Source: a virus
Strand: one strand, 5' to 3'
IMG/VR virus record: IMGVR_UViG_3300030107_002626
Coordinates: 1-55,309 of that record
DNA: 55,309 bases
This document shows, in pieces, positions 1 through 55,309 of the stretch. The notes below the pieces were generated by a model. The model saw only the letters and a program-made list of their open reading frames with translations. It made no database searches and had not been told where the DNA came from. Position 1 is the stretch's first letter, and each line of letters starts with the position of its first letter. Position numbers and translations under genes: made by a program.

Positions 1-26
1 CCTACTAACGTACAGACGTTTGACTG

Positions 27-500
27 ATGCTTGCGGAGTTAACAGCAGCGTTTGCTGCGCTGAAGGCCGTCAATGAAGGCATTCAAAGTCTTCGTGATGC
101 CCACGGGCATGGCCGGGATCTTGGCAGCATTCTTGGCTCTTGGTCTGAAGCTGCAATGGCAGCTAAAGAGTGCGAGAAGGTTCAGGCCGCTGGGAAAATG
201 TCTTATCAAGAAGCTCTTCGACTTGAGAGTGTTACCCGTCAAGTGGCCAATTACGACAGAATGCTGCATGACGTGTGCTTGCTGCAGGGCCAAGGAGATT
301 TATACAAGTCGATCAAAAAGAGAATGGCTGAGGCCGAAGAAAATGCGGCAAAAGAAGTTGCGCGAATAAAAGCCCAGCGAAAACGACGGATTAAATTTTG
401 GAAAGAGATTGGGCAAATATTTTCGATCATGCTGGGCATCTTTTTGATGGCAATGATTTCTCTTTGGATATTTTTTGCTTTCTTTTACGGAGCCGAATAA
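27..500 (+). CDS. Membrane-anchored protein of unknown function at head of lysis cassette
   Basis: 157 residues. The N-terminal two thirds are helical and charged; residues about 95-125 are rich in Lys, Arg, Glu and Ala and look like a coiled coil. A single hydrophobic segment at about 130-152 ends in a short polar tail, so a C-terminal membrane anchor is likely. The ATG overlaps by one base the TGA that closes the gene running across the window ends. The next gene starts directly after its TAA. Its place before a holin-like gene and spanins suggests a lysis or membrane role, but no family is recognised. Confidence 0.8.
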   Translation: MLAELTAAFAALKAVNEGIQSLRDAHGHGRDLGSILGSWSEAAMAAKECEKVQAAGKMSYQEALRLESVTRQVANYDRMLHDVCLLQGQGDLYKSIKKRMAEAEENAAKEVARIKAQRKRRIKFWKEIGQIFSIMLGIFLMAMISLWIFFAFFYGAE

Positions 501-818
501 ATGGCAAAAGAATTGGAGCCTAAATCTCAGTACGCTGAGTTTGATTTAGATGGCGATGGAGTTGTCACTGATGACGAGATCCGTCGTTCGCAAGACATGC
601 TTGAACTGGAGATGCGGGAAGAGAAGGCTGATACTCAACGTCGCATGGCGTGGGTGGCAATGTGTTCAATGTGCGGCTTTGCTATTTTACCGCTAATGCC
701 ATTTGTTCCAGAAGCTCGCCTAGCTACGCTCGCAAGTCTTAGTGACATGTTGTTCCTTTCTCAAGCATCTGTCGTTGGTCTTTATTTCGGCGCGACGGCT
801 TATATGGCGAAAAAATAA
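501..818 (+). CDS. EF-hand-containing holin-like membrane protein
   Basis: 105 residues. Residues 15-26 form a canonical EF-hand calcium loop with acidic residues at 15, 17 and 19, Gly20 and Glu26. A charged helix follows, then two hydrophobic segments at about 47-66 and 76-101. The pairing of one EF-hand with two membrane helices is typical of holin-like proteins encoded next to spanin and lysozyme genes in marine phages. It would form the inner-membrane lesion that releases lysozyme, perhaps sensing divalent cations. The call rests on motif and position; holin activity is inferred. Confidence 0.7.
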   Translation: MAKELEPKSQYAEFDLDGDGVVTDDEIRRSQDMLELEMREEKADTQRRMAWVAMCSMCGFAILPLMPFVPEARLATLASLSDMLFLSQASVVGLYFGATAYMAKK

Positions 819-1222
819 TGTGGCAAATTTCTGGGGTTTTAGGAGCCGCACTGGTTATGGGCGGGGTTTCTTTTAAGGTTTATTACGACCGTGCAGAAGC
901 CGAAAAAGCCTCCTTAAGAACTGAGCTTCAAGTAGCAATAAACAATCAAGCTGTCTTAGAGCGAACGATCAGTTCTCAAAACGAGGAAATCCTTGAGCGA
1001 ATAGAAAAAGAAAAGCAAAACTTTCAAAGGATTAATGAGCTTTCTGACGCAGCAAGGGCAGCAGAAACTCAAGTAACTGACATGAGGAAGACTTTCGCCA
1101 AGCACAATCTGAACATGCTCTCGATAAGAAAGCCGGGTTTAATTCAAAAGGTCATCAACAAAGGAACGTCAAAGGTCAATGAAGAGCTTGCCGCTATTAC
1201 TAATCCTGATCAGTTTAACTAG
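818..1222 (+). CDS. Inner-membrane spanin (Rz-like)
   Basis: 134 residues with an N-terminal hydrophobic segment (about 3-21) and then a long charged coiled coil (about 25-110), the architecture of Rz i-spanins that cross the periplasm from the inner membrane. Its ATG overlaps the preceding TAA by one base. The next gene starts inside its 3' end in another frame and encodes a lipoprotein, the classic Rz/Rz1 arrangement. The pair would fuse inner and outer membranes at the end of lysis, so the host should be Gram-negative. Confidence 0.82.
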   Translation: MWQISGVLGAALVMGGVSFKVYYDRAEAEKASLRTELQVAINNQAVLERTISSQNEEILERIEKEKQNFQRINELSDAARAAETQVTDMRKTFAKHNLNMLSIRKPGLIQKVINKGTSKVNEELAAITNPDQFN

Positions 1223-1574
1223 CTGTGCATTAGTAAGACCGGCTCCTGTTCCCGATGTAAAGCAGGTCGAGGTTATTACGATTGAAAAACCTGCCCCGGT
1301 GTACCATCCGCCGCTGCCTAATCAAATAGCACCACTTCTTGTTGAGTGGCGAGTTCTGACACCAGAGACGATGCAGGAATACTTAGATGCTCTTGAGGCT
1401 GGAAATGCGCCAGTTGATGCCTATTACGGACTAACCCCAAAAGGTTACGAAAATCTAAGTACAAACATAGCTGAAGTTAAGCGTTACATTAGACAAGCAC
1501 TAAGCATCATTAAGTATTACAGAGACTTGGATAAAGATGAGTTATCGACTGAAGAAGATGTTGAAACGCCATGA
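1179..1574 (+). CDS. Outer-membrane lipoprotein spanin (Rz1-like)
   Basis: 131 residues with a lipoprotein signal peptide: Lys2, a Leu/Ile-rich core and a lipobox ending at Cys16 (LTSC). The mature N-terminus is Pro-rich, as in Rz1 o-spanins. The gene overlaps the i-spanin by 44 bases in another frame. At 131 residues it is longer than lambda Rz1 and carries a C-terminal helical extension of unknown role. The lysozyme gene begins within its last 38 bases. Confidence 0.82.
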   Translation: MKSLPLLLILISLTSCALVRPAPVPDVKQVEVITIEKPAPVYHPPLPNQIAPLLVEWRVLTPETMQEYLDALEAGNAPVDAYYGLTPKGYENLSTNIAEVKRYIRQALSIIKYYRDLDKDELSTEEDVETP

Positions 1575-1965
1575 AGGCGTAAAGACCCATGCCTACGAGG
1601 ACCATCTTGGTCTGACTACAATTGGTGTTGGGCGGTGTCTTGCTGAGGGCTCTCTTGGTCTTAGCGAAGAAGAGATAGATTTCTTACTGGACAATGATGT
1701 CAGTCGTTGTCGTAAGGAGCTTACTTCTGAATACGAATGGTTTGATGACTTGGATGGCGTAAGGCGTGAAGCTCTTATAGATTTGTCATTCAATATTGGT
1801 CAGACAAGGCTTCGTGGGTTTGTGAAGGCATTAGGCCATATGGCTGACGGCAACTATACTGAGGCCAGTAAAGAATTTTACGACAGCAAATGGGCAACCC
1901 AAGTGGGTGATCGAGCCTTAGAAATATGCCAGATGATTGAGTCTGGCGAATATCAGGAGAGATAG
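1537..1965 (+). CDS. Endolysin, T4-type lysozyme (GH24 muramidase)
   Basis: 142 residues. Glu13, Asp22 and Thr28 reproduce the E-x8-D-x5-T catalytic spacing of T4 lysozyme (E11, D20, T26), within a HEG...TIGVG context. The central ALIDLSFNIG-type segment also fits GH24. It cleaves peptidoglycan glycan strands during lysis. No signal peptide is seen, so export would depend on the holin. A second in-frame ATG at 1558 would still keep the catalytic residues. It overlaps the o-spanin gene and closes the lysis cassette. Confidence 0.93.
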   Translation: MSYRLKKMLKRHEGVKTHAYEDHLGLTTIGVGRCLAEGSLGLSEEEIDFLLDNDVSRCRKELTSEYEWFDDLDGVRREALIDLSFNIGQTRLRGFVKALGHMADGNYTEASKEFYDSKWATQVGDRALEICQMIESGEYQER

Positions 1966-1966
1966 C

Positions 1967-3712
1967 ATGTCTCAGTTTCCCGGAGATATAGGCTCGGTTT
2001 ATATGCGAAGGAGGCACGATCCTTTCGCCCAATACGACCCGAGGCGGGACATGACGCCCGGGGTTAATCGGTCCTTGGGCTTTCCAGATCGCATGGCTCG
2101 TCCTCCTGCCGGAAGAAGGACAGTGCCTAATATTCCGGGATACCAACGTAGTCCGGGGAAGGGCAGAGGCCCATCTGGTCCGGGGAAGGGCAGAGGCCGA
2201 TCTCTTCCGGGGAAAGGTGGGGGTTCGCCTCGTCGACAGGATCTGCCCCAGTTGTTGCCCACTGCGCGTGACCTGAGTCCCATGCCGACGACCATGGATA
2301 ATATTGGGAACGTGCCTCCTTCTATGGGCAACTTCAATAGCGCTCTTCAGGAAGCCCTTGAGAACGCTCGGAAGACAGGACAGCCTGTCCCAAGCGATCT
2401 TAAGGACGCAATTCAGCGGCAGCGAGCTGAGGCAGAAGCAAGGGTGCCAGCGAACTCCCCTAGAAGGAACCCGCTATATCAGGGCATGGATAAGCTGCCA
2501 CCGCTTGGGCCTTCGGGTCCACAGTCACCCTTTGATCCGCGCCAACTTCAGCGTTTGCAAGAACAGCAGAGAATGCTTTCGGGACAGGGTGGACCGAGCC
2601 AGAACTACAGGGAAAATCTGTTCCGACAGCCTCCCCCTTCATTTGATCCTCGCGGCTCCGGTGCTATTGCCTCGGGAGAAGTTCAACTTCCCGGTCATCA
2701 GGGTCGAATAGGTCAGAGACCGGGCATGCCGCCGGAGATGCCCATGCCGGGTGGCAGGGGGCCAATGGCAGGGGGGAGTTACTTTGACGAAGGTGGTAAT
2801 AGGGTAGATTTTGGCGGCGGTAACAGGGGTCCAGTAGCAAGTATTCCCACGCCTGTGCCTATGGACCCTCCTTACATGCCGGGTTTTCCGATGCCTATGG
2901 ACCCCCCTTATATGCCGGGTTTCCCTGACCCGGGTAGGGGCAGAGGCCCATCTGGCCCGGGAAAAGGCAGGGGTCCAATAATGGGCTCCCCGGGTGGTCC
3001 GGGTGGTCCGGGGAAAGGTAGGGGACCATCTGGTCCCGGCAAAGGTAGAGGCCCAATAGGGTCTCCGGGATTTCCAAGCCCCGGTAAAGGCAGAGGTCCG
3101 TCTGGTCCCGGTAAAGGCAGAGGACCATCCATGCCCGGTAAAGGAAGGCAGAACATGCCCCAGCCGGGAGGGTATTACCCTCAGCCTCCAAGCTCTCCTT
3201 CATACCCTGATGCAGGGATTCCTCCGTTTTCAGCGCCACCTAGCTATAACGCGCCGGTAATGCCTCCGGGTTACGGGCAAATGCAAAATACCGCTGATAG
3301 GTTTGCTGGCTATGGCATTCCACAGAACATGGGCACCTTTCAGTCCCCGCATTATCAGCCATATGTTCCGCAGCAGCCCCCGGTAGATCAGCCCCCGGGT
3401 GATCAGCCCCCGGAAGATCAGCCTCCGGGCGATCAGCCCCCGGGTGGTCCGGGTGGTCCGGGTAAAGGCAGGGGTTCGTATGAGCAGCAACAGTTTGCTG
3501 GGCCTCAACAGTTTGCCAGTCAATATCAACCTGCTCAGCAGCAACCTGCTGCATATCGCGCACCCGGAAACGCCGCGTATCCTGCTCAGCAGCAACCTCC
3601 CGCTCAGCAACCTGCTTTCCTACAACCTGCTGTTCAACCCAACATAGGATTACCCGGGGGCGGGGGCTTCGGTTTTGATCCCTTTGGCGGTTACAGTGGC
3701 CTTGGTTTTTAG
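1967..3712 (+). CDS. Gly/Pro/Lys-rich low-complexity repeat protein
   Basis: 581 residues. The ATG at 1967 is preceded by AGGAGAG; a longer frame from 1937 (TTG) lacks such a site. The sequence is mostly disordered: many copies of a PGKGRGPSG-type unit at about residues 65-90 and 320-410, Asp/Gln/Pro repeats near 475-500, and a Gln/Pro-rich C-terminal part. Glycine spacing does not keep a strict collagen Gly-X-Y register. It lies between the lysozyme and the tail-nozzle candidate, so a virion or host-contact role is possible. No family is recognised. The repeat encodes long mirror-strand open frames that are not genes. Confidence 0.75.
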   Translation: MSQFPGDIGSVYMRRRHDPFAQYDPRRDMTPGVNRSLGFPDRMARPPAGRRTVPNIPGYQRSPGKGRGPSGPGKGRGRSLPGKGGGSPRRQDLPQLLPTARDLSPMPTTMDNIGNVPPSMGNFNSALQEALENARKTGQPVPSDLKDAIQRQRAEAEARVPANSPRRNPLYQGMDKLPPLGPSGPQSPFDPRQLQRLQEQQRMLSGQGGPSQNYRENLFRQPPPSFDPRGSGAIASGEVQLPGHQGRIGQRPGMPPEMPMPGGRGPMAGGSYFDEGGNRVDFGGGNRGPVASIPTPVPMDPPYMPGFPMPMDPPYMPGFPDPGRGRGPSGPGKGRGPIMGSPGGPGGPGKGRGPSGPGKGRGPIGSPGFPSPGKGRGPSGPGKGRGPSMPGKGRQNMPQPGGYYPQPPSSPSYPDAGIPPFSAPPSYNAPVMPPGYGQMQNTADRFAGYGIPQNMGTFQSPHYQPYVPQQPPVDQPPGDQPPEDQPPGDQPPGGPGGPGKGRGSYEQQQFAGPQQFASQYQPAQQQPAAYRAPGNAAYPAQQQPPAQQPAFLQPAVQPNIGLPGGGGFGFDPFGGYSGLGF

Positions 3713-3724
3713 TAGGCGCGGTTA

Positions 3725-5575
3725 ATGCCATTAACAAAGATACAGTTTGCCCCGGGCGTCAATAAAGAAGGGACCGAGTACACAGCCGACGCTGGGTGGT
3801 TTGATTCCGATAAGGTTCGGTTCAGGAAAGGTCGCCCTGAAAAAATAGGCGGCTGGCGAAAGTTTGCCGAAGATTCCTTCTTAGGTATTTGCCGGTCAAT
3901 ACATGACTGGGCTTCCTTGGAGTCAATCAAATATATTGCCTTGGGGACGAACCTTAAGTTTTATATTGCTGAGGGCAGCGGCTTCAATGACGTAACTCCG
4001 CTTCGGGCTACGACTTCGGCGGGTGACGTAACGTTTGCGGCAACAAATGGATCTTCAACAATAACTGTGACAGATACAGCGCACGGCGCTGTTGTTGATG
4101 ACTTTGTCACATTTAGTGACGCTGCATCTTTGGGTGGCAATATCATTGCTGCGGTCCTGAATCAGGAATACCAGATTGCTACCGTCCCGACGACCAGCAC
4201 ATACACAATAGAAGCCAAGGATACGAGCGGAGATTCTGTTACCGCAAACGCTTCGGATTCTGGCAATGGTGGTTCTAGTGTAGTTGGTGCCTATCAGATC
4301 AATACAGGTCTGAATACTTTTGTCAGCGGCACTGGCTGGGGTGCTGAGCCTTGGGGCTCGGGAACTTGGGGAAGCTCAAGCTCTGTAGCTTCAGGAAATC
4401 AATTGCGCTTGTGGAGCCAAGATAACTTTGGTGAAGACCTGATCCTCAATGTTCGGGGCGGCGGCGTTTATTACTGGGACGAATCGAGCGGGACCGGAGC
4501 CAGAGCCGTCAATATTACAAGCCTCAGTGGAGCTTCAAATGTCCCAACTATTGCCCTTCAGGTAATGGTTTCGGATACAGATCAGCACGTTATAGCTTTT
4601 GGCGTTAACCCTATTGGGTCATCAACTATAGATCCCTTGTTTGTAAGATTCTCTGATCAGGAAAACGTTGCTGATTGGACTCCTACGGCAACGAACACTG
4701 CCGGGGGTGTGAGAATTAACTCGGGCTCTGAAATTATTGGGGCCGTTCAGACTAGGCAAGAGATACTTATTTGGACTGACGTAAGCCTACATTCCATGAG
4801 GTTTATTGGCGCTCCGTTTATATTTGAATTTACGCGCTTAAGCTCAGACGTATCCATGATTTCCCCGAATGCCGCCGTCAATGCTCGCGGTGTTGTCTAT
4901 TTCATGGACAGAAGAAACTTCTATGTTTACAACGGTTCTGTTCAACCAGTGCCCTGTTCCGTTAAGGAGCATGTGTTTTCCAACCTGAATCAAGATCAGG
5001 CGTTTAAGGTCTTTGCTGCAGAAAATACTGACTACAACGAAGTTAGTTGGTTCTATCCTGTGGGGTCAGGAAATACAGAGATCACTAATTATGTGACGTT
5101 CAATTACGAAGAGAACTTGTGGTCTGTTGGGACGTTAGCTAGGGGCTCTTGGGTAGGCGGCACAACGAGACAATATCCTTTGGCTGCTACAGCGGTAGAC
5201 GGGGGGAGCAATTACCTTTACGAGCATGAAGTCGGCTACGACGCGGACGGAGAAGCCATGACTGCATTCATTGAGTCAGGTGATCTGGAGTTGGCTGAGG
5301 GTGAGTTCTTTATGTTTATGAGCAGGATCGTTCCTGACTTTACATTTAACGGAAGCCAGACAGATGCTTCCGCAAACATAGTCATTAAGGGCAGCGACTT
5401 CCCGCTTGAGACTGAGGCCACGTTATCAACGTCAACCATAACGCCAAGCAGCACCCAATCTTATGTCAGGAACAGAGCAAGACATTCAATCGTTCGGGTG
5501 GAAAGCTCCGGGGCTGGGTATGGCTGGAGGCTTGGTGCTCTTAGATTTGATATGCGGCCTGACGGGAGACGCTGA
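3725..5575 (+). CDS. Putative tail nozzle/stabilisation protein (P22 gp10/T7 gp12-like role)
   Basis: 616 residues, beta-rich, opening with a motif seen in marine podophage structural proteins (FAPGVNKEGTEY, then DSDKVRFRKGRPEKIGGW). Repeated Gly/Asp/Trp-rich segments suggest a propeller-like fold, as in P22 gp10 or T7 gp12 tail nozzles. Its stop codon overlaps the ATG of the next small gene by one base. It heads a series of virion genes. The structural assignment is by family resemblance and position; the nozzle role is inferred. Confidence 0.6.
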   Translation: MPLTKIQFAPGVNKEGTEYTADAGWFDSDKVRFRKGRPEKIGGWRKFAEDSFLGICRSIHDWASLESIKYIALGTNLKFYIAEGSGFNDVTPLRATTSAGDVTFAATNGSSTITVTDTAHGAVVDDFVTFSDAASLGGNIIAAVLNQEYQIATVPTTSTYTIEAKDTSGDSVTANASDSGNGGSSVVGAYQINTGLNTFVSGTGWGAEPWGSGTWGSSSSVASGNQLRLWSQDNFGEDLILNVRGGGVYYWDESSGTGARAVNITSLSGASNVPTIALQVMVSDTDQHVIAFGVNPIGSSTIDPLFVRFSDQENVADWTPTATNTAGGVRINSGSEIIGAVQTRQEILIWTDVSLHSMRFIGAPFIFEFTRLSSDVSMISPNAAVNARGVVYFMDRRNFYVYNGSVQPVPCSVKEHVFSNLNQDQAFKVFAAENTDYNEVSWFYPVGSGNTEITNYVTFNYEENLWSVGTLARGSWVGGTTRQYPLAATAVDGGSNYLYEHEVGYDADGEAMTAFIESGDLELAEGEFFMFMSRIVPDFTFNGSQTDASANIVIKGSDFPLETEATLSTSTITPSSTQSYVRNRARHSIVRVESSGAGYGWRLGALRFDMRPDGRR

Positions 5576-5778
5576 TGGCAACCAGAAGAACAATTCCTTT
5601 GCCATCGCCTTCTCAAGAGTATGCTGAAGAGAATGAGGCGGTCACCAGAAGGACGATAGAATTTACTTTTCAGACATTGGAAAATGACATAGAGCTTGCG
5701 AAGACGCAGGGCGATAAGCCCGGTTCCTTGGCAATGCGTCGATTCCAGTTTCTTTTAATGGGGGCATCAGGTGGCTGA
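5575..5778 (+). CDS. Small virion-cluster protein, unknown function
   Basis: 67 residues, helical, Glu/Arg/Thr-rich N-terminal half. It starts on the last base of the preceding TGA and its own stop lies 8 bases inside the next gene, so translation is probably coupled on both sides. The reading frame and position between a nozzle candidate and a small beta protein support a real gene. No family is recognised. Confidence 0.7.
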   Translation: MATRRTIPLPSPSQEYAEENEAVTRRTIEFTFQTLENDIELAKTQGDKPGSLAMRRFQFLLMGASGG

Positions 5779-6100
5779 TGTAATCAAGGTTCTCGGGCAG
5801 GTCGATGTAAGCGCGACCACTATAACTACTTTGTATTCAGTCCCGGACCTTACTCAGACTACCTGCAGTTCTCTTGTTGTATGCAACAGAGGCGGATCTG
5901 GAATTACGTTCCGGGTGAGCGTACACGTTAACAATGCCTCAGCAGATGATAAGCAGTTTATTTTTTATGACGAAGACTTGGCAGCTACCACAACAAGAAC
6001 CGTGGTGATTGGCTTGTGCTTGGGTCAGAAGGACGTGGTAAAAGTTTATTCAAGCGCGGCTAATGTCAGCTTTAACCTATTCGGCGTAGAGACAAGTTAG
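5771..6100 (+). CDS. Small beta-rich virion protein
   Basis: 109 residues, GTG start at 5771 preceded by GGGGGCATCAG and overlapping the previous gene by 8 bases. The composition (Thr, Val, Ser, alternating hydrophobics) indicates a beta-sandwich, such as a decoration or tail accessory protein. Similar small proteins of this type sit among structural genes in marine phages. The exact role is unknown. Confidence 0.7.
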   Translation: MADVIKVLGQVDVSATTITTLYSVPDLTQTTCSSLVVCNRGGSGITFRVSVHVNNASADDKQFIFYDEDLAATTTRTVVIGLCLGQKDVVKVYSSAANVSFNLFGVETS

Positions 6101-6102
6101 TT

Positions 6103-8376
6103 ATGAACCAATATCCAGCAAAGCCTTTTATGGACCAGATGGCACAGCATGGACGCTATGGCGATTCAATGCTTGTGCATATGAACCCTGTAGAGGTTCA
6201 GGGAATTGCCGCCTTGTCTCCTACAGGATCTCTGACGACCAACCCGATAACGGGACAGCCTGAAGCTTTCTTACCATTCCTAGCCCCAATACTAGGCAGC
6301 ATGCTTGGATCGTCTGTGTTGCCTGCAATGATTCCTGCCTTGGCCGGGAAGACAGCGTTGGCTTCTGCCATCGGGTCGGGTCTTATGACGACGGCTATGA
6401 CTGGCGACATCAAGAAGGGTCTGTTGTCTGGCATTACGGGCTTTGGTCTTGGCCAAGTTTTGGGTGCTGCAGGAGACGCTCTTAATCCAGCGATAGGAGA
6501 TACATCTGCGGCTCTTGACGCTGCTCAAACGGCAGCTTCTGAAGCAGGAGTAAGTGCCGCTACTGCGGGAGCAGACCTCACAGCTTTGCAGGCTACCCCT
6601 GATGTTGCTTCTGGTGCGTTGGACGCTGCTAAACAGGCAGATGCTGCGGCCCGTCTAACTCAGACGGGTGCAAACACAAGGGTTTCTACTCTAGAAAATA
6701 CTTTAGGTGACTTGAGAGGACAGCAAAGCATTGGAGACCGATTCACCGCTCCCTTTAAGGAACCGGGCGCGTTTGGAAAAGCATTGGTTAAGCCCAGCTC
6801 ATTAGCGGCTATTGGTGTAGGTGAAGGTCAGAAGGCTGCGTTAACTGCTCAAGAGGAATTTGAGGAGGAAGGCCGACGCTTTGAGCGAGAGCGTGAGGAA
6901 GATTATTTAAGAAACGTTGGCATCATGAATCGCTCTTTTGAGCAGCTTGAAAGGGATTACCCGGGATACAAAATTCCTCGTAAGGTGGCGGCAGGGGGCG
7001 GTGTTACCTCTATAGATCCTGCCCATTACGGAAGAAGCCTCAATGGCCTGCAAGACATGATTAAAGGTCAGTCTGTCGTAAGGATGAATAACGGTGGCGA
7101 GTTCAATCCTAACCAGAGGGGCATTAGCAGTTTGCTAAGAAACAACCCAAACGCTTCAATTAACGTAGGTGGAACGACATATCGGTATGGTGATTCGGGA
7201 ATAACATCTTCTAACCCCACGGCTGAGAGTCGGGATGCGGCTGCAGGGGCAATTGATGCATCAGCAGACGGCGGTATTCTCACCCAAGGCGCTCGTGCGG
7301 TTACAGGCAATGGGGCTAATGACGCATATCAGCGAGGGGCTGATGCTGCGGCAAGACAAGCAGGCATTCGTGGCTCAGAAATAATAAGCCGGGAAGAGCT
7401 GGCCGGTTATCGCCCGGGGTTTGATGCCGAGATCTCATACTTCAGGTCACCTTCCCCGGCTGAGCCCCCTCCTTTTACCGGCGGTAATTATCCCCCGGCA
7501 GATGCAGGCGATCTTCCTCCTGAAAATGCAGGAGATGGCGCTATCGACATGGGGGGAGGCCCGGGGTTTGAGGGTATTCCAAAGACAAATGGCACAGGAA
7601 CTACTGGAGGGATAACAAGTCTCCGCACTGAAGATTCCGGGGTGGGAGATTTTACTGCCGAGTCCCGAATGGATGAAACGATTGATCCCGGTTCAGATCC
7701 TGCTCTTGTGGAGAGGGCAATTCTGGACATGAACAATCCAATAACAACCCCGCCGCCTGCATCAGATCCGGCAACTGGTGGAGGAATAACAGACATTCCT
7801 ACAGGGGAATTGACCCCGGAGCAGCAGGCTGAAATAAATATTTTACGCGAAATAATGGGCAGCACAGGGTCTGTGCCAGTATTCGACGGATCTTCAGGAC
7901 CGGGAATGAGGGCAGGAGGTGATACTTCTGACTTCGCTATGAACGATACAATGGAGGCTAATGGTCAGTTGCTAATTGAGCGAGCAGTTATGGCGATCTC
8001 TGGCCGTCTCCCTGAAGAAGAAGCTGAAGTCGTAATTGCTAACTTTGTTGATGAGTTTGGTCCTGAAGCATTCCAGATTCTGCGGGAAAAGGTGTTGCAG
8101 GAGATAGTTCCAAACGCTCAGACTGAGGGAGAAATTGTTGGCTCCGGTGGCGGAATGGATGATCGTATCCCGGGAATGATTGGCGCAGATCAGCCGGTTG
8201 CTGTTAGCCCCGGCGAGTACATTGTTCCTGCTGACGTTGTTTCCGGTATTGGAGACGGCAGCACAGATGCTGGAGTTCAAGAGCTTGATGGGATGTTAGA
8301 TCGAGTCAGGATGGAAAGGACTGGAACCATGAGGCAACCTCAGCCCATGCGTTCCGGGGGAGCAATGCCAGCATGA
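6103..8376 (+). CDS. Large virion-associated protein with N-terminal hydrophobic region
   Basis: 757 residues. Residues about 50-125 are a Gly/Ala/Leu-rich hydrophobic stretch able to form several membrane helices, followed by Ala-rich helical sequence, Gly/Pro linkers, and a conserved C-terminal segment (about 685-757) containing the phrase QPVAVSPGEYIVPADVV. That C-terminus recurs in large virion proteins of marine podophages. A membrane-inserting N-terminus in a protein encoded next to T7-like internal virion proteins fits a DNA-ejection role, but this is inferred. The stop overlaps the next ATG (ATGA). Confidence 0.65.
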   Translation: MNQYPAKPFMDQMAQHGRYGDSMLVHMNPVEVQGIAALSPTGSLTTNPITGQPEAFLPFLAPILGSMLGSSVLPAMIPALAGKTALASAIGSGLMTTAMTGDIKKGLLSGITGFGLGQVLGAAGDALNPAIGDTSAALDAAQTAASEAGVSAATAGADLTALQATPDVASGALDAAKQADAAARLTQTGANTRVSTLENTLGDLRGQQSIGDRFTAPFKEPGAFGKALVKPSSLAAIGVGEGQKAALTAQEEFEEEGRRFEREREEDYLRNVGIMNRSFEQLERDYPGYKIPRKVAAGGGVTSIDPAHYGRSLNGLQDMIKGQSVVRMNNGGEFNPNQRGISSLLRNNPNASINVGGTTYRYGDSGITSSNPTAESRDAAAGAIDASADGGILTQGARAVTGNGANDAYQRGADAAARQAGIRGSEIISREELAGYRPGFDAEISYFRSPSPAEPPPFTGGNYPPADAGDLPPENAGDGAIDMGGGPGFEGIPKTNGTGTTGGITSLRTEDSGVGDFTAESRMDETIDPGSDPALVERAILDMNNPITTPPPASDPATGGGITDIPTGELTPEQQAEINILREIMGSTGSVPVFDGSSGPGMRAGGDTSDFAMNDTMEANGQLLIERAVMAISGRLPEEEAEVVIANFVDEFGPEAFQILREKVLQEIVPNAQTEGEIVGSGGGMDDRIPGMIGADQPVAVSPGEYIVPADVVSGIGDGSTDAGVQELDGMLDRVRMERTGTMRQPQPMRSGGAMPA

Positions 8377-8888
8377 ATGAACCAGTAAAAGCTGCTGATC
8401 TTTTACACATTAGGGACATATCAAGGGAGCCAAAAGTTAGGCCCCGCTCGGAAAGGGGAGAGCAAACTCACACAATTGCGCTTGTCCCCAGTAATTACTT
8501 AAATACCTTGTGGCCTGATGTGCGGGAGCAATTAGCTAGGGCGGTAGCAAGGTCGAATGGTAGGTGGAGTATGGAGGTTTTGTACTCTGCCATCCTGAAT
8601 GGACATCAGCATCTTTGGGTTGCATTCAACAAAGACAAAGAGATTGAAGGTGTTGGGACAACAGAGCTTGTTGATTACCCACACAAGAGAATGCTCGCGA
8701 TCCAGTTTTTAGGCGGCGATAATTTTAACGATTGGGTCTGGGACATTCTTGACAGATTTGATAGCTGGGCAAAGGACAATGATTGCCAAGGTATTGAGGC
8801 CACCGCCAGAATGGGTTTCTGGCAATGGCTTAAGCAAGATGATTACGACAGGGCTTATGTCGTTTATGAGAAGAGGTTTGACCAATGA
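8373..8888 (+). CDS. GNAT-like internal virion protein (T7 gp13-like)
   Basis: 171 residues. It resembles the small T7-type internal virion protein with a GNAT-like fold: an N-terminal VPSNYLNTLWPDV segment, a Trp-rich core (HLWVAFN, then EGVGTTELVDYPH) and a C-terminal MGFWQWLKQDDY helix. The usual acetyl-CoA loop is not obvious, so enzyme activity is doubtful. It starts with a 4-base ATGA overlap and is followed by another ATGA overlap, consistent with coupled synthesis of the internal-core proteins. Confidence 0.65.
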   Translation: MNEPVKAADLLHIRDISREPKVRPRSERGEQTHTIALVPSNYLNTLWPDVREQLARAVARSNGRWSMEVLYSAILNGHQHLWVAFNKDKEIEGVGTTELVDYPHKRMLAIQFLGGDNFNDWVWDILDRFDSWAKDNDCQGIEATARMGFWQWLKQDDYDRAYVVYEKRFDQ

Positions 8889-11245
8889 GTAAAGGCGGCA
8901 GCAGCGGTCCATCAGAAGTTACTCAGATAACCACAAATCTCCCGGAATACGCTCGTCCGTATTTTGAGGACATGTTAGGTCGTACAGTCTATGAGACTAC
9001 TCGGCCTTATGAAGCGTACCCGGGGCAAAGAATTGCTGACTTTACGCCCTATGAGCAGATGGGCATGCGGGGCATGTATGACATGGCCGCTGCAGGGGCA
9101 CCGTCTCAATTAGGAATGGCCTCAGATATTGCGTCTCAAATAGGTTACCAAGACAGCAATATGGGGATGAACATTGCTGGTGGGTTTGATCCCCAACAGA
9201 TTCGTTCAGATTATCAAGCTGGTACTTTTGATCCGGGATATGCTGCTGGAAGGTTGGGTCAGGGATACGAAGCGGATCAGCGGCAGTCTGGCTATGACCC
9301 TGCTGAGTTTGATTCAGGGTACGAAGCTGGCAGGGTTGGTCAGTCTTATCGCCCCGGGACACTTACTAGTGATCTCCGTCCCGCAGATTTTTCTATGGAC
9401 TACGAGGCCCAGCAAAGAGATCCAACGTATCGGGCACGGAATTTATTTTCCCGGTATCGGGCTGGCCCCATTGATTCTGGCTACGAGGCGGGAGAATTTT
9501 CCGCCGGAACAATAGATACGCCGGGTGACTCTGAATACAAAGCTGGCACTTTTGACCCGGGATACGTTGCAAAGGATCTTGGTCAGGATTACACGGCTAA
9601 AGAGTTAGAAAGCAAGTATGCAGGTGACCTTGGCCCCGTCAAAGACTTTGAAGCTGGCACGGTTGCTGATGCTGAAACGTTAGAAAAATACATGAATCCG
9701 TACCAGCAGTTGGTTACGGATATAGAAAAGAGAGAGGCTCGTCGCCAGTCTGATATTACTGGGAGCCAAATATCTCAACAGGCAGCATCTGCTGGTGGCT
9801 TAGGTGGTTACAGAGAAGCCATCATGCAGTCGGAAAGGGAAAGAAATCTTGGTGAGCAGCTATCCGATATACAGACAAGAGGCGGTCAGGCAGCTTATCA
9901 GCAGGCCCTTCAGACGTTTGAAGCGGACAGGGCGGCTAGGCTGCAAGAATCTGACTTTGGGCTCAGCAAGGCTCAAGCTCAGGATCAGGCAAAAAGAGAG
10001 GCAGAAGGATTAAGGCAATCTGCTTTTCAGACATCTGAGCAAGCTAGGCAAGAGCAGCAGAACATGGCAATCCGGTCCTACGAGGCTGGAGAAGGTGCTC
10101 GCCAACGGGCTGCTGATTTAGGATTAAGTGCTCAGGAACAAGCAGACGCGGCTCGGCAGGCTCAAGAGCAATTCAGGCAGAGCGCAGAAGGTCAACAGCT
10201 TACAGCTCAGGTAGAGCAAGAAAGAATTGACTTGGATGCATTCAATGCTGGAGAGCAAGCAAAACAAGAAGCTGCTCGCTTAGGGTTGAACGCGCAAGAG
10301 CAGGAAGAAGCAGGGCGCAGGGCTCAGGAAGAGTTCAGGCAGGCGGCTTTCCAGCAAACTGAAGCTGGGCGACAAACGCAAGAGCAATTTCAACAATCGG
10401 CCTTTAACGCTGGAGAAGAGGCGAGGCAAGAAGCGGCAAGGCTTGGGCTTAGCGAGCAAGAGCAAGAGCAAGCTTCAAGGCAGGCCGCTGAGCAATATAA
10501 GCAATCTGCTTTCCAGATTACTGAAGAAGGGCGTCAGCAGTATCAACAGTTTGAGCAACAAAGATTCCAGATACAGGAAGATGCTCGACAGGAAGCTGCG
10601 AGGCTTGGGCTTACTGCTCAAGAGCAAGAGGATTCAGCTAACAGGGCAGCAGAAGAGTTCAGTCAAAGGCAGTTTGCCCAGAACGAAGAACTCAGACTTG
10701 CCCAGCAACGAGAAGAAACAAACGTTTATCAGGCTGCAGAAAATGCCAGACAGGAGGCTGCACGTTTAGGTCTTACTGCCCAACAACAGGAAGACAGGGC
10801 ACGTCAGGCAGCAAATGAAATGCGGATGTCTGCTGATAAGTTCAATGTTAGTTCTGCTGAAACCGGAGCCCGACTTGGTCTTGCTGGCCTTAGTGCTGAC
10901 CAAGCAACCAGAGACCAACAGCTTCGTGCTGCCGGAATGCTTGGCGGCTTAGGTGAGCAAGAGCAAGCAATGGCCTATGAAAGGTTGCGTAACCTGCAAG
11001 CAGCGGGGGAGATCCAGCGAGGGATGAACCAGCGTGGCATGGACATGGGTTATCAAGATTTCCTGAGACAGCAGGCATTCCCGAGAGAGCAATTGTCATT
11101 CTTCAGTAACATTCTCAGGGGTCTGCCTGTTGAGCCGGGGCAAACTAGGGCTGCATATGGCCCCACAGCAAGTCCTGCGTCTCAGGCTTTAGGTGCAGGC
11201 ATAGGTGGCGTTGGCCTTTATAGGGCGCTGAGTGGGGCTGGTTAA
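8885..11245 (+). CDS. Internal virion protein with two repeat regions
   Basis: 786 residues. Residues about 95-260 hold many short Tyr/Gly units of the type DPGYxAGxL/F. Residues about 330-680 are heptad-like helical repeats rich in Gln, Glu, Ala and Arg around an EAARLGL motif that recurs at least five times. The C-terminal 100 residues are Gly/Leu-rich. This is a long coiled-coil rod typical of ejected core proteins. It lies between the gp13-like gene and a P5-like gene with 4- and 1-base overlaps. The biochemical role is unknown. Confidence 0.65.
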   Translation: MSKGGSSGPSEVTQITTNLPEYARPYFEDMLGRTVYETTRPYEAYPGQRIADFTPYEQMGMRGMYDMAAAGAPSQLGMASDIASQIGYQDSNMGMNIAGGFDPQQIRSDYQAGTFDPGYAAGRLGQGYEADQRQSGYDPAEFDSGYEAGRVGQSYRPGTLTSDLRPADFSMDYEAQQRDPTYRARNLFSRYRAGPIDSGYEAGEFSAGTIDTPGDSEYKAGTFDPGYVAKDLGQDYTAKELESKYAGDLGPVKDFEAGTVADAETLEKYMNPYQQLVTDIEKREARRQSDITGSQISQQAASAGGLGGYREAIMQSERERNLGEQLSDIQTRGGQAAYQQALQTFEADRAARLQESDFGLSKAQAQDQAKREAEGLRQSAFQTSEQARQEQQNMAIRSYEAGEGARQRAADLGLSAQEQADAARQAQEQFRQSAEGQQLTAQVEQERIDLDAFNAGEQAKQEAARLGLNAQEQEEAGRRAQEEFRQAAFQQTEAGRQTQEQFQQSAFNAGEEARQEAARLGLSEQEQEQASRQAAEQYKQSAFQITEEGRQQYQQFEQQRFQIQEDARQEAARLGLTAQEQEDSANRAAEEFSQRQFAQNEELRLAQQREETNVYQAAENARQEAARLGLTAQQQEDRARQAANEMRMSADKFNVSSAETGARLGLAGLSADQATRDQQLRAAGMLGGLGEQEQAMAYERLRNLQAAGEIQRGMNQRGMDMGYQDFLRQQAFPREQLSFFSNILRGLPVEPGQTRAAYGPTASPASQALGAGIGGVGLYRALSGAG

Positions 11246-13749
11246 TGAATATATTTGAGCAAGAAGACCTTATAAAAGGATTGCCTGATCAGGCTTTAAT
11301 GAAGGAGGCTCAGCAGCCTTCTGGGCAGCTCCCTCAGTATCTGGTCGTTTCTGAAATACAAAGACGACAAGACATGAGGAAAAGGTTTTCTGCTGAGAAC
11401 CAAGAAACGCCGCAAGACACTGTTAAGGATCAAATACTTAGTGGCATAGCGGCTATGGGGGATCAACAGCCTCAACAGCAGCAGCCGCCTCAGCCGGGAG
11501 GGATGCCACCACAACCGGGAGGAATGCCGCCTCAACCCGGGGGAATGCCTCCGGGAGCTATGCCGCCTCAACCGGGAGGGATGCCCCCTATGGGGATGCC
11601 TCCGCAGCAGCCGATGCCAATGCCTCCGGGGCCGCAAGGGCCAATGCCCCCGCAAGGTATGGCCGCTGGGGGTGTTGTTCGTATGCAAAGTGGTAGGCAA
11701 GCGACCTACCCGCCCGGTGCCGTTCCTCAGTCTACGTCAATTATTGGACAAAGAATAAATAACCCCTTAAATGTCAGGCAGTATGGGCAAGGGTTTGAGG
11801 GTGACGTGGGTGAAGAAGATTCTTTTATAAAATTTGAAGACCCGAGGTATGGCGTTCGCGCAGCAGACAAAGTTCTTGGCACCTATGGTAGAGATTACGG
11901 AATCGACACAATCGAGGACGTAATATCTAGGTACGCCCCTCCTTCTGACGATAACCCGACACAAGAATACATAGACTTTGTGTCAGGTCAGGCAGGAATA
12001 GGCCCGTCAGAAGAAATTGATCTTCAAGATCCAGAGCTTAGAGCCAGACTCCTATCGCCTATGGCCATGCTGGAGTCAAGAACAGAGATCAGTCCTCAAG
12101 AGGTATTGGCTCAGATTGCTTCTTTAAGGGAAAAGTCTCCAGAGTTAAACATCAATCCCAATGCCCCGGCCTTGGCGTACACGCCCGATCCTGTTCCAGA
12201 TGACAATCCGTATAAGGATGCAAGAAGGCGGGAGCAGTTAGTAAATATGGCTTCTGGTAATCGTGGTCTGCCTAATGCGGTTAAAGCTGACGCAGAAAAG
12301 GCTGACCCACAGTCAATTGTTGGAGACAGAAGTTTCAATGAGCTAATTAACTCCGTTGTTCCAGAGCTTTCAACTTCTCTTCCTCAAATAAATCTTCCTA
12401 TTGAATCTGTGGATTTTGGACAAAATCAAACTGCCGCCAGTCCTACTCGCATTCCAGAGACAGTCGTTAAGGGAAAGAGAGACGTTGGAAATCTTGACGA
12501 TCTTTTGAGAGAGACTTTCCCAGATTTGGCTGGCGCGGGGGCTCCAGATCAAGACGCATATGTATTTGGCCCCGAGTATTCAAACTACTCTGCGCCTTCG
12601 ATTAATCCTGAAATGCAAATTATTAATCCTCCCTCAGACTTGAGGATTCAGGGGCCTAGACCACAACCGCCCCAGCAGCTTCCTGTTCCTGATATGCAGA
12701 TTCCTGAAACAGTCGTTACCGGGAAGCGAGACAATAGAAGTCTTGATGAATTGCTGCGGCAGATAAACCCTGCCTTGGCAGATCAAGAGGTTAAGAGGGA
12801 AGGTCTGCCTGTAGATCCGGCGAATGTTATCGGGGAGTTTAGGGACGCAAATATACGTGAGCCGCGTCCTGCAATGAACCCAAAAAACTTAGAGCAATTT
12901 CGTTTGATTGAGCATGAGCAAGGGGGCAACCTAGCGCCATCCCTTGGGGACGATGCTAGGCAAGGTATTGAAAGTCTTATTGATAAGGTACTTCGCTATG
13001 CTGAAGAGCGACCACAAAGGGAGCCAGTGCTTATACCTGCACTCCGCAACCTTATGGATAGTAAGACGGGCAACATAACGCCGTACCTTGGGGACAAAGA
13101 TACTTGGCTTCCGTCCGATGCTTCAGATCAGGCTGCAATAGAAAGTGTTGAAAAAGCCAATCAACAGGACAAGGAGCCCGTTACACAGCAGCCTCCTGCT
13201 TCGGTCGCAAAGGCGCCAAAACCTACTCCCACGAAGGAAATTGGTTCTGAGTCTAGAAATCTTGAGCCTATTGCAAGGAAGCCAAAAGGTTTGTTGGCGG
13301 GTATTAAGGAAGGCATATCCGGGATGGATGATGCAGCCGCGTTGGCTTTAATGCAGCTTGGCAAGGGCATAGCTGAGGGAGATGTAGCTGGCGGTATAGC
13401 TAAGGCAGGAGAAGCTGCCTTGAAACAAAGGCAATCTGAAAAGCTCTTAGACCTCAGAGAAAAGCTAACGTCTGCTCAGGCTGCTAGGTATGAGGCTTTG
13501 GCCAGCACCACTCCGCTGGAAATTTTAGAGGCGGTTAATGATCAGATTGCAAACTTAGATCCTAGGGCTAGGCTGGAAATTGTAGAAAAACACGGCTCAA
13601 TAGATAATTACCGAGAAGTTTTAATCCGTCGATATGCTGAGGCGGCAAAAGTACCTCTTTCGGATATGGCCAGCGTAGTGACAATGTCGGGAGATCGTGG
13701 CGGTGGCGGGAATGCAGTCAAAAATTTTATGGACCTCGACCTGCAGTAA
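11245..13749 (+). CDS. Virion protein with P5/muramidase-like domain
   Basis: 834 residues. After a Pro/Gln/Met-rich linker (about 75-145), residues about 168-280 contain the NNPLNVRQYG segment, then DPRYGVRAADKVL and YAPPSDDNPTQEYIDFV. This pattern is found in phage structural P5-like and virion lysozyme-like domains. Two copies of an IPETVV[KT]GKRD phrase occur near residues 404 and 490, each followed by an SLDELLR-like helix, so an internal duplication is present. The C-terminus is helical. It may act on the cell wall during DNA entry; catalytic residues were not identified. Confidence 0.6.
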   Translation: MNIFEQEDLIKGLPDQALMKEAQQPSGQLPQYLVVSEIQRRQDMRKRFSAENQETPQDTVKDQILSGIAAMGDQQPQQQQPPQPGGMPPQPGGMPPQPGGMPPGAMPPQPGGMPPMGMPPQQPMPMPPGPQGPMPPQGMAAGGVVRMQSGRQATYPPGAVPQSTSIIGQRINNPLNVRQYGQGFEGDVGEEDSFIKFEDPRYGVRAADKVLGTYGRDYGIDTIEDVISRYAPPSDDNPTQEYIDFVSGQAGIGPSEEIDLQDPELRARLLSPMAMLESRTEISPQEVLAQIASLREKSPELNINPNAPALAYTPDPVPDDNPYKDARRREQLVNMASGNRGLPNAVKADAEKADPQSIVGDRSFNELINSVVPELSTSLPQINLPIESVDFGQNQTAASPTRIPETVVKGKRDVGNLDDLLRETFPDLAGAGAPDQDAYVFGPEYSNYSAPSINPEMQIINPPSDLRIQGPRPQPPQQLPVPDMQIPETVVTGKRDNRSLDELLRQINPALADQEVKREGLPVDPANVIGEFRDANIREPRPAMNPKNLEQFRLIEHEQGGNLAPSLGDDARQGIESLIDKVLRYAEERPQREPVLIPALRNLMDSKTGNITPYLGDKDTWLPSDASDQAAIESVEKANQQDKEPVTQQPPASVAKAPKPTPTKEIGSESRNLEPIARKPKGLLAGIKEGISGMDDAAALALMQLGKGIAEGDVAGGIAKAGEAALKQRQSEKLLDLREKLTSAQAARYEALASTTPLEILEAVNDQIANLDPRARLEIVEKHGSIDNYREVLIRRYAEAAKVPLSDMASVVTMSGDRGGGGNAVKNFMDLDLQ

Positions 13750-13788
13750 CAGGCCGTGGTTACTTTTGACCAGTTAGGATAATCCTCG

Positions 13789-16700
13789 ATGGATGTCAGG
13801 CTTCCGAATGGTGTTCTGGTTACGAATGTTCCAGATGATATTTCTCGCGATGAACTTGCGAGGGTGTCCATAAAGAACAACATTGCTTCAGCGTCAGATT
13901 TTGAAGACTTCTTTGCTGAGCAAAGGACGGTATCTGGTCAAGCGACAGAGTTTCTTAAAGGCGTCCCTAGAGGATTTGCCAACTCATTCTTAACAGCAGG
14001 CGAAGGTATCGCTGAGTTAGCTGATGCCGCGACCAACGCTGTCGGCATGGATGACCTCATTGATTCCGGTGAGGAGAATGAACTTGTAAGAGCTTCCCGA
14101 GAGGGACGCAACTTTATCAATGAACAGCTTGGATCAGATGTTGCCTACAACGATACTTGGACGACCAAGTTTGGTGAAGGCATCGGATCGTTTGCTTCGT
14201 TCTTCACTCCTGCGGGGGCCCTAAGAATTGCTGGCTTGGCCGGGAAAGTAGTCCCCAAGCTGGGTGGGATGGGTGCTACAGAGGCTGCAGTAACAGGAAC
14301 TTTAGCTGTTGGCACTGGGTCTGGAGAGCAGGCACAACGAGTGCAGGCTGCAAAAGATCGAGGACTTGATGTATCTCAAGGTGAAGAGGATCTAGCAATA
14401 TTAGGGGGCGCAGTTGTTGGTTTGTCAGAGCTTGCCCCTGTAAACAGGTTGCTTAGTCGAGTCTCTAAGACAGCAGATGCTCAGTTTAGGAAGAATTTAT
14501 CTGACCAACTTAAGGGTGCGTTGCTGACAGGTGCGGCAGAAGGGACTCAGGAAGTTGTTGCAAGCATTGCTCAGGATGCCATTGAGCGAGGCATCTATAA
14601 CGAAAACCTGCCAAGCAATGAATCTCTACTTGATGACTTTACTGTTGGTGGCGCAATAGGTACGAGTGCGGATCTGGTACTTAATGCTGTTGCTGGAAGA
14701 AGAAAGAATCTTGAAGGCGAGATAACGCTAGAGAAAGAAAGGGAGGCAAGGGCAAGAAGAAGCAAGTTAATAGAAGATTCTGCCCAGAAATTGACTGCGG
14801 CTCAGTCTGCTCAGGCTGCTCAAGCAGAGCCGAGAGTTGAGCCGGAAGTAGGTGCGCGGGTAGACCCTTCTCAGATACTCCCCCCTGATCCAGATCAGAT
14901 CGGCCCTACAGGGCTTGGAGCCCCCAACAGAATAGTTCTGGCTACCGACATGGAAGGCAACTCCTTCCAAGCAGAGGAGCGTACAAAGACTCTTAGATCG
15001 AAGGGGGAGTCTAAAGAAGTTAAGTACATCCTAGCCCCGGAAGAAGATGGCACGTTTGTCGAAAAGGTATTGTCTGTTGATGGGGTTCAAAATCCTCAGT
15101 TAGACCTCTCGATTAATGAGATTCAGGCACCCCCGGAATCGTTCGTTGAGGCAAGACCTACAGACGAGACCGCTGCCTATGGTCGGCATATCGCCAGAAC
15201 GATGGGCGATAACTTTGACTTTGAACCCGGTAGCTTTTCTGTAAAGCAAGAGGGTCTTGATAGAAACGGGATGCCTCAGTTCAGGGTAGTTGATTCCAAG
15301 GGAGACAACTACGGAACAAATCTTCCCTCTTATGAGGAGGCAGTAAAGCTCGCCGGGGTTCTAAACGACGAGATCATAGACAGGAATATTATCAATGGAT
15401 TGGTAACAATTCTGGATATTTCTGATCAGTCCCTGTCTCCAGAAGCCACCAGAACAATGATGCTCTATGGTTTCAGGGCGCTTCATCCAGATGAAAACAC
15501 ATACACCATAGCTGAAGTTAACAGTGCGGCAGGTACGACAATTGCTGAGGGGTTCAGCGAAAACAATTATGACGCCAATGGTAAAAGCGTCTTAAAAGAG
15601 ATGATTGCTCTGGGCACGTCTCCCCGCAAAATGACTGCTGCCCAGAGGATAAATGCTAAGCGTCTTCAGCAAGGTCTACCAGAGACAACAACGTTTACTG
15701 TTCAAGAGGCTAAGTCAGTTCTTGGAAAGAACTTCGGAAAGCTTGCTGACAAACCCAGCGAGATTGAAACAGAGACGTACACAACAAGGAAGCTCAAGAA
15801 GGGCAGAAACAAAGGTAACTTTGTAGTTGTTAGTTCTTCTGGAGAGGTTATCAATTCAAGGCCAGCAACTGCGCTAGAAAAGCAGCAGGCAAGAGAAGCT
15901 GGCAAAAGGGCTCCCTCTAAGATCAAGTTGGTAACTATGGGCGAGGCCCGTAAGTATGCCAACGTTCTCAATAAGAACAAAGACATTGGCCTTGTTGACG
16001 AGTCTGTTTTTTCAGAAAAAGAAGTAAACATTTCTCTAGTTCAAAGCCTGCTGAGAAGCAAGAATATTTCGTCTCCAATAGGTTCTCCTGAAGTCAGGAC
16101 TCTGGCCGAACTATTTACTGGCGTCTCGGCAAAGGGCAGGAAAAAGATTTCAGATTTTTCTCCTGCTGAGCTTAAGGTTTTCTATCAAAAGCTGAGGTCT
16201 CTTCCGAGGTTTGACTCTCCTACAAACCTTGTAGATCTCAAACTAAAGCCTTATTCCAGAGCGCAGTTCCAGCAGGGCGTTGAGTCGGCCAAGATTTCCC
16301 CAGCCGAGGGATCAATAAAAGATTACATTGCCTCTGAAGTAGGGATAGATACTTCCACAGAGCGGGGGCAAAGGAAGCTTGACGCATTGATGTCTGACTT
16401 AGAGAGTCAGGGATCATTCAGGAAAGACGAACAGATTCAGGAGGAGGTCGAGACTCCTGTACTTGCCCTGCCCGGGCCAGATGATTTTCAGGTAAAGCTT
16501 CAAGCTGCTGCTGAAGCGGCTATGGATAAGGTTGGCCTGAAAGATGTCGGCGTAAATATTGGACGCGCATTAAATAATGCTCTCAGGAACGCTGAAGGGG
16601 AGATTGTCTACGGAGTTAGAAGGAGGCTTCCGGGGGATGACCCGGACTCAACCATCTTTTTGGGTGGCGACAGCGATATTGTTGTAGAGACATCTCCTGA

Positions 16701-19700
16701 TCAGTCAGTAGAGGGATTCTATTCTCCGTATGTTGGTCAAATATTTGCAGCGATAGATCGTCTTCCTGCAGGCATGACGCCTGAGCAGCAGCAAGATTAT
16801 TTGATCGGCATTATTAATCATGAACAGATCCATGCAATGCGAGAGCTTGATCTGTTTACTGATAAAGAGTGGAAGCTTTTGTCGGGAATCGTTGCCAAGC
16901 GAAAGAACAGCAACGGAGTCACCTATTTAGATCAAGCTCGCAAAGACTACAGTGGGAGTCTTCCCTCTGTTCAGATCGAAGAGGCCGTTGCTGAATTAAC
17001 CAAAGACGCCAGAAAAGATTCCTCAGTTGTATCGGGCAAACCAAAGAATCTGCTGAACAGAATATCTGATTTCTTTGAGAGGCTTCGTAATTTCCTTCGG
17101 CTTAATGGCTTCCAGAGCTTTAGTGGAATCGTTGAAAGTATTGAGTCAGGTGAGATTGGTGGCCGTGAGCGCGGAGAGACAACTTCTACGACTGTTTACG
17201 CTCCTACACCTACCTCTACAGCGACTCGGACGACCCGTACCGGAGTAATAAGAACGTTCAGGGATGCAGAGCAAGAGGCCGAGTTAAGAGAAAGGATTCA
17301 GGGGGCTGCTGCCCGTGGTCCGTCCGGCGCTCAGCCAGACTTTTATGATCCCAACCGGCAGGCTCAAGATGATGAGCAAGAGACTGCGGTAGCTGATAAG
17401 GCAAGTGTAAGGGAAATAAAGACTAGAGTTCCTCTTCCTGAAGAACCTGCTCCTGTCCTTCCCATTGGGCCTGTTGAACAGGCTCTTATTGATTTGCTTT
17501 CTAAACATAGCTCTCCAACATCTAATCAACTAGGAAAGATTTCGGGTGCCCCTGCTCCCCGAACAAAGAAAACCCGTAGCGGGAGACGCTTAAAGAATAA
17601 GTTAGATGCGGATGTAAGGCCGACATCTATGTCCGAGCTACGAAAAATGGCGAGGATCGGTTTAGAAAGCAGCAATAACCTTAAGTGGTACGATGATTTT
17701 GGGAAGGGGATTCTGAGTATTGTCGGTGACGCCAATATGGCAGAAGCGTCTGTGATATTTGGAATCACATCTCAGCAAAATTCTCCAGAACAAAACCTTG
17801 CCGAAACGCTGCACATCATGGCAGTAGCAAGAGCCTTCAACCCGGTAAAACAAAAAAATGAATTTATATCTGCCTTGCGTAATGGAAGGAGGCCGGGTGG
17901 AAGCAAGCTGAAAATCAGTGGCGATCAAATAAATAGGATCGTCAGACTGTACAACGAAGGGTTTGCTGATGCTGGATTAAAGACATCCACTTATATGCAG
18001 ATGATTCAAGACAGAGCGGCCAATATATTTAATCCTTTCAGCGTTCAAGACGTACACATGGCTAGGGTCTTTGGGTTCAAAAGAAAGAAGGTTGACCCTA
18101 AGACCGGCAACGTAGTTGATGACTCTAAAATTCCTACGGATACAAATTATCGTTACGCTCAGTTCTTAACGAGTAAGCTTGCTGAGGAATTTGACTTAAC
18201 TCCAAATCAAATGCAGGCAGCTTTGTGGTTTTATGCCAAGAAAAATCTTAGCCCAAAGAAAGGTGGAAGCCCGGGAACATGGGAGTCTTCAAGAAGCAAA
18301 TCTCAACCAGAGATAGAACAGCTTTTGAGCTTAGAGAAGGCTGGATACCTCACGAAAGACAGGCCGCTTACTGAACCCCTTCTAAGTCCGGTCAAGGCTG
18401 CAAACAAGATTGCAACAAAGTCAGTAGCGTTTTCAAATACTTTGCAGAATGAAGATTTGTTAGAAGTTGCTAGGTTGCGTGCGCCTAAATCGGTGTTCTC
18501 AGCAAATCCCGGTAACAAAAGAGGTTATGGGTTTCCGAATGAGACAGAGCTTGCGGATGTCATTGAGTTTAATCGTGATGCAGTTGATGTCATCACAGAT
18601 GATGACGGGCAGATTCCATTTATCCGAGAGCTTGGTTTGCCGCATGAGATTCAAGTTGGGTTTGGTACTTATGAGGGGTTGGAACCAAATATCACCGTTC
18701 GCTTAATTGGTGGCACTCCTCGGCAAGCATCCTTCGTTTCTAATATTTTAGGCGATGCCTTATTGCAAGACGCCGCAATCATGGCAACTCCTGCTTTTGG
18801 ATCAGGGTCGCAGGTCGGTGTTGCCTTTCAAAAAGAAGATGGCAGCAATTTTGAAGTAGAAGATTTGGCGATAATTTCTGAGGCAGTAAACCCAGAAAAA
18901 GATGAGTACGGTCTAAACTTTACTCAGGTCACGCCAGATGTAATTGCCTTTATAGACGGCAGAGTCTACGATGAAAAGATAACATACAACGAAAAGCAAA
19001 TGCTTCCTGAGTTTATTGAGTCTCTCAGGAGTAAGATTCCAGAAAGTATTGGCCTCAACATGGGGGCTTTCTACCAAGAGGGTGATTATTTTGAGTCGAA
19101 AGACTACAAGAGAAATATTAAGCAGATTGGGAGTGAAGGAACTGTCCCCGGATCATCCGATATACTCGGCAGGCTCGATGATACGCTTTACAAACCGTTC
19201 TGGGACCACTACACAGCGACAGTCAAAAGGTTCGGATTCGATCCGAAAGAAAAAGAAAGACCCCGACCCGACCTAGATCAAGAAGGCAGAGAAGTAAAGA
19301 TAGAACCTGTTGGCGATGAATACTCTTTACTTGCCAACAGATTCTCTATCAGCGCCTCTCAGGCTAACTACGCAGTAGAGCAGAATGAGTTATCTGCGCT
19401 TGATGCCTCATCAGGCACCATGCCCAGATATAGTTTTACTGCTGCACCAGAATCTCAGTACGTTGCTCAAAATCCCGATCAATCTGACTACGCAGACCCG
19501 GTCCCCCTTGATAGGTATTCAAGGGCAAATACTCCCGACCTAGATCCTGAAGAGCAGTCTTTAATATCCGGCATCGTTACGTCTCCCCCAGAGAATGAGA
19601 CGCCGGGGCAGACGTATATGTCTGTTACGGGTGACAGCAAGCTTAGTTATTTCCTTGGCAAAGCTAAGCAAGGATTTATAAACAGGTACGCTCGTCTTGA

Positions 19701-22164
19701 AAAACTGAATCAAGTTCCTCAGCTTCGTGGAAATCTTGCAGACACTAGTAGTATTGCTGCCGCCCTGATGGCAGACAGGTCTAAAGGAATCCTCGCCTCG
19801 GCAATTAAGTCTGGAGCTATTAGCTATGAAGGGGGCGTAACCAAGGTTCAAGAATTTGTGCATAACGGCAAGTCGTATCGTGGCTTGCTTGAGGTTATGG
19901 CACCCCTATTTGATAACCAATACGGTAAATCTCTTGAAGAGATAGCTCAGGCATATGCAATCTCTATGCGTGCCGAAAGGCTTCGGGCGAAAGGGATACG
20001 CACTCCGGTAGAAGAAGGTGACTTAGATCAGATCAATGAGATCGTTGATCGCTACGTTAATCCTGAGACTGGGGAATCAATAGTTAAAGAATGGTATTCC
20101 GCTTGGCAGGCATACAACAACAACACGATTGAGTTCCTGAGAAACACAGGCGTGTTGGATGAGCAGACCGCAGAAGATTGGCGGGATATGTCTGACTATG
20201 TGCCGTTCTATAAGCAGGCAGAAGGGCAAGAGTTAGGCGGGAGATACCCTAAAATATTTTCTGGCCTTACAGCAGCCGCAGAGTTCAAGGAGTTAACAGG
20301 CGGCGAGAAAGCGATCAACGTTCCTCTCATGGAGGCAATAACCAGAAACCTCTCAATGGCTATTGAGATGGGCATGAAGAATGTTGCCCAGCAAAGAATA
20401 ACCAGAGACATGGTGAAGCTTGGCCTCGCCAGAGAAGCGCCTCGCGGCAGATCTGGATTGCCGACAGTTAAGTTCCGAGTTGATGGAAAGACTCTGGAAT
20501 ACATTATTGCTGACCCGCTGGTTTATGAGTCAATGCAGGCGCTATCGGATGGTGACCTGACCCAGACGATGATTAAGTATCTGGGTATGCCAGCTAATCT
20601 GTTGCGAGAAACTGTGACAAGAGACCCCGGCTTCATGTTAGTCAACATGCTTCGGGATACGTTGTCGGCTTGGACAACATCTGGATCAAGCTTTACTCCA
20701 GTCGTAGATACCCTAAAGGGTTTTGCTGACGGCATGGATGAGCTTGAAAGGTTTGGAGTTGTTGGTGGATACGACTTCACTAATGACCCAAAGGATGTGG
20801 TTAAGTTCTCGGAGAGAGAAGCCGCGAAGAAAGGCATTAAGATGAATGCCGATGGTGGTAGCGCGGCAATATTCAAGCCTTTTACTGCTATCTGGGACGC
20901 TCTTGGTAACGCCACAACTAGGTCGGATGCTGCCACAAGGAATGCTGTATACGAGGATGTCCTTGCCAGAACAGGGAACGAGGCTGAGGCTGCGTTTCAG
21001 GCATTAGAAGTAATTAACTTCTCAAGGCGTGGGACTAACCCGCTCATGCGGGTTATTACTGCTGCGATTCCTTTCTTAAATGCCAGAATGCAGGGTCTTG
21101 ATTTGTTCTACCGTGCCTACACTGGCAACTATACGGCGAACAAGGCTCTCAGTAAGAGCCAAGCTATGCAGTCTGCAGTAGTAAGAAGCAGCATGCTTGC
21201 GGCCCTGACTGGCTTTTACTATATGCTGGTCAGTGATGACGAGCAGTACAAGAACCAGTCGGATGAAGTCAAAGACCTAAACTTTATTATTCCCACGGCA
21301 TCAGGAACGCCGGTCAAGCTGCCAATCCCGTTTGAAGTGGGGCTCTTGTTTAAGACGCTGCCAGAAAGAATCCTAGATGCCACTGTTGGGGACACATCTA
21401 CAAGGGAGGCAAGGGAGAGCGCCCAAAGAGCTATATTGAATACGTTTGAAGTGAACCCCTTGGGGATTCAGGCGTTTGCTCCTTTAATAGAGGCGTCACT
21501 GAATCATAACTTCTACACAGGTAGAGACATTGTTCCTTATTACGTTGATCAAAATACTGTCGCAGGACTACAGTCTAATTTGGGGACATCTGAGGTCGCG
21601 AAGTTCGTAGGCAATGAGCTAAACATTAGCCCCATGAAAGTTGACCATGTCATGTATGGTTATCTTGGAACCATTGGGGCCTACGTTCTTGATGCCGTAG
21701 ATCATGTTATGAAATCTAGTTTGGCTACTGGAACCAAAGAGTCAGTTCTGCCTGCTAAGAAGATCACTGAGTATCCAGTAATTAAGAGGTTCTTTGCACA
21801 AGAGTTTGGCTCTGGCCTGCAAGAGGATTTTTACAGGGTTAACCGAGAGGTTAATAAGATTGTTGGATCTATCAACAAGCTGAGTAGAGAGGGACGGCTT
21901 GATGAATTGGAGGCTATGATCAAAGCCAAAGGTCACCTGTATGACCTAAATAAAGATACCAACTACATTGCGAACCAGTTGTCGAAGCTTAGGAAATACA
22001 GGAAATCAATTGAGTCTGCTGACCTTGATGCCGAAACAAAAAGAGAACTGCTTGATCAGGTCAGGGAAGAAACAAACTACATCTTGGAAGTTGTTCCTGA
22101 GTTAAAACGTCAGGCAGATTTGCCTGCGTTTGGTGGCAGGCTCATGGAGAGGATAAGCCTCTAG
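13789..22164 (+). CDS. Giant polyvalent internal virion protein (zinc-protease-like and LPD38-like regions)
   Basis: 2791 residues, about 15% of the genome. The N-terminal 350 residues contain glycine-rich hydrophobic segments. Residues 1011-1015 read HEQIH within INHEQIHAMREL, an HExxH zinc-metalloprotease signature. Residues about 1290-1480 carry a globular domain with the phrase FGITSQQNSPEQN. Residues about 2265-2510 resemble LPD38 domains of polyvalent phage proteins (RDPGFMLVNMLRDT, then PFLNARMQG). The C-terminus is coiled coil. It probably enters the host with the DNA, like T7 gp16, and delivers several activities. Its stop overlaps the convergent gene downstream. Confidence 0.8.
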   Translation: MDVRLPNGVLVTNVPDDISRDELARVSIKNNIASASDFEDFFAEQRTVSGQATEFLKGVPRGFANSFLTAGEGIAELADAATNAVGMDDLIDSGEENELVRASREGRNFINEQLGSDVAYNDTWTTKFGEGIGSFASFFTPAGALRIAGLAGKVVPKLGGMGATEAAVTGTLAVGTGSGEQAQRVQAAKDRGLDVSQGEEDLAILGGAVVGLSELAPVNRLLSRVSKTADAQFRKNLSDQLKGALLTGAAEGTQEVVASIAQDAIERGIYNENLPSNESLLDDFTVGGAIGTSADLVLNAVAGRRKNLEGEITLEKEREARARRSKLIEDSAQKLTAAQSAQAAQAEPRVEPEVGARVDPSQILPPDPDQIGPTGLGAPNRIVLATDMEGNSFQAEERTKTLRSKGESKEVKYILAPEEDGTFVEKVLSVDGVQNPQLDLSINEIQAPPESFVEARPTDETAAYGRHIARTMGDNFDFEPGSFSVKQEGLDRNGMPQFRVVDSKGDNYGTNLPSYEEAVKLAGVLNDEIIDRNIINGLVTILDISDQSLSPEATRTMMLYGFRALHPDENTYTIAEVNSAAGTTIAEGFSENNYDANGKSVLKEMIALGTSPRKMTAAQRINAKRLQQGLPETTTFTVQEAKSVLGKNFGKLADKPSEIETETYTTRKLKKGRNKGNFVVVSSSGEVINSRPATALEKQQAREAGKRAPSKIKLVTMGEARKYANVLNKNKDIGLVDESVFSEKEVNISLVQSLLRSKNISSPIGSPEVRTLAELFTGVSAKGRKKISDFSPAELKVFYQKLRSLPRFDSPTNLVDLKLKPYSRAQFQQGVESAKISPAEGSIKDYIASEVGIDTSTERGQRKLDALMSDLESQGSFRKDEQIQEEVETPVLALPGPDDFQVKLQAAAEAAMDKVGLKDVGVNIGRALNNALRNAEGEIVYGVRRRLPGDDPDSTIFLGGDSDIVVETSPDQSVEGFYSPYVGQIFAAIDRLPAGMTPEQQQDYLIGIINHEQIHAMRELDLFTDKEWKLLSGIVAKRKNSNGVTYLDQARKDYSGSLPSVQIEEAVAELTKDARKDSSVVSGKPKNLLNRISDFFERLRNFLRLNGFQSFSGIVESIESGEIGGRERGETTSTTVYAPTPTSTATRTTRTGVIRTFRDAEQEAELRERIQGAAARGPSGAQPDFYDPNRQAQDDEQETAVADKASVREIKTRVPLPEEPAPVLPIGPVEQALIDLLSKHSSPTSNQLGKISGAPAPRTKKTRSGRRLKNKLDADVRPTSMSELRKMARIGLESSNNLKWYDDFGKGILSIVGDANMAEASVIFGITSQQNSPEQNLAETLHIMAVARAFNPVKQKNEFISALRNGRRPGGSKLKISGDQINRIVRLYNEGFADAGLKTSTYMQMIQDRAANIFNPFSVQDVHMARVFGFKRKKVDPKTGNVVDDSKIPTDTNYRYAQFLTSKLAEEFDLTPNQMQAALWFYAKKNLSPKKGGSPGTWESSRSKSQPEIEQLLSLEKAGYLTKDRPLTEPLLSPVKAANKIATKSVAFSNTLQNEDLLEVARLRAPKSVFSANPGNKRGYGFPNETELADVIEFNRDAVDVITDDDGQIPFIRELGLPHEIQVGFGTYEGLEPNITVRLIGGTPRQASFVSNILGDALLQDAAIMATPAFGSGSQVGVAFQKEDGSNFEVEDLAIISEAVNPEKDEYGLNFTQVTPDVIAFIDGRVYDEKITYNEKQMLPEFIESLRSKIPESIGLNMGAFYQEGDYFESKDYKRNIKQIGSEGTVPGSSDILGRLDDTLYKPFWDHYTATVKRFGFDPKEKERPRPDLDQEGREVKIEPVGDEYSLLANRFSISASQANYAVEQNELSALDASSGTMPRYSFTAAPESQYVAQNPDQSDYADPVPLDRYSRANTPDLDPEEQSLISGIVTSPPENETPGQTYMSVTGDSKLSYFLGKAKQGFINRYARLEKLNQVPQLRGNLADTSSIAAALMADRSKGILASAIKSGAISYEGGVTKVQEFVHNGKSYRGLLEVMAPLFDNQYGKSLEEIAQAYAISMRAERLRAKGIRTPVEEGDLDQINEIVDRYVNPETGESIVKEWYSAWQAYNNNTIEFLRNTGVLDEQTAEDWRDMSDYVPFYKQAEGQELGGRYPKIFSGLTAAAEFKELTGGEKAINVPLMEAITRNLSMAIEMGMKNVAQQRITRDMVKLGLAREAPRGRSGLPTVKFRVDGKTLEYIIADPLVYESMQALSDGDLTQTMIKYLGMPANLLRETVTRDPGFMLVNMLRDTLSAWTTSGSSFTPVVDTLKGFADGMDELERFGVVGGYDFTNDPKDVVKFSEREAAKKGIKMNADGGSAAIFKPFTAIWDALGNATTRSDAATRNAVYEDVLARTGNEAEAAFQALEVINFSRRGTNPLMRVITAAIPFLNARMQGLDLFYRAYTGNYTANKALSKSQAMQSAVVRSSMLAALTGFYYMLVSDDEQYKNQSDEVKDLNFIIPTASGTPVKLPIPFEVGLLFKTLPERILDATVGDTSTREARESAQRAILNTFEVNPLGIQAFAPLIEASLNHNFYTGRDIVPYYVDQNTVAGLQSNLGTSEVAKFVGNELNISPMKVDHVMYGYLGTIGAYVLDAVDHVMKSSLATGTKESVLPAKKITEYPVIKRFFAQEFGSGLQEDFYRVNREVNKIVGSINKLSREGRLDELEAMIKAKGHLYDLNKDTNYIANQLSKLRKYRKSIESADLDAETKRELLDQVREETNYILEVVPELKRQADLPAFGGRLMERISL

Positions 22165-22454
22165 CTAATAACTATTAGATCTTCAGAGATTAGCTGGCTC
22201 CAAGTCCTTTCAAGTCCTCGCATCTGACAGCGCAAGAGTTCTGCCTTGGGTAAATCAGTGTTCATTCTGCCGTCGATGACATCGTGGCAAGTTGAGCATG
22301 CATAGACGGCAAAGTAGTCTGGACTCTTGATAGCCATTCCCTTCGCCAGACTTGGTAGGTGAGCCAGCACCGTGGTCTCTGGGTTGTTGTTGCAGTATGG
22401 GTGAATCTGCAGGGCGCACATCTTCCCCTTTGCAGACCTCCTAATCCTCGTCAT
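22161..22454 (-). CDS. DUF1364-type HNH-like nuclease
   Basis: 97 residues. The family pattern is clear: RRSAKGKMCALQIHPYCN at the N-terminus, then AHLPSLAKGMAIKSPD and YACSTCHDVIDGR, with Cys/His pairs fitting a zinc-bound HNH-like fold. Such proteins occur in phage recombination and late-regulation regions as presumed endonucleases. It is the last gene of the leftward operon and overlaps the upstream 49-residue gene by 14 bases. Its stop codon overlaps that of the giant virion gene from the other strand. Confidence 0.8.
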   Translation of the reverse strand: MTRIRRSAKGKMCALQIHPYCNNNPETTVLAHLPSLAKGMAIKSPDYFAVYACSTCHDVIDGRMNTDLPKAELLRCQMRGLERTWSQLISEDLIVIS

Positions 22455-22590
22455 ATAGGTCCGCTACAACTTGATTGAACTGGCGAAACTCCGCAACAAA
22501 CTCATCGAATGATTTTGTCGCTTTGTTGAGAGCTTCTTTCAGTTCATCAAGCTCTCTGCTATCAATGATGACTAACGTTTTGTCGTCCAT
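22441..22590 (-). CDS. Small acidic helical protein, unknown function
   Basis: 49 residues starting at 22590 and ending with TAG at 22441. Acidic and helical (many Asp, Glu, Leu). Its ATG overlaps the TAA of the winged-helix gene by one base (TAATG), and its 3' end overlaps the DUF1364 gene by 14 bases, so it is enclosed in a tightly coupled operon. No homology is recognised; support is position, frame and codon content. Confidence 0.6.
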   Translation of the reverse strand: MDDKTLVIIDSRELDELKEALNKATKSFDEFVAEFRQFNQVVADLYDED

Positions 22591-22898
22591 TATTCAAGCC
22601 AGTCGCCGCGTTCATAAGTTTCCCAGAGGATGCACTTCTTTCCCCACTGCGTTTTACCTCGCAGCCCACTGTCCTGAATCCTCTTCTGATTGCATAGCTC
22701 AGTGATCCGTGGACGAATGCTGATGAATGGTCGGTCGAGAATGTTGGCAACATCGTCGGCGCTCAGCGGTGATGCTGCCTCGTCAATCACCTGAAACGCC
22801 TGCTCTCGGAGGGAGAGCTTGCCCTTCTTGTCAGATATTGCAGCCTCAATGCTGGTGTCCCGGTTTTGGAAACCTATTCCGTCGTCGGTGTATCCCAT
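22590..22898 (-). CDS. Winged-helix DNA-binding protein
   Basis: 102 residues. Residues about 28-75 form a winged helix-turn-helix (REQAFQVIDEAASPLSADDV, then RPFISIRPRITELCNQKRI), followed by a wing with DSGLRGKTQWGKKC. Proteins of this shape are common in phage replication regions and may regulate transcription or help load replication factors. It lies between a paralogous small protein and a 49-residue gene in the leftward operon. Confidence 0.7.
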   Translation of the reverse strand: MGYTDDGIGFQNRDTSIEAAISDKKGKLSLREQAFQVIDEAASPLSADDVANILDRPFISIRPRITELCNQKRIQDSGLRGKTQWGKKCILWETYERGDWLE

Positions 22899-22899
22899 G

Positions 22900-23163
22900 T
22901 CACTTTACCCTCCAGACCCGTATGCCATACGGCCTACCCTTCGGCCAGCGTCGAGTTGATATACCAAATTCATCTTTGGATAGCCTTTGAGCAAGCCTGT
23001 AGTAGGCGACGGAGGAGAACATGCTGTTCTGCCTCTTAACCATTGGCATCTCTTCGGTCGCTTCAACAAAGAAACTGTCACCGATTTCCATCTCACCCCA
23101 CGGATAGGTGGTAGATAGGTTTACGGTCCTGCTTGGCATGGGCACGTCTTTTTCTATTTTCAC
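22900..23163 (-). CDS. Small protein paralogous to the gene at 26206-26484
   Basis: 87 residues from a GTG at 23163 that forms a GTGA overlap with the stop of the zinc-ribbon gene and has GAGGAAGG 4 bases upstream. A longer frame reaches 23403 but would overlap the zinc-ribbon gene by 216 bases. The core EMEIGDSFFVEATEE, followed by Arg-rich helices and the end GIRVWRVK, parallels SFFVGTNDED...GFRIYRL in the operon's first genes. The two are probably divergent copies of one small phage family of unknown role. Confidence 0.65.
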   Translation of the reverse strand: MKIEKDVPMPSRTVNLSTTYPWGEMEIGDSFFVEATEEMPMVKRQNSMFSSVAYYRLAQRLSKDEFGISTRRWPKGRPYGIRVWRVK

Positions 23164-23375
23164 TTTGCCTTCCTCTTTTTCTTCCATGGTTTCGACAGCC
23201 AAGTCTGTAGCTGCGCTGCCGCAAACATCTCGGGGTCTCCCGATTTTTTTTTCAGCTTCGGCTGACACTCTCTGCACGCTTTTGTTCGGATCTTGATCAG
23301 CTTCCCGCACACGCAGGCTTTCATTTTCATCGCCCCATCCCTCAAAAATCTCCATCCATTTCTGGAATGCGTCAT
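23160..23375 (-). CDS. Zinc-ribbon-like small basic protein
   Basis: 71 residues from the ATG at 23375, which overlaps the TGA of the upstream gene (ATGA). An internal start at 23330 (MKMKACVCGK) is also possible, preceded by GAGGGATGGGGCG. It carries CxC and CxxC pairs (ACVCGK, then ACRECQ), suggesting one bound zinc, and a Lys/Arg-rich C-terminus. This suggests nucleic-acid binding. The start is uncertain; the frame is supported by GTGA and ATGA overlaps at both ends. Confidence 0.6.
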   Translation of the reverse strand: MTHSRNGWRFLRDGAMKMKACVCGKLIKIRTKACRECQPKLKKKSGDPEMFAAAQLQTWLSKPWKKKRKAK

Positions 23376-23800
23376 TCCCCGTCATTCGGTTCGGGGATTG
23401 CAAACCCCATCTCTGCGGCTGTGATGATGAGTGTATCTATAAGTTCAGAGTACTTCTCTCGATTGGCCTCGCTGGACCGTTTAATAGGTCGCCGCTTAAA
23501 ACCAAACTTCGTGTTGATTTCCTCGCTGCCATACGCACGGCAGAGCAACTCCTCGTGCATTTCGTCAGGAGTTAGGCCGCACCATTTCGCAAACTCATTG
23601 ACCCACTTTCGGTAATAATTTTCTTGTTGCCGTGATCGAGATCGCTTCACCTTGTCCACGGTCAGCTTCACGCCGAGTTCAGCACTCTTCAACAAATGCT
23701 TAACTTCATCCGTCCGTGAGCTGTCGACTTTATCCAAGAGCCTGATCAAGTCGATGACCTGATCGTGGCTCAAGGTGTGAATGGTGAATCTCAAATCCAA
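23372..23800 (-). CDS. NinB/Orf-like recombination protein (tentative)
   Basis: 142 residues, the usual NinB length. The central part (RQQENYYRKWVNEFAKWCGL, then TPDEMHEELLCRAYG) and the C-terminal AAEMGFAIPEP resemble the phage NinB/Orf recombination-mediator group, which helps load recombinase on SSB-coated single strands. Neighbours include a DUF1071 annealing protein and a Cas4/RecB-like nuclease. The start is TTG at 23800; a TTG at 23794 would give a TTGA overlap with the upstream stop. The family call is by general resemblance. Confidence 0.5.
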   Translation of the reverse strand: MDLRFTIHTLSHDQVIDLIRLLDKVDSSRTDEVKHLLKSAELGVKLTVDKVKRSRSRQQENYYRKWVNEFAKWCGLTPDEMHEELLCRAYGSEEINTKFGFKRRPIKRSSEANREKYSELIDTLIITAAEMGFAIPEPNDGE

Positions 23801-24105
23801 TCGCTGCTGTCCTTTCGGGACTGCTTGGGACCGGGCGCTTTGCGTGGACCAGTGTAAACCTCGTGCCGCATGTAGAGGTATGGTGTGCCGTCCCTCTTCG
23901 ATGTGCCCTTCCAGCCAGACAAATCAATTTGTAGCAACGGCTCCCGATTGCCCTCAGTGTCGCGCTCATGGATCTCAATCAGGCCGCGAAGCTCATCGGT
24001 TGACAAGACCAGTCGCCCAACAAAGTCCGGGTGATTGTCTGCACTCTTCCTCTCATTGTTGTTCAGATAAAAAGCTTCACCTGTTTCAACGTTTTCTCTG
24101 CTCAT
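23791..24105 (-). CDS. Small beta-rich protein of the recombination operon
   Basis: 104 residues. The centre (DNHPDFVGRLVLSTDELRG) and LLQIDLSGWKGTSKRDGTPY look like a small beta-barrel, similar in style to short single-strand binding or DUF736-like phage proteins. The C-terminus is Lys/Arg/Ser-rich and ends DSSDWI, like the acidic/aromatic tail of some SSBs. It starts with an ATGA overlap with the annealing-protein gene. A single-strand binding role is possible but unproven. Confidence 0.55.
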   Translation of the reverse strand: MSRENVETGEAFYLNNNERKSADNHPDFVGRLVLSTDELRGLIEIHERDTEGNREPLLQIDLSGWKGTSKRDGTPYLYMRHEVYTGPRKAPGPKQSRKDSSDWI

Positions 24106-24812
24106 TTACCTTCCTCTTGCTTGGTTGCACGAATTGATTTGAGTTCTTCGACGTATGCGTCGTAGACATTGGGGTACAGTTCTTTGATCTTGTCGAGATT
24201 AGCCTTGTTCTCGACATGCAGGCTCTTGAGTCCTTCAAGCGGTGTCAGCTTGGCGATGTTGATAACCAGTTCGCACACGTCAGTGCAAAACTTTTCATCC
24301 CATTCGCCGTCGCCTTCGACCATGTTGGCTAGACTTTTCTCAAAGTCCTGAAAGATCCCTTGCTGCAGAGCTTGAGTCTTCTCCTCCACGGGCTTGGGTT
24401 TGGCTTTGGCTTTTTGCTTAGGCTCATCGTCCTCGGGGAGATCCTCACCTGCATATATATAGTGGCCCAACCCAAACATTGCCATACACTTGGTGAGGCA
24501 CCGCATCCGTGTGTTGGCGACTTGTGTCGCTGAAGGGTTTTCCACTGGTGCATTCTTGTAGCCACTCATAACGGCTAACCACATGCTGCGCTCAAGCTCT
24601 CCTATATTGATCGTGCAATGTGTAATAACGGTGTCATCTGATAGCACCTCGTTGTCGCCAAACGAGTACGTCGCCTCCGGGTACTCGCGCATGAGCGTTG
24701 CCCACGCCCACGCCCACGACAGGTAGGTCAGACCGTTCTTTTTTTCTGTGTGTTCGTTGACGTTGATTGCTGACAACGTCGTCCACACTTCTCCATATGT
24801 TGTCATGTTCAC
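24102..24812 (-). CDS. DUF1071/Sak3-like single-strand annealing protein
   Basis: 236 residues. The DUF1071 signature is clear: YLSWAWAWATLMREYPEATY near residue 29, then a Thr-rich strand pair and NTRMRCLTKCMAMFGLGHYI followed by YAGEDLPED near residue 120. This family belongs to the Rad52/Erf/Sak group of phage annealing proteins that pair complementary single strands. A Lys/Pro linker and a helical C-terminal domain follow. A PD-(D/E)XK nuclease upstream in the operon could supply the partner exonuclease. Confidence 0.85.
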   Translation of the reverse strand: MNMTTYGEVWTTLSAINVNEHTEKKNGLTYLSWAWAWATLMREYPEATYSFGDNEVLSDDTVITHCTINIGELERSMWLAVMSGYKNAPVENPSATQVANTRMRCLTKCMAMFGLGHYIYAGEDLPEDDEPKQKAKAKPKPVEEKTQALQQGIFQDFEKSLANMVEGDGEWDEKFCTDVCELVINIAKLTPLEGLKSLHVENKANLDKIKELYPNVYDAYVEELKSIRATKQEEGK

Positions 24813-25078
24813 TCCAAAGGATTCTTGGTGAAGTGTCGAAAATCATTGCGCCACTGTCTGACGGGCGCGCCCTCGACCGAAAGATGTCGCTCTAGCAACT
24901 GCAAGATTTCGATTGGTTCAAGTTGCTCGATTAAATGTCGGGGCAGCGACGTGATTAGTCTGTCGTTGCCCCACGAGAAAACCACCTGATCGTTTTCAAA
25001 TCTTGCCTTGAGGTTGGGTATCTCGCTCATTTGCCAGATACCCAGCATCTTTACAGCAAAAGTTGGATCTTCAATCAT
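24809..25078 (-). CDS. Small operon protein, unknown function
   Basis: 89 residues, starting with an ATGA overlap with the upstream gene and ending in a 4-base overlap with the annealing-protein gene. The sequence mixes beta (QVVFSWGNDRLITSL) and helical (LEPIEILQLLERHL) segments. Coupling at both ends supports a true gene. No family is recognised. Confidence 0.65.
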   Translation of the reverse strand: MIEDPTFAVKMLGIWQMSEIPNLKARFENDQVVFSWGNDRLITSLPRHLIEQLEPIEILQLLERHLSVEGAPVRQWRNDFRHFTKNPLE

Positions 25079-25338
25079 GCCGTCCTCTTGACGAGGAGCA
25101 CGCCGTCTTTCGTATTAGACATCGCGTCTTTTTTTGGATTAGCTTTCTTCCACTGATAAAAGTAAGTGCGGTCGTTGATAGCAATGATCGCGACTTGATT
25201 GACCTCCATCTTGTCCAGCGTCCGCATGACCTCAGCGCGACGGCTACGTCGCTGGAAAAACTCTTCATCTACTCCCGCGATCTTGGACTTCACTTGGTAC
25301 AACATGCTTTTCAAGTCTGCACTTTTTTTCTTAGCCAT
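25075..25338 (-). CDS. Small operon protein with Lys-rich N-terminus
   Basis: 87 residues. A basic N-terminus (MAKKKSADLK) is followed by an amphipathic helical part (residues about 10-48) and a beta segment (AIIAINDRTYFYQWKK). It overlaps the nuclease gene by 8 bases and the next gene by 4. Composition suggests nucleic-acid or protein contact; no homology is recognised. Confidence 0.65.
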   Translation of the reverse strand: MAKKKSADLKSMLYQVKSKIAGVDEEFFQRRSRRAEVMRTLDKMEVNQVAIIAINDRTYFYQWKKANPKKDAMSNTKDGVLLVKRTA

Positions 25339-26209
25339 TGTTGGCCTCCTTCCATTGTGAGCACCACCTATTCACACGACACCAGTTCTGCGTGCAGCGG
25401 GTGCTCTCACCCACACGCTTTTCGACAAAGTGCGCTTCTCCTAATCTTTCGGCGTGATCCTGTGCCTCCTCCTCGACATTGTGGACCTTGATTGCCCTGA
25501 CTCTGTTCTTCTTTTTCACGGCGTAGGTTGTCGCTTTTTCCCAGCGCTCCTCTGAACTGCAGTCGGGAAGCACGCCGCCCGTCTCATGCTCATAGTCCGC
25601 TGCCTGATGGAGTTGCACGCGCTCCTCGACGTACCTGTCTTGCTCGGCATCAGACCACATGGGAATGTCGATCACTTGAATCGGGGAGTCAGGGTAGTCG
25701 CCGCCATCCTGCGCCCTGCGGCGAGCCCAATCACGTAGCACAGCAATGATTCTTAGCTGTTTTACGTTCAATGCCTTAGCTTGTCTCACCAACCATGCAT
25801 AGCAGTTCAACTGCTTGTGCCATTCCGACTTATCGAATATCACCGACCACGCCGACGTGACCTTGTAATCGCTGACAATCACCCCACCCTCGACCATTTC
25901 TTGCAGGTCGATTGCGCCAGAGATTCGCCAGCCGTTCACTTCCGCAAACAGTCGCTCCTCGCTGATGGTTTCAGCGCGGCCTTCGGCGGCTCTCTCAAAC
26001 ATCTGGTGCACGGACGTTCCCATCCGAGACCAAATCAAATCAGAGACATCTTGTTCAATGTCATCGTCATGCCGTCTCTGCAACAATGACACGCGAGGAC
26101 TGTCTATCAACTGCGTGACAGACAAGAGACTGTCGCCCTTGGTGTAGTCGTTGTATGACAATGCATCCGCGACAACGCTAGGCAGGTTATGGTTGTTCGT
26201 AAGCCTCAC
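25331..26209 (-). CDS. PD-(D/E)XK nuclease, Cas4/RecB-like
   Basis: 292 residues. The core motifs occur in order: His in GTSVHQMFERA, Asp in ISGAIDLQE, the D-x-K strand VSDYKVTSAW and the Q motif WHKQLNCYAWL. The C-terminus has a Cys cluster (TRCTQNWCRVNRWC) like the iron-sulphur clamp of AddB/Cas4 enzymes, with another Cys upstream (PDCSSEE). The likely role is exonucleolytic processing of phage DNA ends for the DUF1071 annealing protein. Its start overlaps the upstream gene by 4 bases. Confidence 0.85.
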   Translation of the reverse strand: MRLTNNHNLPSVVADALSYNDYTKGDSLLSVTQLIDSPRVSLLQRRHDDDIEQDVSDLIWSRMGTSVHQMFERAAEGRAETISEERLFAEVNGWRISGAIDLQEMVEGGVIVSDYKVTSAWSVIFDKSEWHKQLNCYAWLVRQAKALNVKQLRIIAVLRDWARRRAQDGGDYPDSPIQVIDIPMWSDAEQDRYVEERVQLHQAADYEHETGGVLPDCSSEERWEKATTYAVKKKNRVRAIKVHNVEEEAQDHAERLGEAHFVEKRVGESTRCTQNWCRVNRWCSQWKEANNG

Positions 26210-26484
26210 AGTCGGTAAATTCTGAATCCTTGACGACCGTTTTCCTCGCGCTTGTGCAACGTAAATCTTTTGTCGCTCCCGCCCTTTTTCATGCGAGACA
26301 AACGCTGCCTCAGAGCAGCCATCCGGCGCTGGGTATGGTCCTCGTCATTGGTGCCCACAAAGAATGACTGAGTTGGTTCCAGACGCTCGATGGCCTCGAT
26401 TATCTCTGGGCGCGTCTCTTCCCGCTCCCGCATCTCGGGGAGCGGAATGTTCTCGATAACAATAGGTTCCTGTTCGGTCGTCAT
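26206..26484 (-). CDS. Small protein paralogous to the gene at 22900-23163
   Basis: 92 residues from the ATG at 26484; a TTG at 26508 would add eight residues. The N-terminal part has an IENIPLPEM phrase followed by an acidic helix. The C-terminal half (SFFVGTNDED, RRMAALRQRL, GFRIYRL) parallels the other copy in this operon. The fold looks like a small alpha/beta DNA-associated domain. Function unknown. Confidence 0.65.
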   Translation of the reverse strand: MTTEQEPIVIENIPLPEMREREETRPEIIEAIERLEPTQSFFVGTNDEDHTQRRMAALRQRLSRMKKGGSDKRFTLHKREENGRQGFRIYRL

Positions 26485-26539
26485 ACTGGAGCCGTCCTTC
26501 CTCTTCAAGTTTGATGATGTGCTGTCCCGTCTTGCTCAT
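26345..26539 (-). CDS. Possible small leader gene of the leftward operon
   Basis: 64 residues from the first ATG downstream of the promoter at 26572-26600. The N-terminal 28 residues (MSKTGQHIIKLEEEGRLQYD) look like short phage proteins that begin MSKTGQ. The rest overlaps the 26206-26484 gene in another frame and is Arg/Gly/Pro-rich, which looks like frame shadow. No clear Shine-Dalgarno. It may be a real short gene or only a leader. Confidence 0.4.
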   Translation of the reverse strand: MSKTGQHIIKLEEEGRLQYDDRTGTYCYREHSAPRDAGAGRDAPRDNRGHRASGTNSVILCGHQ

Positions 26540-26571
26540 AGCGTTTGGGTCAGTTGTGAGTTAGAATGTCG

Positions 26572-26600
26572 AATATACCGCAAGGGTTGACCGATGACAA
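26572..26600 (-). promoter_or_regulatory. Sigma70-type promoter of the leftward recombination operon
   Basis: On the minus strand TTGTCA (26600-26595) and TATATT (26577-26572) are separated by exactly 17 bases. Each hexamer matches the consensus at five of six positions. Transcription would begin near 26565, about 25 bases before the first ATG. The -35 box lies over the start codon of the divergent RusA gene. This is the best promoter-like sequence seen in the window. Confidence 0.7.
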
Positions 26601-26971
26601 GCATACACTTCACCATATTCGGTGAACCGGCTAGTAAGAGCAATAGTCGGAAGATTGTGACGATCAAGGGGCGTCCCGCCGTCATAAAAAGTAAGAAGGC
26701 CCGTGAGTATGTCGCGTCTTTTGCGAAGCAGTGCCCTCAGTTCGCAGACGACCTGCTGTTTGAAGACGACGTTGAGGTTCGCGCAAAGATTTACTACGCA
26801 TCGAGGCGACCGGACCTAGATGAATCCGTTATTCTCGATTGCATGCAGGGATATGTGTACAAGAACGACAGACAGGTGAAAAGGAAAATTATTGAATGGG
26901 GACTGGATCGGGAGAACCCACGGGCAGAGATCGTGGTGCGCTTGCTGGAACCATCGGTGGACGAGTCCTGA
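26594..26971 (+). CDS. rusA: RusA-family Holliday junction resolvase
   Basis: 125 residues, the usual RusA length. Asp74, Asp76 (RRPDLDES) and Asp92 (KNDRQV) match in spacing the three catalytic aspartates of E. coli RusA. The N-terminal GEPASKSNSRK and C-terminal WGLDRENPRAEIVV also fit the family. It cleaves four-way junctions made during recombination or replication, before packaging. AAGGG lies 8 bases before the ATG. It is divergent from the recombination operon and shares its promoter region. Confidence 0.92.
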   Translation: MTSIHFTIFGEPASKSNSRKIVTIKGRPAVIKSKKAREYVASFAKQCPQFADDLLFEDDVEVRAKIYYASRRPDLDESVILDCMQGYVYKNDRQVKRKIIEWGLDRENPRAEIVVRLLEPSVDES

Positions 26972-27186
26972 AGCAGGCCCTGCTAGACGTGTGCAGTCAG
27001 AGCCAATCTGAGCGTCTTTCTGCGTTGATGTACTTCACGCAGTATGGTCATGAGGGTTTTTGCATCGACGCTGAGATCGATCCAGAGGAGCTGTTCGGCA
27101 AGGTGATGAATGCCTGCCGATGGAACGAAGGCGGGGAGAGGAAGAAGGCAATCAAAAAGATTTTAAAAGACTTAGAAGTCTACTAA
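26968..27186 (+). CDS. Small helical protein after RusA, start uncertain
   Basis: The open frame runs back to an ATG at 26896 inside rusA that lacks a ribosome site. The conserved-looking part begins KQALLDVCSQSQSERLSALM. I place the start at a CTG at 26968 because it forms a CTGA overlap with the RusA stop, matching the NTGA overlaps used elsewhere, with GGTGGACGAG upstream; this gives about 72 residues. It is helical with a Lys-rich C-terminus. Function unknown; the longer start cannot be excluded. Confidence 0.5.
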   Translation: MKQALLDVCSQSQSERLSALMYFTQYGHEGFCIDAEIDPEELFGKVMNACRWNEGGERKKAIKKILKDLEVY

Positions 27187-27275
27187 GACTTAGGAGTCTC
27201 TTAATATTAATAAATAAGAGATCACTAAGTTAAGGAGACTACTAAGTCTCATTGTAACCATAGGAGAAGTGTGCA
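27187..27275 (+). promoter_or_regulatory. Leader with repeated CTTAG/CTAAG elements before primase-helicase
   Basis: This 89-base gap is packed with ACTTAG/ACTAAG units. GAGACT-ACTA-AGTCTC (27235-27250) forms a 6-bp hairpin. A 16-mer TAAGGAGACTACTAAG at 27231-27246 recurs with two changes before the terminase gene (37508-37523), and TTAGGAGTCTC at 27190-27200 recurs as TTAAGGAGTCTC near 37438-37447. It is probably a shared control site for rightward transcription or translation. AGGAG at 27262 serves the downstream GTG start. Confidence 0.5.
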
Positions 27276-29069
27276 GTGCAAGATGTGCTAGACGATTTTT
27301 TGCAATCAATCACGCAGGAGGGGCGCTACATCTGCCCAGTCTGCACCCCGGGCAGGCAGAAGAAACACCAAACCGAGAGGACGCTGGCGGTGTCGTTCAC
27401 TCCAGATGGAGGCACCATCTTCAAGTGCCACCACTGTGACATAGGTGGTCGAGCGAGCGACAAGAAGCCGACAATCATTGAACAGCCGCGCAAGGTCACC
27501 GCTATCTCGGTTCCAAAGACATCGGATCTTGGGTTGATTGGCGAATACCTAACGTCGAGGGGGATTGATGAGTCGCGAGTTGAGGGCTACGAGATCGTCA
27601 CGGGCAAGAGATATTTCAATGGGCGCGGCGAGACACCAGCGGGGGAGGTTCCTGCCATAGGGTTCGTCTACGGGGACAGGGAAGCGGTCAAGTGGCGACC
27701 ACTGAACACCAGCGACAAGAGATTCACGCAGGATGGCGCGGCCAGAATCTTATGGAACATTGAGCATGCGCGGAGGTCTGAGCCAGAAACGCTCGTAATC
27801 ACAGAGGGGGAGGTCGACGCACTGTCTGTAGCGTCATCTATCATTGATGATCAAATAGTTGTAGTGTCTGTTCCGAACGGCGCTCCACAAAAGGTGTCGA
27901 ACAAGAGGCTTGATCCGTCTGAAGACGGTAAGTTCGCTTACATCTGGGACGCCAAGGATGTCATTAAAAAGGTAAAGAGAATTGTCCTTGCCGTTGATCG
28001 CGATGAGGCAGGGGAAGCCCTGAGAGAGGAGCTTGCCAGACGGATAGGTCGAGCCAAATGTTACTCGGTTGAGTACTTAGATGGGTGTAAGGATTCCAAT
28101 GATGTCTTGCAGAAGCATGGTGCTGAAGCAGTCGCGAGGATTATTGCGACGGCTACGCCAATGCCCTTGGAAGGCGTCTACTCTGCGGAGGATTACATGA
28201 GCGAAGTCGCACACCTTTACGACAACGGAGTGGTCGGCGGTCTGTCCACTGGGATTGCCCCGGTGGATGACCTGTTCACTATCGTCCCGGGTCAGCTATC
28301 AGTGGTCACTGGTGTCCCCGGTTCTGGAAAGTCTGAGTTCATTGACCAGATCATGGTGAACCTAGCCCGTCAGCATGACTGGAAGTTTGCCGTTGCTTCC
28401 TTTGAGAATCCTCCTCCACTTCACATCGCTAAGCTGGCTGAGAAAATTGTTGGCGCACCGTTTTTCGCTGGCTCATCGGGACGCATGAGCAGGGAGGACG
28501 CCGACAACGCGCTGGCCTATATACATAAGCACTGGATGTTCTTGGAACAACGAAGCGGCGAGTTGGTCACGATTGACTCGATACTCGACCGTGCCCAGCA
28601 AGCGGTCATGCGGATGGGTGTCAGGGGTCTGGTCATCGACCCATATAACTACATTGCCCAGCAAACAGCCGCTGACAACGAACACCAATCAATCAACGAA
28701 CTGTTAACCCGACTGGTGGCCTTCGCTCGGGCGAACGACGTTCACATCTGGTTCATCGCGCACCCATCGAAGATGCCGACTGATCAGGCTGGAACGACTG
28801 CAGTGCCAAAGGGCATGAACATCTCGGGCTCGGCAAGCTTTTTTGCCAAGGCGGACCTTGGTGTCACCGTCCACCAAAATAAAAACAGAGAGGTCGAGAT
28901 CCATTGCTGGAAGGTTCGCTTCAAGTGGGTTGGGTCGGTCGGCAAGTGCACTCTCGACTACGACGTTTTGTCCGGCAGGTACAGCGCCCACGTACACAAG
29001 CCATTGGTTGTGCCCACGAGTTTGGCACCAGTCAAGGCGCATCACGAAACGGATGACGATTGGCTGTAG
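27276..29069 (+). CDS. Bifunctional primase-helicase (T7 gp4-like)
   Basis: 597 residues, GTG start with AGGAG 9 bases upstream. Domains in order: zinc finger with Cys20, Cys23, Cys51 and Cys54; TOPRIM primase with TEGEVDAL at about 174 and AVDRDEAG at about 241; DnaB/gp4-type helicase with Walker A GVPGSGKS at 346-353, Walker B-like VRGLVIDPYNY and a HIWFIAHPSK sensor. It primes and unwinds at the fork. No phage DNA polymerase was found, so it probably works with the host polymerase. The C-terminus ends in acidic DDDWL, as in gp4-like proteins. Confidence 0.93.
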   Translation: MQDVLDDFLQSITQEGRYICPVCTPGRQKKHQTERTLAVSFTPDGGTIFKCHHCDIGGRASDKKPTIIEQPRKVTAISVPKTSDLGLIGEYLTSRGIDESRVEGYEIVTGKRYFNGRGETPAGEVPAIGFVYGDREAVKWRPLNTSDKRFTQDGAARILWNIEHARRSEPETLVITEGEVDALSVASSIIDDQIVVVSVPNGAPQKVSNKRLDPSEDGKFAYIWDAKDVIKKVKRIVLAVDRDEAGEALREELARRIGRAKCYSVEYLDGCKDSNDVLQKHGAEAVARIIATATPMPLEGVYSAEDYMSEVAHLYDNGVVGGLSTGIAPVDDLFTIVPGQLSVVTGVPGSGKSEFIDQIMVNLARQHDWKFAVASFENPPPLHIAKLAEKIVGAPFFAGSSGRMSREDADNALAYIHKHWMFLEQRSGELVTIDSILDRAQQAVMRMGVRGLVIDPYNYIAQQTAADNEHQSINELLTRLVAFARANDVHIWFIAHPSKMPTDQAGTTAVPKGMNISGSASFFAKADLGVTVHQNKNREVEIHCWKVRFKWVGSVGKCTLDYDVLSGRYSAHVHKPLVVPTSLAPVKAHHETDDDWL

Positions 29070-29190
29070 CCACTAGATGTAGTGGGTCAAGGGGGCAGAG
29101 GGGCACTAGATGTAGCCCCCTACCCCCATCTATAAGTGCTCTAAGTGCCCTAAGTTGGGCACTGGAATTTAACCCCCCCTAGTTTTTTTC
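29070..29190 (+). terminator. Three hairpins and T-run after primase-helicase
   Basis: CCACTA-GATG-TAGTGG (29070-29085), GGGGC...GCCCC (29100-29119) and GTGCCC-TAAGTT-GGGCAC (29145-29162) follow each other, then seven T at 29183-29189. The first two share CACTAGATGTAG. The T-run is 20 bases from the last stem, so this is not a textbook intrinsic terminator, but it probably ends or attenuates the rightward transcript. Confidence 0.45.
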
Positions 29191-29594
29191 CATCCCATAA
29201 GTAAGTGACCACTAACCATGCTACCTATGGGGTGTCCCATATCTAAAGGGCTGGCGAGAGAAAAAGGGGGTGTGATAGAAAAGGGCAGAAAAATTTTGGA
29301 GTTGGTCCCGCCAACGACGCGGACGGGTGCGCGTGACCAAGAGCTTGGCTCTTGTGTCGAGGCAGGAATTAGGAGAGGTGGCCCCTGCCTCGCAGGGATG
29401 CGCGGGGTGGAGGCAGGGGCCGGAAGGCGAGGGTGTGCAGTCCCTCGTGAAAGGGATTCTGCACAAAGGGAAAGGGTGGTGCAAGTGCCGCAGTGCCCTG
29501 CTCTCGTTCAAACCCAATGGAGCTTGGGTGCCAACCAAAGAGCAAGGCTTAACCGGGACGCGGCCTACCGTCTAGGAGGGTTGGCTTTTTTAGT
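29191..29594. other. Poorly coding stretch between convergent units
   Basis: About 400 bases between the end of the primase-helicase unit and the leftward operon's last gene. An open frame from GTG 29327 to TAG 29575 (+, 82 codons) is GC-rich at third positions and contains KGKGWCKCRSALLSFKPNG, but has no clear ribosome site; I rate it at about 0.3 as a gene. An overlapping frame from 29218 looks like shadow. No RNA gene was recognised. Confidence 0.4.
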
Positions 29595-29762
29595 CTAACA
29601 CTGTGGTGATCGAGACTCGTAGTCTGGCCAGTGCCCGGAGCAAACCATGTCCCGATACTGATCAGCGACTGCGACTTCAGCCTCATGGTCCAAAGTGCTG
29701 GCGATCAGGATGAGGATTACTAGTAGCCCCAGACCGATCCGTCTTAACCATTGAGCGTTCAA
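29595..29762 (-). CDS. Small single-pass membrane protein
   Basis: 55 residues from a TTG at 29762 that overlaps the upstream TGA (TTGA), with GAGGGAG 7 bases before it. Residues about 8-23 are a hydrophobic helix (LRRIGLGLLVILILIAS). The C-terminal part, DQYRDMVCSG followed by WPDYES, matches a recurring pattern of tiny phage membrane proteins with a conserved YxDMV...WPDY tail. Function unknown. It is the last gene of the ribozyme-bearing operon. Confidence 0.65.
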   Translation of the reverse strand: MNAQWLRRIGLGLLVILILIASTLDHEAEVAVADQYRDMVCSGHWPDYESRSPQC

Positions 29763-29977
29763 TGTAATTCTCCCTCTGCGTTGCCGTCCACCTCATCGAG
29801 GAAGTCGGCGTACTTTGATGCAGCCTCCACACAGAGAAATGAAGCCCGGCCAATGTTGTCGACTTGGTTGGCCGCGAGGAATGCCACGAGCACGAACACG
29901 ATCTCCTCGTCTTCGGCATTTTTCGGCATGATCTTTTGAATTTTTCTGAACCATTTTTCGTTGAGCAATGTTTTCAT
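29759..29977 (-). CDS. Small acidic protein, unknown function
   Basis: 72 residues, starting two bases before the upstream TAA, with AAGGATC upstream as ribosome site. A basic N-terminus (about 1-22) is followed by a hydrophobic helical core and an acidic tail (LDEVDGNAEGELH). Coupled by overlap to both neighbours. No family recognised. Confidence 0.65.
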   Translation of the reverse strand: MKTLLNEKWFRKIQKIMPKNAEDEEIVFVLVAFLAANQVDNIGRASFLCVEAASKYADFLDEVDGNAEGELH

Positions 29978-29978
29978 T

Positions 29979-31022
29979 TTATTGATCCTTATTGTCCCGT
30001 AGGACGAGGTCGGTTTTTAGGATGCCAATTTCGGCGTTACCGGGTGCACAATCCTGCACCCATGTGCGGGTCTTGCCTTTGTTGGGGCCTGACTTGAGTG
30101 GCTTTGCGAAGTGTCGCCAATGCCCTGCTCGGAAGTGCTTACGCACCGTGCCGGGTGCCCGGGCAGTTGATTCGCCGCGAGGATCAGGCTCCGGGCTAAG
30201 GTCGCGCTCGATCACAACGTGTTCAAACTTTGGATACTTGTGCCCGTGAACAGGCTTAATCTTCCGCTCGGATGAGGGCTTCAGTCCCCGGTAGGTGGTG
30301 GTCTTCGCCGTGCGGCTGTTAATCATCTCCCACCAACTGAGAAACATATCCACGAGACTAGGGAGCAATTTTCCTGCGTCATCTAAGGGATTGCCTAGCC
30401 ACGCTGAAATGTAGGTCGGCTCGATGTCATCTGTGATTTTGAAGTGCACCTCGACTGGTAGCGGCCAAATGTCTGGCGACTGATACACGTAGTAGTTGAC
30501 GGAGATGAATTGCTCATCGGGCTCGACGCTCAGTTCTGGATAGCCTTCTTCGACAGTCCGATACTCCGCGAACATCAAGACCGTGGTTTCGCCATTCTCG
30601 CTGTGGAGGGTGGTGCTGATCGTGACCCACGGAAATGGCAAGCGCAGCGGCGTGGTTGGGATCGTGCTTGGGTCTCTATCCCAGCAATGATCTTTCGACA
30701 GGCTTGGAGTTGTGTACTTCATCCCGCTTCGGACGGCGCAGGCAACAGCGTCTTCAGTCTGAAAGCTCATCCACTTGATTGCCTCAGATTCGGCATGGCC
30801 TCTGTCTCGATGTGAAACAAACTTCATGTGAACCCAATAGTCTGTGATGCTTTTAAGCATCCGGCCAAAGGGCGTTGCGTCATCCACAATGATTGTTTCG
30901 ATGTCGCCATCGCTGGCAGTGATGGCCTTGATCTCAAACTCTGCCATCTTCGCGATCTGGTCATGCAGTCTCATCAGCGAATGGAACTCTCGCCCCAGAC
31001 CGACATCTTTTTTCCTGCTCAT
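29979..31022 (-). CDS. Protein of unknown function with basic C-terminal domain
   Basis: 347 residues, ATG preceded by AGGAGG at good spacing. The N-terminal 270 residues are mixed alpha/beta with no recognised family. The C-terminal 60 residues (HFRAGHWRHF, GPNKGKTRTWV, CAPGNAEIG) resemble a small basic domain that recurs at the C-terminus of unrelated phage proteins. It is the first gene after the last hammerhead (31048-31109), so its message would start near base 31052. Confidence 0.75.
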   Translation of the reverse strand: MSRKKDVGLGREFHSLMRLHDQIAKMAEFEIKAITASDGDIETIIVDDATPFGRMLKSITDYWVHMKFVSHRDRGHAESEAIKWMSFQTEDAVACAVRSGMKYTTPSLSKDHCWDRDPSTIPTTPLRLPFPWVTISTTLHSENGETTVLMFAEYRTVEEGYPELSVEPDEQFISVNYYVYQSPDIWPLPVEVHFKITDDIEPTYISAWLGNPLDDAGKLLPSLVDMFLSWWEMINSRTAKTTTYRGLKPSSERKIKPVHGHKYPKFEHVVIERDLSPEPDPRGESTARAPGTVRKHFRAGHWRHFAKPLKSGPNKGKTRTWVQDCAPGNAEIGILKTDLVLRDNKDQ

Positions 31023-31047
31023 TTTGAACCTCCTAGTTGGTTGGATT

Positions 31048-31109
31048 CCACGGAACCCACCGTAGCGGTGGGTTTTCGCCCGGTTTCCCTCCGGGTCTCG
31101 TCAGCGTGG
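31048..31109 (-). ncRNA. Type I hammerhead ribozyme A (47-aa gene / 347-aa gene junction)
   Basis: Minus strand: stem I CCACG/CGUGG, core CUGACGA, stem II G-[A bulge]-CCCGG/CCGGG-C, then GAA, stem III with A15.1-U16.1 and eight more pairs (ACCCACCG/CGGUGGGU), H17 = C. Predicted cleavage lies between bases 31053 and 31052. The ribozyme starts one base after the stop codon at 31111-31113, and the cut falls 30 bases before the next ATG. All invariant core bases are present. Confidence 0.9.
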
Positions 31110-31110
31110 T

Positions 31111-31254
31111 TCATGCTTCGATGATTTGAAAATCAAAGATCTCCCGAATCTTTTGAACTGCCTCCAAGCACTCGCTGTAGCTGCCTTGAATGTCTGACTC
31201 AAACCATTCTGAGTGCAAGTAGTCCCGCTCGCGAAGGTTAACGACGTAATACAT
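31111..31254 (-). CDS. 47-residue protein, unknown function
   Basis: 47 residues, ATG at 31254, TGA at 31111-31113, with GGAG 8 bases upstream of the start. Acidic and aromatic, largely helical (SECLEAVQKIREIFDFQII). It sits between a G7/C7 hairpin and hammerhead A, so it would lie on its own RNA segment if both elements act. No family recognised, but the start, ribosome site and junction structure support a real gene. Confidence 0.7.
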   Translation of the reverse strand: MYYVVNLRERDYLHSEWFESDIQGSYSECLEAVQKIREIFDFQIIEA

Positions 31255-31274
31255 ATTTGATGCTCCATATTTAT

Positions 31275-31291
31275 GGGGGGGTTGCCCCCCC
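31275..31291 (-). promoter_or_regulatory. Seven-pair G/C hairpin between VWA gene and 47-aa gene
   Basis: On the minus strand seven G, a CAA loop and seven C form a very stable hairpin 45 bases after the VWA stop and 14 bases before the next Shine-Dalgarno. There is no U-tract, so it is not a normal terminator. It takes the place of a hammerhead at this junction and may protect or block the RNA 3' end. Confidence 0.6.
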
Positions 31292-31335
31292 AGTAAGTGA
31301 TAGAAAAGTTTTCTGCAAGGCTTTGGGAAAATCTA

Positions 31336-32745
31336 TCAGTCGACGTGAATGATCTCCCCGAACTGCTCGCACCCGTAAAAATACGGATCGCTGAGATTGG
31401 TAACCCAAAACACAGGATAATCCGGTGTCTCAAAGTCCCTTCCTCCTGCGGGATCATTGGGGCCGACCCAACCCTCGCCGTCTGTAAAGTAGATCAGCGC
31501 ATGCAGGTCGATCTCTTCCGCATCAACCCAGTTGAACACTGGGGTGAAGGACGTGCCGCCGCCACCGTAGAACGCAATCTCGACATCCTCGCCGCGCTCG
31601 TACTCTTGAGTGTGCTGCACCGAGTCGTCGCAATAGACAACATGCGTTTTAATCGGATCGATCTCCGCAACAATGTCGTTGATGTGAGAAGCGTAGACGG
31701 CTAACTCATCATCGGTGAGTGACATAGATGTATCCACGGCAACGACCAGCACGCCGTTAGGCTCCTGCTGAGAGTCCGGCAGGATCAGACCCTGATGAAT
31801 CAGGCGTCGATCTGGCGTCGAGTAGCATTCCTCGCCGGGCACGGTATCGTGCAAGGCACCGGCCAGAATCTCATGCCAAGGCTGCGGGTCACGGCGTTGT
31901 GCGTCGAGAACGTTGCGTAACCATCCTCCGCTGCCATGACCCTGATGCTTGTCATGTTGGCGCTGGACCTGTGCTGCCTGTTGATTGAGCGAATCAATCT
32001 CGACCTGCTCGATGATCTGCTCGTCCTCGCTGAGCGCATTGCCGTCATCGTTGACTCCGTCGAGGACTTCACCCCAACCACCTGAGCCGCTCGGCGTATC
32101 ACCGGAACCATTGTTCGGCTCGCCATCGGGATCGCCTGAACCGTCGACTGGATACCCTCCGGGATACCCTCCGGGGCCACGGGGCTTGCCCTCGCCATCA
32201 TCGTTACCCGATTGGCCGTCAGACGGATCGCCTTCAGACTGCTCGGAATCAGCGCCAGACTGCTCGGTCTCGACGGGGTGATGGGCCTGCTCATTACCCG
32301 GTTGGTTGCCGGGCTGATCGCCGGGCTGGTTACCGGGCTCATCTTCCGCAGCCTTTTGATTGGCCGCGAAGTGACGCTCGGCGGACCAGTTATCCTGCCC
32401 GGGCTCAGGGTACACGCCATCTGCAGGCAGCACGAATCCGGCCTTGCGTAAGAGACCATTGATCGCCTGATCGCAAGCGATGTTCCACGCCTTTTGGTCT
32501 CGGGTGCCACGGCGCAGGTGGTGCCCGTTGTTGACGTGCATGCATTCATGAGCCAGCACGCCAGCAGTCTCGGCAACGCTCAGGGTCTCGACCCATGCCG
32601 GATTGAAAAACAACGACTTGCCGTCAGTCGCCATAGTCTGGGTGACCGTCTCATCAGCCCGGAACGCGAACCGATGCAGTCGGACTGCGAAGTAGGGATG
32701 GTCAGTGACCATGCGCTTTTTGGCTTTGGCGATTTTGTTATCCAT
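31336..32745 (-). CDS. VWA-domain protein with metallopeptidase-like domain (DUF2201-type)
   Basis: 469 residues, AGGAG upstream of the ATG. N-terminal domain: HECMH at 66-70 within VLAHECMHVNNGHH, a zinc HExxH motif preceded by a MATDGKSLFFNP strand. A Gly/Pro/Asp/Asn-rich acidic linker at about 130-240 follows. The C-terminal VWA-like domain has the metal-binding DTSMS near residue 336 and GGGTSFTPVF. Such proteins pair with MoxR-type AAA+ ATPases, which here lies two genes upstream. Together they may remodel or insert metal into a target; the target in phage infection is unknown. Confidence 0.87.
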   Translation of the reverse strand: MDNKIAKAKKRMVTDHPYFAVRLHRFAFRADETVTQTMATDGKSLFFNPAWVETLSVAETAGVLAHECMHVNNGHHLRRGTRDQKAWNIACDQAINGLLRKAGFVLPADGVYPEPGQDNWSAERHFAANQKAAEDEPGNQPGDQPGNQPGNEQAHHPVETEQSGADSEQSEGDPSDGQSGNDDGEGKPRGPGGYPGGYPVDGSGDPDGEPNNGSGDTPSGSGGWGEVLDGVNDDGNALSEDEQIIEQVEIDSLNQQAAQVQRQHDKHQGHGSGGWLRNVLDAQRRDPQPWHEILAGALHDTVPGEECYSTPDRRLIHQGLILPDSQQEPNGVLVVAVDTSMSLTDDELAVYASHINDIVAEIDPIKTHVVYCDDSVQHTQEYERGEDVEIAFYGGGGTSFTPVFNWVDAEEIDLHALIYFTDGEGWVGPNDPAGGRDFETPDYPVFWVTNLSDPYFYGCEQFGEIIHVD

Positions 32746-32769
32746 TTGATGTCTCCTAGTTGTTGGATT

Positions 32770-32831
32770 CCGCAGAGGCCCACCTCCCGGGGCCTTTCAC
32801 GCTGGGGTCCACCCAGCACTCATCAGTGCGG
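32770..32831 (-). ncRNA. Type I hammerhead ribozyme B (291-aa gene / VWA gene junction)
   Basis: Minus strand: stem I CCGCA/UGCGG, core CUGAUGA, stem II GUGCUGGG/CCCAGCGU, GAA, stem III AGGCCC/GGGCCU, H17 = C. Predicted cut between 32775 and 32774. It begins directly after the upstream TAA (32832-32834). The pair next to the core (10.1-11.1) is G-U instead of G-C, so this copy may be the slowest. Stem I is compensated relative to copies C and D. Confidence 0.87.
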
Positions 32832-33707
32832 TTAGTCGAAGAAACCCGAAAGCTTGCTCACGATCTCCTTGGCCGTGTCAGCGGCCTGCTGGCGCTTGCC
32901 CTCGTCTTCGCGCAGCACCTGCGGGTCCAGATCGCGAAGCTTAAGAAACAGGTCGTTCGACACTGCAGTCAACGCCGGGTCACCCGTCAGGTTGAGGCCG
33001 GGCAGTGCTTCAGCGAGCCGCTCGATTGCCTCGACCGTACTGTCAGCGAACTTGCTCGCACGCTTAGCGCCGTCAGCCTTCGTGCCGTGCCGTTCCATGC
33101 CCTCGATGAACGTGGTCAGCACCTCCGCAACACGCTCACTGACGACCTTGGCCCCGGCTTCGACCTTGGCTGCAACATCCCGCTCGACCTGCTGCCGGAT
33201 CGCGTTCACGCGCTGCTGCGGCAGGTTTACGCGAATGTCATCGCCAGAGGGCAGCGGCATCAACTTATAGCTGATGCTGTAGCGGTTGACGATCTCGGTA
33301 ACGGACGGGTAGTCGTTCTCATCGAAGGCGGCACCCAATCGAATCCTGTCCGCTTCGATGACGGCAGGCCATGTGTCCTGCAGTTCAGACTTCAGTTCCT
33401 CAAGACGGTCAGCTTTTTTCCGCAGAGCAGCCTCAAAACGGTCGAGATTGTCGACGGTGATGAGGTGAACGCCGTCATCCCAAGGCACGGTCCAAAGTCG
33501 CAAAACCGTGTTCCCAACTTGTCCGATGATCTTGTTCAACTCTTTAACCACGGCCTGTTTCGCTAGGCGTTTGGTGACGCGCAGATAACCATCTGCCGCA
33601 GACTTGTCGAAGGTCACCTGATCAGTGATCTCACGGTCGGTGATGCTGTTGTTCCATTTGGTGCAGCGCACCTTGACGAGCATCGCGTTGGTTTGAATCT
33701 TATCCAT
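32832..33707 (-). CDS. MoxR/VWA-module middle protein, unknown function
   Basis: 291 residues from the ATG at 33707, which follows the MoxR stop by 11 bases with TAGGAG between. A longer frame to 33770 runs into the MoxR gene and lacks a ribosome site. The protein has alpha/beta character at the N-terminus (LVKVRCTKWNNSITDREI), a coiled-coil-like segment (about 115-140) and a helical C-terminus. It lies between the ATPase and VWA genes, so it may be the partner or adaptor of that pair. Confidence 0.8.
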   Translation of the reverse strand: MDKIQTNAMLVKVRCTKWNNSITDREITDQVTFDKSAADGYLRVTKRLAKQAVVKELNKIIGQVGNTVLRLWTVPWDDGVHLITVDNLDRFEAALRKKADRLEELKSELQDTWPAVIEADRIRLGAAFDENDYPSVTEIVNRYSISYKLMPLPSGDDIRVNLPQQRVNAIRQQVERDVAAKVEAGAKVVSERVAEVLTTFIEGMERHGTKADGAKRASKFADSTVEAIERLAEALPGLNLTGDPALTAVSNDLFLKLRDLDPQVLREDEGKRQQAADTAKEIVSKLSGFFD

Positions 33708-33718
33708 TGTTGTTTCTC

Positions 33719-34816
33719 CTAGATTGTTAAATGTTGAGTGTCGAGTTTGAACTGCACGAAGGACTCGCACGCCTTCAGGTCGCTGTCACGATTGCCTGCG
33801 ATCATGAAGAACACTGACAGCAGTTCCTCGTTGATCCGCTTCAGGTAGCTGGCTGCGTTGTCGATGTTTCCGATGTCGCAACGCTGCGCGAGGATCATGG
33901 TGATGGCGTAATGCGTCGCCAGTTCCCGCTCACCCGGCACGTCAACGCTGTCGGGGTCTGAGAGGATCAGCCCAGCGTCCGGGAGTGCCCTGACGATGCT
34001 CAGGAACCCGGCGAACTCACTGCCAGCACCAACGCCCACTGCACCGTTGATCGCGATCTGCTCAAGCAATCGAGGCAGACCGGATCGAAGGATCTCGCTC
34101 ACTGCCTCCCAAGTCCTAGGCGTTGCCGCCGTGACGTGACCCTTTGGTATGCCGCCGTCCGGGTATTCGTGGAGCATGCCTGCCTGATCAACCTCGCCGT
34201 TGCCGTCGAGGACAGGACGGCCACGCGCTGCTAGGAAGGCGATGACTTCAGGTGCCCAACCTGCAGATGTGGCGTACTCGATGAACGGCGTGAGCGCCGG
34301 AACGATGTTCAGGTGCGTGCCAAAGCGCGTCAGCAGGGCCGCATCCTGTCGTCCGTGTACACCTGCCCCATCGCATGGGCGATTGCTCGCGACGATCACT
34401 CGCCACCCGGGAGGCAGGATGTAGTCACCGAGGCAACCATCATTGACCAGTTGGTAGCACGCCGCTTGCGACTGCTGAGCGCCGAGCAGCATCTCATCCA
34501 TGAGGAGCAGACCAAACTCACCGTCACGCTCGACGCGAGGTAGCCACCCCGGTAGCTTGAACTCGGTGAAATCGCCGACGATGTCGGGAATGCCGCGAGT
34601 GTCTACTGCTTGGAGTTGAGACAAACGGGCATCGATCAGGCCCCACTGCTGCCCGGTCTGCTCGCTCAGGCTCGCAACCACGGACCGAACGATGCTGGAC
34701 TTGCCGACCCCAAACGGGCCCCACAGGAACACGGGGCGTATGTCGCGAGGCACAAGTGCCTCGATGATTGTCGCGGCCTGTTCAAGGGTCGCGTCAGGAA
34801 TGTTTGAAAATGACAT
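33719..34816 (-). CDS. MoxR-type AAA+ ATPase
   Basis: 365 residues from the ATG at 34816 (AGGAGAG upstream); the upstream open extension covers the ribozyme and is not coding. Walker A GPFGVGKS at 33-40, Walker B LLLMDE at 103-108, sensor region VIVASNRPCDGAG near 140. MoxR ATPases are chaperone-like and act with VWA proteins, as here. The C-terminal half is helical. The gene follows hammerhead C and is the only member of the module joined to its downstream gene without a ribozyme, so MoxR and the 291-residue protein may need to be made together. Confidence 0.9.
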   Translation of the reverse strand: MSFSNIPDATLEQAATIIEALVPRDIRPVFLWGPFGVGKSSIVRSVVASLSEQTGQQWGLIDARLSQLQAVDTRGIPDIVGDFTEFKLPGWLPRVERDGEFGLLLMDEMLLGAQQSQAACYQLVNDGCLGDYILPPGWRVIVASNRPCDGAGVHGRQDAALLTRFGTHLNIVPALTPFIEYATSAGWAPEVIAFLAARGRPVLDGNGEVDQAGMLHEYPDGGIPKGHVTAATPRTWEAVSEILRSGLPRLLEQIAINGAVGVGAGSEFAGFLSIVRALPDAGLILSDPDSVDVPGERELATHYAITMILAQRCDIGNIDNAASYLKRINEELLSVFFMIAGNRDSDLKACESFVQFKLDTQHLTI

Positions 34817-34841
34817 ATGAATCTCTCCTAGTTTTTGGATT

Positions 34842-34898
34842 CCACAGACGCCCGTCAGGGCGTTTCGGCCAGTGTCCCGCTGGCACTCATCAGTGTGG
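34842..34898 (-). ncRNA. Type I hammerhead ribozyme C (142-aa gene / MoxR junction)
   Basis: Minus strand: stem I CCACA/UGUGG, core CUGAUGA, stem II G-[U bulge]-GCCAG/CUGGC-C, GAA, stem III ACGCCC/GGGCGU with UGAC loop, GUC cleavage triplet. Predicted cut between 34847 and 34846. Outside stem I, GGGUU from the upstream gene end can pair with AAUCC, lengthening it with a bulge. It starts nine bases after the TGA. Confidence 0.92.
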
Positions 34899-34907
34899 CT
34901 CAACCCG

Positions 34908-35336
34908 TCAATACCAGCGATTAAATCCTGAGAGAGCGGCGTTGATTGGGTAGTCTTCCTGCTTGTTGCTGGGGGCGACCTTGCGGAGGATCGCGTTGAT
35001 GCGACGTGGATCGCCCAGCACCACGTTGTCGCAGCGCGGGTGCTTCGCGAAAAACTCAGCGTGCCGCCGTTCCATCGCGGCATTAGTCAGGCTGGTGCTG
35101 CCAAATGTGTAGCCGTTGATCGTCTCAGGTTGCGGCAGATGCTTGCGTGCCTCGACAATCCCCAGCGCCGCACGGCGCTCAGCGGTGCGCGGCACAATGA
35201 ATTTTTCCCAGCGGCGAGGCCCCTCAATAAACTCGCTGCGCTTCGCCGCGAAGCCTTCGCGCTTCAAGATCTCCAGCGCTCGCTGCTCGGCTGCCGTGAC
35301 CTTTAAGGTCCGCCCGTTCAGTGTGATGGTCTTCAT
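34908..35336 (-). CDS. 142-residue protein, unknown function
   Basis: 142 residues, ATG preceded by AGGAG at 7 bases. The N-terminus has short beta strands (KTITLNGRTLKVT) then a helix with basic residues (EILKREGFAAKRSEF), like a small winged DNA- or RNA-binding domain, followed by Arg/His-rich helices. It lies between hammerheads D and C and would be translated from its own cleaved RNA. No family recognised. Confidence 0.75.
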   Translation of the reverse strand: MKTITLNGRTLKVTAAEQRALEILKREGFAAKRSEFIEGPRRWEKFIVPRTAERRAALGIVEARKHLPQPETINGYTFGSTSLTNAAMERRHAEFFAKHPRCDNVVLGDPRRINAILRKVAPSNKQEDYPINAALSGFNRWY

Positions 35337-35359
35337 GATGTTCTCCTAGTTTTCGGATT

Positions 35360-35417
35360 CCACAGACGCCCCGGGTGGGGCGTTTCGACTGGTGTCCATC
35401 CAGTCTCATCAGTGTGG
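35360..35417 (-). ncRNA. Type I hammerhead ribozyme D (180-aa gene / 142-aa gene junction)
   Basis: Minus strand: stem I CCACA/UGUGG, core CUGAUGA, stem II GACUGG/CCAGUC with AUGGACA loop, GAA, stem III ACGCCCC/GGGGCGU with ACC(C) loop, GUC triplet. Predicted cut between 35365 and 35364. It starts one base after the UAA at 35419-35421 and ends 25 bases before the next ATG. This is the most canonical copy, with no mismatches or bulges. Confidence 0.94.
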
Positions 35418-35418
35418 G

Positions 35419-35961
35419 TTAGATTGCGGCATACGCCGGGAAGCTTTGCTCTTCTCTGAGAAGGTCTTCCCAGACCGAGTCGATCAAGCGATGCCCCAGC
35501 GCAGCGTTGAAAAAGTCGAGCAGTTCACGAGCGTTTCCGCCGTGTCTCTCGGCGATGATGTCAAATGCTCTGACGACTCCTCTCTGAGCAGTGCTCCGTG
35601 AACAGTTGTACTCACTGGCAGTGAGCGCCGTGAACTGCTCAATGACGAACGAATTGAGTTGCCGGTACGCCAGCAGTGAATCATTGGGCCGACCTTTGTA
35701 GATAAGTTTGGCAAGCACCTGCAGCCTGCGGCGGTTCCGCTCGTAGGTGGCCTGACCGTCGTTCTCATAGCTGCCCTCGACCCACAGGCTGAGGCAGTCG
35801 GCTGCGCGGGTCGTCTGAGCCGCTTGGGTGAGTGCACTGAACCCGACCAGTTCACGCTCGGGCCGGGTGGCACCTGCACTCTTCAGATCGGCAGTGTGAG
35901 AGGCATGCGCCCATTCGATGTCTAGTACCAGATCGTTGGCGATGGTTTGGGTGACGTTCAT
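35419..35961 (-). CDS. 180-residue helical protein, first gene of ribozyme operon
   Basis: 180 residues, ATG with AGGAG at 7 bases. Helical, Ala/Arg/Leu-rich, with no recognised motif. The 3' end is GC-rich like its neighbours. It is preceded by the permuted hammerhead E and followed by hammerhead D. Function unknown; the operon context links it to the MoxR/VWA module. Confidence 0.75.
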   Translation of the reverse strand: MNVTQTIANDLVLDIEWAHASHTADLKSAGATRPERELVGFSALTQAAQTTRAADCLSLWVEGSYENDGQATYERNRRRLQVLAKLIYKGRPNDSLLAYRQLNSFVIEQFTALTASEYNCSRSTAQRGVVRAFDIIAERHGGNARELLDFFNAALGHRLIDSVWEDLLREEQSFPAYAAI

Positions 35962-35980
35962 GATGTTCTCCTAGTGGTTT

Positions 35981-36033
35981 GCGTTTCGGCCTGCCGTGGC
36001 CCTCGTCAGTGCATCGGCATTAGATGCATACGC
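35981..36033 (-). ncRNA. Permuted type III hammerhead ribozyme E at operon head
   Basis: Minus strand order: stem III 5' strand GCGU, H17 = A (GUA triplet), stem I UGCAUC/GAUGCA closed by UAAUGCC, core CUGACGA, stem II G-[G bulge]-GCC/GGC-C, GAA, stem III 3' strand ACGC. Predicted cut between 36029 and 36028. All invariant bases are present. Stem III has only four pairs but abuts an 8-bp hairpin at 36035-36054 that could stack on it. The topology differs from copies A-D, which are open at stem I. Confidence 0.82.
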
Positions 36034-36172
36034 TGTACATGCTCTCGCATGTACCGGGGCACTCTGGGTGACATGAGGTCACGCCCCGCGACGGTGTGTA
36101 CGCTTTACGCCTCTCCGGCATTCTTACCGGGTCAAAGGGTGCGCCGGATTCAAACCGGAGGGCCGAGGCCCC
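36034..36172 (-). ncRNA. Highly structured leader RNA upstream of ribozyme E
   Basis: On the minus strand a row of helices precedes the ribozyme: GUACAUGC/GCAUGUAC with a GAGA tetraloop (36035-36054); GGGGC/GCCCC enclosing GUGAC/GUCAC with a 7-base bulge (36056-36087); two CCGG/CCGG hairpins (36115-36130, 36144-36158); and GGGC/GCCC (36160-36171). No open frame of note. It could be a stable 5' leader, a regulatory RNA, or the 5' product left by cleavage at E. Confidence 0.6.
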
Positions 36173-36607
36173 ATCAAATAGCAGTGATTAAGTAAGTGAG
36201 TAAGTAATGAATGAGATTCGAAAGATACACACCAATCACCCTACATGCAACACCTGTACAACAAATAGTTAACAGTCACGGTATGCCGTGCGATTGGTCA
36301 GGATCAGAGCGAATAAATTTGCCTATATATGTAGTAAGACTTAGGGCGTCCGTAAGTTGTTGATTCATAAGGCGTATTGCGTGTAAGGCGTTTTCTGTCA
36401 CTCCAGATACCAGTGCAAGGGTGATGGCTAAAACCGCTTAGAACGGCTCTGAGTGCGTCTGTGGCGTGTCAAGTGTTTGGCGAAAATATCTGCATCTTGA
36501 GTGCATGTCCTGCGTTGTATGTCAACGTTGACCCGTCTCATGTTTCTATGCTGGGGCCTTGGTGCTGGATAGAATCCCGGCATTAGCTATTGCCGGACCA
36601 ATGACCA
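36173..36607. other. Divergent intergenic region before terminase small subunit
   Basis: About 435 bases without a convincing gene. It should hold promoters for the leftward ribozyme operon and the rightward packaging genes, but no clear -35/-10 pair was found. Visible items: short GTAA/GTGA direct repeats at 36186-36212, an inverted repeat CACGG-TATG-CCGTG at 36277-36290, an AT-rich TATATATG at 36322-36329, ACTTAGGGCG near 36335, and a perfect palindrome GTCAACGTTGAC at 36521-36532. Confidence 0.5.
36577..36596 (+). promoter_or_regulatory. Hairpin just before the small terminase start
   Basis: CCGGCA and TGCCGG (36577-36582, 36591-36596) form a 6-bp stem with an 8-base loop, ending 11 bases before the ATG at 36608. 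No Shine-Dalgarno is seen in that gap, so the hairpin may control entry of ribosomes or replace a normal leader. Confidence 0.45.
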
Positions 36608-37063
36608 ATGCCGACCAGTGAACTGACACCCAAGATGCTGCACTTCGCCCGATGCGTTGCGGGTGGAATGACCCAAGCGGACGCCTATCGAGAGGCATAT
36701 GACCCCAGCGACTCAACCACTGCCGCGAGCATCCACACGTTGGCGTCTAGGCTGATGTCACGGGTTGAGATCAGGTCAAGGGTAGATGTGCTGATAGCTG
36801 CTAGAGAGAGAGCAGTTGCAGCCTCAGCGGTCTCCGACCGAGAGCGAGTCCTAGGCCAACTCCGAGACTGGATGGACTCAGCAGAGCCCACCGACAGCAA
36901 CCGGCTCCGTGCCGCTGAACTGCTGGGACGTGCATCGGGGCTGTTCGCCACCGAGGTGAACGTGACGAACCGAGAGAGAGACGCAACAGAGGTAGCTGCA
37001 GAGTTGGAGCAGCGGCTGGCAGGCATCCTCTCTGCAGTCGAGCCAGAGGCAGATGTTCACTGA
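36608..37063 (+). CDS. terS: Terminase small subunit
   Basis: 151 residues. The N-terminus has the small-terminase helix-turn-helix pattern (LTPKMLHFARCVAGGMTQAD followed by AYREAY), a central helical oligomerisation region and an acidic C-terminus (EPEADVH). It should bind the packaging start site and pass DNA to the large subunit. It is separated from terL by 470 bases, which is unusual for this pair. High GC like the ribozyme operon. Confidence 0.8.
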   Translation: MPTSELTPKMLHFARCVAGGMTQADAYREAYDPSDSTTAASIHTLASRLMSRVEIRSRVDVLIAARERAVAASAVSDRERVLGQLRDWMDSAEPTDSNRLRAAELLGRASGLFATEVNVTNRERDATEVAAELEQRLAGILSAVEPEADVH

Positions 37064-37533
37064 TGGCAGTGTGATGTCCTGATGTCATAGCAATGGCGTA
37101 GTATCGTTGCAGTACCATGATGGCCTGACGATGTTGCCGAGGGGAAGGACCGCATGTGACGAGGGGGCACCCCCCTGTACGCGAGGCGTGCGTGTCCGTC
37201 TGTATACATAGTATTCCACGCAAACAATTAGCAACTTTTCCTGCCATATAGCATGTCTTATGTAGGCTGCTTCCCCTTTTTGTTTCAGCTTTTGCTCTAG
37301 GAGTCCCATACCCAAAAAATTTTTTGCCAATTTTTGGGGTGTAGATATTTGCTCATCAATATTTGATTGCAAATCTTGTCAAGGGGTCTAATATGCTAAG
37401 CTCAAGGCAAAGCTAAGACTAAGGCGTCACCTGAGCTTAAGGAGTCTCATGTCGCTGCCCGAGAGGGCGCGACACCTAGATAGCATGAGGTAGGAGTCAA
37501 CTTAGTCTAAGGGGACTACTTAGGTTTGAGTTC
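37064..37533 (+). promoter_or_regulatory. Terminase intergenic region with CTAAG repeats
   Basis: 470 bases with no convincing gene. A weak promoter candidate is TTGCAA (37367-37372), 16 bases, TAATAT (37389-37394). From 37394 to 37530 the motifs CTAAG, CTTAAG and CTTAG recur at least seven times, including TAAGGGGACTACTTAG (37508-37523), nearly the same 16-mer as before the primase-helicase gene. Lying between terS and terL, the repeats could be regulatory or a packaging site. Confidence 0.45.
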
Positions 37534-39045
37534 ATGCCGTTACAAGACCGGATAGATCCCAATCTTCTAAAGAACATTAACCTTCTACCTGTTGCAGAGC
37601 AGGAGGAGATTCTTGGTCTCTTAGAGGAACTGGAGTCTGCTGAAGAGAAAGAGCGAGCCAGAGATACCTTTATCGGTTTTGTTAATAGTGTTTGGCCTGC
37701 CTTCATTGAAGGCCGACATCACAAAATAATGGCCCGGGCGTTTGAGCGGGTTGCCAATGGTGAGTTAAAGAGACTCATCGTTAATATGCCTCCCCGGCAT
37801 ACTAAGTCTGAATTTGCTTCCTACCTGTTACCTGCTTGGTTCTTGGGCAAGTACCCGGAAAAGAAAATCATTCAGACGGCTCACACTGCTGAGCTTTCTG
37901 TTGGTTTCGGGCGCAAGGTTCGGAACCTAGTGGACAGTGATGACTATAAGTCCATATTTCCCCAAGTTGCACTGAGGTCTGATTCCAAGGCCGCAGGACG
38001 CTGGAGTACCAACAAAGGCGGGGAATACTTTGCTATTGGTGTAGGCGGTGCCGTTACAGGTAAAGGTGCTGACTTATTAGTTATTGATGATCCACACAGT
38101 GAACAGGAGGGGCAGAGTGCGGACCCATCAGTCTTTGATCGGGTCTATGACTGGTACACCTCTGGTCCAAGGCAGCGTCTTCAACCCGGCGGGGCCATCA
38201 TTGTTGTAATGACCCGATGGCATAAAAGAGATCTGACCGGGCAGATACTTAAATCCTCCCTGCAAAGATCAGGCTCTGATGAATGGGAGCTGATCGAGTT
38301 CCCGGCACTTATGCCTTCTGATGAGCCACTGTGGCCCGAGTTCTGGCCCAAAGATGAGCTTGAAGCTCTGCGGAATGAACTTCCGGCCCCGAAGTGGAAT
38401 GCCCAGTATCAACAGAACCCGACCTCGGAAGAGGGCGCTCTGGTTAAAAGAGAATGGTGGCGCGTCTGGGAAAAAGACAATCCTCCTGCTTGTGAGTTTG
38501 TCATTCAGTCATGGGACACGGCCTTTCTTAAGACCCAACGTGCTGACTACTCTGCTTGTACGACGTGGGGTGTTTTCTATCACCCTGACGAGTCAGGCAT
38601 AGAGCAGCCCAACATTATCCTCTTAGATGCCTATAAAGAGCGGCTGGAGTTCCCGGAACTCAAGAAGAAAGCCTATGACTACTGGGTAGACTGGCAACCG
38701 GATGCATTTATCGTTGAGGCCAAGGCAGCAGGTACACCATTGATATTTGAACTCAGGGCAATGGGTATTCCTGTTTCTGAGTACACTCCATCCAGAGGTA
38801 ACGACAAGATAGCTAGGGTCAATGCTGTCGCAGATTTGTTTGCCTCCGGGATTGTTTGGGCACCTGAACTTAGATTTGCGGAAGAGGTTATCGAAGAGTT
38901 TGCGGCTTTCCCTTCAGGGGAGCATGACGACTTGGTTGACTCCTCAACTCAGGCATTGCTCAGATTCAGGCAAGGCGGCTTCCTGAAACTGAACAGTGAC
39001 GAAGAAGACGAGCCTATTTCCATCAGGAAGGCAAACTACTATTGA
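37534..39045 (+). CDS. terL: Terminase large subunit
   Basis: 503 residues. ATPase: Walker A-like PPRHTKSE near residues 86-93, Walker B LLVIDDPH near 181-188, then a coupling segment IVVMTRWHKRDL. Nuclease: acidic residues in SWDTAF (about 326), FIVEAKAAG (about 393) and EHDDLVDSS (about 466) in the usual RNase H-like order. It powers DNA packaging and cuts concatemers. Its TGA overlaps the following TTG start (TTGA). Confidence 0.95.
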   Translation: MPLQDRIDPNLLKNINLLPVAEQEEILGLLEELESAEEKERARDTFIGFVNSVWPAFIEGRHHKIMARAFERVANGELKRLIVNMPPRHTKSEFASYLLPAWFLGKYPEKKIIQTAHTAELSVGFGRKVRNLVDSDDYKSIFPQVALRSDSKAAGRWSTNKGGEYFAIGVGGAVTGKGADLLVIDDPHSEQEGQSADPSVFDRVYDWYTSGPRQRLQPGGAIIVVMTRWHKRDLTGQILKSSLQRSGSDEWELIEFPALMPSDEPLWPEFWPKDELEALRNELPAPKWNAQYQQNPTSEEGALVKREWWRVWEKDNPPACEFVIQSWDTAFLKTQRADYSACTTWGVFYHPDESGIEQPNIILLDAYKERLEFPELKKKAYDYWVDWQPDAFIVEAKAAGTPLIFELRAMGIPVSEYTPSRGNDKIARVNAVADLFASGIVWAPELRFAEEVIEEFAAFPSGEHDDLVDSSTQALLRFRQGGFLKLNSDEEDEPISIRKANYY

Positions 39046-39767
39046 TTGAAATAAACGGCTGGCTAATTGAGAAATCTTTCAGACCCATCTTCAGAAGATT
39101 TTCCGTTCTGGGGAATCGGGTCTTTTTTAACAAGGCAGACTTTCCAGTCGCTGCAGTGCTGGAAGATAACTACGATGTCATCAAGCTTGAGTTTGAAAAG
39201 ATCCGCCGCCGGATAAAAGAGCTTCCTTCTTTTCAGGACATCAGCCCCGACCAGATCTACATATCGCAGGATGATAAGTGGAAGATGTTTTTCCTCAAGA
39301 CGGGGAAGCTGCGGTTTGATCGCAATTGTCAGGAATTTCCTGAAACGATGAAGATCATTGATTCAGACCCTAACTTGGTTTCTGCTTATTTTTCAGTCAT
39401 CGGCCCAAACAAAATGCTCATGCCACATGAGGGGCCGTGGTGCGGAATACTCAGAATGCATCTGGGAATAGATATTCCCACTGATGGAAAGGGCTGTGTC
39501 TTGGTGGCAAACAAAGAAGAATATCGCTGGGAAGAGGGCAAAGTCGTTGTCTTTGATGACACCTACGAGCACTTCGCGGTCAATTTGACGGACCATGACA
39601 GGGTGGTCTTATTCCTCGATTACATGAGGCCGCTGCCTTGGCCCCTCAATTGGTTGAACCACTTTGTAGTTTATATGGCGAGGTACATGAGGTATTTCAA
39701 AGAGCCCGTTAAACGTCACAAGGTTTGGGAAGAAAGCTTCTACAAGCAAATGAATAAGGCGGCTTAA
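39042..39767 (+). CDS. Aspartyl/asparaginyl beta-hydroxylase-like 2-oxoglutarate oxygenase
   Basis: 241 residues, TTG start overlapping the terL stop. The double-stranded beta-helix signature is present: iron ligands His129 (MPHEGPW) and His177 (TYEHFAVN), with Arg138 (ILRMHLG) as 2-oxoglutarate partner and a FDDTYEH turn. This family includes LpxO (lipid A hydroxylase) and Asp/Asn hydroxylases. A possible membrane-associated segment near 198-215 (PLPWPLNWLNHFVVYMARYM) recalls LpxO. The substrate is unknown; lipid A or a virion protein are both possible. Confidence 0.85.
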   Translation: MIEINGWLIEKSFRPIFRRFSVLGNRVFFNKADFPVAAVLEDNYDVIKLEFEKIRRRIKELPSFQDISPDQIYISQDDKWKMFFLKTGKLRFDRNCQEFPETMKIIDSDPNLVSAYFSVIGPNKMLMPHEGPWCGILRMHLGIDIPTDGKGCVLVANKEEYRWEEGKVVVFDDTYEHFAVNLTDHDRVVLFLDYMRPLPWPLNWLNHFVVYMARYMRYFKEPVKRHKVWEESFYKQMNKAA

Positions 39768-40460
39768 TTGGCTTTTTTGCAGAGCAACATTCCTCACTTT
39801 AAGTGCTGGGTTAGAAAGGAATACACCCACAACCATGTCAAGTATCACGGGGAGTTTCTCCATGCGATGGCGATTGCGGTAACAAGCATTCCCTGCCGGT
39901 CATTAAGTTTTCAGATTATTTTTACTGGCGCTGAAACTTATGATTCGGACGAGCCCAATATTCATGGTGGCGCTATGTGGGCTAGGATGCCTATCACAGC
40001 CTTGGTTGGGGACACGCCGTTTGATGAGTGGCCCGAGCCTATGCCGACTTGGGCTGCTCAACCTTGGGATTGTTCTTCAAGAACTCATTCCGTGTATGTA
40101 ATGGACCGCTGTACTCCGTGTCCTTGGCTTGCAAAAATAGACGGTGACTTCTACCCTGCAAAGTATTACTTCACAGTGGATTACACTGATTCTGAAATTG
40201 CAGATGATCCTGCCCAGCATAAGCAGGCCCATGTTTTGGAATTGCTGGACGCGGGGCAGTGGACAGGGAATATCGTGGCGCTACCTAATAACCGGGTCAG
40301 GGTCACTCATCCGGCTTGGTTTGAGGTTGGCGAAGGGGCACCAGATTTTAGGCCTTCACAGCATGTCCATTACAGCAAATCAGATTTAGACTACACATTG
40401 GACGTTAACCAAGTATTCAACAATCTTTACTCGGAGGATTCAGGTGAAGAAGAAAACTAA
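39768..40460 (+). CDS. Protein of unknown function between terminase and portal
   Basis: 230 residues from a TTG directly after the preceding TAA. Rich in Trp, His, Cys and Pro (HNHVKYHGEFLHAMAIAV, then IHGGAMWARMPI and RCTPCPW), suggesting a compact beta protein, perhaps metal-binding. Proteins like this occur beside terminase and portal genes of marine podophages. Function unknown. It overlaps the next small gene by 17 bases. Confidence 0.7.
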   Translation: MAFLQSNIPHFKCWVRKEYTHNHVKYHGEFLHAMAIAVTSIPCRSLSFQIIFTGAETYDSDEPNIHGGAMWARMPITALVGDTPFDEWPEPMPTWAAQPWDCSSRTHSVYVMDRCTPCPWLAKIDGDFYPAKYYFTVDYTDSEIADDPAQHKQAHVLELLDAGQWTGNIVALPNNRVRVTHPAWFEVGEGAPDFRPSQHVHYSKSDLDYTLDVNQVFNNLYSEDSGEEEN

Positions 40461-40647
40461 GATGGGCTACGCTGGTGGCGGGAAGATGAAAACCAAAGGC
40501 TACGCTGGCGGTGGCAAAATTCGCATGAGTCCCAAGATGATGGCGAGCGGTGGTCCGACAGGTGCGGTCAAGCGTGACAATACTAAGTCAAATGTTGCGC
40601 GTGGCAGCGGTGCAGCAAGGCCCCAACCTTTTAGAAAGAATGGCTGA
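40444..40647 (+). CDS. Small Gly/Lys-rich basic protein
   Basis: 67 residues, GTG start at 40444 with GGAGG 7-8 bases upstream. It has two GYAGGGK units spaced by a KMKTK linker and an Arg/Ser/Pro-rich tail. Lys-Gly-rich peptides with repeated GYAGGG occur in many marine phages next to portal genes; their role is unknown, possibly DNA or capsid contact. Its stop overlaps the portal ATG. Confidence 0.65.
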   Translation: MKKKTKMGYAGGGKMKTKGYAGGGKIRMSPKMMASGGPTGAVKRDNTKSNVARGSGAARPQPFRKNG

Positions 40648-43118
40648 TGGCTATTGACCAAACCATGCGTTCCAATCCTTTGGTTGGAAACGGCCCGGGC
40701 GTCGAGGTTGAAATTGAAAACCCCGAATCTGTCTCAATAGAAACAGAAGACGGCGGGGTAATTATTGATTTTGACCCGGACGCAAGCACGCTGGCTTCGT
40801 TAGGGATGCTCCCGCATGACGCTAACCTTGCAGAGGTGGTTGATGAGAGCGAACTAAATATCATCGCGTCTGAGTTGGTGGGCCTCTTCAAGTCTGACAA
40901 GGAAAGTCGCGCAGACTGGGAACGCGCTTATGTCGATGGTTTGGATTTGCTTGGCCTCAAGCATGAGGACAGGACCACGCCTTGGGACGGAGCTTGCGGT
41001 GTTTTCCACCCACTCTTGTCCGAGTCAGTAATTAAGTTTCAGTCTCAAGCTATTCAGGAGCTGTTTCCTGCCAGTGGCCCAGTTAAAACGTCTGTTGTCG
41101 GCAAGCTGACTGATGAAAAAGAAGGGCAGGCCCATAGGGTTCAGGATTACCTGAACTATCTCCTGACGGAGAAAATGACTGAGTATCGGTCAGAGACAGA
41201 AAAGATGTTGTTCTCCCTGCCGTTGGCAGGCAGTGCTTTCAGGAAAGTCTACTTTGATCCCAACATGGGACGCCCGTGCAGCATGTTCGTACCGGCAGAA
41301 GACTTTGTTGTGAGTTATGGGGCGTCTGATTTGACGACCTGTGAGCGTGCAACGCACATCATGAAGCGCACCACTAATGATGTTCGCAAGCTTCAGGTGT
41401 CTGGTTTCTACCGGGACATAGAGCTTGGCGCTCCATCTTCAGATGTTGACCGGGTAGAAGAGAAGTACAACCGGCTGACTGGGGACAGCGCAAGCTATGA
41501 GCTTGATTCCCGGCATACGATTTTAGAGGTGCAAGTTAATTTAGACCTTCCGGGGTTTGAGGACGAAGAGGGTGGTGAGCCAACAGGCATTGCGCTGCCC
41601 TACGTGGTGTCTATTGACCTTGGCTCTAGGGAAGTTTTGTCGATTCGGCGGAACTGGTATGAAGGGGACAGCCTGCAAACCAAGCGTGAGCACTTCGTTC
41701 ACTATCAATATATCCCCGGGTTGGGCTTTTACGGCTTTGGATTGATCCACATGATTGGTGGATTGGCTAAATCTGCCACGTCATTGCTGCGACAACTGGT
41801 CGATGCAGGCACATTGTCCAATCTTCCGGGTGGTTTGAAGTCGAGAGGGCTACGAATTAAGGGGGATGACACCCCAATCATGCCCGGGGAGTTCCGGGAC
41901 GTGGATGTTCCGGGCGGTGCAATACGGGACAACATTAGTTTCTTGCCCTACAAAGAGCCAAGCAACGTTTTGTATCAGTTGATGGGCGATATTGTAGAGG
42001 AAGGGCGTCGATTTGCTTCTGCGGCAGACGTAAAAGCTGCAGATATGAACGCTGAGGCCCCGGTTGGGACCACGTTGGCCATACTTGAGCGGTCAATGAA
42101 GGTCATGAGCGCCATTCAGGCCCGGTTACACGCCTCTATGCGCGTTGAATTGCGGATATTAAGCAACTTAGTTCGCGATTTTGGGCCTGAAAAGTACCCA
42201 TACCTTGAAGATAGCAAGGATTTGGTGGCTGAAGACTTCGATGATCGCGTTGACATCATCCCAGTTAGTGATCCGAACGCTGGAACGATGTCTCAGCGCA
42301 TCATGCAGTACCAAGCAGCCCTGCAATTGGCGGCACAGGCCCCAGAAATGTACGACATGCCCCTTTTACACCGGCAAATGCTGGATGTTTTGGGCATTCA
42401 GGACGCAGATCAGATTGTTCCTACTGAAAAGGACATGAAACCGACTGATCCTGTCAGTGAAAACATGGACATTATCAATGGTAAGCCGATTAAGGCGTTT
42501 ATTTACCAAGATCATGAGGCTCATATCCAAACTCACATGTCGGTTACCCAGAATCCGAAGATTATGGAGATTTTGGGCAAGAGTCCCAATGCTCAGAAGG
42601 CTCAGGCGGAATTAGCAGCGCATGTTCAGGAGCATTTAGCGTTCAAGTACCGCCAAGAGATAGAAAAAGAGCTTGGCATGGAGCTTCCTGCGCCTAATGA
42701 GTCATTGCCAGAGGATATTGAGTTTAGGATTTCCAAACTTGTTGCTCCTGCGGCGGCTCAGGTAACAGGTAAGGCGGCTCAAGAGCAGCAAGCCCAACAA
42801 GCCCAGCAGCAAATGCAAGATCCTGTCATTCAGATGCAACAGCAAGAGCTTCAGCTCAAGCAGCAAGAAGCTCAGCAGAAAGCTCAGGCAGAGATGGCGA
42901 AGATTCAGTTTGATATGCAGAAGCTTGCTGCCAAATCAGAGCTGGATAGGGAGAAGTTGGAGCAACAAGAAAGGATTGAGCAGGCCAAGCTAGGTGTTAA
43001 GGTTGCTGAGACCAATACAAAGGAAGAACTGGAGAGTGCACGCATAGCATCTCAAGACCAATTAGAAGGGGCTAAGCTAGGGATAGAGATCGCGAAAGAG
43101 ATAATGAAAGACAAGTGA
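40647..43118 (+). CDS. Portal protein
   Basis: 823 residues. The N-terminus (about 80-130) has RADWERAYVDGLDLLGLKHE and TTPWDGACGVFHPLLSES, typical of large podophage portals; the middle carries wing and stem regions (GLIHMIGGLAKSATSLLRQL, then GTTLAILERSMKVMSAI). Residues about 705-823 are a Gln-rich coiled coil, the barrel extension of P22-like portals. It forms the dodecameric DNA channel and docks terminase. Overlaps the next gene by 4 bases. Confidence 0.88.
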   Translation: MAIDQTMRSNPLVGNGPGVEVEIENPESVSIETEDGGVIIDFDPDASTLASLGMLPHDANLAEVVDESELNIIASELVGLFKSDKESRADWERAYVDGLDLLGLKHEDRTTPWDGACGVFHPLLSESVIKFQSQAIQELFPASGPVKTSVVGKLTDEKEGQAHRVQDYLNYLLTEKMTEYRSETEKMLFSLPLAGSAFRKVYFDPNMGRPCSMFVPAEDFVVSYGASDLTTCERATHIMKRTTNDVRKLQVSGFYRDIELGAPSSDVDRVEEKYNRLTGDSASYELDSRHTILEVQVNLDLPGFEDEEGGEPTGIALPYVVSIDLGSREVLSIRRNWYEGDSLQTKREHFVHYQYIPGLGFYGFGLIHMIGGLAKSATSLLRQLVDAGTLSNLPGGLKSRGLRIKGDDTPIMPGEFRDVDVPGGAIRDNISFLPYKEPSNVLYQLMGDIVEEGRRFASAADVKAADMNAEAPVGTTLAILERSMKVMSAIQARLHASMRVELRILSNLVRDFGPEKYPYLEDSKDLVAEDFDDRVDIIPVSDPNAGTMSQRIMQYQAALQLAAQAPEMYDMPLLHRQMLDVLGIQDADQIVPTEKDMKPTDPVSENMDIINGKPIKAFIYQDHEAHIQTHMSVTQNPKIMEILGKSPNAQKAQAELAAHVQEHLAFKYRQEIEKELGMELPAPNESLPEDIEFRISKLVAPAAAQVTGKAAQEQQAQQAQQQMQDPVIQMQQQELQLKQQEAQQKAQAEMAKIQFDMQKLAAKSELDREKLEQQERIEQAKLGVKVAETNTKEELESARIASQDQLEGAKLGIEIAKEIMKDK

Positions 43119-43312
43119 CCAAAGAACTAGACATCTTTAACTATTTGCGATCCAATATAATGGACCAAATGAATGACGCTGTTGACCACCTTAGCGGCGG
43201 CGGATGTAAAGATTACGCAGAATACACAAAGTGTTGTGGAGTAATTCAGGGTCTGGCTCAAGCAGAGCGAGAAATCCTTGACGCCAAAGCTCGATATGAG
43301 CAGGCGCAGTGA
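43115..43312 (+). CDS. Small helical protein after portal
   Basis: 65 residues, starting at an overlap with the portal stop codon. Helical with a GGGCKDYAEYTKCCG centre and a C-terminal coiled coil (AQAEREILDAKARYEQAQ). Similar short ORFs often follow the portal in marine podophages. Function unknown. Confidence 0.65.
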   Translation: MTKELDIFNYLRSNIMDQMNDAVDHLSGGGCKDYAEYTKCCGVIQGLAQAEREILDAKARYEQAQ

Positions 43313-43330
43313 AGTAGTGTAAGAGGCAAG

Positions 43331-43385
43331 CGACTCTGGGCGTTACCCAGTGCAAAACGACTTCGGGCGTTATCCCGATGCAAAG
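43331..43385 (+). promoter_or_regulatory. Tandem twin hairpins before the GroES-like gene
   Basis: Two 27-base repeats: CTGGG-CGTTA-CCCAG (43336-43350) followed by TGCAAAA, and TCGGG-CGTTAT-CCCGA (43363-43378) followed by TGCAAAGGAG. Stem pairs differ between copies yet stay paired, and both loops keep CGTTA. The second copy ends in the Shine-Dalgarno of the gene at 43394. They look like a translation or RNA-binding control element. Confidence 0.6.
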
Positions 43386-43393
43386 GAGAAATA

Positions 43394-43774
43394 ATGAGCG
43401 AAGCTGCTCAGCAACTAAAAGAGACTGAAGAGTCTCGCAACGCAAATCAACTTCCTGACCCCAAGGGGTACAAGATATTGATTGCGCTCCCTAATCCTGA
43501 CTCGGAATACGATGGCGGGATTATTAAGTCGAAAAAAACCATTGAAGAGGAAGAGCTTGGCTCGATCTGTGCAATGGTTCTGAAGATGGGTCCAGATTGC
43601 TACAAAGACCCTAATAGGTTCCCGTCCGGTTCTTTTTGCAAGGAAGGTGATTGGATCGTTATGAGGTCTTACTCAGGCACTCGATTCAAAGTTCATGGCA
43701 AAGAGTTTCGCTTAATCAACGACGACAGCGTAGAAGCTGTGGTTGAAGACCCACGGGGAATTGTTAAGGCATGA
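43394..43774 (+). CDS. GroES-like co-chaperonin
   Basis: 126 residues, AAGGAG 7 bases before the ATG. Cpn10 fold features: PKGYKILIALP at 23-33, a flexible GGIIKSKKTIEEEELG loop near 41-56 in the place of the mobile loop, and GDWIVMRSYSGTRFKVHGKE and FRLINDDSVEAVVEDP at the C-terminus. Like T4 gp31, it may replace host GroES on GroEL to fold the capsid protein, in keeping with its place just before the scaffold and capsid genes. Confidence 0.75.
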   Translation: MSEAAQQLKETEESRNANQLPDPKGYKILIALPNPDSEYDGGIIKSKKTIEEEELGSICAMVLKMGPDCYKDPNRFPSGSFCKEGDWIVMRSYSGTRFKVHGKEFRLINDDSVEAVVEDPRGIVKA

Positions 43775-44835
43775 GTGAAGCAACTGACGCAGTCTTTGAA
43801 GATGTACCCGCTTCTGCGGAAGAAAAGTTCTTTGGCGTAAAAACTACGCATACAAAGAATAAGAATGCCGAAGGGGGCTCCGAGTCTGACGAGTACGAGT
43901 TTGAAATAATTGATGACCGTCCTCCCGAAGACAGGAGACCCGCTAAGGCTGTTGAATCATCCGATAATGATAATGATGAAGAGCTTGGCCAGTATTCTGA
44001 GAAAGTTCAGAAGAGGCTAAATAAGCTCAAGTTTGACTATCATGAAGAGCGCAGGCAGCGCGAGTCCGCAGAGCGAATGCGGGAAGAAGCTGTCAAGGTT
44101 GCTCAGCAGTATGCCGCTAAAAATCAGGAACAAGAGTCTCTGATCTCTAGGGGCGAAGCTGCTTTGGTTGATCAGATCAAGGAGCGTGCTCAGGCACACC
44201 TTGATGCCGCAAAGCAAGGTTATCGGAAAGCCTACGAAGAAGGCGATACCGATGGCGTGGTAAATACTCAAGAGCAGATGGTAAGAGCGCAAGCTGAACT
44301 ATCTGAGATAGAGCGTTATCACAACAATCTGCAGTCGCAGAATCAGCAAGCCTTAGCCTATCAGCAACAGGCTTACCAGCAAGATGTTGCAAGACGTGCT
44401 GCACATGATGTAGCTGCCCAGCGTTCGCAACAAGTTCAGCAGCCTCAAGTTGAAGTTACACCGGAGGCAAAAGAATGGGCAGGACATAATCCGTGGTTCA
44501 TGGCAGAAGGTCACGAAAGAATGACCGGAGCCGCTTACGGAGCACATGAAGAAGCTGTCCGTAATGGCGTTGACGTTAGGTCAAGTGAATACTTTGACTA
44601 CATCGACTCTGCCATGAGAGAACAATTTCCTAATTATGATTGGCAGGATCAAGGCGGTACATATAGCCGTAGCGCGTCCGTGACTGCCAGTAAGCCCTCG
44701 ACGGTGGTGGCACCTTCCGCAAGGAACAATGGTGCCAAACCGCGCAAAGTACGGTTAACGGCTACCCAAGTTGCCCTCGCCAAGCGGCTTGGATTGACAA
44801 ATGAACAGTATGCCCAACATGCCGAAATGCTCTAA
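43771..44835 (+). CDS. Putative scaffolding protein
   Basis: 354 residues, ATGA overlap with the co-chaperonin gene. Acidic disordered N-terminus, long helical coiled coil (about 88-215) rich in Gln, Glu, Arg, then a C-terminal part with a basic tail (RKVRLTATQVALAKRLGL). Position between portal and capsid and the helical composition fit a scaffold whose basic end binds the capsid protein. No sequence motif proves it. Confidence 0.7.
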   Translation: MSEATDAVFEDVPASAEEKFFGVKTTHTKNKNAEGGSESDEYEFEIIDDRPPEDRRPAKAVESSDNDNDEELGQYSEKVQKRLNKLKFDYHEERRQRESAERMREEAVKVAQQYAAKNQEQESLISRGEAALVDQIKERAQAHLDAAKQGYRKAYEEGDTDGVVNTQEQMVRAQAELSEIERYHNNLQSQNQQALAYQQQAYQQDVARRAAHDVAAQRSQQVQQPQVEVTPEAKEWAGHNPWFMAEGHERMTGAAYGAHEEAVRNGVDVRSSEYFDYIDSAMREQFPNYDWQDQGGTYSRSASVTASKPSTVVAPSARNNGAKPRKVRLTATQVALAKRLGLTNEQYAQHAEML

Positions 44836-44847
44836 AGGAGACAGGTA

Positions 44848-45303
44848 ATGGCAACAGAGCGCACCCCGAGAGAAAGTGAAACGCGAGAAGAAGAACATTT
44901 CAGGCAGAATGATAGTTGGAATCCGGCATCTATATTGCCGACTCCCAAACCTCAAGATGGCTGGGTGTTCCGTTGGATTCGGACAAGCATTTTAGGTCAG
45001 TCTGACAACACAAACGTTTCCAGATCTATGCGGGAAGGTTGGATACCTGTAAAGGCGGAAGACCACCCTGAGCTGGAAATCCAGTCAGATTATGACTCTA
45101 GGTTTCAAGGCAACGTCGAGGTCGGCGGTTTGTTGCTCTGTAAAGCTCCCGAGGAGAAGATCAGATCACGAACCGAGCATTTCCAAAGAGTTTCCTCAAA
45201 CCAGATGGAATCCGTTGACAACAACTTCATGCGCGAAAATGACCCTCGTATGCCCCTTTCGGCACCCGAAAGGAATACGAGAACAACATTCGGCAGAAGT
45301 TAA
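44848..45303 (+). CDS. Head-region protein, unknown function
   Basis: 151 residues with AAAGGAG upstream. Polar N-terminus, then WNPASILPTPKPQDGWVFRW, SDNTNVSRSMREGW and VGGLLLCKAPEE in a beta-rich core, and an Arg-rich C-terminus. This family is common between scaffold and capsid genes in marine podophages. Role in assembly unknown. Confidence 0.65.
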   Translation: MATERTPRESETREEEHFRQNDSWNPASILPTPKPQDGWVFRWIRTSILGQSDNTNVSRSMREGWIPVKAEDHPELEIQSDYDSRFQGNVEVGGLLLCKAPEEKIRSRTEHFQRVSSNQMESVDNNFMRENDPRMPLSAPERNTRTTFGRS

Positions 45304-45343
45304 ACCCAGAAGGGTTGGCTTCTAATTAGTAAGGAGGCCACTA

Positions 45344-45931
45344 ATGGCTACATCTGCAACCCCTATGGGGGCAGAACCTACTGATACTCTGAGTGCCAGC
45401 GGCTCTTTTACGGGCAAAGTTCGGCATATTAAGATTGCCAGTGGGTACGGCACAGCTATTTTTTACGGTGATTTCGTAAAACTAGTTGCTGCTGGTACGT
45501 TGGAAAAAGCTGCAGTGACGACGGCTGTCGTTGCAGGCACTGTTGGTATCTTTGTGGGCTGCGCCTACACAGACCCCAGCACCAACCAAAAGACTTTCAA
45601 CCAGCAATTCCCGGCATCTACCGCTGCAAGCGATATTGTCGGTTATGTGGTTGATGATCCTAAGTTGTTGTTCCGCATGCAGGCCGATGAGGCTATTGCT
45701 CAAACCGGGCTTGGAAACAACGTCTCTGCGGTTAACACCGCCGGATCAACCTCTATCGGTCGAAGCAAGAACGCCCTAGATGGCGGCTCCATTGCTACGA
45801 CCAACTCACTACCACTGCGTGTCGTTGATTTCGTAGACGGGCCAAGCAGCACTGTAGGTGACACATACACAGATTGTATCGTCACTTATTTGCCGCTAAG
45901 CCATGCTTATGAAACCAAGCTCGGCGTTTAA
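45344..45931 (+). CDS. Head decoration-like protein
   Basis: 195 residues with AAGGAGG 7 bases upstream. Beta-rich, with many Thr, Ala, Val and Gly; segments GKVRHIKIASGYGTAIFYGD and AGTVGIFVGCAYTDP suggest a small beta-sandwich. It lies directly before the capsid gene, the usual place of decoration or minor capsid proteins. The role is inferred. Confidence 0.6.
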   Translation: MATSATPMGAEPTDTLSASGSFTGKVRHIKIASGYGTAIFYGDFVKLVAAGTLEKAAVTTAVVAGTVGIFVGCAYTDPSTNQKTFNQQFPASTAASDIVGYVVDDPKLLFRMQADEAIAQTGLGNNVSAVNTAGSTSIGRSKNALDGGSIATTNSLPLRVVDFVDGPSSTVGDTYTDCIVTYLPLSHAYETKLGV

Positions 45932-45944
45932 GGAGAATTAAGCA

Positions 45945-46883
45945 ATGGCAATTTCAAGAGCGCAAATGCTCAAAGAACTCCTGCCGGGGCTTAACGCTCT
46001 TTTTGGTTTGGAGTATGAAAAGTACGAAGATGAGCACACTCTCCTTTATGAGACTGAAAGCTCTGATCGTTCTTTCGAGGAAGAGGTGAAGCTGTCAGGG
46101 TTTGCTGCTGCGCCGGTTAAAGCTGAAGGTGCTGCCATCAGCTATGACTCCGCACAGGAATCTTTCACGGCTCGTTACAATCATGAAACCATCGCTATGG
46201 GTTTCGCCATTACCGAAGAGGCTATGGAAGATAACTTGTATGACTCTTTGTCTGCTCGTTACACCAAGGCTCTTGCTCGGGCTATGGCCTACACCAAGCA
46301 AGTTAAGGCGGTTAACCCGCTTAACAATGGCTTCACCAATAGTTACCAGTCAGGTGACGGGGTAAACCTGTTTACTGCATCTGGTGACGGTGTAACTGGT
46401 GGTGACGGTCACCCTCTCGTCAATGGCGGGAAAAACAGCAATCGGCCTTCTACGGCTGCTGACCTAAACGAAACGTCTCTGGAGAATGCAATTATTGATA
46501 TTGCAGCCTTCACTGACGAACGTGGTCTGTTGATTGCTGCTCGTCCTCGTCGCCTGATCGTTCCTCCCGCTTTGATGTTTACGGCAGATCGACTGCTTGA
46601 AACAACTCAGCGTGTTGGCACGGCAGACAATGATCTCAACGCTATCCGCAACATGGGTGCAATCCCCGAGGGATACAGCGTTAATCATTACCTGACGGAC
46701 AGCAATGCTTTCTTCCTGATTACGGACGTACCTAACGGTATGAAGCATTTTGAGAGGACCGAACTGGAAACCTCAATGGACGGAGACTTCGACACTGGCA
46801 ACGTGCGCTACAAAGCTCGCGCTCGTTACAGCTTCGGTGTGTCTGACCCGCTGGGCATCTACGGATCACCCGGCGCAAGCTAA
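45945..46883 (+). CDS. Major capsid protein (HK97 fold)
   Basis: 312 residues, AAGGAG upstream. Features of a phage coat: N-terminal EEEVKLSGFAAAPVKAEGAA, ETIAMGFAITEEAMEDNLYD (E-loop and spine-helix region), then PRRLIVPPALMFTADRLLET and a C-terminal RYKARARYSFGVSDPLGIYG. Position after scaffold and decoration genes agrees. A strong terminator follows at once, as for highly expressed coat genes. T number cannot be inferred. Confidence 0.87.
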   Translation: MAISRAQMLKELLPGLNALFGLEYEKYEDEHTLLYETESSDRSFEEEVKLSGFAAAPVKAEGAAISYDSAQESFTARYNHETIAMGFAITEEAMEDNLYDSLSARYTKALARAMAYTKQVKAVNPLNNGFTNSYQSGDGVNLFTASGDGVTGGDGHPLVNGGKNSNRPSTAADLNETSLENAIIDIAAFTDERGLLIAARPRRLIVPPALMFTADRLLETTQRVGTADNDLNAIRNMGAIPEGYSVNHYLTDSNAFFLITDVPNGMKHFERTELETSMDGDFDTGNVRYKARARYSFGVSDPLGIYGSPGAS

Positions 46884-46888
46884 GACTG

Positions 46889-46912
46889 AAAGGGGGCGAA
46901 AGCCCCCTTTTT
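46889..46912 (+). terminator. Intrinsic terminator after the capsid gene
   Basis: GGGGGC, a GAAA tetraloop and GCCCCC (46892-46907) are followed by five T. It lies five bases after the capsid stop and should end most capsid transcripts or protect their 3' end. Confidence 0.92.
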
Positions 46913-46929
46913 GTTGTAATCTTTCTTTT

Positions 46930-46958
46930 GGTCAAGTGTTCCATGTGAAACATTGACC
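46930..46958. promoter_or_regulatory. Nested palindrome with parS-like core
   Basis: TGTTCCATGTGAAACA (46937-46952) matches the parS consensus TGTTTCACGTGAAACA at 14 of 16 positions, and is framed by GGTCAA and TTGACC. It lies between the capsid terminator and the next gene. It may be a binding site for a ParB-like or other regulator; no parB-like gene is in the window. Confidence 0.4.
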
Positions 46959-47040
46959 GCTTGTTCTTTTAATATCTTTCCCCTGACTGTAATGTTCCAA
47001 CTAGAGCATTAGCAGACACTAGCCAAGACAGGAGAAACAC

Positions 47041-47565
47041 ATGGCTAATACCACCTTCACCGGAGCAGTCCGGTCTGAAAACGGCTTTGATGTCGTTTCA
47101 AAAAACAGCACAACCGGAGCGTTTACCACATCCTTTACCCTTGACGGGTCTGGTATGCAGGTTACCCCGGTCTCTCTGGCCGACGCTGCCTCCACAACAT
47201 TGACCGCTGCTGTAAATGGTGGCCGTATAAATCTGGTTGGCGACAACAGCCAAGACAGCACTTATACGCTGCCAGCTCCTGCTGCCGGGGTCTTTTATCG
47301 TTTTGTTTATGCAGGCGCTGCGGCAGATGCTACTGATGCGCTTATTGTTACCCCCGGTAACACAAACTTTTACAAAGGCGGCGTAACCTTTTTGGATACG
47401 GACAACGAAGTAAGTGTTGTGTTCTCCGATGGGAACTCTAATAGCAGCATTCAGATTAATGTTCCTGCAGCTTTCGACATCACGATCATTGGTTTGGATA
47501 CTACCAATTACCAAATCTTTGGGACCGTGACTGGCGCAACTGCTCCCGCGTTTGCTGATCAGTAA
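47041..47565 (+). CDS. Beta-rich virion protein
   Basis: 174 residues, AGGAG 7 bases before the ATG. Thr/Ser/Val/Ala-rich beta strands throughout (GAFTTSFTLDGSGMQVTP, then TYTLPAPAAGVFYRFVYAG). It resembles short head-fibre or decoration proteins of marine phages. Starts a new transcription unit after the capsid terminator, though no promoter was clear. Function inferred from composition and position. Confidence 0.65.
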   Translation: MANTTFTGAVRSENGFDVVSKNSTTGAFTTSFTLDGSGMQVTPVSLADAASTTLTAAVNGGRINLVGDNSQDSTYTLPAPAAGVFYRFVYAGAAADATDALIVTPGNTNFYKGGVTFLDTDNEVSVVFSDGNSNSSIQINVPAAFDITIIGLDTTNYQIFGTVTGATAPAFADQ

Positions 47566-47577
47566 TAGGAGGCATGC

Positions 47578-47985
47578 ATGGCTGATGCAGTAGCTACTCA
47601 AACAATTCAGGATGATGGTCGCACAGCCATATTTCGCTTTACGAATGTAAGCGATGGCACGGGAGAATCGGCGGTTGTGAAGATCGACGTTTCTGCTTTG
47701 TCGGCAGATCCTGTAACGAAGGCATCTTGCACCTCAGTAACCATTCGGAAGATCTATTACTCAACCATTGGTATGGGAGTAAAGATTTTCTTTGATGCGA
47801 CTACTGATGTACTTGCATGGCAATTGAATGCTGACTGGAGCGACACCTTAGACTTTTCTGATTTCTCTGGTGTCCCGAATAACTCGGGATCTGGGAAAAC
47901 GGGAGACGTTGCCTTTACAACTGTAGGGCATAGTAGTGGCGATGTTTACAACATCGTCATGGAAGTGTCGAAAAGCTACGGTTAA
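47578..47985 (+). CDS. Small beta-rich virion protein
   Basis: 135 residues, AGGAGG upstream. Beta pattern (TAIFRFTNVSDGTGESAVV, then VTIRKIYYSTIGMGVKIFFD) of a jelly-roll-like structural protein. Its TAA overlaps the next ATG by one base. Similar proteins appear downstream of the capsid in marine podophages. Role unknown. Confidence 0.65.
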   Translation: MADAVATQTIQDDGRTAIFRFTNVSDGTGESAVVKIDVSALSADPVTKASCTSVTIRKIYYSTIGMGVKIFFDATTDVLAWQLNADWSDTLDFSDFSGVPNNSGSGKTGDVAFTTVGHSSGDVYNIVMEVSKSYG

Positions 47986-48188
47986 TGGCAGCAAAAAAGA
48001 AAGCCAAGAAAAAGGCTAAATCTCGTGTAAATGAGGCTGGTAACTATACGAAGCCAGCCTTACGCAAGAGGCTCTTTAGCGAGATAAAGTCGGGCGGCAA
48101 GGGCGGCAAGCCCGGGCAGTGGTCTGCTCGTAAAGCCCAGATGTTGGCTAAGCGTTACAAGGATGCTGGAGGGGGTTATAAAGACTAA
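47985..48188 (+). CDS. Small highly basic protein (NYTKP/WSARKAQ type)
   Basis: 67 residues. A Lys-rich N-terminus (AAKKKAKKKAKSR) is followed by VNEAGNYTKPALRKRLFSEI and GGKPGQWSARKAQMLAKRYK, a motif set widespread in marine phages and some large viruses. Strongly positive and likely to bind nucleic acid. It is the first of five consecutive small basic proteins. Function unknown. Confidence 0.75.
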   Translation: MAAKKKAKKKAKSRVNEAGNYTKPALRKRLFSEIKSGGKGGKPGQWSARKAQMLAKRYKDAGGGYKD

Positions 48189-48442
48189 TGGCCCTCAAGA
48201 AATCCCAGAAGTCTCTTAAGAAATGGACTAAGCAGAAATGGGGGACTAAGTCGGGCAAGCCTTCTACTCAGGGCAAAAAAGCTACTGGGGAAAGGTACTT
48301 GCCAAAGAAGGCTAGAGAAGCCCTTAGCGATAAAGAGTATGCAGCGACCTCAAAGAAAAAGAGGGCTGATACTAAGAAAGGAAAGCAGCATTCCAAGCAG
48401 CCAAAGAAGATAGCCAAGAAAACGGCGAGGCATCGTAAATGA
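48188..48442 (+). CDS. Small highly basic protein (SLKKWTKQKW type)
   Basis: 84 residues, about a third Lys. The core SLKKWTKQKWGTKSGKPSTQ, GERYLPKKAREALSDKEYA and KKGKQHSKQPKKIA recurs in many marine phage and metagenome proteins. Starts one base into the preceding TAA. Probably DNA-binding or capsid-internal; function unknown. Confidence 0.75.
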   Translation: MALKKSQKSLKKWTKQKWGTKSGKPSTQGKKATGERYLPKKAREALSDKEYAATSKKKRADTKKGKQHSKQPKKIAKKTARHRK

Positions 48443-48774
48443 GCTTGACTGACGCTGAAAAGAATAGGCTAAAGAAGGCTGGTCTTAGCGGCCTGAACAA
48501 GCCTAAAAGAACGCCTAAGCATCCCACTAAAAAAGGTGTGGTGGCTGTAAGGGATGATGGCAAGGTAAGGATCATCCGGTTTGGTGACCAAAAGATGGGC
48601 CACAATTATTCGGCGGAAGCTCGTAAGTCCTTTAAGGCGAGGCATGCCAAGAATATAAAGAAAGGCCCTAGTTCTGCTGCGTATTGGGCGAACAAGGTTT
48701 TCTGGTCAGGGAAAGGCGGAAGCAAGAAAAGTCCGCCAAAAAGTCAAAAACAAAAGTTTGGAAAGAGGTCTTAG
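48439..48774 (+). CDS. Small basic protein (KRTPKHPTKK type)
   Basis: 111 residues with a 4-base ATGA overlap. The sequence LSGLNKPKRTPKHPTKKGVV, IRFGDQKMGHN and SFKARHAKNIKKGPSSAAYW belongs to a family often found beside the SLKKWTKQKW protein. It may be a small nucleic-acid-binding virion protein. Function unknown. Confidence 0.75.
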   Translation: MSLTDAEKNRLKKAGLSGLNKPKRTPKHPTKKGVVAVRDDGKVRIIRFGDQKMGHNYSAEARKSFKARHAKNIKKGPSSAAYWANKVFWSGKGGSKKSPPKSQKQKFGKRS

Positions 48775-48776
48775 TA

Positions 48777-49055
48777 ATGAAGCTTAAAGATATTTTTGGT
48801 GGAGGCGCTCTCTCTCTAGTTGCAAAAAATCCCGAGGTTCTTACCAAAGGTCTTATCCCGGCGATAGTAGACAAAAAAAGAGCAGACAGAAGTGCCGAAA
48901 AAGAAAAGCGACTGGAAGAAGAAGACGCTAGGCGGGTACAGCGACAGATTGATATGGCTGGTGTTGAGCGAATGTTTGGGGGAGGAAAGACCTCCCGTAA
49001 GAGACCGATAGATGGGGCTGCAGTTAAAGGTAAAACCAAGGGGCGCATTGTTTAA
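48777..49055 (+). CDS. Small protein with conserved C-terminal PIDG...GKTKGR tag
   Basis: 92 residues from the ATG at 48777 (GAGGTC upstream); the frame extends to 48684 but overlaps the preceding gene. Helical and charged, ending GGKTSRKRPIDGAAVKGKTK-GRIV, almost the same as the end of the following protein. The tag suggests a shared targeting, packaging or assembly signal. Function unknown. Confidence 0.7.
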   Translation: MKLKDIFGGGALSLVAKNPEVLTKGLIPAIVDKKRADRSAEKEKRLEEEDARRVQRQIDMAGVERMFGGGKTSRKRPIDGAAVKGKTKGRIV

Positions 49056-49064
49056 GAGGCAATA

Positions 49065-49418
49065 ATGAGCAGGCTAAAGTCAATTGGTAGAAAAGCAAGA
49101 CAAGGCGCTAAGAAGGCAGCAAAAGTCGCCGGAAGAGTTAATCGGATGGCTGCTGACCGTATAGCAAAGCCAGCGTTAGAAGCTCTTGCTAATCCCGGGG
49201 GCTCGGCTCGTGATTTATCACGAGACGTTTCTGACTTGATTAAAGATCAGATGGAGCGCAGGCGTTTCAAGGAAAAGCGCAGGAATTTTGAAAAGGCGTT
49301 AAAAGGCCCTTTAGGTCCAGCAGATGCAATTGATTTTTCTGCGGGAGGAAAAACGTCTAGGCGCAAGCCGATAGATGGCATAGCTATTAGAGGGAAAACC
49401 AAGGGGCGCATTGTTTAG
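49065..49418 (+). CDS. Small basic protein with the same C-terminal tag
   Basis: 117 residues, AAGAGG upstream. Strongly basic helical N-terminus (SIGRKARQGAKKAAKVAGRV), acidic/basic middle and the tag GGKTSRRKPIDGIAIRGKTK-GRIV. Only a few residues of the tag differ from the previous protein while the rest is unrelated. It ends one base before the tail-adaptor ATG. Confidence 0.7.
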   Translation: MSRLKSIGRKARQGAKKAAKVAGRVNRMAADRIAKPALEALANPGGSARDLSRDVSDLIKDQMERRRFKEKRRNFEKALKGPLGPADAIDFSAGGKTSRRKPIDGIAIRGKTKGRIV

Positions 49419-50111
49419 ATGGCTACCAGCGGAACATTCACATTTAACTTGGATCTAGGCGATGCTATAGAGGAGGCGTTTGAACGCGCTGGCTTAGAGC
49501 TTCGCAGTGGTTACGATTACAAGACGGCCAGAAGAAGCATCGACCTGTTGATGCTGGAATGGCAAAACCGTGGATTAAACCTCTGGACTGTTAAGTTTGG
49601 CACCCAAGCTTTAACTGCTGGGACTAGTGCGTATACGTTGGACGGCAAGATCTTTGACATCGTAGAAGCTTTTCTGCGTACAGATGCTGGAGACACAGAC
49701 AGTCAGTTTGACCAGAGCATGACCCGTATTTCGGTTAGCCAGTATGCTCATCTATCCAACAAGCTGACTCAATCAAAGCCCCTTGAATACTATGTAGAAA
49801 GAACTCCCACTGGCATAGTAATTAACCTCTGGCCTTCTCCTGATAGCCAAGAAACATATACCTTTGGTTATTACTACATGGAAAGGATAGAGGACGCAGG
49901 CAAACCTGCCAGCAATAACATGGATGTCCCGGCAAGATATTTGCCGTGTCTGGTTGCGGGATTGGCTTACAACCTTTCTGTGAAATATCCAGAAGTATCC
50001 GACAGGTCAACTTTGCTCAAGAGTGAATATGAAGAGCATTGGAACTTGGCGGCTGACGCTTCCAGAGAAAAGGCATCATTGTTTGTGACGCCCGGAGGGT
50101 ATCGGCTTTGA
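49419..50111 (+). CDS. Head-to-tail connector (P22 gp4-like)
   Basis: 230 residues. N-terminal helix-rich part LDLGDAIEEAFERAGLELRS followed by RSIDLLMLEWQNRGLNLWTV and a C-terminal region with PARYLPCLVAGLAYNLSVKY, the pattern of P22 gp4-type tail accessory factors that ring the portal. It ends in a TTGA overlap with the next gene. Together with the 50446 gene it should form the connector. Confidence 0.7.
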   Translation: MATSGTFTFNLDLGDAIEEAFERAGLELRSGYDYKTARRSIDLLMLEWQNRGLNLWTVKFGTQALTAGTSAYTLDGKIFDIVEAFLRTDAGDTDSQFDQSMTRISVSQYAHLSNKLTQSKPLEYYVERTPTGIVINLWPSPDSQETYTFGYYYMERIEDAGKPASNNMDVPARYLPCLVAGLAYNLSVKYPEVSDRSTLLKSEYEEHWNLAADASREKASLFVTPGGYRL

Positions 50112-50446
50112 GTTACGCAAGTGGTAAATATGCTTTTGGGTACTGCGACCGAACTGGGTTTCGGTATCCTAAAAAGGATCTCGTCCCGCAAATTGTTAAT
50201 CAGAAGCCAACTGGCTTGTTGGTCGGCAAGGATGTGGTTGACGAAGATCAGCCTCAATTGCAGTTAGGCAAGGTTAGAGTTGATGACCCTGAAGCCTTAA
50301 GGAACCCGAGACCAGACCAGTCTATGGAAGAAAGCAGACAGTTCTTTGCTTGGAATCCTGTTGGCGGCGGCATCACTGCACTTGGCAGTCGGACTGTCGG
50401 GCTAGACATGACGGGTAAGGTCGGAACAGTAACGGTTGTAACCTAA
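50108..50446 (+). CDS. Connector-region protein, unknown function
   Basis: 112 residues from a TTG forming a TTGA overlap. N-terminal SYASGKYAFGYCDRTGFRYP, then KPTGLLVGKDVVDEDQPQLQL and DPEALRNPRPDQS, a family that is always near gp4-like genes in marine podophages. Cys and Tyr/Phe-rich start recalls a small zinc or beta fold. Function unknown. Confidence 0.7.
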   Translation: MSYASGKYAFGYCDRTGFRYPKKDLVPQIVNQKPTGLLVGKDVVDEDQPQLQLGKVRVDDPEALRNPRPDQSMEESRQFFAWNPVGGGITALGSRTVGLDMTGKVGTVTVVT

Positions 50447-51087
50447 TGGCTTGGACATTTACAACGCTCAAGGAAGCGATTAAAGATTACACGCAAAATA
50501 GCGAAACAACTTTCGTTAACAATTTGTCGGTAATCATTAAACAGGCTGAGGACAGAATCCTTAAGTCTGTTCAATTGCCTGACTTCAGGAAGAACTCGAC
50601 CGGCACAACAACAAGTGGCAATAAGTATTTGTCGATGCCTGATGATTTTCTAGCGCCGTACTCTTTGGCGGTAGATAACTCGGGCTATGAGTATTTGTTG
50701 TTCAAGGACGTTAACTTAATTAGGGAAGCCTATCCTGCTGCTTCTACTCAAGCGGTTCCCAAGTATTACGCAATATTTACCGACTCGTCTTTTTTGCTAG
50801 GCCCCACACCAAACAGTAATTACTCGGTTGAACTTCACTACTTTTATAAGCCTGAGTCTATTACTGCAGCTTCTTCCGGGACTAGTTGGCTGGGAACAAA
50901 TGCAGAAAGCACTTTGCTGTATGGCTGTCTTTATGAGGCGTATACCTTTATGAAGGGTGACGCTGACATGTTGCAACTTTACGCCGGAAGGTACGAGGAT
51001 GCCTTGGCTAAGTTGAATGCCCTTGGTGAAGGTTACAGCACTACAGACAGTTATCGTTCCGGTGCTGTTCTGGCGGCGAGGCAATAA
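50446..51087 (+). CDS. Phage adaptor protein (tail tubular A-like)
   Basis: 213 residues, one-base overlap with the previous TAA. N-terminal TTLKEAIKDYTQNSETTFVN and IKQAEDRILKSVQLPDFRKN, a SMPDDFLAPYSLAV centre and a C-terminal YEAYTFMKGDADMLQLYAGR are features of podophage adaptor proteins that join portal and tail nozzle. Works with the gp4-like connector and the nozzle candidate at 3725. Confidence 0.75.
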   Translation: MAWTFTTLKEAIKDYTQNSETTFVNNLSVIIKQAEDRILKSVQLPDFRKNSTGTTTSGNKYLSMPDDFLAPYSLAVDNSGYEYLLFKDVNLIREAYPAASTQAVPKYYAIFTDSSFLLGPTPNSNYSVELHYFYKPESITAASSGTSWLGTNAESTLLYGCLYEAYTFMKGDADMLQLYAGRYEDALAKLNALGEGYSTTDSYRSGAVLAARQ

Positions 51088-51368
51088 TGGGAATGACAGG
51101 TATTGTTGGATCTGTTTCTGTTCAGACTACAGAAGATGGCGGCTTGTCTGTTGACCACTGGGCCGACAGAGCTACGAATACCATCGTTTCTGTTGGCCGC
51201 AACAGTCATCCGCTTGTGGCAGAACAAGCCGAAGCGTTCAAGGACGATGTTAGAAACGTTGTTAGGTATTACATGGCTCAAGCTGTTGAAAGCAGTAAAT
51301 CCAGTTTAATAGCTGAGTTAGTGTTTGCTGGAGAAACTGAACTAGCTGAAATTTTGAGGAAGATGTAG
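51087..51368 (+). CDS. Small virion-cluster protein, unknown function
   Basis: 93 residues, one-base overlap with the adaptor gene. It has a Gly/Val start (MGMTGIVGSVSVQTTEDGGL), then helical segments (EQAEAFKDDVRNVVRYYMAQ). Probably structural by position. The following gene starts right after its TAG. Confidence 0.65.
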   Translation: MGMTGIVGSVSVQTTEDGGLSVDHWADRATNTIVSVGRNSHPLVAEQAEAFKDDVRNVVRYYMAQAVESSKSSLIAELVFAGETELAEILRKM

Positions 51369-51800
51369 ATGGCTATTACGCAAGCTATGGCTACTAGCTT
51401 TAAGAAAGAGCTTCTTGAGGCGGTGCATAATTTCAAAAACTCCGGCGGGAGCACATTCAACATTGCTCTGTATACCAGCAGCGCCTCTCTTGGAGCGGCA
51501 ACAACGGCGTATACGACAAGCAATGAAGTTAGTGGAACCAACTATACGGCAAAGGGAAATAGTCTTACCCGTGTTGATCCTAGTTCTTCTGGAACTACTG
51601 GCTTTACAGACTTTGCCGATACGACGTGGAGCAGTGCCACGATTACTGCGCGAGGCGCAATGATCTTTAATGATTCCGCCAGCGGAGACCCGGCTGTTGC
51701 CATACTGGATTTTGGAGCAGACAAGACATCTACTGCTGGCGATTTTACAATTCAGTTTCCAACGGCAGATGCTTCTAACGCAATCATAAGAATTGCTTAG
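51369..51800 (+). CDS. Beta-rich tail/virion protein
   Basis: 143 residues starting directly after the upstream stop. Helical N-terminus (AMATSFKKELLEAVHNF), then Ser/Thr/Ala-rich beta strands (STFNIALYTSSASLGAATTA, AGDFTIQFPTADASNAIIRI). This type is frequent upstream of tail-fibre genes in marine podophages. Role inferred as structural. Confidence 0.65.
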   Translation: MAITQAMATSFKKELLEAVHNFKNSGGSTFNIALYTSSASLGAATTAYTTSNEVSGTNYTAKGNSLTRVDPSSSGTTGFTDFADTTWSSATITARGAMIFNDSASGDPAVAILDFGADKTSTAGDFTIQFPTADASNAIIRIA

Positions 51801-51808
51801 GAGGAGCG

Positions 51809-52447
51809 TTGGCTAATGTTTCGGGCTGGGGCAGAGGTACTTGGGATCAGGGCACTTGGGGCTCGCCAATACCTGTCGAGGTCACTGGCGTTGCCGGAAC
51901 AGGTAGTGTTGGGTCTGAAACAGTTACTGCAGGCGCAGATGTCTCAGTATCCGGTATCGCTGCAACTGGAGCAGTCGGCTCAGTTACAGTTACAGCAGGG
52001 ACAGGGGTTACTGTCTCGGTTACTGGAGCAGCAGGTACTGCCTCTGTTGGCTCGGTTACGGCTACGGGTGCGGCAATTGTCTCCGAAACTGGTCTTAGTG
52101 CTAGTGGCGCTGTTGGGTCTGTTTCTGTGTCTGGTGTCGCTACTTTGGAGGCGACTGGCTCCTCTGGTACAGGATCTGTCGGAAGTGTTTCAGTTGTCGC
52201 TAATGCAGTTGTCTCTGTCACTGGACTGGCGGCAGAAGGTCAGACATCTCCCGCGTTGGTTTGGTCACAAGTCGATGACAGTCAAACACCAAATTGGTCG
52301 CAAATATCTAGCAGTCAAACCCCGTCTTGGACGGCAGTTAATGAATCTCAAACACCATCTTGGGTTAGCGTTTCAACTAGTCAAACGCCGGGGTGGTCTG
52401 AAATTAGTAGCTCTCAAGTTGCTACTTGGGAAGAAGAGGTAGTTTAG
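51809..52447 (+). CDS. Repeat protein with Gly/Ser/Val and SQTPxW repeats
   Basis: 212 residues from a TTG with GGAGGAGC just upstream. Residues about 22-145 are repeats of a TGxAGTGSVGSxTV unit of about 18-22 residues, then 150-208 carry five Ser/Gln-rich repeats ending in Trp (SQTPNWSQI type). It starts GWGRGTWDQGTWGS. Repetition suggests a fibre shaft or adhesive. The DNA repeats keep a second frame open (51816-52442), which is not considered a gene. Confidence 0.65.
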   Translation: MANVSGWGRGTWDQGTWGSPIPVEVTGVAGTGSVGSETVTAGADVSVSGIAATGAVGSVTVTAGTGVTVSVTGAAGTASVGSVTATGAAIVSETGLSASGAVGSVSVSGVATLEATGSSGTGSVGSVSVVANAVVSVTGLAAEGQTSPALVWSQVDDSQTPNWSQISSSQTPSWTAVNESQTPSWVSVSTSQTPGWSEISSSQVATWEEEVV

Positions 52448-52449
52448 AA

Positions 52450-54636
52450 ATGGCAACTTATGTAAATGATCTCCGACTCAAAGAAATTGCCACTGGTGAC
52501 GAAAGCGGAACTTGGGGAACGAGCACTAATACTAACCTTGAGCTTATTGGTGAGGCTCTAGGGTACGGAACGCAAAACTGTTTTAGCTCTGATGCAAATG
52601 CCACGACCACGGTGGCGGATGGTGCGACGGACCCTGCCCGGGCCATGTACTTCAAGGTGACCTCCTCCGCAACGTTGAGTGCAACTCGTGAGCTAACTAT
52701 TGCTCCTAATACTGTTAGTCGCGTCATGATCATTGAGAACGCAACTACTGGGTCTCAAATAATTACGATCAAGCAGGGTTCGGGCAATACGGTCAATGTA
52801 GGCAATGGGGCCGTGAAGGTTCTCTATCTTGATGGAGCTGGATCAGGTGCCGCTGTTCAGGATGCATTGGTTGACCTTGATCTGACAGGCACAACTACTG
52901 CGGTCACGGTGACGGCTTCCGGCGTCATTACGGGCCTAACAGTTGAGGCGACTGGAGATACTGCGGCTGGCGACAATGCTGCAATGGGCTATACCAGTAC
53001 AGAAGGTTTGATCCTTACGGGACAGGGAAGTACAAACGATGTCACGATCAAGAACGATGCTGACGCTGATGTTCTTGAGATCCCAACCGGGACAACAAAT
53101 GTAACAGTTGTCGGGGATATTATTACTGCAAGTACGTTGCAAGCCACTGGTGATACCGCTGCCGGGGATGATGCCGCTATCGGCTACACCAGCGCAGAAG
53201 GTCTTATCCTTACGGGCCAAGGCAGCACAAATGATGTGACGATTAAGAACGACGCTGATGCCGATGTTCTTGAGATACCTACAGGGACAACGAATGTAAC
53301 AGTTGTCGGTGACATTATTACTGCAAGTACGTTACAGGCTACAGGAGATACCGCTGCCGGAGACGACGCTGCAATTGGGTACACCAGCGCGGAAGGCATC
53401 ATTATTACAGGCCAAGGCAGTAGTACTGACGTAACCGTTAAAAATGACGCTGACGCAACGGTTATGTCTATCGCAACTGGAACGACTCAGGCCACGTTTG
53501 CGGGAGAAGTTGTAGCGGCTTCGCTAGACATAAGCGGCAATATCGACGTAGACGGCACCAGCAACTTAGATGCTGTAGACATTGACGGTGCTGTCCAGAT
53601 TGATAGCACAGTAACTGTAGGCGTAGATGACACGGGCTACGACGTTAAATTCTTTGGTGCTACTTCAGGCGCATACATGCTCTGGGACGAGAGTGCTGAT
53701 GACTTGAAGCTAGTAGGAGCCGCAGGATTAACTGTTGCTGGTGATATTGACGTTGACGGAACAACCAACTTAGATGCTGTCGATATTGACGGTGCCGTTC
53801 AGATTGATAGCACGGTCACGGTAGGTGCAGACGACACTGGTTATGACGTTAAGTTTTTCGGGGCCACCGCTAGTGCTTACATGCATTGGGATGAATCTGA
53901 GGATGATCTTATCCTCGCCGGTGCAGCAAAACTCGGTGTAGGCACGGCACCAGACGTGCGGTTGCACGTTCAGGAGAATGGCGAACCTCCAGCAGAAGGG
54001 ATGCTGATCTTAGAGGCAAATTCTGCCAGCCGTCAGCTACGCATTCAGCCCCCCACAAATTCAGATAATGGCTTCATAGACTATCGCGGCGGGAACCTGA
54101 CCTTCCTTGACGATGGTACTGAGGTAGCGAGGTTTCAAGGGTCTGATTCCTTCGATTTGAAAGGTCCAAAGCTCAAAATATACACGAGCGATGATCAGGT
54201 AAATTATTACGCGTTTTATACGCACACTGACGACACGCTACGCATCAATTACAACAATGCCGGCAATGATGAGTGGATGATGAACTCGGACGGTGATGTG
54301 TCAATCAGGGGTGACCTGACACAAAATGCGTCGACATCCGACATCCGCTTGAAGGAAGAAATTTCAGTCATCCCTGACGCGGTAGAAAAGGTCGAATCTC
54401 TTCGCGGCGTCGTATTCAAATTCAAAGAGACGGGAAAAGCTGGGACCGGACTTATCGCGCAAGAGGTGCAGAAGGTTTTACCGGAAGCCGTGTATACCGC
54501 GCCCCCGAGGGATGAAGGCGACGACCTTCTTGCGCTTCACTATGGAAACATTGTTGGTCTGCTGGTCGAAGCAATTAAAGAGCAGAGTGTCCAGATTCAA
54601 GCTCTGACAAAACGTGTCGAGGAATTGGAGAATTAG
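52450..54636 (+). CDS. Tail fibre with C-terminal S74 intramolecular chaperone
   Basis: 728 residues from the ATG at 52450. The N-terminus (MATYVNDLRLKEIATGDESG) probably anchors to the tail. The shaft has three 65-residue repeats (TGDTAAGDxAAxGYTS) and two 68-residue repeats (DIDVDGTxNLDAVDIDGAVQ). The C-terminal about 100 residues are a peptidase S74 domain: STSDIRLKEEI, GLIAQEVQKVLPEAV and a closing coiled coil. S74 domains trimerise the fibre and then cut themselves off. It should bind the host receptor. Confidence 0.9.
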   Translation: MATYVNDLRLKEIATGDESGTWGTSTNTNLELIGEALGYGTQNCFSSDANATTTVADGATDPARAMYFKVTSSATLSATRELTIAPNTVSRVMIIENATTGSQIITIKQGSGNTVNVGNGAVKVLYLDGAGSGAAVQDALVDLDLTGTTTAVTVTASGVITGLTVEATGDTAAGDNAAMGYTSTEGLILTGQGSTNDVTIKNDADADVLEIPTGTTNVTVVGDIITASTLQATGDTAAGDDAAIGYTSAEGLILTGQGSTNDVTIKNDADADVLEIPTGTTNVTVVGDIITASTLQATGDTAAGDDAAIGYTSAEGIIITGQGSSTDVTVKNDADATVMSIATGTTQATFAGEVVAASLDISGNIDVDGTSNLDAVDIDGAVQIDSTVTVGVDDTGYDVKFFGATSGAYMLWDESADDLKLVGAAGLTVAGDIDVDGTTNLDAVDIDGAVQIDSTVTVGADDTGYDVKFFGATASAYMHWDESEDDLILAGAAKLGVGTAPDVRLHVQENGEPPAEGMLILEANSASRQLRIQPPTNSDNGFIDYRGGNLTFLDDGTEVARFQGSDSFDLKGPKLKIYTSDDQVNYYAFYTHTDDTLRINYNNAGNDEWMMNSDGDVSIRGDLTQNASTSDIRLKEEISVIPDAVEKVESLRGVVFKFKETGKAGTGLIAQEVQKVLPEAVYTAPPRDEGDDLLALHYGNIVGLLVEAIKEQSVQIQALTKRVEELEN
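52951..53535 (+). repeat. Three 195-bp tandem repeats in the tail fibre gene
   Basis: Units start near 52951, 53146 and 53341, each opening with an ACTGGNGATAC-like phrase and encoding 65 residues. Copies 1 and 2 are almost the same in protein; copy 3 has diverged in its second half. Synonymous differences between copies show the duplication is not very recent. Confidence 0.85.
53545..53948 (+). repeat. Two 204-bp tandem repeats in the tail fibre gene
   Basis: Units start near 53545 and 53749 and encode 68 residues each, opening DVDGT[ST]NLDAVDIDG and followed by a DTGYDVKFFGAT segment and a WDES turn. Probably fibre-shaft modules that can be gained or lost. Confidence 0.85.
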
Positions 54637-54638
54637 TG

Positions 54639-54965
54639 ATGGCTACGTGGCAAATTGAAACGTTGAAGCACCAAAACAACGCCGACAAGATCGTCACGCA
54701 AGCTCATTGGCGATGCTTCGACGCAACAGAAGTAGATGGGAATTTACACACAGCAGACGAGCATGGTTCTATCGCGCTTGACGGGATAACAGCCGATGCG
54801 GCTGGCTTTATCGCTTATTCTGATTTGAGTGAATCGAAGTGTCTTGAATGGGTGTATGCAAAACTAAACAAAAATGAGATCGAAACGAAGGTGGCAGATG
54901 CGCTCACTGCATTAGTAAGTCCACCCATTAAATCTGGCACACCTTGGATAACCGAAGCGAATTAA
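54639..54965 (+). CDS. Small tail-region protein, unknown function
   Basis: 108 residues from the ATG at 54639; a GTG one codon earlier overlaps the fibre stop. It matches a small family (M-x-TWQIETLKHQ, QAHWRCFDATE, CLEWVYAKLN, then SGTPW at the end) seen after fibre genes in marine phages, sometimes near prohead or tail-assembly proteins. Function unknown. Confidence 0.7.
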   Translation: MATWQIETLKHQNNADKIVTQAHWRCFDATEVDGNLHTADEHGSIALDGITADAAGFIAYSDLSESKCLEWVYAKLNKNEIETKVADALTALVSPPIKSGTPWITEAN

Positions 54966-54966
54966 G

Positions 54967-55170
54967 ATGAGCGAGCTAGACCCTGCAAATAAAGCTCTTG
55001 CTGAAATCGAGGCCCACGAACGAGAGTGTCGTCTGAGATACGAAGCGATTGAAGCGAGCCTTAAACGCGGGGAAAAGCGTTTTGACAAGCTGGATAACAT
55101 GATCTGGGGAATTTACGCAGCCCTTATCGCGGTAGTTATTTTCCCACAGGTCTTAAAACTTGTGACTTAA
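54967..55170 (+). CDS. Small coiled-coil membrane protein
   Basis: 67 residues. A charged coiled coil (about 5-42) is followed by one hydrophobic helix (IWGIYAALIAVVIFPQVLKL) near the C-terminus. This resembles XhlA/holin-associated proteins that sit in the inner membrane. As the genome appears circular, it lies only about 170 bases upstream of the lysis cassette, so a lysis role is plausible. Confidence 0.65.
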   Translation: MSELDPANKALAEIEAHERECRLRYEAIEASLKRGEKRFDKLDNMIWGIYAALIAVVIFPQVLKLVT

Positions 55171-55171
55171 C

Positions 55172-55309
55172 ATGGCTATTAACAGCATCGACCAGACAAC
55201 CGGGAACCCTCCAGTGATTGCTTGGAGGCGGGTGGCTAATCGTCAGATGCAAGAGTTGGTCATGGCGTCTGATGGCGCTCCTGTCAAAAAGGTAACCGAA
55301 GTTTCCGAG
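55172..55309 (+). CDS. Small protein cut by the window ends
   Basis: 46 codons from the ATG at 55172 reach the end of the window in frame. Reading on from base 1 gives eight more codons (PTNVQTFD after the last SE) and a TGA at 25-27 that overlaps the ATG of the first gene. The complete protein would be 54 residues, polar, with a VIAWRRVANRQMQELVMASD helix. No family recognised. The junction argues that the window is a circular or circularly permuted genome. Confidence 0.7.
   Translation, partial: MAINSIDQTTGNPPVIAWRRVANRQMQELVMASDGAPVKKVTEVSE

Follow-up and report, generated by a model that had tools for sequence, protein, structure and literature searches.

The window analysed here is the whole of an uncultured phage record (IMG/VR record IMGVR_UViG_3300030107_002626, 55,309 bases), and its minus strand carries an operon in which protein-coding genes are interspersed with five hammerhead ribozymes, all with intact catalytic cores. 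Read in the direction of transcription, a leader and a type III ribozyme are followed by A180, a type I ribozyme, B142, a type I ribozyme, a MoxR gene, gpD, a type I ribozyme, a VWA gene, gp47, a type I ribozyme, F347, gp72 and a further small frame. A180 (35419-35961), the first gene past the type III ribozyme, and B142 (34908-35336) are open reading frames for hypothetical proteins and gpD (32832-33707) encodes a conserved hypothetical protein with 37 relatives; none of the three had a match in Pfam or PHROG. The gene at 33719-34816 encodes a MoxR-like AAA+ ATPase (PHROG 1297, E = 2.6e-55), with tblastn matches to phage genes annotated as MoxR-like ATPase, and its stop codon lies inside the Shine-Dalgarno sequence of gpD (TAGGAG) at a junction without a ribozyme. 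The next product is a metallopeptidase-VWA protein (31336-32745; Pfam DUF2201_N, E = 1.6e-41, and DUF2201, E = 4.7e-18), followed by the small hypothetical protein gp47 (31110-31253, start placed to within one base), an open reading frame with a Shine-Dalgarno-like GGAG. F347 (29979-31022), a hypothetical protein with a remote match in locus L133, lies downstream of the last ribozyme. At the ribozyme-free junction of the VWA gene and gp47 there is a perfect GGGGGGG-CAA-CCCCCCC hairpin (31275-31291, minus strand). A promoter scan of the operon, confined to sigma-70-like sites, returned 0 promoters against 3.4 in shuffled sequences.

The four type I copies, all on the minus strand, combine a CUGANGA and GAAA core with closed stems II and III and an open stem I, and have permitted nucleotides at the cut site (U16.1 and H17). 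The copy at 35360-35417 sits at the A180/B142 junction, 1 nt after the A180 stop UAA, with a predicted cut at 35365/35364, and the GGA of its loop II pairs with the tail AAUCC. The copy at 34842-34898 (B142/MoxR junction, predicted cut 34847/34846) begins 9 nt after the B142 stop, that at 32770-32831 (gpD/VWA gene junction, predicted cut 32775/32774) directly adjoins the gpD stop UAA and has G-U as the basal pair of its stem II, and that at 31048-31109 (gp47/F347 junction, predicted cut 31053/31052) lies 1 nt beyond the gp47 stop UGA. A GGA:UCC tertiary contact between loop II and the stem I side was found in all four. The fifth ribozyme, at the operon head (35981-36033, minus strand), has the same core with stem III open, making it type III; its UGCC in loop I can pair with GGCA in loop II, and its predicted cut, 36029/36028, was read from the sequence. 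In minimum-energy folds stem III forms a stable hairpin, and in three type I copies the core contains a small hairpin that competes with the hammerhead fold. An alternative fold of type III at 35380-35436 on the minus strand is weak (E = 3e-4) and reaches into the end of A180; it was discounted as a separate ribozyme as it overlaps the type I copy at 35360 and shares its core.

Two descriptors and two covariance models were used to detect these elements. The strict descriptor, which demands a permitted cut site and all three helices in addition to CUGANGA and GAA, had just four matches in the 55 kb, namely the type I copies (0 to 0.02 matches per shuffled window), and the relaxed descriptor added a single match, 35981-36033, where 0.1 was expected per shuffle. 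Model R1 was built from 24 distinct type I copies and model R2 from six type III copies, all from other phages and with the window left out. R1 recovered the window copies at 32764-32831 (E = 3.7e-18), 35354-35417 (E = 6.6e-18), 34836-34898 (E = 4.5e-17) and 31042-31109 (E = 3.7e-13), and R2 recovered the type III copy, which is also supported by its fold, with E = 1.3e-15; these E-values are rough, as calibrations were short, but the margin is large. Five minus-strand hammerheads, as described in the initial annotation, were thus borne out by both descriptors and by models that had seen only relatives, and the cut sites derived independently here (for 36029/36028, read from the sequence) are the same as those it had given. 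A scan of the window and eight relatives with the Rfam hammerhead families, RF03152 and RF00008 among them, yielded no hammerhead at the gathering cutoff. The weak sub-threshold matches in the window were to RAGATH-1 and Hammerhead_3 (29, 26 and 21 bits). The closest resemblance is to the RAGATH-1 hammerhead (RF03152), which is likewise laid out as type I, its open stem I being short, and to which window copies score 29 and 26 bits against a cutoff of 56.3. The search with Rfam models that had been proposed as a check would therefore have failed, and this exposes a blind spot, as the standard RNA family library overlooks these ribozymes. Rfam also identified a Mu-gpT-DE RNA on the plus strand at 46981-47043 (50.6 bits, E = 8.5e-9), directly before an open reading frame at 47041 and after that at 45945-46883.

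Related loci were gathered by terminase, MoxR and gpD searches together with two ribozyme patterns. Searches with single MoxR and VWA proteins found no relatives, whereas those with MoxR and gpD alignments were successful. Arrays of 2 to 7 hammerheads occur in dozens of metagenomic contigs from uncultured phages, always on the operon strand; every model match in the operon relatives is on that strand, and in the last set of loci all 32 with at least two descriptor matches have them on one strand. Counting models and descriptor together, L324 and L328 have seven ribozymes, L268 and L316 six and L225 five, and L291 has an array of six in which all three types are present. The array is therefore not a single case, nor is it the biggest, as relatives have up to seven ribozymes; the window belongs to a large group and is well supplied among its members. 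Model searches of distant relatives found no such ribozymes, and none were present in the stretches read of HTVC027P, DSL-LC04, 023Pt_psg01, HTVC023P and Pag-Yong1, the closest named phages with related terminases. Comparison of the operon with named phages at the nucleotide level gave no match. No gpD relative was found in bacterial genome contigs, which consequently offer no clue to a host or a prophage state.

The arrays of L324, L328, L268, L316, L291, L335 and L313 adjoin another conserved gene, of family f36 (about 300 aa), instead of MoxR. A loose DNA pattern was also applied and matched 120 contigs; nearly all of these matches are chance, and true type I pairs were confined to three contigs from two phages (L103, 8885-10574; L119, 2069-3864; L028, 12307-14102), which show the same loop II to tail pairing. 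L103 and L119 are phage contigs in which no MoxR match was found.

Paired cells make up 98.5% of the helices in the alignment of the relatives' 24 distinct type I copies, and two-sided changes occur in 14 of the 20 pairs. This pairing score was reached by none of 500 shuffles, a count that is not a probability as the relatives share kinship, and in slid controls, which retain the relatedness, pairing collapses to 27 to 41%. All four helices covary strongly, including the pseudoknot that joins loop II to the tail immediately 3' of stem I. This pseudoknot pairs in 100% of cells, 2 of its 4 pairs change on both sides, and it occurs in the variants UGGA:UCCA, UGGU:ACCA, UAGU:ACUA and UUGCU:AGCAA. 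The six type III copies are paired in 98.1% of cells, the kissing helix of loop I and loop II included. An earlier loop-tail swap test, loose in register, was weak (mean run 4.39 against 3.93; 1/2000), and was replaced by this column count of paired cells. Comparative support for selection on the hammerhead fold is very strong, and the sequence data establish the fold and the intact cores, with their covariation, strand, placement and conservation.

These data also bear on whether cleavage matters at all. The elements could be nothing but hairpins behind stop codons that hinder exonucleases or read-through, with cleavage dispensable, and each type I copy would indeed leave a strong stem III just behind the stop codon, a hairpin that is stable in the predicted folds. 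Such a barrier would need neither the catalytic core, nor the U-H of the cut site, nor the tertiary pseudoknot, yet all are kept across the relatives, and we regard this explanation as barely credible.

The arrangement of the ribozymes follows regular rules. Wherever a type III copy occurs beside other hammerheads it is the most 5' ribozyme, in 9 of 9 arrays (the window, L133, L208, L227, L230, L231, L260, L291 and L335), with type I and rarely type II inside the array. If position were random this would be expected about once in 23,000, a figure weakened by shared descent. A lone type III copy sits at an internal junction in L165 and probably in L155. For nearly all type I copies the upstream stop codon ends at most 13 nt before the ribozyme starts and at most 9 nt past that point, and gene starts are mostly 10 to 36 nt downstream. 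In most relatives the MoxR-gpD-VWA module has a ribozyme at its 5' border or close to it, even where the order is gpD-MoxR, and in no mapped relative does one lie between MoxR and gpD; the gene map was called mechanically and its small unnamed frames are uncertain. Within the window, ribozymes occupy 4 of the 8 internal junctions and are absent from MoxR/gpD, VWA/gp47, F347/gp72 and gp72/next, so that the initial description of an array separating almost every gene was overstated. Its placement of four ribozymes exactly between a stop codon and the next AGGAG identified the right junctions, but not the exact spacing at 34842-34898, which does not follow its stop directly.

In gene families f7, f10 and f11 the upstream stop is the UGA of the CUGANGA core itself. 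The f7 and f10 proteins that end in this way terminate in Ser-Asn, encoded by stem I, and a homologue of f10 without a ribozyme has the C-terminus FPTNGA in place of FSN. At least seven unrelated small genes occupy the place upstream of the MoxR-border ribozyme in different phages. Both observations suit an explanation in which the ribozymes are mainly borders of exchangeable gene cassettes: recombination would find homology in short, near-identical elements, and any gene could be inserted thanks to a self-contained stop codon and processed ends. Stems II and III differ strongly within one phage and are kept by compensatory changes, which recombination alone does not require, and similar places are taken by copies of any of the three types, indicating that activity and not sequence is what is kept. 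Cassette exchange as the main role is therefore considered unlikely.

A further possibility is that flanking type I ribozymes release single-gene RNAs whose ends pair again and are ligated into circles, or that religation splices a gene out. Within a phage, the product strand of one type I copy can pair fully with stem I of the following copy: this holds for 2 of the window's 3 neighbouring pairs and for all seven in L224 and L225. This pairing fails in L230 (2/5), is imperfect in L152 and in the last pair of the window, and similar stem I sequences are explained by shared descent alone. A search for spliced or circular products by Perreault et al. was negative (PMC3088659), and such a fate for these RNAs seems very improbable.

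Upstream of the array, the leader contains the motif CUCCGGU-NNGAN-UCCGGCGC (36141-36160, minus strand), 107 nt upstream of the first ribozyme. It is matched exactly in 27 of 357 loci (the window and 26 further), forms a T-loop-like hairpin with compensatory variants in L294 and L134, and had no Rfam match. It bears what we take to be a partial resemblance to the L4 loop of cobalamin riboswitches, and may be a separate undescribed leader element.

The best reading of the locus from its sequence, and one we hold to be probable, is that of a hammerhead-punctuated phage operon in which one transcript is cut in cis into separate messages with 5'-OH leaders. Hammerhead cleavage leaves a 2',3'-cyclic phosphate on the upstream product and a 5'-OH on the downstream one. 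A single minus-strand transcript would start in the intergenic region that diverges from the terminase gene and would be cut at five sites during synthesis; the lack of sigma-70-like promoters inside the operon agrees with this. The type III copy would remove the long leader. It does head the operon, as had been noted, but being circularly permuted it would leave its body on the downstream RNA, at the 5' end of the first message, and not upstream. Each type I copy would cut just ahead of the ribosome-binding site of the next gene, so that the downstream message begins with a short 5'-OH leader, UGUGGAAUCC...AGGAG or a near-identical sequence, and the upstream message retains stems II and III, which would structure its 3' end immediately behind the stop codon. 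With a type III copy ahead of the type I copies, the first message would therefore be structured at both ends. The predicted messages are A180, B142, MoxR-gpD, VWA-gp47 and F347 onward, and the stability and translation of each could differ from those of the others. We infer cleavage in the cell, the chemistry of the ends and any effects on stability and dosage from the features described above. Against this cutting model stand the half of the internal junctions that have no ribozyme, the G-U pair at 32770 and the competing core hairpins.

Translation through the stop codon could keep a ribozyme unfolded, resulting in partial cleavage in the cell. As folding should be hindered by a ribosome that stops within the core or next to it, this phage clade might even have a dedicated RNA punctuation system in which cutting is coupled to translation: the terminating ribosome would cover the ribozyme, and the cut would have to wait until translation of the upstream gene is over and the ribosome has left, with type III trimming the leader and type I parting the genes. 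This is possible, if rather doubtful.

Clustered hammerheads that flank prophage genes were described by Perreault et al. in 2011, who proposed a role in the processing of long transcripts and report that tandem phage hammerheads cleave in vitro and one triple in vivo (PMC3088659). The window array has the same arrangement, several hammerheads flanking genes in phage DNA, and the clusters share with it mixed types close to each other and pseudoknots in types I to III. As the processing idea was proposed and a triple tested in that work (PMC3088659), it is not new, and the initial view that such an array may be undescribed went too far. The differences are that the text of that paper names a triple and gives gene identities as not constant (PMC3088659), whereas the arrays described here have five ribozymes, or up to seven in relatives, with a type III copy leading; stop codons can fall within the core, and the module behind a ribozyme, MoxR-gpD-VWA, is conserved. 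The same paper also describes the HHphage variant of haloviruses HF1 and HF2, 13 nt upstream of a phage gene start and with a mapped transcript 5' end close to the cut site (PMC3088659); that is a single variant ribozyme in archaeal virus genomes, and not an array. Hammerhead and twister ribozymes are enriched near phage genes and near each other for an unknown reason (PMC10085705). Those ribozymes, like the ones described here, neighbour others in phage-linked loci, but the case reported involves Mu-like phage genes, and the present phage is a terminase-portal phage with a defined operon grammar. A text search of open-licence literature turned up no account of arrays this large or of core-located stop codons, and the scale, the order, the stop-codon overlap and the clade-wide conservation of the arrays look new.

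The role of such ribozymes was called open both in a 2017 review (PMC6155905) and in a 2023 paper (PMC10085705). The loci described here offer many arrays in one operon and a simple grammar: type III comes first, type I copies lie at the junctions, the stop codon is in or beside the core, and a conserved module stands behind a ribozyme. With these, the question of why bacteria and phages retain clustered self-cleaving ribozymes (PMC10085705) becomes directly testable.
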